Source: a virus
Strand: one strand, 5' to 3'
Length of the DNA stretch: 50,614 nt
Virus record (IMG/VR): IMGVR_UViG_3300010885_040388
Coordinates: 1-50,614 of that record
Each line of letters opens with the position of its first letter. Position 1 is the first letter of the stretch. Under the pieces are notes generated by a model. The model searched no databases. It was not told the origin of the DNA and saw nothing but the letters and a program-made list of their open reading frames with translations. Position numbers and translations under genes: made by a program. Shown here one piece after another: positions 1 through 50,614 of the stretch.

Positions 1-1
1 A

Positions 2-3000
2 GGCAATATTCTTGGTGGTATTGGTAAACTTATTTCTAAGTTATTTGTTGGCAAACAAGCTGGTAAAGCCATAAAGCCTAACCAAGTTGAAAAGTTTTTA
101 TCTGATACATTAGGAGATGTACCCCTACCAAAAATAAAAAAGGAAGAATTGCCAGCAGGAGTTGGCGGACAATATATTCCAAGGTTTGGTGATAAATCTT
201 CTAATTATGAAAATTTGCTACCACACATATTGTTTAACTCAAAGTATAAAGTACAGGGTAACACTGCAATACATGAGACAATGCACCATTTTGATATGGA
301 TGTTTTACACGACTCTTTTAGAAAAACAATTGCAAAGTTAAGAAAAGACGGTAAAAAAGATTTAGCAGATGAATACGAATCACTTTTTGTAACAGCAGAA
401 AATAAACAAAAGGGTATGGGATTAGCAGCCTGGGAAGACCGTGCAATCACTTTACAAGACTATGACTCCATTACTTATTTTGGTGGCGCAGCTGAAGCTT
501 TTGCTGATGAAAGTACTTTTAAAGCATATACCAAATTTATGAGTAGCAAAAAGATAAAAGATAAAAAGCTAGCATTACAAATTGGAAACCCATACGGCCC
601 AAGTTATGGCGGTCTAAGAGGGTATTTTAGCAGTTACGCACAATTTGAAAACAATGCTTTAAATATGCCTATGAGACTTAATCCATCATTTTTAAGGGGT
701 CTTGTAGAAAACTCTCCAAATATGCCACAAGCAACAAAGGATGTTTATCTTGGGTGGGCAGAAGGTCTTCAAAGATTTAAACCACCAGCAAGGACAAATC
801 CAGATGAGATCAAAAATTCTCTACAATGGCAAAACTTTAAAAAATACATAACTGATAGTGGATTAGATAAAGCTAAAGGATTCCATGAAGGTGGACTAGC
901 AGGACATAGACATGGAAGCTCTGTGGCTGGAACTAAGTTTGCACCAGGATCTGCAGCCTACTATTCAAGTCAAGGAAATCAAAATAATATGGATTGGTTG
1001 GCAAAGAAAGAAACTCCAAAGAATATTTTTAAGTCTTGGCAATCGCTACCAAAGTCAATGCAGCCAGATGAGAAACCATTTCAAGGCTTTAAGGATATCT
1101 TTAACCCTATGGCTTATGGAATAGGAAAAGATCTACGTGGTCAAGATATCCATGGAGTAGTAGATCTTCCTTACGATGCATATAAGAATTTCATTTTTCC
1201 AGGTATTACATGGGTAGACAGATTAGCACAAATGGGAGCAGTAAACCAAGGAATGAAAATGTTACGTTTTGCTGGCCTTGACCTTCCAGGAACTCCTTAT
1301 CTGACATCTACAAATAGAAATCAAGAAGAAGAATGGATTAAAAGATCTCAAGAAGAAGGGTTTGGATCAGTTGCACCTGAAATGGCGTTGCAGCAAACAC
1401 TTGATATTGCAGGAATTCTTCCATGGGGTAGAATTGGTACACGTATAGGCAACATTGGAATTAGTAAAGAAGTGATTGCAAAAATAGCTTCTGAAAAAGC
1501 TGCTGAAAAAACTGCACTAGCAGCATACAAATCAGAGGCAGGCGTTGGACTTACAGGTATGTTACAATCCATTAAATCTAAATTTGATCCAAACGCTGCA
1601 CTTAAGAAAAAGGTCGCTGTATCTAGAAAAAAGTTTGAAGATATAAAATCATCAGGCAGACTATTATTCCCAGAAGGTGATGCAGCACGACTTGACCTTG
1701 CACATTGGGAGGCACTACTAGCAGCAAAACTAAATAATTTTATCCCACTAATGGATTTACCACGTGCGACCTCTAAACAACTTATTGCAGAAAATAAAGC
1801 TTTGCCAGCAGTCATAGAAGAGCCTTTTACGATGGGTGATAAAAGCTTTATTTATAGGTTTACTAAACATACTTTGAATCAAGCAGATGCTCCAGTTATA
1901 GACGATTTTCTTTCAACCATAAAAGACCCAGGATCTGGCCTTGGACGGGAGTCACTAAGCCCATGGCGACATCCCCGCCACCAAGTAGAGGTTATAGACC
2001 CATTGACTGGAAAAACAGCCGCTTCTATAACCTATGATCCAATTACGGGAGCTATTGGTTATCGCTATACAGATAAAGCTTATCAAAACCAGGGTCTTTC
2101 AACTTTTTTATATAATAAAGCAGCTGCAATTACTAGAATACGACATTCTCATACTCTGAGCGACACAGGAGGCAAAGCATCAGCTCCTAAAATTGGTGGG
2201 TTTATGTCATATGATAAGATTTATGATCTTCCAGGTATGGCTAGTCTTGTAGATAACCCTACTCTTCCAGGTCTTTCTAGTTTAAAAACAACTGTGCAAA
2301 AACTTATTCAAAAACCTAAAATACCTAAAATAACTAAAAAGCCTAAAAAGCCTAAAAAATCTGATGACCCTCGCGCCAGCGGGATGGTTTCCAGCGCGAG
2401 TCCACTGGAAGAATGGTTTGCAGCTGAGCGCAACTCCACAATTGGTTGGCAGCGGGATGATTTGCTTCGCAGGCAAGAGTATCAGGATGCAAATTTTAGA
2501 CCAGAAGTTGTAGCATGGTTTAAAAATCCATTTCGTACATCAAAGAACTTCCCATATGGAAATGACGGATATGTAGATCCAAGTGCTTTATCAGAACTAC
2601 AAAGAATTAAAGACTTAGAAACTGAAGCTGCCGCCTTTGCATCTCGCCAAACTGGTGTCATGCCCCGAAACCAAACCCAGGACGAATTAACTGCCTGGAG
2701 AAACAGTCCAAACCGTACTTACAATACCTATCCATATTTTCTAAGAGGCCTTAGCTATGTATCTCCAGACGATCTTTTTGACTTGCAGAGACTTACGTTA
2801 ACCCCAGATTATCCAGCAGGATTTCCTTGGGCTATGTCCGAAAGTGCCTCTCTTTTTGTATCACCATTTAATCGTTCATTTCCAGGTAGCGCTGGAGATG
2901 CAATTACTGGTGCAACTGGAGGATTTATAGATAAAGGAAAGCTTAGAATTCCTAAATTTGCCAATGGTGGACTTATCAGGGGACCAGGAACAGGAATATC

Positions 3001-3289
3001 AGATTCAATTACAGCGTCACTTGGCTATGCTGGTGGAGGATCAATTAGAGTTTCAAATGGAGAATATGTTGTTAAAGCATCATCTGTAAGAGATTATGGT
3101 GTTAAAACAATGGATGCAATTAATAACGGTACCGCAACAGTGGGCGCAAACTCTGGCGGTACAGTGTATAATATAAATATGCCTGTAACAAGTAATAGCG
3201 CAAACCCAGAAATTGTAGCAAATGAAGTTATGAGAAAGCTAAAGCTAGAAGTAAGCAAAAATAATAAGACTAATAAGGTTAATTTATAA
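2..3289 (+). CDS. Tail tape measure protein, C-terminal part (5' truncated by window edge)
   Basis: The reading frame is open from base 2, so the gene starts outside the window; the first in-window start-like codon (TTG at 149) is internal. The C-terminal about 110 residues have the usual tape measure ending: FANGG, a GPGTG..SDSI stretch, SNGEYVV and a polar tail. Tape measure proteins line the tail tube, set tail length and leave with the DNA at injection. Two enzyme-like parts are visible: an HETMH zinc-peptidase type HExxH motif at 272-286 with acidic residues downstream (GAAEAFADE, 485-511), and an acetyltransferase-like stretch around 1930-2200 with YQNQGLSTFLY at about 2078-2110. A Lys/Pro-rich linker lies near 2310-2360. 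The tail call is firm; the enzyme activities are inferred from short motifs. Confidence 0.85.
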   Translation, partial: GNILGGIGKLISKLFVGKQAGKAIKPNQVEKFLSDTLGDVPLPKIKKEELPAGVGGQYIPRFGDKSSNYENLLPHILFNSKYKVQGNTAIHETMHHFDMDVLHDSFRKTIAKLRKDGKKDLADEYESLFVTAENKQKGMGLAAWEDRAITLQDYDSITYFGGAAEAFADESTFKAYTKFMSSKKIKDKKLALQIGNPYGPSYGGLRGYFSSYAQFENNALNMPMRLNPSFLRGLVENSPNMPQATKDVYLGWAEGLQRFKPPARTNPDEIKNSLQWQNFKKYITDSGLDKAKGFHEGGLAGHRHGSSVAGTKFAPGSAAYYSSQGNQNNMDWLAKKETPKNIFKSWQSLPKSMQPDEKPFQGFKDIFNPMAYGIGKDLRGQDIHGVVDLPYDAYKNFIFPGITWVDRLAQMGAVNQGMKMLRFAGLDLPGTPYLTSTNRNQEEEWIKRSQEEGFGSVAPEMALQQTLDIAGILPWGRIGTRIGNIGISKEVIAKIASEKAAEKTALAAYKSEAGVGLTGMLQSIKSKFDPNAALKKKVAVSRKKFEDIKSSGRLLFPEGDAARLDLAHWEALLAAKLNNFIPLMDLPRATSKQLIAENKALPAVIEEPFTMGDKSFIYRFTKHTLNQADAPVIDDFLSTIKDPGSGLGRESLSPWRHPRHQVEVIDPLTGKTAASITYDPITGAIGYRYTDKAYQNQGLSTFLYNKAAAITRIRHSHTLSDTGGKASAPKIGGFMSYDKIYDLPGMASLVDNPTLPGLSSLKTTVQKLIQKPKIPKITKKPKKPKKSDDPRASGMVSSASPLEEWFAAERNSTIGWQRDDLLRRQEYQDANFRPEVVAWFKNPFRTSKNFPYGNDGYVDPSALSELQRIKDLETEAAAFASRQTGVMPRNQTQDELTAWRNSPNRTYNTYPYFLRGLSYVSPDDLFDLQRLTLTPDYPAGFPWAMSESASLFVSPFNRSFPGSAGDAITGATGGFIDKGKLRIPKFANGGLIRGPGTGISDSITASLGYAGGGSIRVSNGEYVVKASSVRDYGVKTMDAINNGTATVGANSGGTVYNINMPVTSNSANPEIVANEVMRKLKLEVSKNNKTNKVNL

Positions 3290-3738
3290 TGGCGTACTTA
3301 CTACAAGCTGGAATCCAGCTATCCCTAGATAATTCTAATTGGCAAAAACTTACAGACCATAATAGAGATCCTATTAGTATTTCTACAGAGATTATTGAAA
3401 CCCAGGCTAGAATGGCTAATGGTAAGATGAGAAAATATATAGTTGCTCAAAAAAAGAATATATCGGTTTCTTGGTCGTATGTTCCATCAAAAACATCTGA
3501 GACAGTTGACTTAAATAATAGTGCTGCTTGGCTTGAATCATTTTATAAGTCCAATGTAGGCTCTCCTATTTATTTAAAGGTTGTTGCCTCTGAGCTTGAT
3601 TCATCAGGTAACTTTGTTACTGCACAAAATGCTTCTGAAGTATATACTGTTTTTATGGAAAAGTTTTCTAAGAGTATTATTAATAGAACAAAGGTGTCAG
3701 ACTACGTTAGTATGAGCATTGACTTTACGGAGGTATAA
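3289..3738 (+). CDS. Small tail protein after tape measure
   Basis: 149 residues, beta-rich, no recognised motif. It starts in a TAATG overlap with the tape measure stop and ends in another TAATG overlap with the 1661-residue tail protein, so the three are translationally coupled. The position directly after the tape measure is where siphophages keep the distal tail protein or tail-tip adaptor. At 149 residues it is shorter than a typical distal tail protein (about 250), so a tail-tip adaptor is only a positional guess. Confidence 0.6.
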   Translation: MAYLLQAGIQLSLDNSNWQKLTDHNRDPISISTEIIETQARMANGKMRKYIVAQKKNISVSWSYVPSKTSETVDLNNSAAWLESFYKSNVGSPIYLKVVASELDSSGNFVTAQNASEVYTVFMEKFSKSIINRTKVSDYVSMSIDFTEV

Positions 3739-6700
3739 TGTTAAGTAATGTCAGCTCTTCAGTCTTTACAGGCTCAGACTCAATAACTTTGACACCAGTA
3801 GTTTCTGCAGAGTGGAATCATAATTTATTTAATGCTCCATATATTACTACCGCTGGCACTGGCACAAAGCTAACCGTAGTCCCAATATCCCCTTTACCAA
3901 CTGATGTAACCTCTGGAGCTAAGCCTAACTTTACTACTAAAAGCTTTGCAATGTTTCCGCCAGTTAGTCCAACACCAACACCAGTTACTACATCAACACC
4001 AAGCGCAAGTGCCTTTGCTATAACAGGTTCAGTTGTAAACTTAACTACCATTAATGTGTCTTGGTCTAATCCACCAACGGGAACTTCATTTTATAGAGTT
4101 CAGTTAAATGGTCAATCTGACACAGTTCCAACAGGGACAAGCTATACATTTTCTGGACTATCATCAGGCACAGCATATACTGTAAGTATTGATGCATACA
4201 ATTCTTCTTTTAGTGTTATTGGTAGTACTAGTCAATCTTTTTTTACAACTCTGGAAGCCCCGCTAGATATGGTCAGTACAGGTTCAACATCTTATACCGT
4301 ATCTGGCGGATCTAGCTCGGCATATAAAGTAATAACATATGTAAAAACTAGCAGTCCTATACCAGTAATGATCAATGCATCAGGAAAAAACTCAGATCTT
4401 GAATACGGCTCTGAGCAGGTTGAGGCAGACTCCCTAGGCTGGACCAAGGTTATTACCTACGTAGGCTCCCAAAGCCCTGATAACACCTTTGCAGGCTTTG
4501 TATACACCATCACAGCTAACTCCATAAGCGGTGAAAAAAATAATCCAATAGTATATTTTACGGTACCTGAAGTATATGCTACTACCCACTTTGATTATCA
4601 AAACCGTTCTTTATTTCCAACAGAAATGCCATTTACATATTTTAGACCAGGCGAATCATATGTCCAGTCAGGTAATGTAAACTGTACATTTCCTACTAAC
4701 TTTAGAAAAATTACGTCTTCAGTTATTAAGAACTATTCGGTTTCTACCTATTCTCCAGTCACACCAATTTTGCAAAATCCAAGGTTTTTTCTTTCTTCTA
4801 AACCAATCCCAGTCTTAAAGAATGTTTTACCAACAGACACATCCTCATATAAATATTTTGTTTCAGATGACGATTCAAGAAATATTACTGCTATTTATGA
4901 AAAAGCAATTACTACTAATAAGATTGTTATTAAGTTTAATACTTTAATGACAGTTCCATTAGTAAATATAGCTATTGATGGAGCAACTATTACAGTTGAC
5001 GGTAGTCAAGATATATCCCCTCCAAATAATTCAGAAGGTGGCAGAAGTAATGGTGTATTAATTTTGTACTGGACTGGTTCTGCTTGGACTAAAACAAAAT
5101 GGTCATCAATGCCAAAGTTTAGTGATTCTGGATCTTTATACCTATCTACATCCTTTAGCAAAATAACGGTGACACAGATAGACAGAACAACCAACACAGA
5201 ATTTTTAAAGTTTACAGGAGAAACAGCGCCAACTTCTGGAGGACCAACAATCAATTCATTTTCTGCTTCGCCTGCAACCCCCACTGGAAACTCTCTAACA
5301 TTTGGCAATAATACTCAACCAGTATGGGCTTCGTTTAGTTACTCTAACGGAGCATCCTTTAAAGTGACTACAACAACTTCTGGAAGTTTTAACACAAGAG
5401 ATTCAAAATCAGCCACATCTTCCTACCTTGGAGTAGGATCTTGTGGAACAACATATAGCCTAACCCTTACTGTTTATTCTGGGAAAAATCAGCAAGGAAC
5501 TTCTGCTACTCAGACAATAAGCTATACAGTAAATTGCACCTCAACACCAACAGTAATTCCCTCACCTTCATCAAATGTAGTATCTGATTTAAAAAGAATG
5601 CATGTAGTAGAGATTTCTCCAAGACTTGAAATTGATTTAACAGACTTTGTTGAATCATTATCTATTAGTAAATCTTTGGATGGAAGTAGTGAGTTACTAC
5701 CAATCTCTTCTCTAAACACCAATGATGCTCAGATTACTTTATCTGGAATACCCGCTATGGCTGGATCAACAATAGTCCCAATTTTTTCTAGCCAAAGCAA
5801 TCAGTCTTCTACAATCCTGGCAAACATGCTAAGAAAAAATATTAAGTTTTATATTAATTTTAATCTTGCATCATACTCAACACCAGGCTCAAGCACAACA
5901 TCAAACACCTATATTCCTGGCGGAGTTTTTTATTCAGACTCTTGGGCTGAAAATGATATTCAAAATATTACAGTTCAGTGTTTTGATGTCTCTAGGTATT
6001 TACAATCAAAGCCAGTAACAGACTATGTTGTTAACCGAAAATCGGTATTTGAGATTATAACAAACATCTTAGACCTATCTGGTTTTACAGACTATGATTA
6101 TGACTCTCTTTATTCTGTATGTAATAGCACGAGTGCACCACTAGATCTTTCATACTATTACTGTAATTCTAAAGATTCAACAATAATAGAATGTTTAAAT
6201 GAATTATTTGTAGCTTATCAAATTGGTGCATATATTGATGAGTATGGAGTCATGAGATTTTTAAGCTTGTACGATATACTTTCATCTTCAGGATCTAACC
6301 TTTCTTTGCTAGATGGAAACATTATGCAAAATGGATTTAGTATATCAAACAATGCCAAGCCAGGTAAGATCTCTTTAAGATATCAAACACCAAAAATTAA
6401 ACAGTCTCCATCTCTTCAAAATGTAACAGATGACGCTATAGCAAACTCTCCTTCTTTTATATACACAACTTCAAATGATGTTGTCTGGAGCCAGCAAACT
6501 GTTGACTCTGTTGGATTTAATTATCTTGATGCAGATATGCTAGTAAATTCAAATAAGTTTCAACTTAACAATAATGATCTATTAGACATCTTCCATACAT
6601 TTAATATGACTAATGATGGATTTGCATTTATTGATAATGAAATTGTTTCTTTTGCATATAAAGAGTATAAGTTGTCAAAAGTTAACGGGGACAATGAAGA

Positions 6701-8723
6701 GTTTATATCTATTAAAAATAATGTGGACCTTACCTCACAGATAGATAATTATATTAAAAAGAATGATATTGGTCTTAGACCATCAACATCTACAATAACA
6801 TCTGTTTCTGGAAACGGAACTGCTATTACTTATACATCAGCAAATTCCTTTAAGGTCGGAGATAAAGTAATGATTGCTGACGTTGTTCCAGCTGTTTATA
6901 ATATTCAGGGTATTATTAGCGAAAGAACATCAACAACATTTAAAGTATTAGGAACAACAACAGGAACATATGTATCAGGAGGAGAAGCATATATTTCTGC
7001 AGACTATGATGTTCTGGTAACTCCTACTGGTAAAATAACTAATGTAGAGCGTGGTTTATTTGGAACTGTTCCAATAGATCATATAAAGGTAACAACGCTG
7101 GCAAGCAAAGGTTTATCAGAAAAATCTTTGACTTTAAACCTTCAAACATATAGTTCTTCATCTAATACCTCAATTGTCAGTACTAAAACTGATTACCCTA
7201 AGATGCCAGAAGTAAAGGCTATTGCAGTAGGTGCTACATCTACTAATAAATCTTTAGTATATCCAACATCCAAAGTAGACATTGGATATAAAACATATTC
7301 TGTTAAGTTTAGATTTACTGCTGATGGTGGCGCAGCTGCTGGTTTATTTTTTAATATGGCAAGCACCAGTGATAGTTCAGGATCATATTTTATAGAGCTT
7401 GCTAGATACAGTAGAGTTAATCCAAATACATCATCCTTGTATAGTCCACAAAAATATGATTACAGCCTTATTATATATAATGATTTAGGGGTAGTTACAG
7501 GTTGGGCAGATGTTACCGCTGAGTGTGTTAGCATTATTAATAATTTTGCTAAAGTATTAAAGAAAACTGTTACAGGAGATGTAACTACTTTTTCTTACGA
7601 TATAGATGAATGCTTTAACTTAAGAGTTGCTCACTACTTAACAGATGGTAAAGATGGAGAAAATGCAACAGTTGCAGCACCAAAAAATGCTTTGCTAGTT
7701 TTTATAAATAATGTTGAGATAACGGGATGGCAAATTCCTGGAACAGAGTATGATGAAACTACCAACCCATCAGCAAATGGTTGGGCATCATCAGAGCTAA
7801 ATAAAATTACTGGCATGCGACAAAGACCAACAATACCTAACGATATTGCAGTTGGTACAAAGTTTGGATTTTTTGCTTCTAGATTCCCACAAGAAATAAC
7901 TAACCTATATCCTCCAAAAAGTAATCCATCAATAACTTCTAATACTCCAGCAACCTTAAGAGAAATTCATGCCACTGTAAAACCTTTAAAAGAAAGAAGT
8001 GTAAGCTATTTCTATCAAGACAGAGAATTTTTAAACGGTCTAGTTCAAAAACAACCACTATATACAAAGTCTCCTACTTATCTTATGCAAACAACACCAG
8101 AGGTATCTGGAATCAATTATTATGATGTTGAATATCAGACACCAGCTGCTGTATCTGTAGACGTTCTTCCAATTGAATATATGATGAGATATTTTCCAGG
8201 GAACAGGGCAATAGACAAAAGACAATATCAAAAAAAGCTAGTAGATGAATACTCTTTGGCATACTCAACACCAATCAACACTGGATTTAGAGCAAGAATG
8301 GCAATAGCAAATGGATCACCACACATGATTCATCTTAAAAAAGATTCTGATGATGTAAACAACGTTACTGTTAACTTAAATTTATGGACGCATGAAATTG
8401 TTGCACCTTCAGATCCAGAAATTATTGAAAGCATTATAGACCACTCAAATCTATCAGAGACAGTTCAGCTAGACTCAGAGTGGATACAGTCTAAGCAGGC
8501 AGCCTATAAAATGTTAAAGGTTGTCCAAAGAGGTGTTGAAGGTTTTTCTAAGACTGTATCTTTAAATATATTTGGAAACCCCTTAATTCAGGTAGGAGAT
8601 ACCGTAACCCTATCTTATTCTTTAAACGGTATTGTTGAACAAAGGTATTTGGTACATTCAGTATCTCATAACTTTAGCCAAGGCCTATCAACTTCTCTTA
8701 ATCTTAAGAGAATTCAAGAGTAG
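3738..8723 (+). CDS. Large tail hub/fibre protein with fibronectin III and lectin-like regions
   Basis: 1661 residues. A fibronectin type III domain is seen at about residues 86-175 (WSNPP, SGLSSGTAYTVSI), then an Ig-like domain at about 525-615. A hub-like part starts near 620 (RLEIDLTDFVESLSISKSL). A small beta module at about 1020-1085 ends in GTYVSGGEA, and a concanavalin/laminin-G-like region spans about 1175-1400. The last 60 residues (GNPLIQVGDTVTL, YLVHSVSHNF) resemble the end of phage baseplate-hub or tail-tip proteins. It follows the tape measure and a small tail protein through coupled starts. It probably forms the tail tip and contributes to host binding. Domain limits are estimates by eye. 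Confidence 0.7.
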   Translation: MLSNVSSSVFTGSDSITLTPVVSAEWNHNLFNAPYITTAGTGTKLTVVPISPLPTDVTSGAKPNFTTKSFAMFPPVSPTPTPVTTSTPSASAFAITGSVVNLTTINVSWSNPPTGTSFYRVQLNGQSDTVPTGTSYTFSGLSSGTAYTVSIDAYNSSFSVIGSTSQSFFTTLEAPLDMVSTGSTSYTVSGGSSSAYKVITYVKTSSPIPVMINASGKNSDLEYGSEQVEADSLGWTKVITYVGSQSPDNTFAGFVYTITANSISGEKNNPIVYFTVPEVYATTHFDYQNRSLFPTEMPFTYFRPGESYVQSGNVNCTFPTNFRKITSSVIKNYSVSTYSPVTPILQNPRFFLSSKPIPVLKNVLPTDTSSYKYFVSDDDSRNITAIYEKAITTNKIVIKFNTLMTVPLVNIAIDGATITVDGSQDISPPNNSEGGRSNGVLILYWTGSAWTKTKWSSMPKFSDSGSLYLSTSFSKITVTQIDRTTNTEFLKFTGETAPTSGGPTINSFSASPATPTGNSLTFGNNTQPVWASFSYSNGASFKVTTTTSGSFNTRDSKSATSSYLGVGSCGTTYSLTLTVYSGKNQQGTSATQTISYTVNCTSTPTVIPSPSSNVVSDLKRMHVVEISPRLEIDLTDFVESLSISKSLDGSSELLPISSLNTNDAQITLSGIPAMAGSTIVPIFSSQSNQSSTILANMLRKNIKFYINFNLASYSTPGSSTTSNTYIPGGVFYSDSWAENDIQNITVQCFDVSRYLQSKPVTDYVVNRKSVFEIITNILDLSGFTDYDYDSLYSVCNSTSAPLDLSYYYCNSKDSTIIECLNELFVAYQIGAYIDEYGVMRFLSLYDILSSSGSNLSLLDGNIMQNGFSISNNAKPGKISLRYQTPKIKQSPSLQNVTDDAIANSPSFIYTTSNDVVWSQQTVDSVGFNYLDADMLVNSNKFQLNNNDLLDIFHTFNMTNDGFAFIDNEIVSFAYKEYKLSKVNGDNEEFISIKNNVDLTSQIDNYIKKNDIGLRPSTSTITSVSGNGTAITYTSANSFKVGDKVMIADVVPAVYNIQGIISERTSTTFKVLGTTTGTYVSGGEAYISADYDVLVTPTGKITNVERGLFGTVPIDHIKVTTLASKGLSEKSLTLNLQTYSSSSNTSIVSTKTDYPKMPEVKAIAVGATSTNKSLVYPTSKVDIGYKTYSVKFRFTADGGAAAGLFFNMASTSDSSGSYFIELARYSRVNPNTSSLYSPQKYDYSLIIYNDLGVVTGWADVTAECVSIINNFAKVLKKTVTGDVTTFSYDIDECFNLRVAHYLTDGKDGENATVAAPKNALLVFINNVEITGWQIPGTEYDETTNPSANGWASSELNKITGMRQRPTIPNDIAVGTKFGFFASRFPQEITNLYPPKSNPSITSNTPATLREIHATVKPLKERSVSYFYQDREFLNGLVQKQPLYTKSPTYLMQTTPEVSGINYYDVEYQTPAAVSVDVLPIEYMMRYFPGNRAIDKRQYQKKLVDEYSLAYSTPINTGFRARMAIANGSPHMIHLKKDSDDVNNVTVNLNLWTHEIVAPSDPEIIESIIDHSNLSETVQLDSEWIQSKQAAYKMLKVVQRGVEGFSKTVSLNIFGNPLIQVGDTVTLSYSLNGIVEQRYLVHSVSHNFSQGLSTSLNLKRIQE

Positions 8724-8730
8724 TCCTTTG

Positions 8731-8739
8731 TGGTATAAT
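8731..8739 (+). promoter_or_regulatory. Extended -10 promoter for 8759 gene
   Basis: TGGTATAAT just after the hub gene stop, 19 bases before the ATG at 8759. An AGGAGA ribosome site (8748-8753) lies between. There is no -35 match at 17-18 bases. It belongs to the TGnTATAAT family repeated through the window. Confidence 0.5.
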
Positions 8740-8758
8740 TAATTGACAGGAGATAAAA

Positions 8759-9316
8759 ATGCCATATATTAAAATATCAGACCCCAATATCATAGATCTT
8801 TCTGCTTGGCACCAAGTTATTAATGTTATTAACCAGCACAGTGACACTCTTTCCGCTATTACCAACAACTATGGTCTATTATCCACTGGTACTACAAACT
8901 GGAATGGCGAGACAGAAATTTACGAAGAGTTTAATCCTGGTTCACAAAAAATGCTTTATGGCAGAGTCACAATTAATACTACAGGAGATAGCAAAGATTT
9001 AATGCTAGAAACTAATCGCATGTTTTATCAAGAGATAGATTTTGATAATGGAGCTACTACTGGAGTCGCTGCTTTTAGTGCAAAACCTATTGTAGTAGTA
9101 ACAGCTTCTATAGCAGGAACTCCTCCAACAATGACAGCCAGAAATGCTGGGCTCGTGTGCACTGTTACTGAAACCAATCCTGAAAGTTTTACTGTTCGTA
9201 TTGTAAAGGCAAAAGAATTACCTCTGGCTGCTGCTGATGAAAGTGGATCTACGGCAACTGACCCAAAGCCAACCAGAACTTTTTATATAAACTGGATTGC
9301 TATAGGACCAAAATAA
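8759..9316 (+). CDS. Minor tail protein (185 aa)
   Basis: Short helical N-terminal part followed by a beta-rich body (YGRVTINTTGDSKDL, TFYINWIAIGPK). It sits between the large hub protein and two fibre proteins and ends in a TAATG overlap with the next gene. It has its own ribosome site AGGAGA and a -10 promoter. No enzyme motif is seen. The role as a virion tail or tip component is taken from context only. Confidence 0.6.
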   Translation: MPYIKISDPNIIDLSAWHQVINVINQHSDTLSAITNNYGLLSTGTTNWNGETEIYEEFNPGSQKMLYGRVTINTTGDSKDLMLETNRMFYQEIDFDNGATTGVAAFSAKPIVVVTASIAGTPPTMTARNAGLVCTVTETNPESFTVRIVKAKELPLAAADESGSTATDPKPTRTFYINWIAIGPK

Positions 9317-11673
9317 TGGCGAAGGTACCGCCAAGATCTAGCTATAAAAGTCCAAAGTCTGTTGCTAAAAATCAAACAGTACCAATAAGCGTTGACGATC
9401 CGAGAGTATCTTGGAATAAGATTGGACAAACAAGAGCACGGACTGGTGCTGAAATTGAAATTATTGATTTTGATGGTATTCCATTAATTAATGGTGGAAA
9501 AAGTTTAACAGCATCTGTTAGCCCAGTAGGATTAGCTAATACTTTAGTTCAGCCAACAAAAACAATTCCTGGAAGTAATAACAAGCCAGCGAGACAAACA
9601 CCATTTGATTTAATAGCACCTACAGCAGTAACTGGGACTTCTGCAGTTTGGTCTGGAGAAGATTTAGTTGTTACGTTTGACTGGGATTATGCCAATGTAG
9701 ATAATAGTGATGTGTCAGAATTTATATTAGAAGTTACCGCAGACGGAATTACAAGACGGACACCATACGGCTCATTTCCAGTTAATGGCACACAAACAGC
9801 ACAGACCGTTACACTAACAAAATCTTTAAATAGATCAACTCTTGGAATTTTTAGAACTAGTATTACTAGTGTTTGTGTTTATGCAATTGATCCATTTTAT
9901 AATACAAGCAGTAGCGTATGTGATACTTCTATTCCAGCCTATGTTCTAAGTCTATCACCACCAGTTATAACAGTTGCTCAAGCAACAAGCGGGTATAGCG
10001 TAACATATACCGTGCCAACTGAATCTATTTTTGATGCAATTGATATTGTGGAGTATGAATCAAATGCATCCTCTGAACCAACAGGTGTTACATATTCAAG
10101 GGTTTATTTTGATAGCGTTTCACCAGCAAATATAATTACTTTAAACACAAACTCTAGATGGGTTAAAGCAAGGTTTTCATCAGACAGCGGAGTCTATACA
10201 GCATTCTCTGCTGCACAAAAAGTAACACCAATATCTCCAGTTACAGTAGACAATGAAGGACCTACTGCTCCAACTGGAACAGTAACTGGTGGGCTAGAAA
10301 ATTCTGGAACAATAGGTTTTAATGCTTTCTTAAATATATCTTGGACGGCAGTATCAGATAGTACTTTACGAGGGTATAGGATTAGATTTAGACCAGTAAC
10401 TACTCCAGCATCAAACTACTCTTATGTAGATTCCCCAGGAACTGGAACAGCATTTAGAATAACAGGTCTTGCTTCTGGCACAAATTATGAAGTAGCAATT
10501 GCAGCATACGATGAATTTAATAATACTTCATCATCATATCAAGCATTAACTGGTAGTCCAGTATCAACTGCGGGATCTCCATTCATAGGAACAAATGTTT
10601 CTACAACTGGATACTTTGAAGCTGGAGTTTCTGGAACAGATACAGGAGTTTTTAGATTTGGTTATGGAGTAGCTACTGGCAAAAGAGGTTTAGTATTTAA
10701 TACAAACAATTATTGGTATATAGATTCAGCTCAGTCAGCATCGTTGAAAGTTGGTGGAGCAGATAATTATCTTACTTGGAACGGCTCATCTCTTGTAGTA
10801 ACTGGAGACCTAAAAGCTAAAAAGGGCTCCTTTAGTGGAAACGTAGACATTGCATCGGGAGCATCTATATATAGCGGAACACTAACTGGAAATACTGTAA
10901 CTGATAGTGCAAATACGGGTGGCTCACTTTCTGGTGCAGGGTACATACTAAATTCAACTGGCATTACATTTTCTAATGGACAATCTGGTAATGACTTAAG
11001 ACAAACAACTATAGTTGGTTCAAGCGGTCTATTGACAACCAATTCTGCAAATATTGGTGGATGGCTTATAACTCCAGGGGAGATATCAAAAACACAAACT
11101 GGTCAAGGCAAGATATCTTTAAACTCTGCCCAAGGATATATATCAGTATCAAATGACGATATTGAAAATCAAACAGCAGGAATAAATAGCCCAACACTTG
11201 CAACAGATGATGTTTTTTGGTCTGGAAGTGACGGACCTGATGGAACAGCGCCATTTAGAGTTAATTTATCAGGACAGCTATTTGCTACAGATGCAGACAT
11301 TGAGGGAATAATTACTGCAACAGGCGGAAATATTACTGGAGAAATGGATGTAGATGGAACCCTTAATGTTGGAAATGTTACAATAAAGTCAGTATCTGGA
11401 AATTTTTCTATAAGAGATACTATTGGTGACTATGGAGTTATTTCTACTTCTGAATCAGGCAGATTGGTTTTAGGTCACTACCAAGAAGATTTTGGAAGAC
11501 AGGTAAAGGTGGCAAGATCTGCACAAATTGCGGGAGATCCAGCAGGAGCAGGCGCAGCAAACTCTGGTGGACTAAGAAATATTTTTACTAGCACAGTAGC
11601 TAAGTTTTCTAGCAGTTCTTATTTAACAGCAAATGAGGCTAACGGTGATGTAGTTTTACTTTACACACCGTGA
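9316..11673 (+). CDS. Tail fibre protein with fibronectin III domains and beta-repeat C-terminus
   Basis: 785 residues. Two fibronectin-III-like regions are visible at about residues 105-205 and 315-410 (WTAVSDSTLRGYRIRF, ITGLASGTNYEVAI). After about residue 420 the protein turns into a Gly/Ser/Thr-rich run of short beta repeats (LKAKKGSFSGNVDIASG, ADIEGIITATGGNITG) like the shafts of tail fibres and J-like tip proteins. It overlaps the previous gene by TAATG. It probably extends from the tail tip and makes host contacts. Confidence 0.65.
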   Translation: MAKVPPRSSYKSPKSVAKNQTVPISVDDPRVSWNKIGQTRARTGAEIEIIDFDGIPLINGGKSLTASVSPVGLANTLVQPTKTIPGSNNKPARQTPFDLIAPTAVTGTSAVWSGEDLVVTFDWDYANVDNSDVSEFILEVTADGITRRTPYGSFPVNGTQTAQTVTLTKSLNRSTLGIFRTSITSVCVYAIDPFYNTSSSVCDTSIPAYVLSLSPPVITVAQATSGYSVTYTVPTESIFDAIDIVEYESNASSEPTGVTYSRVYFDSVSPANIITLNTNSRWVKARFSSDSGVYTAFSAAQKVTPISPVTVDNEGPTAPTGTVTGGLENSGTIGFNAFLNISWTAVSDSTLRGYRIRFRPVTTPASNYSYVDSPGTGTAFRITGLASGTNYEVAIAAYDEFNNTSSSYQALTGSPVSTAGSPFIGTNVSTTGYFEAGVSGTDTGVFRFGYGVATGKRGLVFNTNNYWYIDSAQSASLKVGGADNYLTWNGSSLVVTGDLKAKKGSFSGNVDIASGASIYSGTLTGNTVTDSANTGGSLSGAGYILNSTGITFSNGQSGNDLRQTTIVGSSGLLTTNSANIGGWLITPGEISKTQTGQGKISLNSAQGYISVSNDDIENQTAGINSPTLATDDVFWSGSDGPDGTAPFRVNLSGQLFATDADIEGIITATGGNITGEMDVDGTLNVGNVTIKSVSGNFSIRDTIGDYGVISTSESGRLVLGHYQEDFGRQVKVARSAQIAGDPAGAGAANSGGLRNIFTSTVAKFSSSSYLTANEANGDVVLLYTP

Positions 11674-11684
11674 TTGGATAATGA

Positions 11685-14324
11685 ATGACGATTAAACTAA
11701 AAACCAGCGATGGCTTAGGCGGTTCTGAATGGAAACCTGTTTCTCAAATTAAATTAAAAGTGGGAGGTGCTTGGAAAAATGTTGCCGCTGGATATTTAAA
11801 GGTTGCTGGAGCTTGGAAAATATTTTTTGGCACTGATACAATTAATGGACCATCAATAGCAGAAAAAGTAGAACTGTCTCAGTCTACAAACACATCTACT
11901 AAGTTAATTACTTTAACAGGAACAAATTATTATTGGTCTAACTCTTCAACGCAATCATATGTTTTTCAAAGGAGCTCTAACGGAGGCTCATCTTGGGCCA
12001 CAATATCAAGCGGAACTGCAACTAATCCCTCTGTAGGATCTAGTAACACATATACGTATCAGCTAATAGATAATGCATCTGATGTATACCCAAATGTTGA
12101 TAACTTGTATAGATTTTCTGTTACCGCAACATCTTCTGGAGGAGCTACATCTACTTCAACATCTGAGACTCAATCCGTTTCTGCAGCAAGAGACATATCT
12201 AGCCTAAGTGTAGTAACTGCAGATACAACATACGATTCTGTAAAACTTCAATTTACTGCTGGAGCATACTCTTCAAGCTACTTGGTTAGATACACATATA
12301 GCGGTATAGGTATAGAAGAAGGATACTTTAGATCTGCTGGCAGCGGAAGCCCGACAACAACAATAACTGTTACAGGCCTATCTGCAAGTACATCATACAC
12401 CTTTTATGTTACTCCTTATACTGGAGGTATTGTCTCTGGATCAAATACAGGGTACGGTGGAAATGAAAGTTCTTCTGTATCTACAACAACTATTGCTGTA
12501 CTAACACCAGTTCAAATATCTTCACCTTCACTTTCTGGAACTGGAGTTGCATTTACATCAATTACAGCATCCTCTGGAACCTATCAACTGGGCGGGTATA
12601 CAACTAGTTCCACAACAAAAATAGTTTATTATTTATCACCATATACAGCTCCAACAGATGGAGAAGTATCTTCTTCCGCAACAATTATAGATACAATAGG
12701 TCCACCAACATATCCAATAACTCAAGATGATGCAACTACTCCAAATAAAAAGTTTTATGCAAGAGATGCGGTAGTTTCATCAAATGGTGCTGTCACATAT
12801 TATTATTATTCTCCAGTTGTAACAGCACGTGTTGGAACAGTCATTGATAATTTTGATAGGACAGCAGTACCATCAGGACTTGGAACATCAAGTAGCGGAT
12901 ATATATATAGTGATGTTGTTCATGGGCCTTATCAATATCATGCGCCTTCTTCTTGGAGCACAGATGGACTAAAAGCAGTTAACTCAACCAACCTTACTCC
13001 GTACACCAGTCCTCTAAATCCAGGAAGTGCTGCAGTATCATATCCAATAAAGGCTTTAGAGATTACTTCTAAAACAGATTTAACTGCAAGTGTTGAAATC
13101 CCATCTGGTGGTGGAGGACCAGGAGTAGCATTCTGGATAAGCGGAGCAGGATCATTTTATGCAGTTGCTCCATCTTATTATCAAATACCCTCTTCGCAAA
13201 ATGTTACTTCAACAAATTGTAATGGATCAGTAATTTCAACAAATTCAAATGGAACAAATCCTAATTGTTATGGATGTACTGTAACTACATCAACATCAGG
13301 AGGAACTTCCTCTGACTGTAATGCAGGAGCATTTTATACTAACTCTAATGGAACAAGTCCAAATTGTTACGGCTGCCCAGTAACAACTATTCCAGCAACA
13401 ACGTCTTCAGACTGTAATTTTCCCGTAGACAAAGCCACAGATGCTAGCGGAACTGGCTGTTTTGGCTGTACAGTAAGTACAGTTTCTGGATCTACATCTT
13501 ACTCTTGTGGAAGTGGAACAACTTACAACTATCCTAACTATTTCCAAGCGCAAGCAGCTTGTCCATCCTCTTGTACAATATCTGACACATCTTACCAAGA
13601 TGGGCCATTTACAAGTACTACCTATGGGTGTACTGGAACAACACAGAATTATTCAACTTTAGCGGCATGTAATGCAAGCCCAACAACTAGCACATATAAT
13701 GCATCAACTGTTGGAACAAGATGTGGAGCTTGCGTTCAACCAATTGGTGGAGTAAATTTATTTAGAGCCCCCGCAGTTGCAGCCACAAACACAACATACT
13801 ATACAACTGTTACACAATTTTCATGTACCTATTCTACTGCTACAACCCCCACCACATATACTTGTAGAGGAAGAGATACCTCAACACCAGTTGCATATAC
13901 CTGCACAGGAAGAGATACCTCAACTCCAGTAGTAACATCCTATTCTTGCACGGGCCAACAGGTTACAAACTTAGTTACAACAAATACCTACTATACTCAA
14001 TTAAGAATTATGTCTACAGGATATACTTCTTATGTAGCAGTTTTAAAAGATGAAAATATTAATACAAATACTTCAGAATTTCAAAAGGTGAAGAAAATTT
14101 CTGTAACAACAAGCGGAAATAATATATCTGCTACTGCATATAGTGATTTATCTGGCACAGTCTTAGGAACAGCATCTTATGCTCGTGTTGATGGTACTGA
14201 TTTAGCTAAGCCTGCAGCTGGTGCATCTTCTTATGCTGGGGTTATTAAGACCCCTTCAGCGATAAATAGTGGTAGCGTAAATGATAATGCTGGGTCTACA
14301 TATGATAATTTGTCTATAACATAG
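11685..14324 (+). CDS. Tail fibre/adhesin with cysteine-rich repeat insert
   Basis: 879 residues. The N-terminus carries two near-identical turns (KVGGAWKNV, KVAGAWKIF), then fibronectin-III-like domains to about residue 385. A lectin-like jelly-roll region starts near 390 (VIDNFDRTAVPSGLG) and resumes after residue 760 (YTSYVAVLKDENIN). Between the two lies an insert, about residues 505-770, with more than twenty cysteines in repeating CN...NCYGC modules and a doubled YTCRGRDTSTPVA unit. The gene ends the tail operon. Its position and domains suggest a receptor-binding or fibre-tip protein. The insert is unusual for a virion protein. Confidence 0.65.
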   Translation: MTIKLKTSDGLGGSEWKPVSQIKLKVGGAWKNVAAGYLKVAGAWKIFFGTDTINGPSIAEKVELSQSTNTSTKLITLTGTNYYWSNSSTQSYVFQRSSNGGSSWATISSGTATNPSVGSSNTYTYQLIDNASDVYPNVDNLYRFSVTATSSGGATSTSTSETQSVSAARDISSLSVVTADTTYDSVKLQFTAGAYSSSYLVRYTYSGIGIEEGYFRSAGSGSPTTTITVTGLSASTSYTFYVTPYTGGIVSGSNTGYGGNESSSVSTTTIAVLTPVQISSPSLSGTGVAFTSITASSGTYQLGGYTTSSTTKIVYYLSPYTAPTDGEVSSSATIIDTIGPPTYPITQDDATTPNKKFYARDAVVSSNGAVTYYYYSPVVTARVGTVIDNFDRTAVPSGLGTSSSGYIYSDVVHGPYQYHAPSSWSTDGLKAVNSTNLTPYTSPLNPGSAAVSYPIKALEITSKTDLTASVEIPSGGGGPGVAFWISGAGSFYAVAPSYYQIPSSQNVTSTNCNGSVISTNSNGTNPNCYGCTVTTSTSGGTSSDCNAGAFYTNSNGTSPNCYGCPVTTIPATTSSDCNFPVDKATDASGTGCFGCTVSTVSGSTSYSCGSGTTYNYPNYFQAQAACPSSCTISDTSYQDGPFTSTTYGCTGTTQNYSTLAACNASPTTSTYNASTVGTRCGACVQPIGGVNLFRAPAVAATNTTYYTTVTQFSCTYSTATTPTTYTCRGRDTSTPVAYTCTGRDTSTPVVTSYSCTGQQVTNLVTTNTYYTQLRIMSTGYTSYVAVLKDENINTNTSEFQKVKKISVTTSGNNISATAYSDLSGTVLGTASYARVDGTDLAKPAAGASSYAGVIKTPSAINSGSVNDNAGSTYDNLSIT
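13218..13505 (+). repeat. Tandem Cys-module repeats in fibre gene
   Basis: Three consecutive in-frame units of 33, 32 and 31 codons starting at cysteine codons 13218, 13317 and 13413. Each has the form CN...C..C; units 1 and 2 share TNSNGT.PNCYGC. The DNA copies are diverged, so the repeat is old or selected at protein level. Confidence 0.7.
13857..13934 (+). repeat. Two 39-base tandem units in fibre gene
   Basis: Two adjacent in-frame 39-base units encode YTCRGRDTSTPVA and YTCTGRDTSTPVV. Only a few bases differ, which suggests a fairly recent duplication. Confidence 0.75.
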
Positions 14325-14350
14325 ACAAAATTGACAAGATATGATATACT
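14322..14350 (+). promoter_or_regulatory. Sigma70-type promoter before 14370 gene
   Basis: TAGACA (14322-14327), 17-base spacer, then TATACT (14345-14350) with an upstream TGA, making an extended -10. It overlaps the end of the fibre gene and precedes an AAAGGAG ribosome site at 14357-14363. Confidence 0.65.
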
Positions 14351-14369
14351 TAAAAGAAAGGAGAAAAAA

Positions 14370-14591
14370 ATGTCAGAACAAAATACAATGCCTCCAATTA
14401 AAATAGCTTTTGTTATAGATAATGAATTGGTTGATATTTTGCATACAGACGAAAGACTGGCTGCAATATTTACAAGCAACCCTACTATCCTTGACGTAAC
14501 AGGCAATATGATTGAAGATGGTGGAACAGCTGGAGTAGGATCAGTATATGATCCAGAAACTCAAACATTTAGCATAAGATCTGGAGAGTAA
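14370..14591 (+). CDS. Hypothetical phage protein (73 aa)
   Basis: Acidic 73-residue protein (IKIAFVIDNELVDILHTDER) with no recognised enzyme motif. The ATG at 14370 is chosen because AAAGGAG lies 6 bases before it. A longer in-frame TTG at 14331 falls inside the promoter and is rejected. It follows the tail operon and precedes the DUF6171 gene. Function unknown. Confidence 0.7.
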   Translation: MSEQNTMPPIKIAFVIDNELVDILHTDERLAAIFTSNPTILDVTGNMIEDGGTAGVGSVYDPETQTFSIRSGE

Positions 14592-14592
14592 C

Positions 14593-14868
14593 TTGTCAGA
14601 AAAATCACCCTGGCAATTGTGGAAAGAGAAAAATGCAGGAGACCCCGTAAGGCCTTGGGATCTACTTAATCCAAATATTGATCGTGTTGATGATGACGTA
14701 TTTAAATATCGCTATGAAGACAATTGTCTTAAGTGTCCTTCTCTCATACAAGCTACCAAACAATGCAAAAAGTGTGGTTGCTTTATGAAAGAAAAAGCAA
14801 AGCTGCCTCATGCAACCTGTCCACTTGGTAAGTGGGGAGCTATTCAAAACACTGAAGATGTGGTATAA
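14593..14868 (+). CDS. DUF6171-like zinc-binding protein, TTG start
   Basis: 91 residues with a cysteine cluster CLKC..TKQCKKCGCFMK followed by KLPHATCPLGKW, which matches my memory of the DUF6171 family, a small metal-binding family of unknown role common in phages. Start is TTG, one base after the previous stop, with GGAGAG upstream. The TAA stop is built into the next promoter (GTGGTATAAT). Confidence 0.7.
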   Translation: MSEKSPWQLWKEKNAGDPVRPWDLLNPNIDRVDDDVFKYRYEDNCLKCPSLIQATKQCKKCGCFMKEKAKLPHATCPLGKWGAIQNTEDVV

Positions 14869-14869
14869 T
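14861..14869 (+). promoter_or_regulatory. Extended -10 promoter for 14887 gene
   Basis: TGGTATAAT overlapping the stop codon of the DUF6171-like gene; ATGGAGG ribosome site at 14874-14880. No -35 match. Confidence 0.5.
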
Positions 14870-14886
14870 TTTTATGGAGGATCAAC

Positions 14887-15099
14887 ATGGAACTAACTAA
14901 TGAAGAAAAACAAAACATTGTAAACCAGCACATTAGGGCTGTCTTGACAAACGTATATAATTTGCAAGTAAGCTTAATTGCAGAACAAGCAGTTGATCCA
15001 ATAAATCAATCTACTGTAGATTCTTTAAGCAGTCAGATAGCAAAAGAGCTGTTAAAGCACAATGCACTACTGTCTGAACTTGAATCAATACAAGGATAG
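14887..15099 (+). CDS. Hypothetical helical protein (70 aa)
   Basis: Predicted all-helical (EEKQNIVNQHIRAVLTNVYN...LLSELESIQG). It starts 7 bases after a GGAGG ribosome site. The next gene, also helical, follows within 10 bases. They could form a small coiled-coil pair. Function unknown. Confidence 0.6.
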   Translation: MELTNEEKQNIVNQHIRAVLTNVYNLQVSLIAEQAVDPINQSTVDSLSSQIAKELLKHNALLSELESIQG

Positions 15100-15108
15100 G
15101 CTATCATA

Positions 15109-15300
15109 ATGGATAAAGCGGAACTAGTAATTACCGTTCTACAACAGAGAATTGGAGAACTGGTCTCTAATTATGAAACCCAGATTGCAATTTTAAGAGC
15201 AGAGATTACGGAACTAATACAAGAAAAACAAAATAAAGAAAAAGCAATCAATGACTATTCTTTATCTGTTGAAAACATTCTTACCAAAGAAGCTGAATAA
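15109..15300 (+). CDS. Hypothetical coiled-coil protein (63 aa)
   Basis: Heptad-like pattern throughout (LQQRIGELVSNYETQIAIL, then EITELIQEKQNK). Weak ribosome site AAGGATAGG. It lies in the same small operon as its neighbours. No known family recognised. Confidence 0.6.
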   Translation: MDKAELVITVLQQRIGELVSNYETQIAILRAEITELIQEKQNKEKAINDYSLSVENILTKEAE

Positions 15301-15304
15301 ATAA

Positions 15305-15496
15305 ATGTTAAAATGCAAAAAGTGTAATGGTCGTGTGTTCGTAGATAGACAGTACACTGGCATTGATCATATAGAAACAGCTTGTCTTATATGTGGTAAT
15401 AGAAAGTTCTATCATCCAGTTTTAGAAACCAAAGAGGGACAATGGATACTTCAAAAGGAAAAATTCAGAGCGAAGCATACAATAACGAGCCTGTAA
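15305..15496 (+). CDS. Small zinc-ribbon protein (63 aa)
   Basis: Two CxxC knuckles (CKKCNGR and CLICGNRKFY) about 23 residues apart give a zinc ribbon. The end overlaps the next gene by 55 bases, long for this genome, so either this C-terminus or the next gene's start could be misplaced. One of several tiny zinc proteins in the window. Confidence 0.55.
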   Translation: MLKCKKCNGRVFVDRQYTGIDHIETACLICGNRKFYHPVLETKEGQWILQKEKFRAKHTITSL

Positions 15497-15984
15497 TTAA
15501 AGGCAAGGTTAAAGTATGGTTCTTGAATGGGGACTTAGTAAGGGTATATCATAACTCCCGCTCCACTGGCATGGTTACATTTTATAATATAACTAAAGAT
15601 CGTTTAGAGACATGCCTACTGTCTGATTTTAAAAAGGGTAAAGAGAGAGCATATAGCGTAGCAGAAACTGCAAAGCTTGTAAATAGGCATAGAAAGTATA
15701 TGCCAAGTCTAATTAAACGAGGAGTTATTCCTCCACCAATAGGGGCTAAGGTTAATGGTGAAAGAGGTTTTACAATTAGATCCTACTACTCTGAATCACA
15801 TGTAAGAGAGATTCGTGCTATACTTGCAAGCATACATATTGGACAGCCAAGAAAAGACAAATTAATAACAAATAATATGACGCCTACTACTCAAGAGTTG
15901 ACCAGGCGCATGGGAGACGGTATACTTACATATACGAAGACAGAAGATGGCAGGTTTATACCTGTTTGGACTGAAACCCTCTAA
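15442..15984 (+). CDS. MerR-like helix-turn-helix protein
   Basis: 180 residues. Residues about 70-125 (RAYSVAETAKLVNRHRKYM, then IKRGVIPPP and SESHVREIRAIL) follow the winged helix pattern of MerR/excisionase DNA-binding domains. The N-terminal part contains a beta hairpin-like stretch. It lies between structural genes and the replication operon, a plausible place for a phage transcription regulator, but no target is visible. A later in-frame start would avoid most of the overlap with the zinc-ribbon gene. Confidence 0.65.
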   Translation: MDTSKGKIQSEAYNNEPVIKGKVKVWFLNGDLVRVYHNSRSTGMVTFYNITKDRLETCLLSDFKKGKERAYSVAETAKLVNRHRKYMPSLIKRGVIPPPIGAKVNGERGFTIRSYYSESHVREIRAILASIHIGQPRKDKLITNNMTPTTQELTRRMGDGILTYTKTEDGRFIPVWTETL

Positions 15985-15991
15985 ATACTTG

Positions 15992-16000
15992 TGATATAAT
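15992..16000 (+). promoter_or_regulatory. Extended -10 promoter for 16031 gene
   Basis: TGATATAAT right after the HTH gene. TAGGAGA ribosome site follows before ATG 16031. No -35 match at 17-18 bases. Confidence 0.5.
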
Positions 16001-16030
16001 TTAAAGGTTAAACTATTTTTAGGAGATGGC

Positions 16031-16591
16031 ATGGCAAAGGATTATAGCCCTACAATTGATCAAGGATCAAACTGGATATTAACAGTTGAGTATTTAGAGA
16101 ATTTTTCTGCCGTATCTTTACTTGGTTATACAGGAAAGCTACAGGTAAGAGAGTTTCTTACTTCTGCTTCACCAGTATTCACACTAGAAGCAAAAGCAGC
16201 TGCTATTACAGCTGTTGCTAACTCATCAGGAGTAGTTACATACACCGCAACTAATTCTTTTACAGCAAATCAAACTGCATATATCTATGGAGTTACTCCA
16301 GTTGATTACAACCTTTCAAATGTGAAGGTAAAAGCTGCAACTTCTAGTAACTTTACTGTAGATAGTGCAGCAAGTGGTACCTACGTATCTGGAGGCTATG
16401 CGATGGTAGGCTCTGGCCTTACCATTAATCCTACTACTGGAAAAGTAACAATTTCTGCAACCGCTGCACAAACAGCTTTGCTTACATCACCACAGTATGT
16501 ATATGATTTAAAAATAACATCTCCAGCTGGAGAAGTTACAAGGCTTATTCAAGGAACTCTTTCAATCAATAGTCAGGTAACACGTGACTAA
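16031..16591 (+). CDS. Small virion structural protein with shared beta module
   Basis: 186 residues. The outer parts (LQVREFLTSASPVF and YDLKITSPAGEVTRLIQG) look like one beta-sandwich domain of a kind common in small phage tail or baseplate proteins. It is interrupted at residues 59-124 by a module ending GTYVSGGYA that closely resembles residues 1020-1085 of the 1661-residue tail protein. Good ribosome site and its own promoter. Structural role is likely; exact position in the particle is unknown. Confidence 0.6.
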   Translation: MAKDYSPTIDQGSNWILTVEYLENFSAVSLLGYTGKLQVREFLTSASPVFTLEAKAAAITAVANSSGVVTYTATNSFTANQTAYIYGVTPVDYNLSNVKVKAATSSNFTVDSAASGTYVSGGYAMVGSGLTINPTTGKVTISATAAQTALLTSPQYVYDLKITSPAGEVTRLIQGTLSINSQVTRD

Positions 16592-16694
16592 TATCGTAAT
16601 AGATAAAGAGTCAGCAATTGTTACTGTAACAAAAAAAACATTGTCTGTTGAAATAGAAAAGCCAAGTACTGTAAATATTATTGTACAAAAATAA
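16584..16694 (+). CDS. Very small hypothetical protein (36 aa), GTG start
   Basis: GTG at 16584 overlaps the previous stop (GTGACTAA). The frame is open for 36 codons, rich in Val, Thr and Lys with beta character (AIVTVTKKTLSVEIEKP). Start coupling and amino acid pattern suggest a real gene. No function can be given. Confidence 0.45.
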   Translation: MTNIVIDKESAIVTVTKKTLSVEIEKPSTVNIIVQK

Positions 16695-16706
16695 ACATTT
16701 TGCAAC

Positions 16707-16735
16707 TTGCAAGTATAAAACCTTTATGCTATGAT
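16707..16735 (+). promoter_or_regulatory. Promoter of replication operon
   Basis: TTGCAA (16707-16712), exact 17-base spacer, TATGAT (16730-16735) with extended TGC. The -35 lies inside the perfect palindrome ACTTGCAAGT (16705-16714), and TTGCAA is repeated directly at 16700-16705. It heads the run of coupled genes from 16769 to at least 25442. Confidence 0.65.
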
Positions 16736-16768
16736 TAGTATACGGAAAAATAATGAAATGGGTGGGTA

Positions 16769-16975
16769 ATGGAAAACGATTCAACAAAGATTAATGTAAC
16801 ACTAGGATACACTCTTAACCTTGGTAACTTTCAATCACTAAGACTTGATCTTGGTGTTGTAGATAGCAAGCGCGATGGTGAAACAACTCCTGAAGCTTTT
16901 GAGCGTGTGTATAAGTTTGTAGAAGATAAGCTAACTGAAAAGATTCAAGAAGCAAAGTCTGAAATCTCAGAGTAA
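16769..16975 (+). CDS. Hypothetical protein at head of replication operon (68 aa)
   Basis: First gene after the replication promoter. The ribosome site GGGTGGG precedes the ATG. It has a beta-rich start (INVTLGYTLNLGNFQSLRLDLG) and a helical, acidic end. It couples to the next gene by TAATG. I recall similar small proteins near replication genes in other phages, but no function is known to me. Confidence 0.6.
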   Translation: MENDSTKINVTLGYTLNLGNFQSLRLDLGVVDSKRDGETTPEAFERVYKFVEDKLTEKIQEAKSEISE

Positions 16976-17283
16976 TGGCTGAACGCAAAGACCGAATGGC
17001 TTTGCTTAGCAGATACTCAAAATTGCATACAGCAAAGTATGAGCAAAAGCCATCTTTAAATTTAAACGTTGAACAATGGGCATCAGATGGACTCATTGAG
17101 TCCTATGGTATATCTCAGTGTTATGATCTGCTTGAGTATTACTTTTCTGTTGCACAAGAAACAAGCTGGAACTATTTTGCTTATAATGCAGAAAAAATTC
17201 TTAATGGTAAACTAGATGTAGAACAAGACTTAAAAGAGAGACAACAACGCAGGGCTAAAGCAAAGGAGTGGCTAAGTGAATAA
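16975..17283 (+). CDS. Hypothetical protein before DnaB (102 aa), possible helicase loader
   Basis: Helical 102-residue protein with a charged C-terminus (DLKERQQRRAKAKEWLSE). It overlaps the helicase start by 8 bases. Small helical proteins coupled to a phage DnaB are sometimes helicase loaders. That role is a positional guess; no AAA+ motif is present. Confidence 0.55.
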   Translation: MAERKDRMALLSRYSKLHTAKYEQKPSLNLNVEQWASDGLIESYGISQCYDLLEYYFSVAQETSWNYFAYNAEKILNGKLDVEQDLKERQQRRAKAKEWLSE

Positions 17284-18499
17284 TACTGAAGCTAAAGTAA
17301 TTTCAGCGGTATTACAAGACAAGCAACTCCACGTACTACTACAGGCAAACGTAGAGACACTATTAAGAACGCACAACGATGTCTGGAACTTTATCCGTCT
17401 CTATGCTGAAAACAATGGAACAGTTCCCCCTTCATCTTTGGTAGTAGAAAAGTTTAGAGATTTTGAAGTTGTCAAGGATGTTGGTGCTACTAAGCATCAC
17501 CTTGAAGAGTTAAAGGTTGAGTATGTAAACGACAGCATGAAGGATATACTAAGATCTGCTGCGACTGAAGTTCAGAGTGGTCAAGGCGGACGAGCACTTG
17601 AAGATTTGATTACCAAGACCTCTGCTCTAAAGAAAAACACTTCTTCTATTCGTGACATTGATGCAACAGATATTGATTCTGCAATTGCATATTTTGAAAA
17701 TGTTAAAGAGCAGCAAGCACTTGGAGTGCGTGGCATTAAAACTGGTTTGCCAGGGTTTGATAACTACCTTCCTTCTGGAATTATGCCTGGACAGCTTGGA
17801 GTATTTCTTGCATACCCTGGAATTGGTAAGTCATGGATGGCTTTGTACTTTGCTGTACAGGCTTGGAAGCAAGGCAAGACACCACTTATAATTTCCCTTG
17901 AAATGAGTGAGACAGAAGTTCGTAACAGAGTATTTACAATTATGGGTGAAGGCCTGTGGTCACATAGAAAACTATCTAACGGTGAGATAGAACTTGATAT
18001 GCTAAAGAAGTGGCATGCAAATAAACTTGAGGGCCGTCCACCATTCCACATCATATCAAATGACTCTGGCGGTGAAGTAACACCTTCTGTTATTCGTGGA
18101 AAGATAGATCAGTATAAGCCAGACTTTGTTGTGGTTGACTATCTTCAACTTATGAGCCCTAACCAAAAGGCTGATAATGAAACGGTAAAGATGAAAAACC
18201 TTTCTCGTGAACTAAAGCTCATGGCTATTAGCGAAGAAGTTCCTATCATTGCTATCTCATCCGCTACACCTGATGATGTAAAGGATATGTCAACTGTTCC
18301 TACTCTTGCACAGACTGCATGGTCAAGACAGATTGCCTACGATGCTGACTGGGTAATGGCTTTAGGTCGTGCCAGTAACAGCGATATTATTGAGTGTGCG
18401 TTTAGAAAGAACCGTAATGGTTTTATGGGAGACTTCTTAGTTCAATGCGACTTTGATAAAGGCTATTATCGTTATAAGGATTTTGAAGATGGTAAGTAA
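17276..18499 (+). CDS. dnaB: Replicative DnaB-type DNA helicase
   Basis: 407 residues, GTG start coupled to the previous stop. The RecA-like core is clear: Walker A YPGIGKSW at about residue 181, the DnaB signature SLEMSETEVRNRV, Walker B VVVDYLQLM near 286, and an arginine-rich AFRKNRNG near the end. The N-terminal about 140 residues form the helical primase-interacting domain. It unwinds the replication fork as a hexamer, using ATP. It is slightly shorter than bacterial DnaB (about 450-470). The primase gene overlaps its 3' end. Confidence 0.92.
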   Translation: MNNTEAKVISAVLQDKQLHVLLQANVETLLRTHNDVWNFIRLYAENNGTVPPSSLVVEKFRDFEVVKDVGATKHHLEELKVEYVNDSMKDILRSAATEVQSGQGGRALEDLITKTSALKKNTSSIRDIDATDIDSAIAYFENVKEQQALGVRGIKTGLPGFDNYLPSGIMPGQLGVFLAYPGIGKSWMALYFAVQAWKQGKTPLIISLEMSETEVRNRVFTIMGEGLWSHRKLSNGEIELDMLKKWHANKLEGRPPFHIISNDSGGEVTPSVIRGKIDQYKPDFVVVDYLQLMSPNQKADNETVKMKNLSRELKLMAISEEVPIIAISSATPDDVKDMSTVPTLAQTAWSRQIAYDADWVMALGRASNSDIIECAFRKNRNGFMGDFLVQCDFDKGYYRYKDFEDGK

Positions 18500-19415
18500 A
18501 GAGATATATACAGAAGAGCAGATTCGTCGTGTTCTCAATGGTGCAGGACTTGATATTGAGGCTGAGTTTGGTAATGATTTTATTATCTATTGCCCATACC
18601 ACAATAATACGAGAACACCTGCTGGAGAAGTAGCAAAGGATAGTGGCTTGTTCTTTTGTTTTGGATGTCAGATAACTAAAAATCTTGTTGAGCTTATTAT
18701 GTTTACTTCTAACAGATCGTATTTTGAAACGGTAAGGTACATTAAAGGCAAAGAGCAGAAGTCTGATATACAAACAATAGTAGATAAAGCACTGTATGCA
18801 CCACCTGATTTTGTTCAGTATGATGAACTGCTTATCAAAAGATTAAATAAGCAAGCACTTGATGCTCCAGTAGCAATGAATTATTTTAATGGTCGCAGAC
18901 TAACAAAAGACTCTGTTATTAAGTTTGACTTAGGTTACTCTGAAAAGCAGGGGTCTGTAACCATTCCAGTACATTCACCAGATGGTATGTGTATAGGGTT
19001 TGTTGCCAGGACAATTGAAGGTAAAGATTTTAAGAATACTCCAGGACTTCCTAAGAGCAAGGTTTTATTTAACCTACATAGAGTAAAGAGTTCTAGTGTA
19101 GTATATGTAGTGGAATCATCTTTTGATGCAATCCGCTTAGACCAGATAGGTTTTCCAGCAGTTGCAACGCTGGGTGCTAATGTGTCTGTATCTCAGATCA
19201 GACTGTTAGAAAAGTACTTCAACAATGTTGTACTAATTGCAGACAACGACGAAGCTGGTAGCATCATGAAAGATAAGCTAGTTGAAAAGCTAGGTCATCT
19301 TGTAAGTGTTATTAGCTTAGACAAAAAATATAAAGACATAGGAGACATGGATGATGATGAGATTAAAAAACTGGAGTTCCAGTTTGACAATTCAATCATA
19401 TCTATGCTAAAATAA
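18489..19415 (+). CDS. dnaG: DnaG-type primase
   Basis: 308 residues. A CHC2-type zinc site (C35, H38, C57, C60) is followed by a Toprim domain with E209 and D252-x-D254 (ADNDEAG). These are the parts needed to read a template site and make RNA primers. The ATG at 18489 is preferred over an in-frame ATG at 18453, which would add 12 residues deep inside the helicase gene. It is much shorter than cellular DnaG (about 600): the C-terminal helicase-binding domain appears absent. Confidence 0.9.
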   Translation: MVSKEIYTEEQIRRVLNGAGLDIEAEFGNDFIIYCPYHNNTRTPAGEVAKDSGLFFCFGCQITKNLVELIMFTSNRSYFETVRYIKGKEQKSDIQTIVDKALYAPPDFVQYDELLIKRLNKQALDAPVAMNYFNGRRLTKDSVIKFDLGYSEKQGSVTIPVHSPDGMCIGFVARTIEGKDFKNTPGLPKSKVLFNLHRVKSSSVVYVVESSFDAIRLDQIGFPAVATLGANVSVSQIRLLEKYFNNVVLIADNDEAGSIMKDKLVEKLGHLVSVISLDKKYKDIGDMDDDEIKKLEFQFDNSIISMLK

Positions 19416-19444
19416 AAACAATAATAAAAAAGGAGCAGGACAAA

Positions 19445-20101
19445 ATGGCAATTGTAAAAGGACTAAAAAACATCAACGCACTAGTAGATAAGCCAAAGTT
19501 TGAAGGCACAGGTTCAAAGGTTCGTTGGTTCAAGATCGCTGATGGACAAGCAGTAAAGATTCGTTTCATTGAAGAACTAGATGAAGATTCAGCAAATTAC
19601 AGCGAGGCACGAGGCCTTGCGCTAGTTGTTTCAGAACACACAAATCCAAAGGACTACAAGCGCAAGGCTGTAGACACAATGGAATCAGAAGGTCGTGACT
19701 GGGCAGAAGAGATGCACCGCAAGGATATGAAGGCTGGCTGGAGAGCACGTCTTCGCTTCTATTGCAATGTTCTTGTAGATGATGGCATTGAAGCACCGTA
19801 TGTTGCAATTTGGAACATGGGTGTTAGCAAGCAATCAGCATTTAATACTATTCGTGAATATGCACTTGAGACAGGTAGCATTTCAAATCTTACTTGGAAG
19901 GTAAAGCGTAATGGTCAGGGAACTGAAACAAGCTATACACTTATTCCAAGTACTCCAGATTCTGCTCCATTTGATTGGGCAGGAGTTGAGCCATATCCAT
20001 TGGAGAAGGCTCTTAACAAAGTTCCTTATGCGGAACAGGAAGCCTTTTATCTAGGCTTTGATACTCCTTCATCTTCTTCATCAGCCAATATTGACTGGTA
20101 A
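19445..20101 (+). CDS. Probable single-stranded DNA-binding protein
   Basis: 218 residues with a good AAGGAG site. A mixed OB-like body (WFKIADGQAVKIRFIEEL, APYVAIWNMGVSKQS) ends with a Ser-rich linker and the acidic, aromatic tail ANIDW, the layout of phage SSBs whose tail binds partner proteins. It lies between primase and polymerase, as expected for an SSB. It lacks the zinc cysteines of T4 gp32. Family assignment is by pattern and place. Confidence 0.65.
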   Translation: MAIVKGLKNINALVDKPKFEGTGSKVRWFKIADGQAVKIRFIEELDEDSANYSEARGLALVVSEHTNPKDYKRKAVDTMESEGRDWAEEMHRKDMKAGWRARLRFYCNVLVDDGIEAPYVAIWNMGVSKQSAFNTIREYALETGSISNLTWKVKRNGQGTETSYTLIPSTPDSAPFDWAGVEPYPLEKALNKVPYAEQEAFYLGFDTPSSSSSANIDW

Positions 20102-20105
20102 CTAG

Positions 20106-23100
20106 ATGAACTACGTTGGCTTACATGTCCATACACACTACTCCTTAATGGATGGTGTTGCTACTCCAGAAGAATACGTGAACCGTGCAGTTGAGTTAGG
20201 AATGACAGCGATTGCCATTACTGACCACGGTACTTTATCTGGGCATAGGGAACTGCACCGTATTGCAAAAGCAAATGGAATTAAGCCAATACTTGGTGTA
20301 GAAGGCTATATGACGACAAGTATGGAAGATAAGAGAGCAAAGGCAGACCGCCCAGACCCTCTTGACCAAAACTATCATCATATAGTTCTTCTCGCTAAGA
20401 ACCAACAGGGTTTAGAAAACCTTAATAAGATTAATGAGATTGCATGGACAGATGGTTTCTTTAGCAAGCCAAGGTTTGATTTTGAAACACTTACTAAGTA
20501 CAAAGAAGGAATTATTGTTACATCCGCATGTCTTAGTGGCTGGATAGCAAAGGCTGTTGAGCTAGGGGAACTTGCAACAGCAAAGAAACATATACAGTGG
20601 TTTAAAAAAGAATTTGGCGATGATTACTATATTGAAGTAATGCCACACAACCCACCAGAAGTTAATAAAGGAATTATTGAACTTGCCGATGCAGCAAAGG
20701 TTAAGATCGTTGTAACACCAGACTGCCATCACTCTGACACAAGTCAAAAAGAAGTTCAGGAGCTAATGCTTCTTCTTAATACTCATGCCAAGTTACAGAA
20801 AGATGTAACATACGATAAGTCAAAGAAGCACGAATCATTTATGGATCGTCTTGATTATCTTTATGGCGCAGACCGTATGATGAGTTTTAATAAGTTTGAC
20901 ATTCATCTTCTTTCTTATGAAGAGATGAGGGATGCAATGCTAAAGCAAGGTATTGATCGTGAAGATATGTTCACATCTACAAATGAAATTGCAGATAAAG
21001 TAGAAGGCTATGACATTAAAGAACACCTAGATTTACTTCCAGTTCAATATAAGAAGCCAATGAATGAACTTAAGAAGCTTGCTCTTGAAGGTTTGGCTGA
21101 AAGAAAACTAGAAAACAATGAAGAGTATCTTTCACGACTTGATGAAGAGTTAGAGATTATTGGACAAAAGAATTTTGGACCATACTTCCTAGTAGTACGC
21201 AACATGTTAAACTGGGCTAAGAGTGAAGGTATTATGGTTGGTCCTGGTCGTGGATCTGCAGCAGGATCTTTGCTTTGTTATGCACTTGGCATTACAGATA
21301 TTGATCCAATTAAGCATGGACTGTTGTTCTTTCGTTTTATTAACCCAGACCGTAATGATTTTCCTGATATTGACTCAGACATCCAAGACACTCGTCGTGA
21401 TGAAGTAAAAGATTATTTGGTTCGTCAGTATCGCCATGTTGCTTCTATTGCCACATTCTTGCAGTTTAAAGATAAGGGTGTTGTGCGAGATGTTGCACGA
21501 TGCTTAAACATACCTCTTCCAGATGTAAATAAAGTACTTAAGGTGGTTGATACATGGGACGATTATTGTACTTCAAAAAATACATATTGGTTTAGAGAGA
21601 AGTATCCAGAGGTAGAGGTTTATGGAGATCAGCTTCGTGGAAGAATTCGTGGCACTGGAATCCATGCAGCAGGAGTTGTAACAAGTAAAGATCCAATCTT
21701 CAGATACGCACCATTAGAAACAAGATCAGTTACTGGACAAGATGAAAGAATTCCAGTGGTAGCAGTTGATATGGGTGAGGCTGAAAATATTGGTCTTATT
21801 AAGATTGATGCTCTTGGTCTTAAGACTCTTAGTGTTCTTAAAGATTGTATTGATATTATTAAAGACAGAGAAGGAACAAAGATTGACCTTCTTAAGATTG
21901 ATATGGATGATGCAAACGTGTACACTATGTTGTCAGATGGTTACACAAAGGGCGTGTTTCAATGTGAAGCAGCACCATATACAAACCTTCTAGTCAAGAT
22001 GCGTGTAAAAAATCTTGCTGAACTAGCAGCTTCAAATGCATTAGTTCGTCCTGGTGCTATGAACACTATTGGTAAATCTTATATTGCTCGTAAGCATGGT
22101 CGTGAAAACATTGACTATAAGCACCAAGTTATGAAATCATTTACGGAGGAAACTTATGGTTGTATTCTTTACCAAGAACAAGTTATGCAAGCATGCGTAC
22201 AGCTTGGCGGTATGTCCATGTCGGAAGCGGACAAAGTTAGAAAGATCATTGGAAAGAAGAAAGATGCTAAAGACTTTGACGAGTTCAAGGATAAATTTGT
22301 TAAAGGTGCTTCGCAATACCTTTCGCCAAATGATGCGCTAGACCTATGGCATGACTTTGAGGCTCACGCAGGGTACTCATTTAATAAGTCTCACGCTGTA
22401 GCATACTCAACACTTTCATACTGGACAGCGTGGCTAAAGTATCACTATCCACTAGAGTTTATGTTTGCATTGCTGAAGAATGAAAAAGATAAAGACGGAA
22501 GAACAGAGTATTTAATTGAAGCAAAACGTATGGGTATACCTGTTAAGCTTCCGCATCTTAATGATTCGGAAATTGATTTTAAGATTGAGGGCAAAGGGAT
22601 TAGGTTTGGGCTTACGGGTATTAAATATATCTCTGATAAGATTGCAGAAAGATATATTGCAGGCCGTCCGTTCACATCATATAAGCAAGTAGAAGAGTTT
22701 ACTTTTACAAAGGGCAATGGAGTTAATAGTCGTGCTCTACAGGCAATGAGATGTGTAGGCGCACTTACTTTTCCAGACAATGCAGCAAATCCGCAGGAAG
22801 TTAAAGAAAATCTTTACGAGTACTTAAACCTTCCTGAGTTTAATACATCTATTCCACAACATTACTATGCATACATTAATGATATTGAGGAGTATGAAGA
22901 GACTGGATCTTTTGTATTGCTTGGTATGGTAAAGTCAATTAAACGAGGAACAGGATGGTCACGAGTTGAAGTTTTGGACAAGACTGGCAGTGTTGGTATA
23001 TTTGATGAGGAGTCTCCGTCTATTGAGACTGGTCGCACTTATCTCATTCTTGCAAGTGATAATAGGATTGTGTCTGCAATACCTGCTGATGAACTAAAGG

Positions 23101-23381
23101 AATCTAAAAGTTCTTTGGTTAAGTTTTTAAATTATAAGATGTTGCCATACAAAGAAGGGGAACACTTTGTTGTCTCCTTTAAACCAAGAGTGACTAAGGC
23201 TGGCAAAAAGATGGCTTCCCTGGTTCTTGCAGATTCAGCAAGAGAGATGCATTCAGTTGTTGTTTTTCCAACGCAGTTTGCAAAAGCTTACATGAAGATT
23301 GAAGAAGGCAGTGTGTATAAATTTGATTTTGGAAAGACTAAGGATGGAACTGTTACAATGAATGAGGTAGAAAGTGTTTGA
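20106..23381 (+). CDS. dnaE: C-family DNA polymerase (DnaE-type, Pol III alpha) with PHP domain
   Basis: 1091 residues. The N-terminal PHP domain keeps its metal ligands in HVHTHYS, ITDHG and PDCHHSD. The palm begins at GPGRGSAAGS (about residue 378), the paired catalytic aspartates are in PDIDSDI (about 419), and the third in IKIDALGL (about 565). A helix-hairpin-helix region and an OB-fold-like region (VLLGMVKSIKRGTGWSRVEV) follow. It is the replicative polymerase and, with DnaB and DnaG, gives a bacterial-type fork. No sliding clamp was seen, so it may use the host's. Confidence 0.93.
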   Translation: MNYVGLHVHTHYSLMDGVATPEEYVNRAVELGMTAIAITDHGTLSGHRELHRIAKANGIKPILGVEGYMTTSMEDKRAKADRPDPLDQNYHHIVLLAKNQQGLENLNKINEIAWTDGFFSKPRFDFETLTKYKEGIIVTSACLSGWIAKAVELGELATAKKHIQWFKKEFGDDYYIEVMPHNPPEVNKGIIELADAAKVKIVVTPDCHHSDTSQKEVQELMLLLNTHAKLQKDVTYDKSKKHESFMDRLDYLYGADRMMSFNKFDIHLLSYEEMRDAMLKQGIDREDMFTSTNEIADKVEGYDIKEHLDLLPVQYKKPMNELKKLALEGLAERKLENNEEYLSRLDEELEIIGQKNFGPYFLVVRNMLNWAKSEGIMVGPGRGSAAGSLLCYALGITDIDPIKHGLLFFRFINPDRNDFPDIDSDIQDTRRDEVKDYLVRQYRHVASIATFLQFKDKGVVRDVARCLNIPLPDVNKVLKVVDTWDDYCTSKNTYWFREKYPEVEVYGDQLRGRIRGTGIHAAGVVTSKDPIFRYAPLETRSVTGQDERIPVVAVDMGEAENIGLIKIDALGLKTLSVLKDCIDIIKDREGTKIDLLKIDMDDANVYTMLSDGYTKGVFQCEAAPYTNLLVKMRVKNLAELAASNALVRPGAMNTIGKSYIARKHGRENIDYKHQVMKSFTEETYGCILYQEQVMQACVQLGGMSMSEADKVRKIIGKKKDAKDFDEFKDKFVKGASQYLSPNDALDLWHDFEAHAGYSFNKSHAVAYSTLSYWTAWLKYHYPLEFMFALLKNEKDKDGRTEYLIEAKRMGIPVKLPHLNDSEIDFKIEGKGIRFGLTGIKYISDKIAERYIAGRPFTSYKQVEEFTFTKGNGVNSRALQAMRCVGALTFPDNAANPQEVKENLYEYLNLPEFNTSIPQHYYAYINDIEEYEETGSFVLLGMVKSIKRGTGWSRVEVLDKTGSVGIFDEESPSIETGRTYLILASDNRIVSAIPADELKESKSSLVKFLNYKMLPYKEGEHFVVSFKPRVTKAGKKMASLVLADSAREMHSVVVFPTQFAKAYMKIEEGSVYKFDFGKTKDGTVTMNEVESV

Positions 23382-23691
23382 TGATTTAGCAATTGCTTTA
23401 CATGAAGCAGCAGTAAAAAAAGGTTTTTGGCCTGAAGATATTGATGATATTTTTATTGCTAAGCAGTGCATGATGATTGTGTCTGAAGTAACTGAGGTTA
23501 TGGAAGCTGTGCGTAAGGATAAGGGCGAAGAAGAAATTGCTAAAGAAGTAGCAGATATTTTAATTCGTACACTAGATCTCTATGCAGGAATGGTTGAAGC
23601 AGGGTATACTAAGATATCACTAGATTATGCAATGGAAGAAAAGACTAACTTTAATAAAACTAGACCAGAAAAACACGGGGTACGATTTTAA
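23374..23691 (+). CDS. MazG-like nucleotide pyrophosphohydrolase
   Basis: 105 residues, GTG start overlapping the polymerase stop by 8 bases. The all-alpha NTP-pyrophosphatase pattern ExxE(12-28)ExxD is present as E38, E41, E58 and D61 (SEVTEVMEAV and KEVADILI). Such enzymes split NTPs or dNTPs to monophosphates; phage versions may tune nucleotide pools or clear modified nucleotides. It couples to the recombinase gene by TAATG. Confidence 0.8.
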   Translation: MFDDLAIALHEAAVKKGFWPEDIDDIFIAKQCMMIVSEVTEVMEAVRKDKGEEEIAKEVADILIRTLDLYAGMVEAGYTKISLDYAMEEKTNFNKTRPEKHGVRF

Positions 23692-24704
23692 TGATAACAG
23701 TAGAAGAAGTATTAGCTCAACTTAGCCCAAAGCTAAGAAAGACCGTCATGGCTGGAGACACTATTCCAGATACACAATATGCAGCAACCCCTAGCTTCGG
23801 TTTAAACCGTGCTCTTAACGGTGGGTTGCCATATGGAAGACAAGTACTGGTCTGGGGCTCAAAGTCATCTGCAAAGTCCTCTCTATGCCTTCAAATGATA
23901 GGTCTAGCACAGAAGGAAGGAAAGGTCTGTGCATGGATTGATGCTGAAATGTCATATGATAAGAAATGGGCAGAAAGCCTTGGTGTTGATTCATCTAAGC
24001 TTATTGTTTCACAATGCCGTACAATAAATGAAATGGTTGATGTTGGTACTAACCTAATGCAGGCTGGAGTTGATATAATAGTTATTGACTCTATCACTTC
24101 ATTGTTACCAGCAATATATTTTGAAAAGGATTCAGATGAACTTAAGCAACTTGAGAATACCAAGCAAATTGGAGCGGAATCTAGAGACTTTAGCAATGCA
24201 TGGAAGATGCTTAACTACGCTAATAATAAAGTTAAGCCTACTATGCTTGTGCTTATTAGCCAGTCTCGCAATAATATTAGTGCTATGTATACTAGCCAGC
24301 AGCCTACTGGTGGTCAAGCTACTAAGTTTTATTCCTCAACAGTTATTAAACTATTTTCGTCAGAGTCAGATAATCAAGCAATTAAAGGCAAGATTCATGT
24401 TGGAGATAAACTTATTGAAGAAAAAATTGGTCGCAAAATTCGTTGGGAACTCCAATTCTCTAAGACTTCTCCTGGCTTTCAGTCTGGCGAGTACGACTTT
24501 TATTTCAGGGGAGATAATGTGGGTATTGATAGCATTGGCGACCTTGTTGATACGGCTGAAATGATGGGTATTGTTGAACGCACAGGTGCATGGTATGTAC
24601 TACCTGATGGCACAAAGGTTCAAGGCAGGGAAGGTTTTGTTAATAGAGTTAGAGAAGATTTAGATCTACAAGACTCTATTAAGACTAAAATACTAAATGT
24701 CTGA
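23691..24704 (+). CDS. RecA/UvsX-like recombinase with altered P-loop
   Basis: 337 residues. RecA-fold motifs are in order: GLNRALNGGLPYGR, Walker A GSKSSAKSS (residues 56-64), DAEMSYDKKW, Walker B DIIVIDSIT, and the DNA-binding loop region ISQSRNNISAMY. It catalyses strand pairing in recombination and recombination-dependent replication. The glycine before the P-loop lysine is alanine (A61, GCA at 23871-23873); T4 UvsX also departs from glycine at this site, so activity is still expected. The last bases overlap a small zinc-ribbon gene. Confidence 0.88.
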   Translation: MITVEEVLAQLSPKLRKTVMAGDTIPDTQYAATPSFGLNRALNGGLPYGRQVLVWGSKSSAKSSLCLQMIGLAQKEGKVCAWIDAEMSYDKKWAESLGVDSSKLIVSQCRTINEMVDVGTNLMQAGVDIIVIDSITSLLPAIYFEKDSDELKQLENTKQIGAESRDFSNAWKMLNYANNKVKPTMLVLISQSRNNISAMYTSQQPTGGQATKFYSSTVIKLFSSESDNQAIKGKIHVGDKLIEEKIGRKIRWELQFSKTSPGFQSGEYDFYFRGDNVGIDSIGDLVDTAEMMGIVERTGAWYVLPDGTKVQGREGFVNRVREDLDLQDSIKTKILNV

Positions 24705-24873
24705 AAAGTTTAAGATTTTTCCAGGAAAGTTTGCTTGTCAAAAATGTAATGAAGAGGTCAGCTCTCTAAGGCTATGGCTAGAGAGTGCAGATGTAACATG
24801 GATGTGTAATCAAAAACATATATCAAGGGTGCCACTTATAATAACAAGGAAAGACTATGAGCGAAAGATCTGA
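24697..24873 (+). CDS. Small zinc-ribbon protein (58 aa)
   Basis: ATG at 24697 overlaps the recombinase stop by 8 bases, and the end overlaps the next gene by 17. The 58-residue product has CQKC near the start and C-N-Q-K-H later, a CxxC/CxxxH zinc-ribbon pattern (KFACQKCNEEV, TWMCNQKHIS). Start coupling on both sides and the zinc pattern make it convincing. It might recruit recombination proteins, but nothing shows that. Confidence 0.65.
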   Translation: MSEKFKIFPGKFACQKCNEEVSSLRLWLESADVTWMCNQKHISRVPLIITRKDYERKI

Positions 24874-25147
24874 AAGCAAAAGAATTGGTGCCAAGCAGCA
24901 TAAAAATTCTGGACGCAATACTCATAAGGGTGATGCTACTTGGGAAAACTTTACAGTAGATTTTAAGGAGTGCTCAAAGTCTTTTACTTTAAATAAAGAT
25001 GTTTGGGCAAAAGCAGTAACAGATGCTATTAGAAACGGAAATGATCCTGCCATACTTCTAGTCCTTGGTGACGGAAATTCAAAGGTACGATTAATGATAA
25101 CTGAATTTGAAATAATGGAACAACTAATAGGAGAAGAAGATGAGTGA
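24857..25147 (+). CDS. PD-(D/E)XK nuclease-like protein, possible Holliday junction resolvase
   Basis: 96 residues. Key residues fit a small PD-(D/E)XK core: E6, D26 in HKGDA, and D35-x-K37 in VDFKE, followed by the helix WAKAVTDAIRNGNDPAILLVL. The build (basic N-terminus, KGD, then DxK) is like small phage and archaeal resolvases that cut four-way junctions. It is coupled to recombination genes. A RuvC-like gene 1.4 kb downstream could do the same job, so one may have another substrate. Confidence 0.55.
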   Translation: MSERSESKRIGAKQHKNSGRNTHKGDATWENFTVDFKECSKSFTLNKDVWAKAVTDAIRNGNDPAILLVLGDGNSKVRLMITEFEIMEQLIGEEDE

Positions 25148-25442
25148 ACAAACAACACTAGATATGGTAAATGGTTTATCTGAAATAGCAGACTATATGC
25201 AAGATGAAGAGCTAACCCAGGCTTTGACTTTTATAGCCAAGGTAATTATTAAGCCAGACATTCCAGCACAAGTAGCTAGTATTGAGATTGTAAGGCTGCA
25301 AGCAATTGCTGCAAAGATGGCGTTCAAGGCTACCTGGATGGCAAATGTTGATAAAAATGACAGGGCAAAGAAGAATATATATTACACGGCAGCAGAATCA
25401 ATAAACAATTTAGTCTCAGCACTCAAATATATCATGCGCTAA
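25140..25442 (+). CDS. Hypothetical helical protein (100 aa)
   Basis: All-helical (LDMVNGLSEIADYMQDEELTQ...INNLVSALKYIMR). It overlaps the preceding nuclease-like gene by 8 bases and precedes the Cas4-like nuclease. No motif is recognised. Coupling suggests a partner in recombination or repair. Confidence 0.6.
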   Translation: MSEQTTLDMVNGLSEIADYMQDEELTQALTFIAKVIIKPDIPAQVASIEIVRLQAIAAKMAFKATWMANVDKNDRAKKNIYYTAAESINNLVSALKYIMR

Positions 25443-25444
25443 CA

Positions 25445-25453
25445 TGCTATACT
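25445..25453 (+). promoter_or_regulatory. Extended -10 promoter before Cas4-like gene
   Basis: TGCTATACT in the only gap of this part of the operon; AAGAGA ribosome site follows before ATG 25475. No -35 match. It would allow separate expression of 25475 onward. Confidence 0.45.
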
Positions 25454-25474
25454 TATATAAAGAAAAGAGATAAC

Positions 25475-26260
25475 ATGACAAAAAATTTACTAAAGCAAAT
25501 CATGATAAAAGAAGTTGAGTCACCAGCAGCAATTGATGCTAAAGAGCTTGTAAAGGCAATTGAGGCAGGATATCTTGTAGGTCGTGAGCCTAAGCATACA
25601 CAGAAGAAAACCTTTGGTCCTTCTACTATTGCCTATGGTCATGGAGAATGTCCAAGATATTGGTACCTTGCATTTGAAGGAGCAGTATTTGAGGATAATG
25701 CTGACCCATATGCTGTTGCAAACATGAGCAATGGAACGCTGGCTCATGGAAGAATTGAGGAAGCATTTAAGAACTCTGGAATTTCTATTGACTCAGAGTT
25801 TAAGATTTTTAATGATGATCCTCCTATTTTTGGTTATGTAGATAACTTTATTAATTGGAAGGGTGAAGAAGTTGTTGTAGAAGTAAAGACAACCAACAAC
25901 GAAGTTTTTGAATATCGCAAGCGTACAGGCAAGCCTAAGATGGGACATGTTGTACAGATACTTATCTATATGAAGATTCTTAAGAAGGCTAAGGGTGTTC
26001 TTATTTATGAGAATAAAAACAACCATGAACTTCTTGTTATTCCAGTAGAAGTAAATGATCATTATCGCAAATGGATTGATGAAGCTTTTGAATGGATGAG
26101 AGTTGTTCGTAAGTCTTGGGAAGTTAAAGAGCTTCCAACAAAGAACTATAGATCAAACTCTAAGATTTGTAAAAACTGTCCAATCAGAAAAGCATGTGAC
26201 GAAGCAGGAGCAGGTGTTGTTAAGATAGCATCTCTGGAGGAACTGAGTGAAGCTTTGTAG
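25475..26260 (+). CDS. Cas4/RecB-family PD-(D/E)XK exonuclease with iron-sulfur cysteines
   Basis: 261 residues. Nuclease motifs are H91 (GTLAHGRIEEAF), D123 (FGYVDNF) and E136-x-K138 (VVVEVKTTN), with a QxxxY-like QILIYMK after them. Four cysteines, C59 and C232, C235, C241 (CKNCPIRKAC), match the 4Fe-4S cluster of Cas4 and AddB-type nucleases. It probably resects DNA ends for the RecA-like protein. There is no CRISPR system nearby, so it should be read as a phage recombination nuclease. Confidence 0.85.
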   Translation: MTKNLLKQIMIKEVESPAAIDAKELVKAIEAGYLVGREPKHTQKKTFGPSTIAYGHGECPRYWYLAFEGAVFEDNADPYAVANMSNGTLAHGRIEEAFKNSGISIDSEFKIFNDDPPIFGYVDNFINWKGEEVVVEVKTTNNEVFEYRKRTGKPKMGHVVQILIYMKILKKAKGVLIYENKNNHELLVIPVEVNDHYRKWIDEAFEWMRVVRKSWEVKELPTKNYRSNSKICKNCPIRKACDEAGAGVVKIASLEELSEAL

Positions 26261-26537
26261 CAGATGTGACATTAGGTTTAGCCCAAAGGTCAGTTATCAG
26301 ATTTACTGTAGCCATGAGTGCAGAGACCTTGCTACAAGAGATAAGATTCAGGAAAGATATCAAATAACTCGTAGACAAAAAAGAAAGGGGAAGGACCGTA
26401 GATGCTTAGGTGGATGCGGAACTTCTCTTTCTATATATAACGACTCTGGATTTTGTGCAAATTGTAACGTAAGTGAAAAAGCAGTAAACAAAATGTTAAA
26501 AGAATTGAAAGGTTTTATTGAGTATGAGCAAGAATAA
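26247..26537 (+). CDS. Double zinc-finger protein (96 aa), GTG start
   Basis: GTG at 26247 with GGAGG 6 bases before it. Four knuckles form two zinc sites: CSRC with CSHEC, then CLGGC with CANC, joined by a basic stretch (RYQITRRQKRKGKDRR) suited to nucleic acid binding. It overlaps both neighbours. It may be a DNA-binding helper or regulator; no family name is certain. Confidence 0.65.
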   Translation: MKLCSRCDIRFSPKVSYQIYCSHECRDLATRDKIQERYQITRRQKRKGKDRRCLGGCGTSLSIYNDSGFCANCNVSEKAVNKMLKELKGFIEYEQE

Positions 26538-27117
26538 GTGGGGTATTGAATCAATGCCAAAAACTATATGCGCTATTGATGCTAGTACAAATAGTTTTGC
26601 CTTTGCTTTATTTGACACTCAAGAAAAAACACTGAGTGCAGCAGGAAAAATAAACTTTGAAGGAAAAAATACATATGAAAAGGTAATGGATGCCTGTAAA
26701 AAAACAAAGGCCTTCTTTGATCACTATGGTGGGTTTGAGGCTATTGTTATTGAGCACACAGTATTTATGAATTCCCCAAAAGTGGCTGCCGATCTAGCAC
26801 TTGTTCAGGGGGCACTGCTAGGTGCTGCTGGTTTAACTGGTACAAAAGTTATAGGCACAGTGGCCCCAATTACTTGGCAAATATTTATAGGAAATGGAAA
26901 GTTAACTAAAGATGAAAAGTTTTTTATAAGATCAAAAAATGCAGGGAAATCAGAAGCTTGGCACAAAGCAAATGAAAGAGAAATTAGAAAGCAAAAGACT
27001 ATTAGATTCATTAACTTGCAATATGATAAAAATATAACAGACAATGACGTTGCAGATGCAATTGGTATTGGGCATTGGGCATTAAAGAATTGGGGAAAGG
27101 CTATAGGTACGGCATGA
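26524..27117 (+). CDS. RuvC-like Holliday junction resolvase
   Basis: 197 residues, RNase H fold with all four acidic residues: D19 (AIDAST), E77 (VIEHTV), D175 and D178 (DNDVADAIGIGHWA). It would cut branched DNA before packaging. The ATG at 26524 is chosen; TTG at 26518 is nearer to the AAAGG site and ATG 26554 is also possible. It ends in an ATGA overlap with the next gene. Confidence 0.85.
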   Translation: MSKNKWGIESMPKTICAIDASTNSFAFALFDTQEKTLSAAGKINFEGKNTYEKVMDACKKTKAFFDHYGGFEAIVIEHTVFMNSPKVAADLALVQGALLGAAGLTGTKVIGTVAPITWQIFIGNGKLTKDEKFFIRSKNAGKSEAWHKANEREIRKQKTIRFINLQYDKNITDNDVADAIGIGHWALKNWGKAIGTA

Positions 27118-27299
27118 TGGAGAGAGATCCTTTTATATTTAAGGAAGAAGAGCAGGACGTTATCTTAACCGTCAGGACTCTTGCTCCCACAAAATGGATG
27201 CTTTTAGATAGAGAAACTGGTCAAATTTACCAAGGTAGTCCAAAGGGTCACTGGGATAGACTTGAACCAATAATTAAAGAACATAAGGAGAACATATAA
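27114..27299 (+). CDS. Hypothetical protein (61 aa)
   Basis: Starts in an ATGATG that overlaps the RuvC-like stop (a longer TTG start at 27075 would overlap 43 bases and is rejected). It is a compact beta-like protein (TLAPTKWMLLDRETGQIYQG). It ends in a TAATG junction with the next gene. Unknown function. Confidence 0.6.
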   Translation: MMERDPFIFKEEEQDVILTVRTLAPTKWMLLDRETGQIYQGSPKGHWDRLEPIIKEHKENI

Positions 27300-27943
27300 T
27301 GCCAGAGTTAAATGCAAATATCCCACCAATTGAGTGCTATGTGCGTGGTAACTTTTTAAGAGATCAGATAGACAGTCATGATCAGTATTTTCCATGTGTA
27401 ATTTTTGGAGTTTCAAGTATTAAGGCAAGAAGCCCACTGTTTCATTTTATGATGGAAGATGGTGGAATTTGGTGGAGAATGCCAATTAATGCATTCTGCA
27501 CTAAGCCAGGAGTTCCAGAAGAGCCAATACATAATCTTGTTTTATGGAATTCTTTTAGTTCACACGTTTCTGTTACAAAGTTTCAGGCATTAAGCAATAT
27601 GAGAATGTCTTATATTGATAGAAATAAAACTAATGTTCCTGGAACTTATCTATTTACTTTAGATTGGCATAGCCCAGAAACTAATATTTTGGATGATGGG
27701 TATTCTGAAAATCCAGGACAACATAAATGTGGACATGTAATACAAAGAGATGATGGAAATTTTGCGGTACAGCCAAACAACAGGGTAAGAATTAAAGAGC
27801 CATCATTTGTTACTAAAAAAGATCTAGTAATAAATAGGCTAATTAATACAAATAAATGGGATGTTGAAAGTTATGACAAGTGGATACTAGAAGACTCAAA
27901 TGCTTACAACTATGATATTTTTGAGTCAGGGATTGACAAATAG
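27299..27943 (+). CDS. Conserved-looking hypothetical protein (214 aa)
   Basis: Good AAGGAG site. The protein is rich in aromatic residues and His (FHFMMEDGGIWWRMPINAFC, TLDWHSPETNILDDGYSE), without a known catalytic set. I recall proteins of this style in other marine and actinobacterial phages, always unnamed. Its place in the replication operon suggests a DNA metabolism role. Confidence 0.6.
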   Translation: MPELNANIPPIECYVRGNFLRDQIDSHDQYFPCVIFGVSSIKARSPLFHFMMEDGGIWWRMPINAFCTKPGVPEEPIHNLVLWNSFSSHVSVTKFQALSNMRMSYIDRNKTNVPGTYLFTLDWHSPETNILDDGYSENPGQHKCGHVIQRDDGNFAVQPNNRVRIKEPSFVTKKDLVINRLINTNKWDVESYDKWILEDSNAYNYDIFESGIDK

Positions 27944-27947
27944 TCCT

Positions 27948-28103
27948 ATGTCTGCTAAACTGTATACATCAGAGGTTTTTATGCGTAAGAGGTATCTTAT
28001 GGATAAGAAGTCCCCAGAAGAAATTGCAAAAGAATGTGGGGCAAGCGTAGAGACAATCTATGTTTACCTTGCAAAATTCGGATTAAGGAAGTCAAAAAGA
28101 TGA
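27948..28103 (+). CDS. Small helix-turn-helix protein (51 aa)
   Basis: ATG at 27948 gives 51 residues, nearly all of it one HTH: KKSPEEIAKECGASVETIYV with a basic tail GLRKSKR. A longer TTG start at 27900 would lie inside the previous gene. It overlaps the next gene by ATGA. Likely a DNA-binding regulator. Confidence 0.65.
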   Translation: MSAKLYTSEVFMRKRYLMDKKSPEEIAKECGASVETIYVYLAKFGLRKSKR

Positions 28104-28225
28104 GCAAGTTACAAAAGATAATGCTAGGAATAGGCATTGCTGGAGCCGTGGGCATTACATATGTCGTTTCAGCTTTAAGAGGAATGCCAGAAGTATTTGA
28201 TTGGGATGATGATGAAGATTTTTAA
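28100..28225 (+). CDS. Small single-pass membrane protein (41 aa)
   Basis: ATG at 28100 overlaps the HTH stop (ATGA). One hydrophobic helix (IMLGIGIAGAVGITYVVSAL) is followed by the acidic tail DWDDDEDF. Start coupling supports it. The role is unknown. Confidence 0.55.
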   Translation: MSKLQKIMLGIGIAGAVGITYVVSALRGMPEVFDWDDDEDF

Positions 28226-28376
28226 TAGTTTTGTATATATCACATACTCAATTATTAAACAATTTTTTTGCAAACATATAAATACATATACTGCTTCATG
28301 TCCATACACACGTAAAGCATACACAGATTGTGTAAGATGTTTAAAAAGATTGTCTGTGGCAACAATAAATGAGTAA
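28206..28376 (+). CDS. Small Cys-containing protein (56 aa)
   Basis: ATG codons at 28206-28214 open a 56-codon frame that overlaps the previous gene by 20 bases and the next by 8. It fills the only otherwise empty gap here. It contains FFCKH, ASCPYT and CVRC, a likely zinc site. The ribosome site is poor, so confidence is moderate. Confidence 0.45.
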   Translation: MMMKIFNSFVYITYSIIKQFFCKHINTYTASCPYTRKAYTDCVRCLKRLSVATINE

Positions 28377-28614
28377 CAAACTTAATATAACCGTTGACCA
28401 GGTTAATCATCCTCATCACTACATCTCTGATCCTTCTGGAGTTGAATGCATTCAGATAACTAGGCATAGAAATTTTAACATTGGAAATGCATTTAAATAT
28501 TTATGGAGAGCTGGAATCAAAGATGAATCCAAAACTATTCAGGATCTTGAAAAGGCAATATTTTATATTAAAGATGAAATAAATAGACTAGAGGGCAAGT
28601 ACAATGTCAACTGA
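28369..28614 (+). CDS. DUF3310 protein
   Basis: 81 residues matching the DUF3310 pattern: VNHPHHYISDPSGVECIQI, then NAFKYLWRAGIKDE and DLEKAIFYIKDEI. This family is common in phages and includes T7 gp1.7-like proteins linked to nucleotide metabolism; the reaction here is not known. It overlaps the terminase small subunit gene by 11 bases. Confidence 0.8.
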   Translation: MSNKLNITVDQVNHPHHYISDPSGVECIQITRHRNFNIGNAFKYLWRAGIKDESKTIQDLEKAIFYIKDEINRLEGKYNVN

Positions 28615-29140
28615 AGAAGATTTAATAAAGCATCTTGATCAAATAAACAATGTTGTTGGTGAATACCTAAAGGGTAATGACCCAACAGTAATTTCAAAAG
28701 AATTAGATATTCCACGCACACGTGTTGTTTCACTTATTAATGAGTGGAAAACAATGGCATCTGATAATGCTGCCATTCGTTCTCGTGCAAAAGAAGCACT
28801 CGTTGGGGCTGACACACATTATAGCAAGCTTATATCAAAAGCTTATGAAGTTATTGACGAAGCTTCAATGGTTAATAACCTTAGCGCAAAGACTGCTGCT
28901 ATTAAACTTGTTATGGATATAGAGTCTAAGCGCATTGACATGCTACAAAAGGCTGGCCTTCTTGAAAACAAAGAGCTTGCAGAAGAGATGGTTGAGATTG
29001 AGCGTAGACAAGAAGTTCTTGTTGGAATACTTAGGGATATTGCATCAGAGCACCCAGATATCAGAGATCTTATTATGCAAAGACTATCTTCTATTGCAAG
29101 AGAAGGAGAAGTGATTACAGTTGTCCACGACGTTCAATGA
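28604..29140 (+). CDS. Probable terminase small subunit
   Basis: 178 residues, directly before and overlapping the large terminase gene. The N-terminal part has an HTH-like segment (NDPTVISKELDIPRTRVVSL), followed by long helices for oligomerisation (AAIKLVMDIESKRIDMLQKAG). That fits small terminases, which bind the packaging site and hand DNA to the motor. Call rests on place and fold pattern. Confidence 0.7.
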   Translation: MSTEEDLIKHLDQINNVVGEYLKGNDPTVISKELDIPRTRVVSLINEWKTMASDNAAIRSRAKEALVGADTHYSKLISKAYEVIDEASMVNNLSAKTAAIKLVMDIESKRIDMLQKAGLLENKELAEEMVEIERRQEVLVGILRDIASEHPDIRDLIMQRLSSIAREGEVITVVHDVQ

Positions 29141-30902
29141 TTTCTTGGAAGTTTTAAAAGAAAATCATTTTGTTGAGAAGCCTGTTGATGCAAAGACATT
29201 TGTTGAGTCTCCAGACTATCTTGGGCAACCACCTTTATCTGATATTCAATATACAATTGTAGAAGCCATGAGCCAGATTTATCGTAAAGAAGATGTTATT
29301 GATATAATGGGTGACGCAGGGGAAGAGTACTATAAAAAATATACAAAGAATGAGCTTATCCTGCAACTTGGCAAGGGATCTGGAAAAGACTTCGTATCAA
29401 CAGTATCGTGTGCATATGTAGTATATAAAATGTTATGTCTTAAAGATCCTGCAATCTATTATGGAAAGCCTGCAGGAGATGCCATTGATATTATTAACGT
29501 TGCAGTCAATGCTCAACAGGCAAAAAATGTTTTCTTTAAAGGTTTTAAATCAAAGATTGAAAGATCACCGTGGTTTGCAGGAAAGTATAATCCAAAAGCA
29601 GACTCAATTGAGTTTGATAAATCAATCACTGTTTATTCTGGTCACTCTGAGCGTGAGTCACATGAAGGTTTGAACCTGTTCATGGCTGTTCTTGATGAAA
29701 TTTCTGGTTTTGCATCAGAGGTAGCAACAGGAAATGAACAGGGTAAGACTGCTGATAATATCTATAAAGCTTTTCGTGGTACTGTAGATTCTCGTTTCCC
29801 TGATCTTGGGAAGGTTGTTCTTCTTTCATTCCCTCGTTATCCAGGTGACTTTATTTCTCAACGGTATGATTCAGTAATCGCCGACAAAGAGGTAATAGAA
29901 AAAACACACAAATTTATTATTAATGAAGATCTACCACATGATAATCCAGACAACAATTTTGAAATATCATGGGATGAAGATAATATCCTTTCATATAAAA
30001 TTCCTAAGATATTTGCACTAAAGCGTCCAACCTGGGATGTAAATCCTACACGTAAAATTGATGACTTCAAGATTGCATTCTTAACAGACCTAGGAGATGC
30101 AATGATGCGTTTTCTTTGCACACCAACATATTCCTCCGATGCCTTTTTTAAACAAAAAGATAAACTGATTAGCTGTATGACATTAACAAATCCAGTTGAT
30201 AGCTTTAGAAGGTTTGCAGAAAACTTTAAACCAGACCCAGATAAAATTTATTATGTTCATGCTGACCTTGCACAAAAGCACGATAAGTGTGCGGTAGCAA
30301 TTGCTCACGTAGATAAGTGGGTAAATATCCAGGTAATTAAAGACTATGAACAGGTAGCACCTATCGTAATAGTAGATGCAGTAGCATGGTGGGAACCAAG
30401 ATCAGAAGGACCAGTTGATCTATCTCAGGTTAAGCAGTGGATTCAAAACCTTAGAAGACAAGGGTTTAATATAGGAATGGTTTCTTTTGACCGTTGGCAA
30501 TCATTTGATATTCAGCAAGAGCTTAAAGCAGTAGGAATAAGAACTGATACTGTTTCTGTTGCAAAAAAACACTACGAAGATTTAGCAATGATGATCTATG
30601 AAGAGCGTGTTGCTATGCCAATGATTCCATTACTCTTGGAAGAAATGTCAGAGTTGAAGATTATGAAGGGCAATCGTGTTGATCACCCTAGAAAGAAATC
30701 CAAAGACTTGGCAGATGCTGTTTGTGGTGCTGTTTTTGGTGCCATCTCTCACACCCCAAAGGATATAGATATTGAAATAGAGATCCATACCTGGGGAACA
30801 AGTGATAAACTTGCAAGACAACAAAGAGCTATGGTAGAATTGGAAGACAGGCAAATGCCTGAAGATGTCAAGGATTTTCTTGACAATTTAAAACTAATAT
30901 AA
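29121..30902 (+). CDS. terL: Terminase large subunit
   Basis: 593 residues. ATPase: Walker A GKGSGKD (residues 84-90), Walker B MAVLDEIS. RNase-H-like nuclease: HADLAQKHDK, VSFDRWQSFD and KDLADAV carry the acidic residues. It pumps DNA into the prohead and cuts the concatemer. The TTG at 29121, overlapping the small subunit by 20 bases, is the best start; an upstream AGGAGA sits 12 bases away. No capsid or portal genes lie downstream in this window, so the head genes must be elsewhere. Confidence 0.93.
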   Translation: MSTTFNDFLEVLKENHFVEKPVDAKTFVESPDYLGQPPLSDIQYTIVEAMSQIYRKEDVIDIMGDAGEEYYKKYTKNELILQLGKGSGKDFVSTVSCAYVVYKMLCLKDPAIYYGKPAGDAIDIINVAVNAQQAKNVFFKGFKSKIERSPWFAGKYNPKADSIEFDKSITVYSGHSERESHEGLNLFMAVLDEISGFASEVATGNEQGKTADNIYKAFRGTVDSRFPDLGKVVLLSFPRYPGDFISQRYDSVIADKEVIEKTHKFIINEDLPHDNPDNNFEISWDEDNILSYKIPKIFALKRPTWDVNPTRKIDDFKIAFLTDLGDAMMRFLCTPTYSSDAFFKQKDKLISCMTLTNPVDSFRRFAENFKPDPDKIYYVHADLAQKHDKCAVAIAHVDKWVNIQVIKDYEQVAPIVIVDAVAWWEPRSEGPVDLSQVKQWIQNLRRQGFNIGMVSFDRWQSFDIQQELKAVGIRTDTVSVAKKHYEDLAMMIYEERVAMPMIPLLLEEMSELKIMKGNRVDHPRKKSKDLADAVCGAVFGAISHTPKDIDIEIEIHTWGTSDKLARQQRAMVELEDRQMPEDVKDFLDNLKLI

Positions 30903-30915
30903 TAAGGAGAAGTAA

Positions 30916-32622
30916 GTGAATTCATTTAAGAAAATCGCTTTAGGACTAGCTGCAGCAATGTCTTTTGGCGTACTATCAGCACTTCCGACAAGTGCTGCTG
31001 TAAACGCACCAACTCTAACGATTGACTCAGCAACAGATGCTGTGACAACTGGTGAGTCTGCCACAGCAGTAGTAACATTGTCGTTTATTTCAGAAACATC
31101 AGCAGATACAGCAACAATTATCTCTGCTATGTTTTCTCAGCCAACAGGGGCAGCAAAGTCTGCAACCTTATCACTTCTAGAAACATCAACATCCTCAGTA
31201 GTTATTGCAGGAAATAATGTTTCAGCAAACGTTAACTCAACAGTTAACACACCAACATATGTAACAGCAAAGTTCTTGGTAACTTTGAATGCACCAACGG
31301 TTGCAGGCACATATGATGCAAAGATTCTAACAACAAGCCCAATCAATGGGCCATCAGTTTCGTGGACAGTAACAGTTAAGGCAGCGGATCTAACTCCATC
31401 TGCTTCAACTACGACATCTATCCTTAATGCTGGTGAAGTAACAACTGCAACCGCAGATGCTACAGTTTATGCTCCAAAGGCTACTTCAGCAGATGCAGCA
31501 GCAGTAATTGTTGTTACACCTAAGAATGCAGCAGGGGGATCAGCAACTGAGTCAATTCTTGCAACAGTTTCAGGTTCAGGAATGATTGGTGGCGGATCAA
31601 ACGCAACATCAATTTCAGCACAAGGTCGCTCATTGGTAATTGCTTCAGGAAACCATATTGGTGTATTTGCTGACGGTACAGCAGGAGTATCAACAATTAC
31701 TCTTACAACACTTACAGGTGTAGTTCTTGCAACTGAGAAGGTAACATTCTACGGAGATATTGCATCTATCGTAGCAACAACAGTTAAGCCTGTTATCCCA
31801 GTGGGATCAAATGTTTCAACAATTAAGGCAATAGCATATGATGCTGCTGGAGTAACAGTTGGAGCAGGAACACTTAATGCTTTCTCAAGCGATGTTTCAG
31901 TGGTATCCGATTCAGGAACTGCAGCAACAATCGTAAATGGTGAAGCAATGTTTACTCTTACAGGAGTTAAGACAGGCGGAGTTGCTGTAACTGTTAAGTC
32001 AGGGGCAGTATCATCTGCACCAGTTGCAACTCGTGTAGAGGGTGCAGCAGCAACTGTTAAGTTGTCTTTTGATAAGGCTCAGTACCTTCCAGGAGAAGCA
32101 GCAATTATTACAGTTCAAGTTCTAGATGCAGCAGGTCTTCCATTGTCTGGTAAGACACACTCTAATCTATTTGCTACAGGTGGAATTGTTTCTAACTATG
32201 CATTTGGATCAGCATCTGATGTACTAACAGCGACTTCTGTAACAACAGATACAGCAACAGTTAAGACCTACAAGGTCTTTATGCCACTTGTACAAAATAC
32301 AATTAAGGTCACAGCAACTGGTGGATCATCTCTTCCAGTAGCAGGTCAAGTTGTAGTTTCTGCAGAGGTACTTGTTGAAGATTCTGCTCAGAAAGCAGCA
32401 TCAGACGCAGCAAAAGAAGCGGTTGATGCAGCCAATGCAGCAACAGATGCAGCTCTCGCAGCAGCAGAAGCAGCAGATGCTGCAACAACAGCAGCACAAG
32501 CAGCATCAGACGCAGTTGCAGCACTTTCAGAGTCTGTAACTAAGTTAATTGCTGGACTTCAGGCACAAATTAAATCACTTGCAGCAGTAGTTGCAAAGAT
32601 TGCCAAGAAGGTAAAAGCTTAA
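30916..32622 (+). CDS. Secreted Ig-like repeat protein with Ala-rich coiled-coil tail
   Basis: 568 residues, GTG start with AAGGAGA 5 bases before. A clear Sec signal peptide (KKIALGLAAAMSFGVL, then PTSA) predicts cleavage near residue 28. The body is Thr/Val/Ala-rich with repeated beta-sandwich segments (TVTVKAADLTPSAS, FDKAQYLPGEAAIITVQVLD) resembling S-layer or adhesin Ig domains. About residues 490-568 form an Ala-rich coiled coil ending KIAKKVKA. A strong terminator follows. It is exported from the host cell; whether it coats the cell, the virion or is released cannot be told. Recent host origin is possible. Confidence 0.75.
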   Translation: MNSFKKIALGLAAAMSFGVLSALPTSAAVNAPTLTIDSATDAVTTGESATAVVTLSFISETSADTATIISAMFSQPTGAAKSATLSLLETSTSSVVIAGNNVSANVNSTVNTPTYVTAKFLVTLNAPTVAGTYDAKILTTSPINGPSVSWTVTVKAADLTPSASTTTSILNAGEVTTATADATVYAPKATSADAAAVIVVTPKNAAGGSATESILATVSGSGMIGGGSNATSISAQGRSLVIASGNHIGVFADGTAGVSTITLTTLTGVVLATEKVTFYGDIASIVATTVKPVIPVGSNVSTIKAIAYDAAGVTVGAGTLNAFSSDVSVVSDSGTAATIVNGEAMFTLTGVKTGGVAVTVKSGAVSSAPVATRVEGAAATVKLSFDKAQYLPGEAAIITVQVLDAAGLPLSGKTHSNLFATGGIVSNYAFGSASDVLTATSVTTDTATVKTYKVFMPLVQNTIKVTATGGSSLPVAGQVVVSAEVLVEDSAQKAASDAAKEAVDAANAATDAALAAAEAADAATTAAQAASDAVAALSESVTKLIAGLQAQIKSLAAVVAKIAKKVKA

Positions 32623-32634
32623 TAGCTTAACAAT

Positions 32635-32668
32635 AAGAGGGTCAGTCTTAGTGCTGGCCCTCTTTTTT
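32635..32668 (+). terminator. Rho-independent terminator after secreted Ig protein
   Basis: Stem AAGAGGGTCAG / CTGGCCCTCTT (11 pairs with one G-U), 8-base loop, followed by a run of T. It separates the first secreted gene from the next promoter. Confidence 0.85.
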
Positions 32669-32680
32669 GCTGGAATAAAA

Positions 32681-32689
32681 TGATATAAT
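32681..32689 (+). promoter_or_regulatory. Extended -10 promoter for secreted PA14 gene
   Basis: TGATATAAT 13 bases after the terminator, about 45 bases before the proposed AUU start. No -35 match. Confidence 0.55.
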
Positions 32690-32733
32690 AGCCTTAATAG
32701 TCATATCACCACTACGACTATAAGGAGTTAAAG

Positions 32734-34836
32734 ATTAAAAAGTTATTGAGAGTAGCATTGGTTTTATCCCTTGCTCTATTTCCCCTGCTTTTAATAATTG
32801 ATAAAGCCCACGCAGCAGAAGGTTTGACTGCTCAAGTATATAACGTGCTGGGACAAAATGGCGCTCCTTACATACCGCAGGGAGCCTCCCCAGTAGTAAC
32901 TACAAATGTATCCAACATTAACTTTCAGTGGGGTAGTGGTAGTGTCCTTGGGGGCCCTTCAGAAGATGTGATTGTAAGATTTACTGGGTCTATTCGTAGT
33001 AACACAACTCAAGATATATCATTTTTAGCAACAGCAGATGATGGAACTAAGCTTTATCTTGATGGAGTTTTAATAACAAGTGACTGGCGAGATAAAGGTG
33101 GTGGAGGAACAACTTCTTCTCCAGTAGCATTTACAGCAGGAATACCAAAAACTATAGAGTTAATGTACTACGAGAATGGTGGCGGTGCTTGGGTTCAACT
33201 ATTATGGAATCAGTCTGGGTCAATGCAAGTTATTCCAGCAGAAGCCTTTACCTCACAAGCAGCACCAGTAGTAAAAACAATAGGACCTCCAAGAAATTTA
33301 ACAATAATTAGCGGAGAAACCTCAACAATATTAAATTGGGAAGCACCCGACACTGGTAACACACAACCAGAAAGATATGCAATAAGTTTTAATTGTTCTG
33401 GATGTAATGGTTGGGGAATTGCTACTGGAAATGTTGGCGGACCAAACTCTTTAAATACAACAATTACAATTGATCATTCCTTGCTAAATGGACTTATGCC
33501 AGCAGGAACAGTCTGGTCATTTCACATTAGATCAGATAACGATACCTTTGCCCTTTACTCTGCAAATTCAAATGTTGTTACTGGTTCTACATATGTAGCC
33601 CCTGCTCCAGAGCCTTCACCTACTCCGACTCCTACTCCCTCTGAAACAGCAACCGTAACAACACCAGCACCTGAAACAACAACAGTTACAACACCTAGCG
33701 AAACTACAACAGTAACAACACCTACGCCCAGTGAAACATCAACAGTGACAATACCAACTGGACCAACTGAAGCAGAAATTGCAGCATCTGTTGCAGCCCA
33801 ATTAGCAGCACAGCAAGCAGAAGCAGCAAGAATACAGGCTGAGACAGCAGCATTAATTGCACAGCAAGCAGCAGCCGCTCAAGCAGAAGCAGAAAGAATT
33901 GCAGCACTTCAAGCAGCACAAGAAGCAGAAAGAATTAAGGCAGAAGCAGAGGCTAAGGCAGAGGCTGATCGTATAGAAGCAGAGATTGAAGCAGCGAGAA
34001 TACAAGCAGAGATAGAGGCCAAGGCAGAAGAAGATCGCATTGCAGCAGAAATTAAAGCAGCAGAAGAAAAAGCAGAAGCAGAGGCTAAGGCAGAGGCTGA
34101 TCGTATAGAAGCAGAGCGTATAGCGGAAGAAGAAAGAGCGATTGCCGAAGCAGAAGCAGAGGCTGAGCGTATAGCAGCAGAAGAAGAGGCCATTGCAAAA
34201 GCAAAGGCAGAAGCAGAGGCTGAAGCCCTTGCAGAAGAAAAAAGAATTGCTGAAGAAGCCAAAGCAAAAGAATTAGAAGAAGAAAAGGCTGCGGAAGAAG
34301 AAGCAAAAGCAGAAGAAAAAGAATTAAAAGAAATAATTGAAGATGCTAAAGATGGTAAAGAATTAACTAAAGAACAAAAAGAAATTGTAGTAGCAGCATT
34401 AATAGAAGACCTTAAGCCAGGAGAATCTATTTCTGCAGCAGAGGTCCAAGCATCTGGAGTTTCATATGCAGACCTTCCACCAGAAACCCCCATTGAACTT
34501 AGAACATCTGAGTCTGGCGAGGTGTTAATAATTACAGCAGAGGTTGCAGCAAATGTAGAATTGGTTCAAGATCCAGGAGCGTTATTAAACGCGGTATTTA
34601 CTGATCCAGGCGCAGCACTTGCAGCCTTTGGGAGTATTGGTGCAGACATGACTGAAGGAGAAAGAGAAGAGGCAACAGATATGGTTGTAGCAACAGTTGT
34701 GGCAACAGGAGCAGCGATTAATGCAGCAGCAGTTGCATCAGCAGGAGGAGCAGCAGGAGGCTCTGGTGGTGGAGGAAATTCTGGTGGAAGTTCAGGCAGC
34801 AATTCACCAGGTTCAAGAGGAGGAAGAAAATGGTAA
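32734..34836 (+). CDS. Secreted PA14-domain surface protein, proposed AUU start
   Basis: About 700 residues. AAGGAG (32722-32727) is exactly 6 bases before ATT at 32734; starting there gives the signal peptide (M)KKLLRVALVLSLALFPLLL with cleavage after AHA. The only other early start, TTG at 32746, is 18 bases from the site and loses the basic KK. Then come a PA14-like lectin domain (FLATADDGTKLYLDG, TIELMYYENGGGAW), a fibronectin-III-like domain, a Pro/Thr linker, a long Ala/Glu coiled coil, a conserved-looking C-domain, a hydrophobic stretch (VVATVVATGAAINAAAVASA) and a Gly/Ser tail ending RGGRKW. It looks like a type I surface protein binding sugars. It overlaps the next membrane protein gene. 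Confidence 0.75.
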   Translation: MKKLLRVALVLSLALFPLLLIIDKAHAAEGLTAQVYNVLGQNGAPYIPQGASPVVTTNVSNINFQWGSGSVLGGPSEDVIVRFTGSIRSNTTQDISFLATADDGTKLYLDGVLITSDWRDKGGGGTTSSPVAFTAGIPKTIELMYYENGGGAWVQLLWNQSGSMQVIPAEAFTSQAAPVVKTIGPPRNLTIISGETSTILNWEAPDTGNTQPERYAISFNCSGCNGWGIATGNVGGPNSLNTTITIDHSLLNGLMPAGTVWSFHIRSDNDTFALYSANSNVVTGSTYVAPAPEPSPTPTPTPSETATVTTPAPETTTVTTPSETTTVTTPTPSETSTVTIPTGPTEAEIAASVAAQLAAQQAEAARIQAETAALIAQQAAAAQAEAERIAALQAAQEAERIKAEAEAKAEADRIEAEIEAARIQAEIEAKAEEDRIAAEIKAAEEKAEAEAKAEADRIEAERIAEEERAIAEAEAEAERIAAEEEAIAKAKAEAEAEALAEEKRIAEEAKAKELEEEKAAEEEAKAEEKELKEIIEDAKDGKELTKEQKEIVVAALIEDLKPGESISAAEVQASGVSYADLPPETPIELRTSESGEVLIITAEVAANVELVQDPGALLNAVFTDPGAALAAFGSIGADMTEGEREEATDMVVATVVATGAAINAAAVASAGGAAGGSGGGGNSGGSSGSNSPGSRGGRKW
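33940..33984 (+). repeat. 45-base direct repeat, copy 1
   Basis: Identical to 34072-34116, offset 132 bases (44 codons, in frame), within the coiled-coil part of the PA14 protein. Confidence 0.85.
34072..34116 (+). repeat. 45-base direct repeat, copy 2
   Basis: Second exact copy of 33940-33984. Recombination between copies would shorten the coil by 44 residues without a frameshift. Confidence 0.85.
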
Positions 34837-35018
34837 GAATAGTAAAAAATATAATGAAAGACCTAGTAGATCAGGCATGGACTCTTCTTGGAATGTTTAT
34901 TGCCTGGGTTGTTCTGGACGGTAGCGCAAAGACTATTGTTGGTTATGGAATTATAGCCACTACCACACTTTGGATACTAACTAGTCCTATTAGAAATAAA
35001 GAATATGGAGATGAATAA
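34830..35018 (+). CDS. Small two-helix membrane protein (62 aa)
   Basis: ATG overlaps the PA14 gene stop. Two hydrophobic segments (AWTLLGMFIAWVVLD and VGYGIIATTTLWILT) with a charged tail. It ends in a TAATG junction with the next membrane protein. The pair may be holin/antiholin-like or may anchor the surface protein; the sequence does not decide. Confidence 0.65.
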   Translation: MVRIVKNIMKDLVDQAWTLLGMFIAWVVLDGSAKTIVGYGIIATTTLWILTSPIRNKEYGDE

Positions 35019-35302
35019 TGGCAGTTAAAAAAGTAGTAGAGGCTCCTAAAAAAGAGCACCCACAAAAAGCAATAACCAATATTTTAATGAGAATTATAGC
35101 AGTCTTCGCCGCTTCTGGCTTATCAGTACTTGGTGCTGGAGCAGTAGTAGGAATTGACACTATTCAGGCAGTGATGCTTGCAGGGCTACTTGGCGTAGCC
35201 ACTGTTATTGAAAGGTTGGCAAGAGCTTTTTTGGACGATGGAAAACTCACATTGGCAGAAATCAATGATGCGTTTAAAACGGTAGACAAAAAGGCTAATT
35301 AG
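35018..35302 (+). CDS. Holin-like two-helix membrane protein (94 aa)
   Basis: Basic N-terminus (VKKVVEAPKKEHPQKA), two transmembrane helices (IIAVFAASGLSVLGAGAVVG and AVMLAGLLGVATVIERLA), and a charged C-terminus. Size and layout fit phage holins, which perforate the membrane to release endolysin, but the endolysin lies 2.5 kb away and a second candidate pair is at 45068-45518. Confidence 0.55.
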   Translation: MAVKKVVEAPKKEHPQKAITNILMRIIAVFAASGLSVLGAGAVVGIDTIQAVMLAGLLGVATVIERLARAFLDDGKLTLAEINDAFKTVDKKAN

Positions 35303-35317
35303 TCATTATCTAGCCTT
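35291..35317 (+). other. Inverted repeat upstream of HslV-like promoter
   Basis: Perfect 7-base arms AAGGCTA/TAGCCTT around a 13-base loop that contains the holin-like stop codon. No T run follows, so a weak terminator or a protein-binding site. Confidence 0.4.
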
Positions 35318-35319
35318 AC

Positions 35320-35349
35320 TTGACACCCCTTCCTAGCCAATGGTATACT
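35320..35349 (+). promoter_or_regulatory. Strong promoter with palindromic -10
   Basis: TTGACA (35320-35325), 18-base spacer, TATACT (35344-35349), extended TGG. The -10 is half of the perfect palindrome TATACTTAAGTATA (35344-35357), which would let a dimeric protein cover the start region. It drives the HslV-like gene. Confidence 0.75.
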
Positions 35350-35379
35350 TAAGTATATCGGTTTGGAAGGGGTTTCTGC

Positions 35380-35904
35380 ATGACCTGTATTGTTGTGTTA
35401 AAGCATGAAGATAAAATCTACATGGCTGGAGATCGTGGTGCCTCAGATGATGGAACTATATTAGCACTTGATGCTCCAAAGGTTTGGAAGATAGGCCCTT
35501 ATCTCATTGGGTATGCTGGATCAATGGACGGAGAAAGAATCCGTTATAACTTTAAACCAACACCCCCAAACATTAAAGATACTGATAAGTTTATGCAGAC
35601 TAGGTTTATCAAAGAGCTTCGTGAATTTTATAATGAGTTCTGGGTTGATACATCTAAAGATGGAGACCTTGGTTTAATTATTGCTATTCGTGGTGAGATA
35701 TATGAGCATAGTTCTGCTGATATGTCTTTATCTAAGTATACCCTGCCATATTTGTCTATGGGTTCTGGAGCTGAGTATGCTTATGGAGTTTTGTATGCAA
35801 CAGATAAGCAAAAGAATGCAAGAAACCGTGTAGTATCTGCGGTATCTGCAGCAATTAGATTTAGCCCATCCTGCATGGGTCCAGTAGATGTGGTTAGTTT
35901 ATAA
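35380..35904 (+). CDS. HslV/proteasome beta-like Ntn hydrolase
   Basis: 174 residues. After Met removal the protein starts TCIVVL, and the three residues of the threonine peptidase site fall at family numbering: T1, D17 (MAGDRG) and K33 (APKVWKI). Also seen are the family glycine strand IGYAGSMDGE and the SMGSGAEYAYG loop equivalent to the GSG segment. HslV and proteasome beta subunits use the free N-terminal threonine to cut peptides inside a ring. The size equals bacterial HslV (about 175). No HslU or other AAA+ partner is in the window, so it may use a host unfoldase, act alone or have another amide substrate. GGAAGGGG ribosome site. It couples to an oxygenase gene (TAATG). Confidence 0.75.
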   Translation: MTCIVVLKHEDKIYMAGDRGASDDGTILALDAPKVWKIGPYLIGYAGSMDGERIRYNFKPTPPNIKDTDKFMQTRFIKELREFYNEFWVDTSKDGDLGLIIAIRGEIYEHSSADMSLSKYTLPYLSMGSGAEYAYGVLYATDKQKNARNRVVSAVSAAIRFSPSCMGPVDVVSL

Positions 35905-36494
35905 TGATAAGTTTAGAGCTTCTTGATCAATGTGGATTTATAGATGTTGAAAAACTTGAGGATAACATATTTTATATTCCAAATTTTTTATCTAAGGATG
36001 AGTTAGAGATATTTACTAACATTATAGATAAGACTTCAGAAGAAGACTGGACAAAGTTAAACAACTTTCAATCTTTAGACTGGAATAACAAGTTTTATGA
36101 CTACAACAATGAACACATAGCAGCTATGGCTAGAGATAAATTTAATAAACTTTTATTTCTTATACCAGGTTCTATAATTCATGGCCTAGGTAGAATTCTT
36201 AGACAGCGCCCTGAAGATAATATGAATGCTCATATAGATGAAACATATGATGCTTTTAATAATTTAAATAAAGATTACGCAACTGTTATTTATTTAAATG
36301 ATGATTATGAAGGTGGAGAACTGTCATTTGTAAACCTTAATATAAAAATTAAACCATCTTCTGGCTCACTAATGATATTTAAAACTGGAGAAAAATATCT
36401 TCATGAAGTAAAAACTGTAAGTGGAGATAAGGTTCGTTATTGTTTACCTACATGGATACTTTCTATACCAGTTGACAAAGAATTAATTGTTTAG
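35904..36494 (+). CDS. 2-oxoglutarate/Fe(II) oxygenase (prolyl 4-hydroxylase-like)
   Basis: 196 residues. The double-stranded beta-helix core carries the iron triad H110-x-D112 (AHIDE) and H167 (YLHEVK), with R178 (KVRY) for 2-oxoglutarate. The family stretch YLNDDYEGGELSF lies between. It hydroxylates an unknown protein, sugar or nucleotide. It starts inside the HslV-like stop (TAATG). A second oxygenase of the same type is at 38668. Confidence 0.82.
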   Translation: MISLELLDQCGFIDVEKLEDNIFYIPNFLSKDELEIFTNIIDKTSEEDWTKLNNFQSLDWNNKFYDYNNEHIAAMARDKFNKLLFLIPGSIIHGLGRILRQRPEDNMNAHIDETYDAFNNLNKDYATVIYLNDDYEGGELSFVNLNIKIKPSSGSLMIFKTGEKYLHEVKTVSGDKVRYCLPTWILSIPVDKELIV

Positions 36495-36500
36495 TATACT
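36472..36500 (+). promoter_or_regulatory. Consensus promoter giving a leaderless transcript
   Basis: TTGACA (36472-36477), exact 17-base spacer, TATACT (36495-36500). The ATG at 36507 is 7 bases past the -10, where transcription should start. There is no ribosome site. Confidence 0.75.
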
Positions 36501-36506
36501 TTATAT

Positions 36507-36728
36507 ATGAGCGATGAATTTGATGAAATTTTAAAGGACATTCAAAACAAAGAATCAGACTTTAATGAGTTTGATATCTGGATTGAAAATGGAATTGATA
36601 GGGGATGGATAACAGAACCATTCTGCAATACCCATGATGGAGATTCCTACATGACTGAAGAAGAAATGAAAGAATGGGAAGAAGGCGGAGATCCCTGCCA
36701 AGTAGTGTTTAAAATAAAAGAATCATAG
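36507..36728 (+). CDS. Acidic hypothetical protein (73 aa), leaderless
   Basis: Very acidic (DEFDEILKDIQNKESDFNEF, EEEMKEWEEGGDP). The start codon coincides with the predicted transcription start. Found just before the tRNA pair. Small acidic phage proteins can be inhibitors or DNA mimics, but nothing specific is visible. Confidence 0.65.
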   Translation: MSDEFDEILKDIQNKESDFNEFDIWIENGIDRGWITEPFCNTHDGDSYMTEEEMKEWEEGGDPCQVVFKIKES

Positions 36729-36738
36729 TAAGAGGTTT

Positions 36739-36811
36739 TGGTCTGTAGCTCAGCTGGCAGAGCGGGGCACTGTTAATGCCCATGTCGCAAGTTCAAATCT
36801 TGCCAGACCAG
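36739..36811 (+). tRNA. tRNA-Asn (GTT)
   Basis: Full cloverleaf: acceptor TGGTCTG/CAGACCA (7 pairs), D stem GCTC/GAGC with GG in the loop, anticodon stem GGGCA/TGCCC with loop CTGTTAA (anticodon GTT at 36772-36774), T stem GCAAG/CTTGC with loop TTCAAAT, and G73 as in bacterial tRNA-Asn. CCA is not encoded. Confidence 0.95.
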
Positions 36812-36815
36812 CAGT

Positions 36816-36889
36816 GCGGATATTGCATAGTGATAGTGCGTAACCTTGCCAAGGTTAATGTGCGGGTTTGATTCCCGCTATTCGCTCCA
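36816..36889 (+). tRNA. tRNA-Gly (GCC) with altered elbow
   Basis: Acceptor GCGGATA/TATTCGC (one G-U), D stem GCAT/GTGC, anticodon stem TAACC/GGTTA with loop TTGCCAA (anticodon GCC at 36848-36850), T stem GCGGG/CCCGC, U73 and encoded CCA. The D loop AGTGATA lacks the G18-G19 pair and the T loop is TTTGATT, with U at 56. It lies 4 bases after tRNA-Asn. Confidence 0.88.
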
Positions 36890-36894
36890 AAGTT

Positions 36895-36903
36895 TGGTAT
36901 AAT
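36895..36903 (+). promoter_or_regulatory. Extended -10 promoter for hsp20
   Basis: TGGTATAAT 5 bases after tRNA-Gly. Expected start near 36910, at the foot of a hairpin. Confidence 0.55.
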
Positions 36904-36908
36904 AGTAT

Positions 36909-36929
36909 TGTACTGCCTACGGGGGTACA
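36909..36929 (+). promoter_or_regulatory. 5' leader hairpin with UACG loop
   Basis: TGTAC..CC / GG..GTACA stem closed by C(TACG)G, a UNCG-type tetraloop, with a one-base bulge. It would form at the very 5' end of the hsp20 mRNA, 21 bases or more before the ribosome site. Confidence 0.5.
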
Positions 36930-36958
36930 TTAACTTATTCGCTTGAAAGGGGAATAAA

Positions 36959-37372
36959 ATGGTAACAACAATGATGGATCTATTCAATGATCCTTTTTTT
37001 ATTGGATTCAATAGGGATCTAGGTCGCTTAAATAGCGCACACAAAACAAACTCGCAATCATATCCTCCATATGATCTTCTTAAACTAGATGAAGATACAT
37101 ATAGAATTACCCTTGCAATTGCAGGGTTTTCAAAAGAAGATATTGATGTCTCAGTAGATAATGGAACACTTATTATTAAGGGTGAGATTACAGATGTAAC
37201 TGATGCTGAGGTAGTTCACAAGGGCATTGCAAGCCGTAAATTTGTAAGATCGTTTGCTCTTGGTGAATACATGGAAGTGACTGGAGCTGAACTTAAGGAC
37301 GGTATGTTAAATATAAATATTGATCGCATTGTCCCTGAAGAAAAAAAGCCTAAGTCAATTAAAATCAAGTAG
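36959..37372 (+). CDS. Hsp20 / IbpA-type small heat shock protein
   Basis: 137 residues. N-terminal region with Phe/Leu (LFNDPFFIGFNRDLGRL), alpha-crystallin domain (YRITLAIAGFSKEDIDVSV, AELKDGMLNINI) and a C-terminal IxI motif (KSIKIK) used for oligomer assembly. It holds unfolding proteins without ATP. Small heat shock proteins are known in several phage groups and may protect virion assembly. Ribosome site AAAGGGG. Confidence 0.9.
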   Translation: MVTTMMDLFNDPFFIGFNRDLGRLNSAHKTNSQSYPPYDLLKLDEDTYRITLAIAGFSKEDIDVSVDNGTLIIKGEITDVTDAEVVHKGIASRKFVRSFALGEYMEVTGAELKDGMLNINIDRIVPEEKKPKSIKIK

Positions 37373-37383
37373 TACAATATAAA

Positions 37384-37469
37384 TGTCCCCACACAGGACC
37401 TTAGAGATGGTTTAGTTACCCATTTATATGACCGTGGCTATTGTGCCTGGAATACCTGTGTGGGGCACA
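37384..37469 (+). ncRNA. Candidate structured RNA (three-way junction)
   Basis: The ends TGTCCCCACACAGG and CCTGTGTGGGGCACA pair as 11 uninterrupted pairs plus 3 more after a bulged C. Inside, ATGGT/ACCCAT (one bulge) and CCGTGGC/GCCTGG (one bulge, one G-U) make two further hairpins, so the whole closes as a three-way junction. It fills the gap between hsp20 and the HNH gene. There is no T run, so it is not a simple terminator, and no tRNA arms are found. Folding was by eye. Confidence 0.55.
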
Positions 37470-37480
37470 ACATTTAGGTG

Positions 37481-37486
37481 TATAAT
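37481..37486 (+). promoter_or_regulatory. -10 box before HNH gene
   Basis: TATAAT 9 bases before ATG 37496, no ribosome site: transcript would have a leader of about 2-4 bases. No -35. Confidence 0.45.
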
Positions 37487-37495
37487 TATAAAACC

Positions 37496-37771
37496 ATGTC
37501 AGAAAAAGAATTGGCAGTTTATAATAAACAGCAATTCAAACAGCGTCTGAAAGAAATTAAAGAGGCTAGTGGGTGTGTTGACTGTGGAGAATGTAATCAT
37601 ATAGTTTTAGATTTTGATCATCTAAAAGATAAAAAATATAATATATCTAGAATGATTCACAATGGATTTTCTTGGGCAGCCATCAAAAAAGAAATATCAA
37701 AATGTGAAGTAGTCTGTGCTAATTGTCATAGAATAAGAACTCACAATCGTTTGACGGATAAGGCTTCATAG
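37496..37771 (+). CDS. HNH endonuclease (small, zinc-type)
   Basis: 91 residues from ATG 37496 (a GTG at 37478 lies across the -10 box and is rejected). Zinc knuckles CVDCGECN and CANCH frame the HNH core DFDHLKDKKYNISRM with the terminal HRIRTHNR. Such small phage HNH enzymes are either free-standing homing nucleases or help packaging. It is far from terL, so homing is more likely. It lies directly after the candidate structured RNA. Confidence 0.8.
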   Translation: MSEKELAVYNKQQFKQRLKEIKEASGCVDCGECNHIVLDFDHLKDKKYNISRMIHNGFSWAAIKKEISKCEVVCANCHRIRTHNRLTDKAS

Positions 37772-37780
37772 TGATATAAT
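37751..37780 (+). promoter_or_regulatory. Promoter of endolysin gene
   Basis: TTGACG (37751-37756), 18-base spacer, TATAAT (37775-37780) with extended TGA; overlaps the end of the HNH gene. AGGAGG ribosome site follows. Confidence 0.75.
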
Positions 37781-37808
37781 AGAATGTAATAACTAACAGG
37801 AGGAAAAA

Positions 37809-38468
37809 ATGTCAGTAAAGGGTAGCTTAGAGGCAATTGTTAATATTGCAAAAGCAGAAGTTGGAACCATTGAAGGTCCTAAAGATAACGAAACAAAATA
37901 TGGAAAGTGGACGGGAATGAATTTTCAACCATGGTGCCAGTCATTTGTTTCTTGGTGTGCATTTACATCAGGCATGAACCCAAACAAGTATCCAAAGTCT
38001 GCTTCAACTATAGCAGCATCGGACTGGTTTAAGAAGAATGATCGCTGGGCAGATGCTCGTAATGATGAGCCCACTGCGGGAGACTGGATTTATTTTGATT
38101 TCCCAGAGGATGGTGTAAATCGTATTTCACATGTTGGCATTTGCATTAAGAACAACGGCGATGGAACAATTCAAGTTATTGAAGGAAACACTTCAGGAAC
38201 TGCAAAGGGAGACCAGCGCAATGGTGGCATGTGTGTAGAGAAGACTCGTGCATACGTAAAGAACAACAAGAAGAAGTTAATTAATGGAGTAGTTGGTTGG
38301 GGCCGTCCAGTTTATACTGGCGAGGAAAGCGTTCCACTACTAAATAAGTTGGCATCACCAGTTGCAAACGCACCTGCTGTTAAGCCAGCAGCAAAGAATG
38401 CAGTAGCAAAGAATGCAGCAGCAAAGAAATCATCTGGTGGTGGCAAGGGATCTAAGGTGGCACTATAA
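37809..38468 (+). CDS. CHAP-domain endolysin
   Basis: 219 residues. Residues about 5-155 form a CHAP amidase/peptidase domain with catalytic C43 (FQPWCQSFVSWC), H108 (ISHVGI) and E125-x-N127 (VIEGNTS). It cuts peptidoglycan peptides at lysis. The C-terminus is Lys/Ala-rich (AAKNAVAKNAAAKKSSGG) and may bind acidic wall polymers. No signal peptide, so it needs a holin. Strong promoter and AGGAGG site suggest high expression. Confidence 0.85.
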   Translation: MSVKGSLEAIVNIAKAEVGTIEGPKDNETKYGKWTGMNFQPWCQSFVSWCAFTSGMNPNKYPKSASTIAASDWFKKNDRWADARNDEPTAGDWIYFDFPEDGVNRISHVGICIKNNGDGTIQVIEGNTSGTAKGDQRNGGMCVEKTRAYVKNNKKKLINGVVGWGRPVYTGEESVPLLNKLASPVANAPAVKPAAKNAVAKNAAAKKSSGGGKGSKVAL

Positions 38469-38668
38469 TGGACTCAACCAAAAGGACCCTACTTAAAACA
38501 TTAAGCTGGGAAACATTTCACTTGGTTGGTGTTGCTGGTGTAATCTATCTGTTTACTGGTGAATGGGAGTATGCAAGCCTTGGCGCTCTTATTTACATTG
38601 GATGGGAAGCGCTTGGCTATTTCTTGCATGAAAGAGTATGGGCTAAATTTGGGAAAAAAATAAAGTAA
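38468..38668 (+). CDS. DUF2061-like membrane protein (66 aa)
   Basis: Starts in TAATG overlap with the endolysin. KTLSWETFHLVGVAGVIYLF, a second helix (LGALIYIGWEALGYF) and the ending LHERVWAKFG match DUF2061, a small membrane family of unknown role. Coupling to the endolysin makes a lysis accessory role possible. Confidence 0.75.
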   Translation: MDSTKRTLLKTLSWETFHLVGVAGVIYLFTGEWEYASLGALIYIGWEALGYFLHERVWAKFGKKIK

Positions 38669-39288
38669 TGTATATAAACTCATTTCCAATAAATCCGACA
38701 TACGTTGTTGGAGGGGCTATAGCTGTTTATGAGGGTGTCTGGACGGATCACGAAAAAACAATTAGTGAAGTTTTAGAGCTTACTTCTGACATTGATTCAA
38801 ATGTTAGATTTATTCCATCACAGACAAATGGAGATATGCAGTCTGGAAGCGGTACTGTTCAGTCAATTAGGACAAGTTCTGGGTTATATATAACAAAGGC
38901 TGCAAGATCTAATGAAGTATTTAGACAAATAAACAATAGATCCTATGAGTTAATATCTTCAGCAGTGCATAACTATAAAGGTATGTTCAAAATAGAGGCA
39001 GACATTAAAGACGTTGAGCCTTACAGTCTTTTAAAATATTCTAGCGGAGAAGAGTATAAGTATCACTATGACGGAGATACTGAAAGCAAGAGAAGTATTT
39101 CTGTTTTAATATATTTAAATGATGACTATACTGGTGGTGAAATTGAGTTCCCTAACTTTAAGATAAAAATTAAACCTAAAGCTGGAACACTAATGCTTTT
39201 CCCATCAAACTATGCATATGGACATATTGCTCATCCAGTAGAATCTGGAACCAAATATGCCATAGTTACATTTCTCCAGGATAGGTAA
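38668..39288 (+). CDS. Second 2-oxoglutarate/Fe(II) oxygenase (prolyl 4-hydroxylase-like)
   Basis: 206 residues. Iron ligands H133-x-D135 (YHYDGD) and H189 (IAHPVESG), with K196 (TKYAIV) in place of the usual Arg/Lys for 2-oxoglutarate. The core YLNDDYTGGEIEFP is nearly the same as in the 35904 gene, but the N-terminal halves differ, so they likely act on different substrates. Coupled by TAATG to the DUF2061 gene. Confidence 0.82.
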   Translation: MYINSFPINPTYVVGGAIAVYEGVWTDHEKTISEVLELTSDIDSNVRFIPSQTNGDMQSGSGTVQSIRTSSGLYITKAARSNEVFRQINNRSYELISSAVHNYKGMFKIEADIKDVEPYSLLKYSSGEEYKYHYDGDTESKRSISVLIYLNDDYTGGEIEFPNFKIKIKPKAGTLMLFPSNYAYGHIAHPVESGTKYAIVTFLQDR

Positions 39289-39292
39289 AATA

Positions 39293-39478
39293 ATGGCTCT
39301 ATATGAATACGACTGTATGCCCTGTGGTGTTAGATTTGTTAAAGAAAGATCAATTAATGATTCTGACCCAGGGTATGTTTGTGAAACTTGCAACCATAGA
39401 CTGGTTCGTGTATACTCTAATGTAGGTGCAGTTTTTAACGGCAGTGGATTTTATTCCACAGATAATAGAAAGAAGTAG
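39293..39478 (+). CDS. FmdB-type zinc ribbon protein
   Basis: 61 residues: MALYEYDCMPCGVRF, a second CETC knuckle, and the typical ending NGSGFYSTDN of FmdB-family small regulators. Function in phages unknown; the fold is a zinc ribbon. Confidence 0.8.
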   Translation: MALYEYDCMPCGVRFVKERSINDSDPGYVCETCNHRLVRVYSNVGAVFNGSGFYSTDNRKK

Positions 39479-39485
39479 GTATAAT

Positions 39486-39740
39486 ATGAGTACTATGATT
39501 GATACCCCTGTAGAAACTAAAGAGTGGGTTCTTAAAGCAACAGATAGATGTGACTCATGTGCAGCAGAAGCTCTAGTCAAGGTTTCTGGGATAAATGGAG
39601 ACCTACTCTTCTGTGGGCACCATTACAATAAGATTATGGATAACCCAGAAGGATACAAGAAAATGATGTCTTTTATGATTAGCATAGTTGATGAACGTGA
39701 TAAGTTAATTGAAAATAAAGCAAAGGGGAAAGATTACTAA
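39486..39740 (+). CDS. DUF7455-like zinc protein (84 aa)
   Basis: ATG at 39486 directly follows TATAAT (39480-39485). ATDRCDSCAAEALVKV and LLFCGHHYNK match my memory of DUF7455, a small zinc family common in actinobacteria and their phages. A second ATG at 39495 would fit transcription from that -10 box. It ends with TAATG into the next gene. Confidence 0.7.
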   Translation: MSTMIDTPVETKEWVLKATDRCDSCAAEALVKVSGINGDLLFCGHHYNKIMDNPEGYKKMMSFMISIVDERDKLIENKAKGKDY

Positions 39741-39880
39741 TGGGAAAACATCTAGACAAAATGCAAAGAGCATTAGCTCAAAGACAAGCAGGAACATATG
39801 CCAATGGTCAGAAGAAGCCTGGATCAATGAATATTAAGAAGACTGGCTATAGAGGACAAAGAGCAAAGGGATCAAAGTAA
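39740..39880 (+). CDS. Small basic protein (46 aa)
   Basis: ATG overlaps the previous stop (TAATG) and the stop abuts the nuclease ATG. The 46 residues are strongly basic (KKPGSMNIKKTGYRGQRAKG). Coupling on both sides argues that it is real. It may bind nucleic acid. Confidence 0.6.
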   Translation: MGKHLDKMQRALAQRQAGTYANGQKKPGSMNIKKTGYRGQRAKGSK

Positions 39881-40288
39881 ATGTATGAATATTACGTTAG
39901 AAAAGTAGAGAATGTTGTAGATGGAGATACCATTGATGTTCTTATTGATTTAGGGTTTGACATTCTATTTGCATCCCGTGTAAGACTGGCTGGTATTGAT
40001 ACCCCAGAATCTCGCACAAAAGATCTTGCTGAGAAAGCTCTTGGTCTTGAAGCCAAGGAGTACCTAAAGAAGTCTCTGAAGGATGCTAAGTCTGTTGTAA
40101 TTAAGACTGAGAAGATGGATTCATCTGAAAAGTATGGTCGCATTCTGGGCTGGGTATATATAAATGGAGACACAGTGTCCCTTAATGACATGATGATCAA
40201 CGATGGTTATGCATGGGGATACCTTGGAGATACTAAGGTTAAAGACTTTGGAGTGCTTGCAAAGGCTAGAAAGAAGTCTGGCAAGTGA
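39881..40288 (+). CDS. Staphylococcal-nuclease-like thermonuclease
   Basis: 135 residues with the SNase core: VDGDT (metal aspartates), RVRLAGIDTPE (R35, D40, E43) and KYGRILGWV (R87). It is a calcium-dependent nuclease that cuts DNA or RNA. No signal peptide, so it acts inside the cell, perhaps on host DNA to recycle nucleotides. It overlaps the thioredoxin start (GTGA). Confidence 0.85.
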   Translation: MYEYYVRKVENVVDGDTIDVLIDLGFDILFASRVRLAGIDTPESRTKDLAEKALGLEAKEYLKKSLKDAKSVVIKTEKMDSSEKYGRILGWVYINGDTVSLNDMMINDGYAWGYLGDTKVKDFGVLAKARKKSGK

Positions 40289-40536
40289 GACATGTCTTGT
40301 ATTTTACTGCTGACTGGTGCCAATCTTGTGAAAGAACAAGGCCCGTAGCGGACGAATTAAAGCGTGATGGATTAATTGATTTTATATATATTGATGCAGA
40401 CACGGAGTTAGAGCTTCTAGAACAGTTTGGAATTAAGTCTGTACCTACATATATTTTAATTGAAGATGGAATAGAAGTTAAAAGAATGAATGGTGCAAAA
40501 AATCGTGAAGATTTCTTGGACTTTGTAAATGTTTGA
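40285..40536 (+). CDS. Thioredoxin-like protein
   Basis: 83 residues, GTG start overlapping the nuclease stop. Active site W11-C12-Q-S-C15 and the cis-proline loop SVPTYI (P54). Somewhat shorter than cellular thioredoxin (about 105), lacking the first beta-alpha unit. It reduces disulfides, possibly for a reductase or for viral proteins. Confidence 0.82.
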   Translation: MRHVLYFTADWCQSCERTRPVADELKRDGLIDFIYIDADTELELLEQFGIKSVPTYILIEDGIEVKRMNGAKNREDFLDFVNV

Positions 40537-40873
40537 CGATGAAGAGATAAGCAAGGTAGTAGATAATCTTATACTTGAGGGCGGTATAGAATTTGCTGGT
40601 ATTGATCCAGAAACTGGAGAAATGCTATATTCTATTACATCAAAGATTAAAGACCTTATGCCAGACCTATATGATGAACACCTTAGCTTTGTTAATGATG
40701 AGCTAATGTCTCTTTGGCAAAAGGGTTTTGTAGATATAGACTTCTTCAGTGACGACCCACTAATAAATATAAATGATAAATATTACGATGAAGATGAGGT
40801 AGTAAAGCTGTCCAAAGAAGAAATATGGTCTTTGAGGGAGCTTAAGAGGGTTATAGATTCACAAGAACTCTGA
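40529..40873 (+). CDS. Acidic hypothetical protein (114 aa)
   Basis: ATG overlaps the thioredoxin stop by 8 bases. It is acidic throughout (DDEEISKVVDNLILEGG, DIDFFSDDPLININDKYYDE) with no motif recognised. The stop codon lies in the next gene's palindromic promoter. Unknown. Confidence 0.6.
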   Translation: MFDDEEISKVVDNLILEGGIEFAGIDPETGEMLYSITSKIKDLMPDLYDEHLSFVNDELMSLWQKGFVDIDFFSDDPLININDKYYDEDEVVKLSKEEIWSLRELKRVIDSQEL

Positions 40874-40885
40874 TATAATCAGAGT
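40867..40885 (+). promoter_or_regulatory. Palindromic -10 promoter/operator for 40904 gene
   Basis: ACTCTGATATAATCAGAGT is a perfect inverted repeat (8-base arms, 3-base centre) with the extended -10 TGATATAAT (40871-40879) in it. A GGGAGG ribosome site follows. A repressor dimer bound here would block RNA polymerase. Confidence 0.6.
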
Positions 40886-40903
40886 ATAACTGGGAGGTTA
40901 ATT

Positions 40904-41653
40904 ATGCCATATAAGGTTGGAGCCAAAGGCTCTTATGGATGTTCAGGATACCCTGCTGTAAAAGAGGGTGGAGAAGTAATGGGATGCCATAAGACAGCAA
41001 AAGAAGCTGCAGGACAGATTTATGCTATTAACCGTTCTGAAGGAAATATAGGTAAAGCTATGACTTCTTTTAAAGAGGGCGATTTCGTTATTGTTTCTTG
41101 TGAAGATGAAATACATGTTGGTCGTGTTGAATATGTAATGACTACTGGCGCTTCAGGAATTCCTGGATCTGAATATTATCTTGAAACATCACCAGATAAG
41201 CCAGCACTGGTTGTAAGAACTTTAGAATTTGAGTCAGACGGACAGTACTGGGAAGAAACAATGTATTTGGTTTCAGTTGCTGCAGAAGAAGCAACAAAAA
41301 TTGCACCATTGCCATTAGATGCAGAAGCAATGATTGTTGATGGACAACTAGTTGCAGAACCAGATACAGTGCCATCTATGGATGCATACGATAATGCAGT
41401 TGGTAAAGCAGAAAAACCAAACTATGCAGAAATAATTAAACCAAGATCTGGTGGATCAAAACCTTCAAATCCAAAGTTGTATGCAGCAGTAGTTCAAGCA
41501 GCAAAAGATAAGTTTGATGTTTATCCTTCTGCCGTTGCAAATGCTTGGGTTGTGCAAGAATACAAGCGTCGTGGTGGAACCTATAGTTCTGAAAAATCAA
41601 TTAGTTTAGATCTTTGGAGTGGGAAGTTTGATCCAAGAAAGTTTAATAAATAA
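40904..41653 (+). CDS. Hypothetical phage protein with N-terminal Cys/His motif (249 aa)
   Basis: Residues 8-45 carry KGSYGCSGYPAVKEGG, then VMGCHKTAKEAAGQIYAI, a pattern I associate with actinophage proteins near the capsid protease, though no protease domain is present here. A beta-barrel-like middle (EGDFVIVSCEDEIHVGRVEY) and a helical C-terminus (LYAAVVQAAKDKFDVYPSAV) follow. It may be virion-associated. It couples to the next gene by TAATG. Confidence 0.55.
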   Translation: MPYKVGAKGSYGCSGYPAVKEGGEVMGCHKTAKEAAGQIYAINRSEGNIGKAMTSFKEGDFVIVSCEDEIHVGRVEYVMTTGASGIPGSEYYLETSPDKPALVVRTLEFESDGQYWEETMYLVSVAAEEATKIAPLPLDAEAMIVDGQLVAEPDTVPSMDAYDNAVGKAEKPNYAEIIKPRSGGSKPSNPKLYAAVVQAAKDKFDVYPSAVANAWVVQEYKRRGGTYSSEKSISLDLWSGKFDPRKFNK

Positions 41654-42009
41654 TGGCTGATACATACAAACCAAATGATGGCATGAAATCTGCAGCACGT
41701 CGTGCTTTGAAGTGGAAAGAAGATGGAAAGGCTACTGGAGCTGGAACACCTGTAGGTTGGGGTCGTGCAACAGACATAGTTAATGGATCTTCAATGTCTC
41801 TTGATACTGTTAAGAGAATGTATTCATTTTTCTCTCGTCATGAAGTTGATAAAAAAGGAAAAGGCTTTTACGATGGTCCAGAATTTCCTTCTAACGGAAG
41901 AATAATGTGGGATGCCTGGGGTGGAGATGCAGGATTTTCATGGAGCCGTGCCATTGTTGAAAGAGAAAAGAAGTTTTGGCAAAGCAGCCCATTTAATTTT
42001 AAAGGGTAA
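41653..42009 (+). CDS. Conserved phage protein (118 aa)
   Basis: The pattern SAARRALKWKEDGKATG, VGWGRATDIVNG, then FFSRHEV and NGRIMWDAWGGDAGFSW is familiar from phage proteins close to head genes, unnamed as far as I know. Together with the previous gene it may be a displaced pair of head-associated proteins. Confidence 0.6.
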   Translation: MADTYKPNDGMKSAARRALKWKEDGKATGAGTPVGWGRATDIVNGSSMSLDTVKRMYSFFSRHEVDKKGKGFYDGPEFPSNGRIMWDAWGGDAGFSWSRAIVEREKKFWQSSPFNFKG

Positions 42010-42012
42010 AAG

Positions 42013-42432
42013 ATGATACTAGCCTTAACTATTGGCTTGACATTCATAGCCGTATCGTCTATACTTATAATAGTAGTAAAAAAGCGTAAAAAGTATTTTT
42101 CTAAACTTGTTTATACTCAAAGTAGTATTCATCAAATAGTAAAAAACTTTTTGCCAAAAGATCTTTTTGAAGTACCTAAAATGCTTTCTCAATCAAGAAA
42201 ACATGTTCGTGACAATAGTGTTAAGGTACTGATAATAGAAGATAGCGCATACTGGGTACATAAAAATATGTTTTATGTAGCAGACGCAGTAGATGGGGAA
42301 GTAGACTCAGACACTGTTAGGCCAGTTGACACAAACAATATGTCAAAGCGGGATATTGATAAGATGCTATTCATACTGGATAGCTTAAAGAATGGAAATT
42401 CTGATGATAGTAGCAGTACATGGAACGGCTGA
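42013..42432 (+). CDS. Membrane-anchored hypothetical protein (139 aa)
   Basis: One N-terminal transmembrane helix (LALTIGLTFIAVSSILIIVV) followed by KKRKK and a soluble domain of about 110 residues. It overlaps the next gene by 41 bases. Unknown function; inside-facing by the positive-inside rule. Confidence 0.6.
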   Translation: MILALTIGLTFIAVSSILIIVVKKRKKYFSKLVYTQSSIHQIVKNFLPKDLFEVPKMLSQSRKHVRDNSVKVLIIEDSAYWVHKNMFYVADAVDGEVDSDTVRPVDTNNMSKRDIDKMLFILDSLKNGNSDDSSSTWNG

Positions 42433-42754
42433 CTTTAATAGTTATCAAGTCTTTCTTCGTGCTATGAGCGTCGCTCTTTCTGGAATGCAGGATGGAGATA
42501 AAGAATTTACCGTTTATTCTGCTGGTCCAGCTTCAGTAAATTCTTTTGTTTCTGAGTTTTGCAATCTATCAGAAAGAGGCATGAAGTCTCGTGGAAGAAA
42601 GATCAGGTTCTATAAGGTACCTGCTTCCTGGGTTGAAGAAAACATATCTAGTGTAAACTACCTTGCATTTTTGGGTAAGCCAAAGCAGGCTATATCAAGA
42701 CTTGTTACAACTGCAGAAAAAAATAATGTTGAAGTCGGAATTTTTAGATACTAA
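42392..42754 (+). CDS. SLOG-like nucleotide-binding protein (120 aa)
   Basis: VAVHGTADFNSYQVFLRAM resembles the start of SLOG/YspA-type Rossmann proteins, and VYSAGPASVNSFVSEFC sits where the glycine-rich ligand loop should be. SLOG proteins bind or make nucleotide-derived signals. Start could instead be ATG 42404. The glycine loop is weak, so the family call is tentative. Confidence 0.5.
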   Translation: MEILMIVAVHGTADFNSYQVFLRAMSVALSGMQDGDKEFTVYSAGPASVNSFVSEFCNLSERGMKSRGRKIRFYKVPASWVEENISSVNYLAFLGKPKQAISRLVTTAEKNNVEVGIFRY

Positions 42755-42764
42755 GGGGTAAAAA

Positions 42765-42974
42765 ATGATTGTAAAAGATTTAAAAACAATGGAAAAGATT
42801 GTAGCCAAGAACTATAACTTACATTGGGATGGTTGGACAGTTGTAGAAACCAAGCAGTCTGATGTTGCCAAGACTGCTGTTAATGGAATTCGTCGTAATG
42901 GTAAATGGTTTTTGGCAAAAACATTTGTACCTGATCGTAATGGCTGGGATATTCCAAATAGATATAAGGAATAA
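42765..42974 (+). CDS. Hypothetical protein (69 aa)
   Basis: Short protein with Trp-rich ending (WDGWTVVETKQSD, RNGWDIPNRYKE). Weak GGGGT site before the ATG. It directly precedes whiB. I recall unnamed relatives in phages; no function is known to me. Confidence 0.6.
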   Translation: MIVKDLKTMEKIVAKNYNLHWDGWTVVETKQSDVAKTAVNGIRRNGKWFLAKTFVPDRNGWDIPNRYKE

Positions 42975-42976
42975 AT

Positions 42977-43264
42977 ATGGAGCAACACTTATGGAAAGAT
43001 AAAAGTGCTTGTTTTGGCTCAGATACAAACTTATTTTTTGACAGGTATGAGGACGATGAGCTTATTAGACCAATGATAGACAGCCTATGCCAATCATGTC
43101 CAGTTCAAAAAATATGTTTTGCTAACGGTGTATCTAGCAAAGAGTGGGGTGTCTGGGGTGGTATATACTTAGAGAATGGTGAAATATCACGGGAGTTTGG
43201 TAAGCACAGGACAAAAGAAAAATGGGGTGAGATGTGGAAATCTCTAACAACGGAGAAGACGTAA
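42977..43264 (+). CDS. whiB: WhiB-family iron-sulfur transcription regulator
   Basis: 95 residues with the four cluster cysteines C12, C38, C41, C47 (CQSCPVQKIC) and the GVWGG turn at 58-62, then a basic C-terminus (GKHRTKEKWG). WhiB proteins occur only in actinobacteria and their phages; they bind a 4Fe-4S cluster and the main sigma factor. A phage copy probably redirects host transcription or excludes other phages, as reported for mycobacteriophage TM4 WhiB. Weak ribosome site. Confidence 0.92.
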   Translation: MEQHLWKDKSACFGSDTNLFFDRYEDDELIRPMIDSLCQSCPVQKICFANGVSSKEWGVWGGIYLENGEISREFGKHRTKEKWGEMWKSLTTEKT

Positions 43265-43533
43265 CTAGCTTTGAATCAATGTGTGCCATCCTTGGGGAAC
43301 TATGGATGGACTATAAGCTTGATAAATATTTTAAAGATTTTATTGAGTACAATGACATTGGGTTGCCAATTGCATTTTTAGTTGACAATGAATTAGTTGA
43401 GCCAACAGTCTTAGCAAAACAATATGTTTATGAAACATGGGACATTTTTCTTGCAGCCTTAGAAGTAAAAGAAGATATTGGCTGGGAATCATTAGAAGCT
43501 TTATTTCATTATGTAGATAAGAAAGATAATTAA
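43234..43533 (+). CDS. Hypothetical protein (99 aa), GTG start
   Basis: GTG at 43234 overlaps whiB by 31 bases, with GGGGTGAG before it. Acidic and helical (SFESMCAILGELWMDYKLDK). Coupled to whiB, so it may work with it, but no motif supports that. Confidence 0.6.
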   Translation: MEISNNGEDVTSFESMCAILGELWMDYKLDKYFKDFIEYNDIGLPIAFLVDNELVEPTVLAKQYVYETWDIFLAALEVKEDIGWESLEALFHYVDKKDN

Positions 43534-43535
43534 TA

Positions 43536-43766
43536 ATGTATACAGACTCAATGCGTAGAGCTTTTCATGCTGTACAAGCACCTAAAGGTTTTTCTGTACA
43601 GCTTATTGACAATGAACACTTTCTTACTGTAAAATTAGATGAAAAACAATTTATTCGTTTAACGCATGATGAAAAAATAGCAGCACTACAATATGTTGTT
43701 CAACTAAAGAATGCATTAGAAATGGAAGGCGCAATTGTGCTAGTAACAAGAGAGGCATTGGTATAA
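43536..43766 (+). CDS. Hypothetical protein (76 aa)
   Basis: Small alpha/beta protein (FSVQLIDNEHFLTVKLDEKQF). Three bases after the previous stop. Its stop codon is within the next -10 box. Unknown. Confidence 0.6.
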   Translation: MYTDSMRRAFHAVQAPKGFSVQLIDNEHFLTVKLDEKQFIRLTHDEKIAALQYVVQLKNALEMEGAIVLVTREALV

Positions 43767-43767
43767 A
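43759..43767 (+). promoter_or_regulatory. Possible extended -10 promoter for 43775 gene
   Basis: TGGTATAAA 7 bases before ATG 43775; no ribosome site, so a leaderless start. Weaker match than the others. Confidence 0.35.
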
Positions 43768-43774
43768 ATATATT

Positions 43775-44173
43775 ATGGAAACTATTATAATTCTTGGATC
43801 TTTGCTTTTTATTTCATTGTTTGCCCTGTTAATACTAAATGCCAAGCTTAAAGCATTAAAAAATCATATTAAAAAACTTGCTGCAGCATATTCAAAAATT
43901 GAAATTTTAATGTCATCTAAGACTAAGTTAGATAATGATGCTCATCAAGAAAGCTTTATTAAGTTTCTATCTGATTCTCGTGACTCAGCGTTTGACTATA
44001 TTCAAGAAGTTCAGTCTGGCATAGGTGATTTTGTATCAGAAGTTGATCCACTCATTAACTATTTTGATGAGTACGGTGACATAATGGGCATGATCCCCAA
44101 TTATGATGGAATGAAAAAAATGTCTGTTGAATTTAAGAAACTAAAAAAACTATTACCAGAAGAATCTGAATGA
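43775..44173 (+). CDS. Membrane-anchored coiled-coil protein (132 aa)
   Basis: N-terminal transmembrane helix (IIILGSLLFISLFALLIL) followed by a helical domain with heptads (LKALKNHIKKLAAAYSKIEIL) and a Lys-rich end. No ribosome site; a -10 box lies just before. The layout resembles phage spanin-like or anchoring proteins, but no lipobox or second helix is seen. Confidence 0.55.
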   Translation: METIIILGSLLFISLFALLILNAKLKALKNHIKKLAAAYSKIEILMSSKTKLDNDAHQESFIKFLSDSRDSAFDYIQEVQSGIGDFVSEVDPLINYFDEYGDIMGMIPNYDGMKKMSVEFKKLKKLLPEESE

Positions 44174-44178
44174 AAGTG

Positions 44179-44187
44179 TGAGATAAT
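44179..44187 (+). promoter_or_regulatory. Extended -10 promoter giving a leaderless transcript
   Basis: TGAGATAAT ends 5 bases before ATG 44193. No ribosome site. Confidence 0.45.
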
Positions 44188-44192
44188 TTAAT

Positions 44193-45071
44193 ATGGAATT
44201 TTATTATTTTGGTGGTTACTTTGAAGAAGGATTTATATCTAGACTAGAAGATAGTGGATTTAGTGGTGTAATGTTTACACATGATTTATCACAGGGTGAT
44301 ATGTTTGCAAAAGTTGCAAGGGATATAAAATCTACAGAAAAAATTAAATACTTGGTTGCAATAAGGCCATACACAATTTCACCACAATACCTTTGTATAA
44401 TTAACAAATCTATTAACTCAATAATGAAACAAAGACTACAAATAAATTTAATTTCTGGATATCCAAAAGAAAATGAAATAGATTTTGGTGGAATATTAGG
44501 AAATGTTAATGACTTATCAAGCAAGGTTGATAGATCAAAATATCTTGTTGATTATGTAAACACCTTAAATACAATGCCAGGAAATCAGGATTACATTAAT
44601 AAATTAGATTTTTATGTATCAACAACAAATCAGTATGTATTAGAAGCAGCACAGATATATAAAAATAAAATAATTTTACCTTACAGATCCTATATAAATC
44701 AACACTGGTCTGTAGACAATAATAACCCTGATCAATTATTATCAAATAAAATAAATCTAAAAGATACAGATGCTATGATAGCAATGACCCCAGTATTTAG
44801 AAAAACAGAAGCAGAGCTAAGCCTTTTAGATGGATATGTTATAAAACCAGCATGGCGTAAAGGAGAGTTAGAGCATTCAGTAACTGATGTTGAATATTTT
44901 ACCTATGAGCAATTTGATAATTTTGTAGATAAGCTTGAAAAAGATGGAATAAAACAAATACTAATGAATGCTTGGCCACCTGAAGAAAGAGATGTGGTTA
45001 TAGAAGCTATAAAAGAATATACAAAACAAAAAAAATTAAAACAACTATTATCTATTGAGGAGAAACAATGA
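44193..45071 (+). CDS. Luciferase-like monooxygenase family protein
   Basis: 292 residues with the TIM-barrel pattern of flavin/F420-dependent luciferase-like enzymes: LEDSGFSGVMFTHDLSQGD, the strand KYLVAIRPYTISP, and RLQINLISGYPKENE. These oxidise small organic compounds with FMNH2 or F420. The active-site set cannot be confirmed by eye. It is shorter than alkanesulfonate monooxygenase (about 380). It overlaps the XapX gene by 4 bases. Could be a metabolic helper or a diverged barrel with a new role. Confidence 0.65.
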   Translation: MEFYYFGGYFEEGFISRLEDSGFSGVMFTHDLSQGDMFAKVARDIKSTEKIKYLVAIRPYTISPQYLCIINKSINSIMKQRLQINLISGYPKENEIDFGGILGNVNDLSSKVDRSKYLVDYVNTLNTMPGNQDYINKLDFYVSTTNQYVLEAAQIYKNKIILPYRSYINQHWSVDNNNPDQLLSNKINLKDTDAMIAMTPVFRKTEAELSLLDGYVIKPAWRKGELEHSVTDVEYFTYEQFDNFVDKLEKDGIKQILMNAWPPEERDVVIEAIKEYTKQKKLKQLLSIEEKQ

Positions 45072-45226
45072 AAGATATTATTCTATCAACACTAACAGGT
45101 TTTGGATGCGGTGTCGTGTTCGCAGCATTCAAATTGCCAGTACCAGCACCACCAGTTTTTGCGGGAGTCGCAGGAATTATTGGTCTATGGATTGGTTTCA
45201 CAATACTAACACGAGTTATATCCTAG
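45068..45226 (+). CDS. XapX-domain membrane protein (52 aa)
   Basis: ATG at 45068 with GAGGAG before it. Two short hydrophobic segments joined by KLPVPAPPVFAGVAGIIGL, the signature of the XapX family (DUF1427). The stop overlaps the next AGGAGG ribosome site. Function unknown; next to a holin-like gene. Confidence 0.75.
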   Translation: MKDIILSTLTGFGCGVVFAAFKLPVPAPPVFAGVAGIIGLWIGFTILTRVIS

Positions 45227-45236
45227 GAGGAATAAA

Positions 45237-45518
45237 ATGAATACAGAACAACTAAAGGCACTACTAGCATCATACGGAAGATCAGTGCTTGCATCAGGAC
45301 TTGCCCTATACATGGCAGGAGTTACAGATCCAAAGGATCTATGGACAGCACTAGTTGCTGCAATCGCTCCAGTGGCTATTAGAGCAATCAATCCTAACGA
45401 CAAGGCGTTTGGTGTATTGCCAGATGCTAAGGCCGTAGATCAGGCTCTGAAGGCTGCTAAGGCACCTGCTAAGAAGGCTGCTAAGAAGGCTGCTGCAAAG
45501 AAGACTGCTGTAAAGTAG
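45237..45518 (+). CDS. Holin-like membrane protein with Lys/Ala tail (93 aa)
   Basis: TAGGAGG site 6 bases before the ATG. Hydrophobic part SYGRSVLASGLALYMAG, then WTALVAAIAPVAIRAINP, resembling holin-like proteins of other actinophages. The C-terminus is a run of KAAKKA-type repeats, like H1 histone tails. A terminator follows. With the XapX protein it forms the second holin candidate pair. Confidence 0.65.
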   Translation: MNTEQLKALLASYGRSVLASGLALYMAGVTDPKDLWTALVAAIAPVAIRAINPNDKAFGVLPDAKAVDQALKAAKAPAKKAAKKAAAKKTAVK

Positions 45519-45527
45519 TTATATTAT

Positions 45528-45563
45528 GGAGGGCCAGCCTAGCAATAGGCTGGTCTTCTTTTT
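45528..45563 (+). terminator. Rho-independent terminator
   Basis: GGCCAGCCTA / TAGGCTGGTC stem (one G-U) closed by a GCAA tetraloop, followed by a T-rich run. It ends the holin-like operon. Confidence 0.9.
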
Positions 45564-45564
45564 A

Positions 45565-45573
45565 TGCTATTAT
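45565..45573 (+). promoter_or_regulatory. Extended -10 promoter for 45582 gene
   Basis: TGCTATTAT right after the terminator, 8 bases before ATG 45582, no ribosome site: near-leaderless. Confidence 0.5.
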
Positions 45574-45581
45574 AGATTAAT

Positions 45582-46268
45582 ATGTCAAATACAGCTTTAA
45601 TAATGTGTACCTATATAAGGTTGGAAAACCTTAAGCTTACTTTGGGCTGCATAAACAATCAAACAGATAAAGACTTTGATTTTTATATTGTTGATAATTC
45701 AAATCAAAATGAAAGACTTTTGCGCTATTTAGATAAGTATGGTGGTGGTTTAAATATATCAATTAATGAATACAAAAATGATTTTAAACAGTTTGCTAGA
45801 TTTTTGTTAGCAAGAGATCTTGCTGAACAAGGGTATGAAAAAATAATATTTATTGATGATGATGAAATTATTCCAAACACTTTTATAGAAGAATGTCATA
45901 AACAATATGAGCCTAATGTAGTAAAATCTTTTTGGGCACACCGAATTAATGCAAGATATAAAAGAAAGATTAAGATTGTCGGCGATGAACTAGGCAACTA
46001 TGCTGGAACTGGTGGACTTATTTGTGAGTCTAAGCTGTTTTTAAATGAGGACTTCTTTGATTGCCCTGAAGAGTACTGGATTATTGACGATCTCTGGTTA
46101 TCTTATTATATATTAAAGTTTACAGACTATAAAATTAAAGAGCTTAGAACATACATTAAATTTAGAAATGATCAAAAAGCAACCTTCATGACTCTTGGAA
46201 ATTTAAAACAAAAATTCTCAGAAGAGTTTATCCTTCCAGAATCCGAAGGTATTGATTCTTTAGAATAG
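45582..46268 (+). CDS. Glycosyltransferase family 2-like
   Basis: 228 residues. GT-A fold: ALIMCTYIRLENLKLTL, FYIVDNSNQNE, and the metal site FIDDDE (D92-D94), then WIIDDLWLSYY. It transfers a sugar from a nucleotide-sugar to an acceptor, probably wall or capsular polysaccharide or a virion glycan. It is convergent with the next operon and the two 3' ends overlap by 41 bases. Confidence 0.82.
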   Translation: MSNTALIMCTYIRLENLKLTLGCINNQTDKDFDFYIVDNSNQNERLLRYLDKYGGGLNISINEYKNDFKQFARFLLARDLAEQGYEKIIFIDDDEIIPNTFIEECHKQYEPNVVKSFWAHRINARYKRKIKIVGDELGNYAGTGGLICESKLFLNEDFFDCPEEYWIIDDLWLSYYILKFTDYKIKELRTYIKFRNDQKATFMTLGNLKQKFSEEFILPESEGIDSLE

Positions 46269-47259
46269 ATGGATCAAAGTTTTCAAACCCAATAGTTGCA
46301 GCTTTTTCTTTTTCTGCTTTTTTATCACTGTTAACATAGTTATCAATTCTTTTAGCAAGCTCTTTGGGATCAGCCTCATATACATCTAATTTAACTCTTG
46401 TCATAAGTGTGTTTATTTTTCTTGAAGGAATTAGCCAATCGTTTGGAAGAATTTCATTATTTGGTGATATGTCAGTCATAAAGACTGGTAGACCACTCAT
46501 AAGCGCCTCATTCATTGGCAAGCATAAGCCAGCATATCTTCTTGGAAGAACCATAGCGTCAAAGCCCTCATACATTGAAGACCTGCTATCATTATCGCTT
46601 ATGTCAATAGTAAGTCTGGGATCTTTGCAATTAACTTTAAGTTCCGTTTGACTTCTAACAACTAACTCATAGTCAGCTGTTGAATGCTCAAGCATATCAA
46701 TAACAGTTTGAGTGCCATTCCTATCCTGAGAAGCTGCCTTGCCACCAATATGAAGAATTCTTTTATGATCTTTTCCAAGATTATTATCTCTTACAGAAGC
46801 AAACTCAGATGAGTCAATCGGCGGCGGTAAATGAATAACATTGGTATCATTACTAAACTTACTAATAACCTCATCTATCTTCCAATAACTAGGGGCAATC
46901 ATATAGGTTGGCAAAGGCATATCTGGTCTATTTAAATGATCAAGAAACTCATAGTTATACTGCATCAACGTTTTAACGTTACGTCTCTGTGAAAGGTGAA
47001 TAAAATGTGGATGGTAAAAGGTTTCGCATGTAAGTACAGAATTTAGTCCATCCATAAATCTAGAAACCTCTTGTTTAGTTGGAAAACCATCTGTCATTAT
47101 TACGTTATAGCCATCATACCACTCAGGATATTGTTTATTATTGTTGAAGCTTGAGGAATTAATTAAAAGAATCTTATCTGGATTTAGCATTTTAACCAGA
47201 TCTCTTGTCTGATTGCCCAATCCACTATTATCACATCTTGCAATTATTCCAAATGTCAC
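46228..47259 (-). CDS. GT-B glycosyltransferase (GT4-like)
   Basis: About 343 residues. Starts FGIIARCDNSGLGNQT, the sugar-nucleotide loop of GT4 enzymes; the C-domain has RILHIGGKAASQDRNG and PRRYAGLCLPMNEALMSGLP with the family's E-x7-E type site. The GTG at 47259 makes a 4-base GTGA overlap with the upstream gene; ATG at 47274 is the alternative. Last gene of the minus-strand operon. Confidence 0.8.
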   Translation of the reverse strand: MTFGIIARCDNSGLGNQTRDLVKMLNPDKILLINSSSFNNNKQYPEWYDGYNVIMTDGFPTKQEVSRFMDGLNSVLTCETFYHPHFIHLSQRRNVKTLMQYNYEFLDHLNRPDMPLPTYMIAPSYWKIDEVISKFSNDTNVIHLPPPIDSSEFASVRDNNLGKDHKRILHIGGKAASQDRNGTQTVIDMLEHSTADYELVVRSQTELKVNCKDPRLTIDISDNDSRSSMYEGFDAMVLPRRYAGLCLPMNEALMSGLPVFMTDISPNNEILPNDWLIPSRKINTLMTRVKLDVYEADPKELAKRIDNYVNSDKKAEKEKAATIGFENFDPSILKNQYLRILEG

Positions 47260-48017
47260 TCTGTATATCCCCAAGTATCATCATCCTGTGTAAACTTTCT
47301 TGTACCATCACGACCATCTAAATGATAAGATCGTTTTATATTTCCTTCAGGATGATAGATCCAAAGTTTATGTGTGTCCCAACCTTCCTGACTAAAACTA
47401 TCGTAAGGAAAAATATCATCTTGAACCTTACCGTGAAATCTATCTTCAATAAAACTTATTGGTTTACAGAAAGGTAAGACAACATCTTTATAATATTTTA
47501 CAGTACTTAAGTGAGGTCTTTGACTCCATTGAGATGTTTTCATGAAGCCATCTTCAAGTCCAAGCATTAAATGATTATGTGGTTCTGGTATTGTTGCTTC
47601 ATGATGAAAACGAATTGTGTTAGCCCGTTTTTGTTCAATAAGATCAATACACCTTTCCCAATCAATCGGCACATCTGGTGTTAATGGAGCATCACCCTCA
47701 ACATAAATCATAAGTGGTGTTTGGATTTCATCAATAGTATTACGCATCATTGTGGTTTGATGACTATGTTTGTCAAAGATTATTGGCAATACATTTTTAT
47801 ACTCATGTAAACATTTCCAAAGAATTCTATTCTTGTACTCATCATAATCTGGTTTCCTGTGTGTTTGTTCTTTTCTTAAACCATCAATTTGTATAATGAT
47901 TTCATTTTCTGGAAAGTGTACCCTAATAGACTTAATGGTTTCATCTATCATTTCAGTATTTGGATGGGCTGGTATTATAGATGTTGCAAGTATAATTGTT
48001 ATATCTTTTTTATTCAT
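47256..48017 (-). CDS. GT-A glycosyltransferase-like protein
   Basis: 253 residues. ITIILATSIIPAHPNTEMID opens a GT-A-like fold, with an IQIDG turn and YVEGDAP in the place of the DxD metal site. The C-terminal half is rich in His and aromatic residues. It overlaps the exostosin-like gene upstream by 8 bases. Acceptor unknown. Confidence 0.7.
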   Translation of the reverse strand: MNKKDITIILATSIIPAHPNTEMIDETIKSIRVHFPENEIIIQIDGLRKEQTHRKPDYDEYKNRILWKCLHEYKNVLPIIFDKHSHQTTMMRNTIDEIQTPLMIYVEGDAPLTPDVPIDWERCIDLIEQKRANTIRFHHEATIPEPHNHLMLGLEDGFMKTSQWSQRPHLSTVKYYKDVVLPFCKPISFIEDRFHGKVQDDIFPYDSFSQEGWDTHKLWIYHPEGNIKRSYHLDGRDGTRKFTQDDDTWGYTE

Positions 48018-48858
48018 TCACTTGCCTCATAATCTTAATGCCTAAGTCTCTCTTATATTTAATCCACCAGGATACTACAGTATGCATATTTTCAGGGTAA
48101 TTATTTAACAACTCTGGAACTAGCTCATGTAGCTCAGACCAATCAGTAACACTTCTAACAGGTATATCATAGCCAAATACATCTTGATAGAAATTTCTAC
48201 TATTTCCCTTAGAGTCTACACTATCTGAAATTGGCAGGCATAGCATCTCTATAGCCTCAAAGAATCTAAAGGTGTCAATCGTTGCGGCCCCAGCAGGCGC
48301 AGGAGCGATCTTAGCACTGGACAAGGACTTATAGTAGTCTTTAGGTTCTCCGCCCTGTGCAAAGCCTGCTGTAAGGGTAAAAAGGGCATTTGGCATGTCT
48401 GGCATAACCTTTGCTATCTGTTGTCTTCTTGGATGTGTTATTTGACCACTAAAATATACTTCATAGTCTTTTGACGGATAATCTGGTACCAACTTCTTTA
48501 GATGTTGTGGAACACCTATTGGTAGTTTATTTAAATGTTTGTGTTGTTCATAGGGGTATTGAACCCATATCTCAGCATTAGGATGATTAATCTTTGTTAT
48601 ATCAAAACTACCTTGCTCATCTCCATTAATAAATAAAACAAGCCTTGATATATTTTGTATTTCTTTATTAATATATTTTTCATGTCCAAGATTTTGTGGT
48701 CCAGGAACAATAACAAAAGCACGTTCTTCTTTTGGCAAAGATGTAACTTTAATTTCTTCTATATCATACTTAGTAAAAATTTCTTTTAATAGGCCATAGT
48801 CCCACTTATCGGCAGCACAATCATTTTTATTAAAAGAAAGAAGATATGCTTTTATCAT
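48010..48858 (-). CDS. Exostosin-like (GT47-type) glycosyltransferase
   Basis: 282 residues. YFSGQITHPRRQQ, then DYYKSLSSAKIAPAPAG and FRFFEAIEMLCLPI follow the C-terminal exostosin pattern. It would add a sugar to the same glycan as its neighbours. It overlaps the fusion gene upstream by ATGA. Confidence 0.75.
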   Translation of the reverse strand: MIKAYLLSFNKNDCAADKWDYGLLKEIFTKYDIEEIKVTSLPKEERAFVIVPGPQNLGHEKYINKEIQNISRLVLFINGDEQGSFDITKINHPNAEIWVQYPYEQHKHLNKLPIGVPQHLKKLVPDYPSKDYEVYFSGQITHPRRQQIAKVMPDMPNALFTLTAGFAQGGEPKDYYKSLSSAKIAPAPAGAATIDTFRFFEAIEMLCLPISDSVDSKGNSRNFYQDVFGYDIPVRSVTDWSELHELVPELLNNYPENMHTVVSWWIKYKRDLGIKIMRQVNE

Positions 48859-50018
48859 TTTGTAGCCCTAACAAACATCCATTTAGGATGCATATGATCT
48901 GTAAAGATTAAGTTTTTAAATCCTACATCACTTAATATTCTGTTAATTTCAAACCTTGATGTTTGATAAGAGTATGCAGAATTCTCTTCTCCAACAACAA
49001 ACTGAAAGAATAAAATACCACCAACTTTTAATTTTTCACAAGCAAGTTTTATATATTTAATTTTTTCTTGGTGGTCAATATGCTGAAAGACTAGAATTGA
49101 GTACACAAGATCAAGATTGTCTGCAAGTTCTTGATACTTTATATTATCTTTCTTAGGTGCAAGCTTAATCATTTCATCAGATATGTCTATTCCGTAAAAG
49201 TTGCATTCATTATATTTCTCTGCAAGAGGAACGAGCAGCCTTCCTAATCCACATCCAATTTCTAAAACATTATTCCAATTACTATTGCTGTCCTCTATAA
49301 GAGTTAAAAATTTTTCACTAGGTGCCCATTCATCTGCAATATATTTATACTTTACATCTACATCTTTTGCAGCATTGTCCCAAAAAACCTTAGCATGATC
49401 TAATATTGAAACTTCCCATACTTCTTCTTCTACAATAAGTTGTGCAAATAATTCTTCATCTATGCAAGATGGATCGCTTGCGTATTTTATTTGTGAATCA
49501 TATTTTTTTATTGCATCAATTTTGTTTTTTGTAAAATTGGTGTTAGTTTTTTTTAAACCACAAAGTGATGTAAAAATTTTTAATCTTGTTTCATATAAAT
49601 CCTGATATGACAATTTATATGGCAACTCAGCATATACAAAATATTTTTTATCAAAATGCTTCATTAAATTAAATAAAGTATCTGATAAAAATACGTGGTC
49701 TGGATGATGAATTCCTAGTGGAATATATATATTATCAAAATCTACAATTATACTTTTTATCCAATTTATTAAATCATCTTCATTTTGTTTTCCATAAACA
49801 TCATCTAATAGATCTCCATTAATAACTTTAGCATTTACCATAGAACAGGCTTCGTCATGTTCTTTTCTTAATGTAGTGTGTTTTTTATATCCAGCATCAT
49901 CTGTTGGTATGCCAGCAAATGCAGATGCAATTGTAAAATCATCACTACTATCAAGGATGTAATCTCCTAAAGAAAAAATTCCATCATCTGTATGTGAACA
50001 AAATATAAGACTACTCAT
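48855..50018 (-). CDS. PIG-L/LmbE-type deacetylase fused to SAM methyltransferase
   Basis: 387 residues from the ATG at 50018, which overlaps the upstream stop by 8 bases (an upstream TTG at 50048 is less likely). Residues 1-160: PIG-L fold with zinc ligands H9, D12 (CSHTDDG) and H105-x-x-H108 (HHPDH), normally removing acetyl groups from GlcNAc. Residues about 225-387: Rossmann methyltransferase with VLEIGCGLGR and FYGIDIS. One chain could deacetylate and then methylate a sugar. Within a five-gene glycan operon. Confidence 0.82.
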   Translation of the reverse strand: MSSLIFCSHTDDGIFSLGDYILDSSDDFTIASAFAGIPTDDAGYKKHTTLRKEHDEACSMVNAKVINGDLLDDVYGKQNEDDLINWIKSIIVDFDNIYIPLGIHHPDHVFLSDTLFNLMKHFDKKYFVYAELPYKLSYQDLYETRLKIFTSLCGLKKTNTNFTKNKIDAIKKYDSQIKYASDPSCIDEELFAQLIVEEEVWEVSILDHAKVFWDNAAKDVDVKYKYIADEWAPSEKFLTLIEDSNSNWNNVLEIGCGLGRLLVPLAEKYNECNFYGIDISDEMIKLAPKKDNIKYQELADNLDLVYSILVFQHIDHQEKIKYIKLACEKLKVGGILFFQFVVGEENSAYSYQTSRFEINRILSDVGFKNLIFTDHMHPKWMFVRATK

Positions 50019-50614
50019 AGAACAAATGAACTTCGTGTTGGTAATCAAGCAATTTTTCTTTATATCCTAAATTTTTTATCCATTGTCTAAGATTATATAA
50101 GGATTCATCCCATTGCTGTAACATAAATTCAGGGTGTCCAGATAGCCAAATCTTAGGCTTATACTGTTTAAGGACACTCTCAGCCCCTCCTAGGACCCTC
50201 CATTCGCTACCCTCTACGTCTAATGAAATGGCGGTAGGTGGCTTAATACCGTGATCATATACACAAGAATCTATAGTAATTTGACCATATGAATCACCTT
50301 CAAGGTATAATTCTTTAAATCCATGTGCTGCTTCAATAACGTCATCAGCCTCTGGAGGCCATTCATTATAATAAATTCTTGCAAGCTCATTTACTTTATC
50401 AGAAGCAAATCCAGGAATGCATGCCATTGGAAGTTCTAAGTTATTTGATTTCCAAGTTTGTGGAAGGTGTGACCATACTTTAGGATTAGGTTCAAACAAT
50501 ACAACTTCTGCTCCCCACATTTGACAAAGCGCTGGAAACTCACCTTCTTCTGCACCAACATAATAAACAACATCGCCCTTACCAATGTTATTGTGCATTG
50601 ATTTAAGCCTTAAC
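50011..50614 (-). CDS. FkbM-type methyltransferase (5' end outside window)
   Basis: Open to the right edge: five more codons lie upstream of the ATG at 50598 with no stop, so the start is uncertain. VVYYVGAEEGEFPAL is the SAM loop, VVLFEPNP the acidic strand and SLDVEGSEWRVL the FkbM signature. It methylates a sugar hydroxyl or similar. First gene seen of the minus-strand glycan operon. Confidence 0.82.
   Translation of the reverse strand, partial: LRLKSMHNNIGKGDVVYYVGAEEGEFPALCQMWGAEVVLFEPNPKVWSHLPQTWKSNNLELPMACIPGFASDKVNELARIYYNEWPPEADDVIEAAHGFKELYLEGDSYGQITIDSCVYDHGIKPPTAISLDVEGSEWRVLGGAESVLKQYKPKIWLSGHPEFMLQQWDESLYNLRQWIKNLGYKEKLLDYQHEVHLFYE

Follow-up and report, generated by a model that had tools for sequence, protein, structure and literature searches.

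The stretch of DNA analysed here, called the window throughout, is a viral record of 50,614 bases. On its plus strand, positions 35380..35904 hold a gene for a proteasome-like N-terminal threonine hydrolase of PHROG 1040, group I-like and 174 aa long. The gene opens with ATG-ACC and its product with M-T-C-I-V; the ORF caller finds no in-frame start between the preceding stop codon and this ATG, so the hydrolase has no propeptide. As an initial annotation of this DNA had proposed, removal of the start methionine would put the residues of a threonine peptidase site at their canonical numbers: T1 (Thr2 codon, 35383..35385), D17 (Asp18 codon, 35431..35433) and K33 (Lys34 codon, 35479..35481), all on the plus strand. 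The GSG-type loop of that annotation is there too, in the motif MGSGAEYA; its serine (Ser129 codon, 35764..35766, plus strand) becomes S128 after Met removal and corresponds to the canonical S129, and G46, also numbered after Met removal, lies in a G-Y-A-G loop. G46 and S128 were equated with the oxyanion and GSG loops by eye, against the motifs of BPH and HslV.

Gene neighbourhood

A promoter-like sequence lies just upstream (35320..35349, plus strand): TTGACA-18-TATACT with TG before the -10 element, scoring 11 of 12 positions. The view that this is the best promoter of the region stands in part. An upstream element of at least 10 of 12 is present in 60/60 distinct upstream regions (95 loci), against 77/2000 random 90-nt windows of this sequence, the relatives not being independent of one another; however, the score is tied with that of a site at 36472, and the region is not enriched in promoter-like sites (8, against 9.9 in shuffles). 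The proposed coupling to a prolyl-hydroxylase-like gene is local. In the window, the stop codon of the hydrolase overlaps the start (TAATG) of a 2OG-Fe(II) oxygenase gene (35904..36494, plus strand; PF13640, 48.7 bits), but such a gene lies directly downstream in just 3/91 relatives with room for it (3/94 with a looser room criterion), and the coupling was rejected as a key to function. A second 2OG-Fe(II) oxygenase gene, at 38668-39288, lies within 3 kb of the first; each query matches in 13/97 relatives' loci, the queries cross-matching each other's gene and the loci varying in length.

The constant downstream neighbour in the phage clade is a gene for a 73-aa protein (36507..36728, plus strand), found in all 88 loci with enough sequence. 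The reverse search gives the same picture: 79 of the 80 loci fetched with the 73-aa gene (the best 80 of 246) carry the hydrolase, which lies within 1 kb upstream in 61 of the 74 loci with room and 1.1-1.6 kb upstream in 12 of the remaining 13, the last (L330) having none. Neither Pfam nor PHROG gives a match for the 73-aa protein at E<=1, and the window's copy matches no phage record at E<=0.01. Its family has an invariant Cys40, His43 and Cys64; the AlphaFold2 (AF2) model (pLDDT 59.9, pTM 0.31) is too poor to interpret. Constancy alone does not single this gene out as a partner, because a 62-aa ORF upstream of the hydrolase (34830..35018, plus strand) is as constant, lying within 2.5 kb in 63/64 loci with room, and because the relatives are close kin: the loci in which neighbours were counted are the top scorers of more extensive sets (80 of 583 for the hydrolase, 80 of 246 for the 73-aa gene, plus 17 others).

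Between the 62-aa ORF and the promoter-like sequence lies the gene for a small membrane protein, possibly a holin (35018..35302, plus strand), which matches a holin PHROG at 9.6e-4 and a nuclease-labelled PHROG better, at 2.5e-25; it is upstream of the hydrolase in 54/83 relatives with room. A CHAP endolysin gene follows within 4.5 kb downstream in 57/67, and the hydrolase gene thus sits beside lysis genes. An Hsp20 small heat-shock gene also lies near the hydrolase, at 36959-37372 in the window, and another near the Rhizobium etli plasmid homologue L089. It was set aside as a partner, since it occurs within 3.5 kb downstream in just 27/72 relatives with room.

No gene for an ATPase partner was found near the hydrolase in the surroundings of the window, in agreement with the initial annotation. 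Eight related phage records, which may be fragments, likewise contain no AAA_2 match and no AAA match over the cut-off, with two of the eight matching AAA under it. Across the wider family, the neighbours of the gene at 94 loci, 1170 ORFs in all, were clustered; the largest groups are TerL (12 loci), portal (11), HNH (10), DNA methylase (7) and integrase (6), followed by two groups of 4, the Pfam names coming from one representative for each of the first five groups. The recurrence of TerL, portal and HNH is the signal of a phage module, not of a partner.

Family and predicted fold

The hydrolase matches Pfam Proteasome (PF00227) at 25.0 bits, above the gathering cut-off of 22.4, and PHROG 1040, named 'peptidase HslV family', at E 1.6e-20 over residues 1-173. 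PHROG 1040 is the sole PHROG match at E<=0.001 for all 76/76 alignment rows. PF00227 is matched at this threshold by 12 of the 76, which marks the branch as divergent. The hydrolase is not HslV proper, its score against the HslV model TIGR03692 being 19.6 bits with a curated cut-off of 157.75, and it stays below the cut-offs for a 20S proteasome beta subunit as well (28.3 against 224 bits for TIGR03634, 18.3 against 191.9 for TIGR03690). Among PDB sequences, the profile finds BPH first (5ovu, 1.7e-10), then HslV (3.1e-8) and then 20S beta.

AlphaFold2, run on the 76-row alignment, predicts the fold with a pLDDT of 94.6 and a pTM of 0.90. The elements, named after PMC8665760, run S1-S6, H1, H2, S7-S10, H3, H4, S11, with helices at 50-57 (H1), 68-86 (H2), 131-140 (H3) and 147-161 (H4): the S1-S11 sheet core and flanking helix pairs of an Ntn fold. 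Foldseek against the PDB places BPH of T. denitrificans first (5ovs, E 7.9e-12, TM 0.80), followed by HslV; in VIA-align the two are tied, at Z 20.6, rmsd 2.6 and 163 aligned residues for HslV 6kr1 and Z 20.2, rmsd 2.4 and 165 aligned for BPH 5ovt. A structure without the Ntn fold would have spoken against the proposed family; the predicted one agrees with BPH and HslV along its entire length. The Foldseek viral library contains many relatives from phages, some of which carry the name HslV or proteasome, including two from Gordonia phages.

That the hydrolase has a proteasome-like fold and belongs to this family is close to certain, as the initial annotation had it. By its sequence, the product of 35380-35904 is a genuine proteasome-family protein, with a putative T1/D17/K33 site that agrees far beyond chance.

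Conservation of the active site

IMG/VR contains 583 matching stretches that encode a relative of the hydrolase. The relatives analysed were taken from IMG/VR, from named phages and plasmids and from bacterial genomes, giving 250 loci plus the window, and all of them, the window included, have the family match. The T, D and K residues are all present in 247/251 homologues, counted in untrimmed frames since N-termini set with a Thr-requiring motif make Thr counts circular; the other four do not cover the site. Homologues lacking T1 or K33 would have told against the assignment, and among the 251 none that covers the site is without T, D or K. The four exceptions are the Rhizobium loci L182-L185, in which the best open frame is without the N-terminal part and the family match is split over two frames; they are apparently broken, possibly frameshifted, copies.

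Within the alignment of 96 rows (91 representatives at <80% identity, two close relatives and three rows from named phages), D18, K34 and G44 never vary. The two glycines of the G-S-G loop are kept in 95 and 94 of the 96, and the position between them holds Ser in 20 rows and Cys in 63. The position equivalent to D166 of 20S beta, a column assigned by eye, is Ser in the window protein and in 70/96 rows, so the extended active site differs from that of 20S beta. The Thr-requiring motif mis-set the start of L209, L210 and L233, of which L209 is among the 96 rows; L145 (short), L223 (long) and L248 (containing residues given as unknown) were left out of the representatives. For the Moorella phage copy, GenBank places the start 42 bases further downstream than the MT start used here.

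The hydrolase gene is under strongly purifying selection: against the window, dN/dS in the close clade ranges from 0.022 to 0.180 with a median of 0.059 (96/97 comparisons usable, the 97th being with the identical L001). L135 and L136 are two family matches within one viral locus, possibly tandem copies.

A quick-method tree of 101 rows unites the window clade (5 rows, SH-aLRT 100) on a long stem. This unity is the one feature of the tree used here; its root and the placing of its reference rows are to be ignored, since the references are poor: L252 ('20S beta') and L253 ('HslV') come from the wrong frame, and L251, L254 and L257 have very long branches. There is a hint, at support 88, that L149 may be the sister of the window clade.

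The virus and its presumed host

The TerL protein of the window is 52% identical to those of Streptomyces phages over its full length. A 49-kb stretch of Karimac, a Streptomyces phage of the Stanwilliamsviridae, was compared with 20 proteins of the window; 11 have a match there at E<=1e-3, and their order is kept: a tail protein, a small protein, DnaB helicase, primase, SSB, PolIII alpha (48%), RecA (48%), an exonuclease, RuvC, the gene before TerL, and TerL (51%), named as in the Karimac annotation. At the same threshold, this stretch of Karimac has no match to the hydrolase, the 2OG oxygenase, the 73-aa protein, Hsp20, CHAP or the holin-like protein. On the TerL identity, the collinear replication genes and a WhiB protein the virus is classed as Stanwilliamsviridae-like.

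A WhiB-family regulator is encoded at 42977-43264 (PF02467, 42.3 bits). WhiB proteins are typical of Actinomycetota, and their presence in a phage points to a host from that phylum. A distant member of the 73-aa family, from L150, has a counterpart in Mycobacterium phage Aminay, with matches to two of its records. Together with the TerL identity and the collinearity with Karimac, these gene matches indicate that the phage very probably infects Actinomycetota. No prophage host was found among 396 Actinomycetota genomes, since the sole genome to match the window hydrolase (at 34%) was the Actinoplanes genome used as a centre.

The 89,966-base contig L001 (IMGVR_UViG_3300009159_000050) is identical to the window (100%) in the 14 tested genes around the hydrolase, and probably represents the same phage more completely.

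Known phage and bacterial homologues

The suggestion that the hydrolase might be new was overstated: it belongs to PHROG 1040, a family name that the annotations of many GenBank phages carry, and PMC8665760 had reported members from phages in 2021. PHROG 1040 covers proteins of T5-like Epseptimavirus and of Vibrio, Aeromonas, Psychrobacter, Geobacillus and Moorella phages, and its named-phage rows have the MT start and the T/D/K site as in the window. GenBank phages in which the name is 'peptidase HslV family' or 'protease' include Arthrobacter phages Pitbull and Hum25. Among the matches listed of 155 records, identity to named phages is at most 33.5% over at least three quarters of the hydrolase and up to 38.9% over half of it. 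By sequence comparison, the window clade, which stands apart within PHROG 1040, is a divergent actinophage branch of an already known phage family. Elsewhere, PMC7823757 and PMC7289586 report, respectively, an HslV without HslU in a Salmonella jumbo phage and a 'proteasome-like' protein in Alteromonas phage V22. The open-access literature searched yielded no function for any phage proteasome homologue.

Fuchs, Alva and Lupas (2021; PMC8665760) describe 22 new proteasome homologues, PPH and AAH among them in phages, and report neither AAA+ partners nor telling contexts for the new homologues. Like the window hydrolase, PPH is a phage gene product, group I-like and without a propeptide. It has ~140 residues and no helix H2, whereas the window hydrolase has 174 aa and a predicted H2 at 68-86, and an identity with PPH is thereby ruled out. 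Aligned at full length with hhalign, the hydrolase matches the alignment of bacterial relatives (which also includes a Vibrio phage row) at E 1.3e-35; in another alignment its identity to the bacterial rows is 23-30%. The bacterial relatives include ones from alpha-proteobacteria, Streptomyces, Frankia, Actinoplanes and Paenibacillus (80/96 kept); their taxonomic spread agrees with that given for AAH in PMC8665760, but is biased by the seeds of the scan, which were Streptomyces, Rhizobium and Paraburkholderia plasmid proteins. Membership of the window hydrolase in AAH is possible. An Actinobacteria-specific phage with AAH was not found according to the same paper; if the window clade counts as AAH, it would be such a case and would bear on that statement.

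Of the characterised relatives, BPH (5ovs, 5ovt, 5ovu) is the nearest, ranking top by Foldseek and by sequence profile. Its active-site T1, D17, Lys, Gly and Ser all have counterparts in the window hydrolase, to which it is 18-24% identical. BPH has a sevenfold double ring and a long acidic H2-S7 pore loop; in the model of the window hydrolase this loop (87-97, FWVDTSKDGDL) has ~11 residues, exceeding a tight turn and falling below the length described for BPH. According to PMC5777263, BPH has its start Met removed, binds epoxomicin at Thr1 and is without a known AAA+ partner. It showed no activity on standard peptides or casein and could not stand in for missing E. coli proteases; the authors allow for a cofactor yet to be identified. 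Even for BPH, therefore, activity and action without a cofactor are both unproven. HslV (ClpQ) shares the fold, with a Z of about 20, and T1/D17/K33 with the window hydrolase, which nevertheless falls far below the HslV cut-off.

A possible mode of action

The reading we prefer, with a probability of about 0.6, is that the gene encodes a self-compartmentalising protease without a dedicated unfoldase, related to the branch that comprises HslV, BPH, AAH and PPH (called 'group I' by Fuchs et al. 2021). By analogy with BPH, the host methionine aminopeptidase would remove the start Met and expose Thr1. The subunits would assemble into a double ring like those of HslV and BPH, enclosing the active sites, where K33 and D17 would activate Thr1 for cleavage. 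Unfolded or specially delivered polypeptides could then enter the chamber without a dedicated unfoldase and be cut by Thr1, and in the infected cell the hydrolase would remove or process certain proteins of the host or the phage. The parts of this reading differ in strength. The protein is very likely an active threonine hydrolase; it is probably a ring protease, and with similar likelihood it acts without a dedicated unfoldase. The difference in the extended active site suggested by the serine at the D166 equivalent (assigned by eye) counts against this reading, as do the inertness of BPH in the assays above and the consideration that an unfoldase could lie elsewhere, the phage records being possibly fragments, and that host unfoldases besides HslU exist.

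The last point leads to the use of a host unfoldase, raised in the initial annotation: the phage would supply a peptidase chamber for an AAA+ unfoldase of the host (HslU, or else ClpX, ClpC or Mpa), which by docking it would redirect to new substrates. The fold, equally close to HslV and BPH, would allow this, and every one of the 149 Actinomycetota genomes has AAA+ proteins hit by the HslU model at E<=0.001. None of the 149 reaches the cut-off, which 5/14 controls pass, so use of a host HslU is unlikely in the presumed host phylum; judging by their frames of ~430 aa, we read the weak matches as mostly ClpX. We know of no binding of ClpX, ClpC or Mpa to HslV-type rings, and we regard docking on any host unfoldase as quite improbable. 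Still less can be said for a role in prohead or capsid maturation, another of the earlier suggestions. The gene does lie 4.5 kb after TerL in the window, and in diverse relatives it can be near TerL, portal or HNH genes (12, 11 and 10 of 94 loci), but a related phage whose hydrolase is 92% identical (G404) has a separate head maturation protease (phrog_9427, 3e-106) adjoining its portal gene, which makes such a role highly unlikely. G402 and G403, both of which may be fragments, have no match to that protease.

Equally far-fetched is a non-catalytic decoy or regulator, for example one that mixes into the proteasome or Clp ring of the host and poisons it: a target can exist, as 69/149 Actinomycetota genomes encode PF00227 proteins, but conservation of T, D and K (247/251, four not covered) would be needless for a decoy. 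A specialised non-degradative Ntn enzyme, that is, a site-specific protease, ligase or amidase acting in the manner of connectase on one partner, possibly the 73-aa neighbour, is unlikely but deserves more weight. It would fit the constancy of the 73-aa gene (88/88, and 79/80 in reverse), the changed D166 site, the divergence and long stem of the clade, and the inertness of BPH on standard substrates according to PMC5777263. Against it, the two-helical S3-S4 insertion of connectase is absent from the model, in which S3 spans 20-23 and S4 26-29, and connectase is without the first helix pair, which the window hydrolase is predicted to have (H1 50-57, H2 68-86); moreover, constant neighbours may reflect synteny of close phages, the 62-aa ORF being as constant (63/64).

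The preferred self-compartmentalising protease can be extended, though with low probability, to a phage-specific two-gene system of the actinophage clade for ATP-independent degradation, with the 73-aa neighbour as substrate adaptor, gate or cognate substrate; if true, it would remodel the proteome of a host without HslUV. The fold and family are already catalogued and the finding is otherwise ordinary, but 583 IMG/VR stretches, a conserved site, purifying selection and a constant neighbour make this a clean place to ask what the enzyme does for a phage.

Other features of the window

Adjacent tRNA-Asn and tRNA-Gly genes occupy 36739-36889. Upstream of the hydrolase, 32746-34836 encodes a 696-aa protein with a PA14 domain, a long Ala/Glu-rich stretch and, by eye, a signal-peptide-like N-terminus; it varies among relatives. 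The N-terminal 74 residues of a 249-aa protein at 40904-41653 resemble the corresponding end of a PHROG for head maturation proteases (phrog_80, 9.9e-4). The region 45582-50598, mostly on the minus strand, contains a Glycosyltransferase family 2 match above the Pfam cut-off at 45582, weaker glycosyltransferase-like matches under the cut-off at 46231 and 48013, a methyltransferase with a PIG-L-like N-terminus (PIG-L below cut-off) and an FkbM methyltransferase; these genes possibly serve glycan or surface modification.
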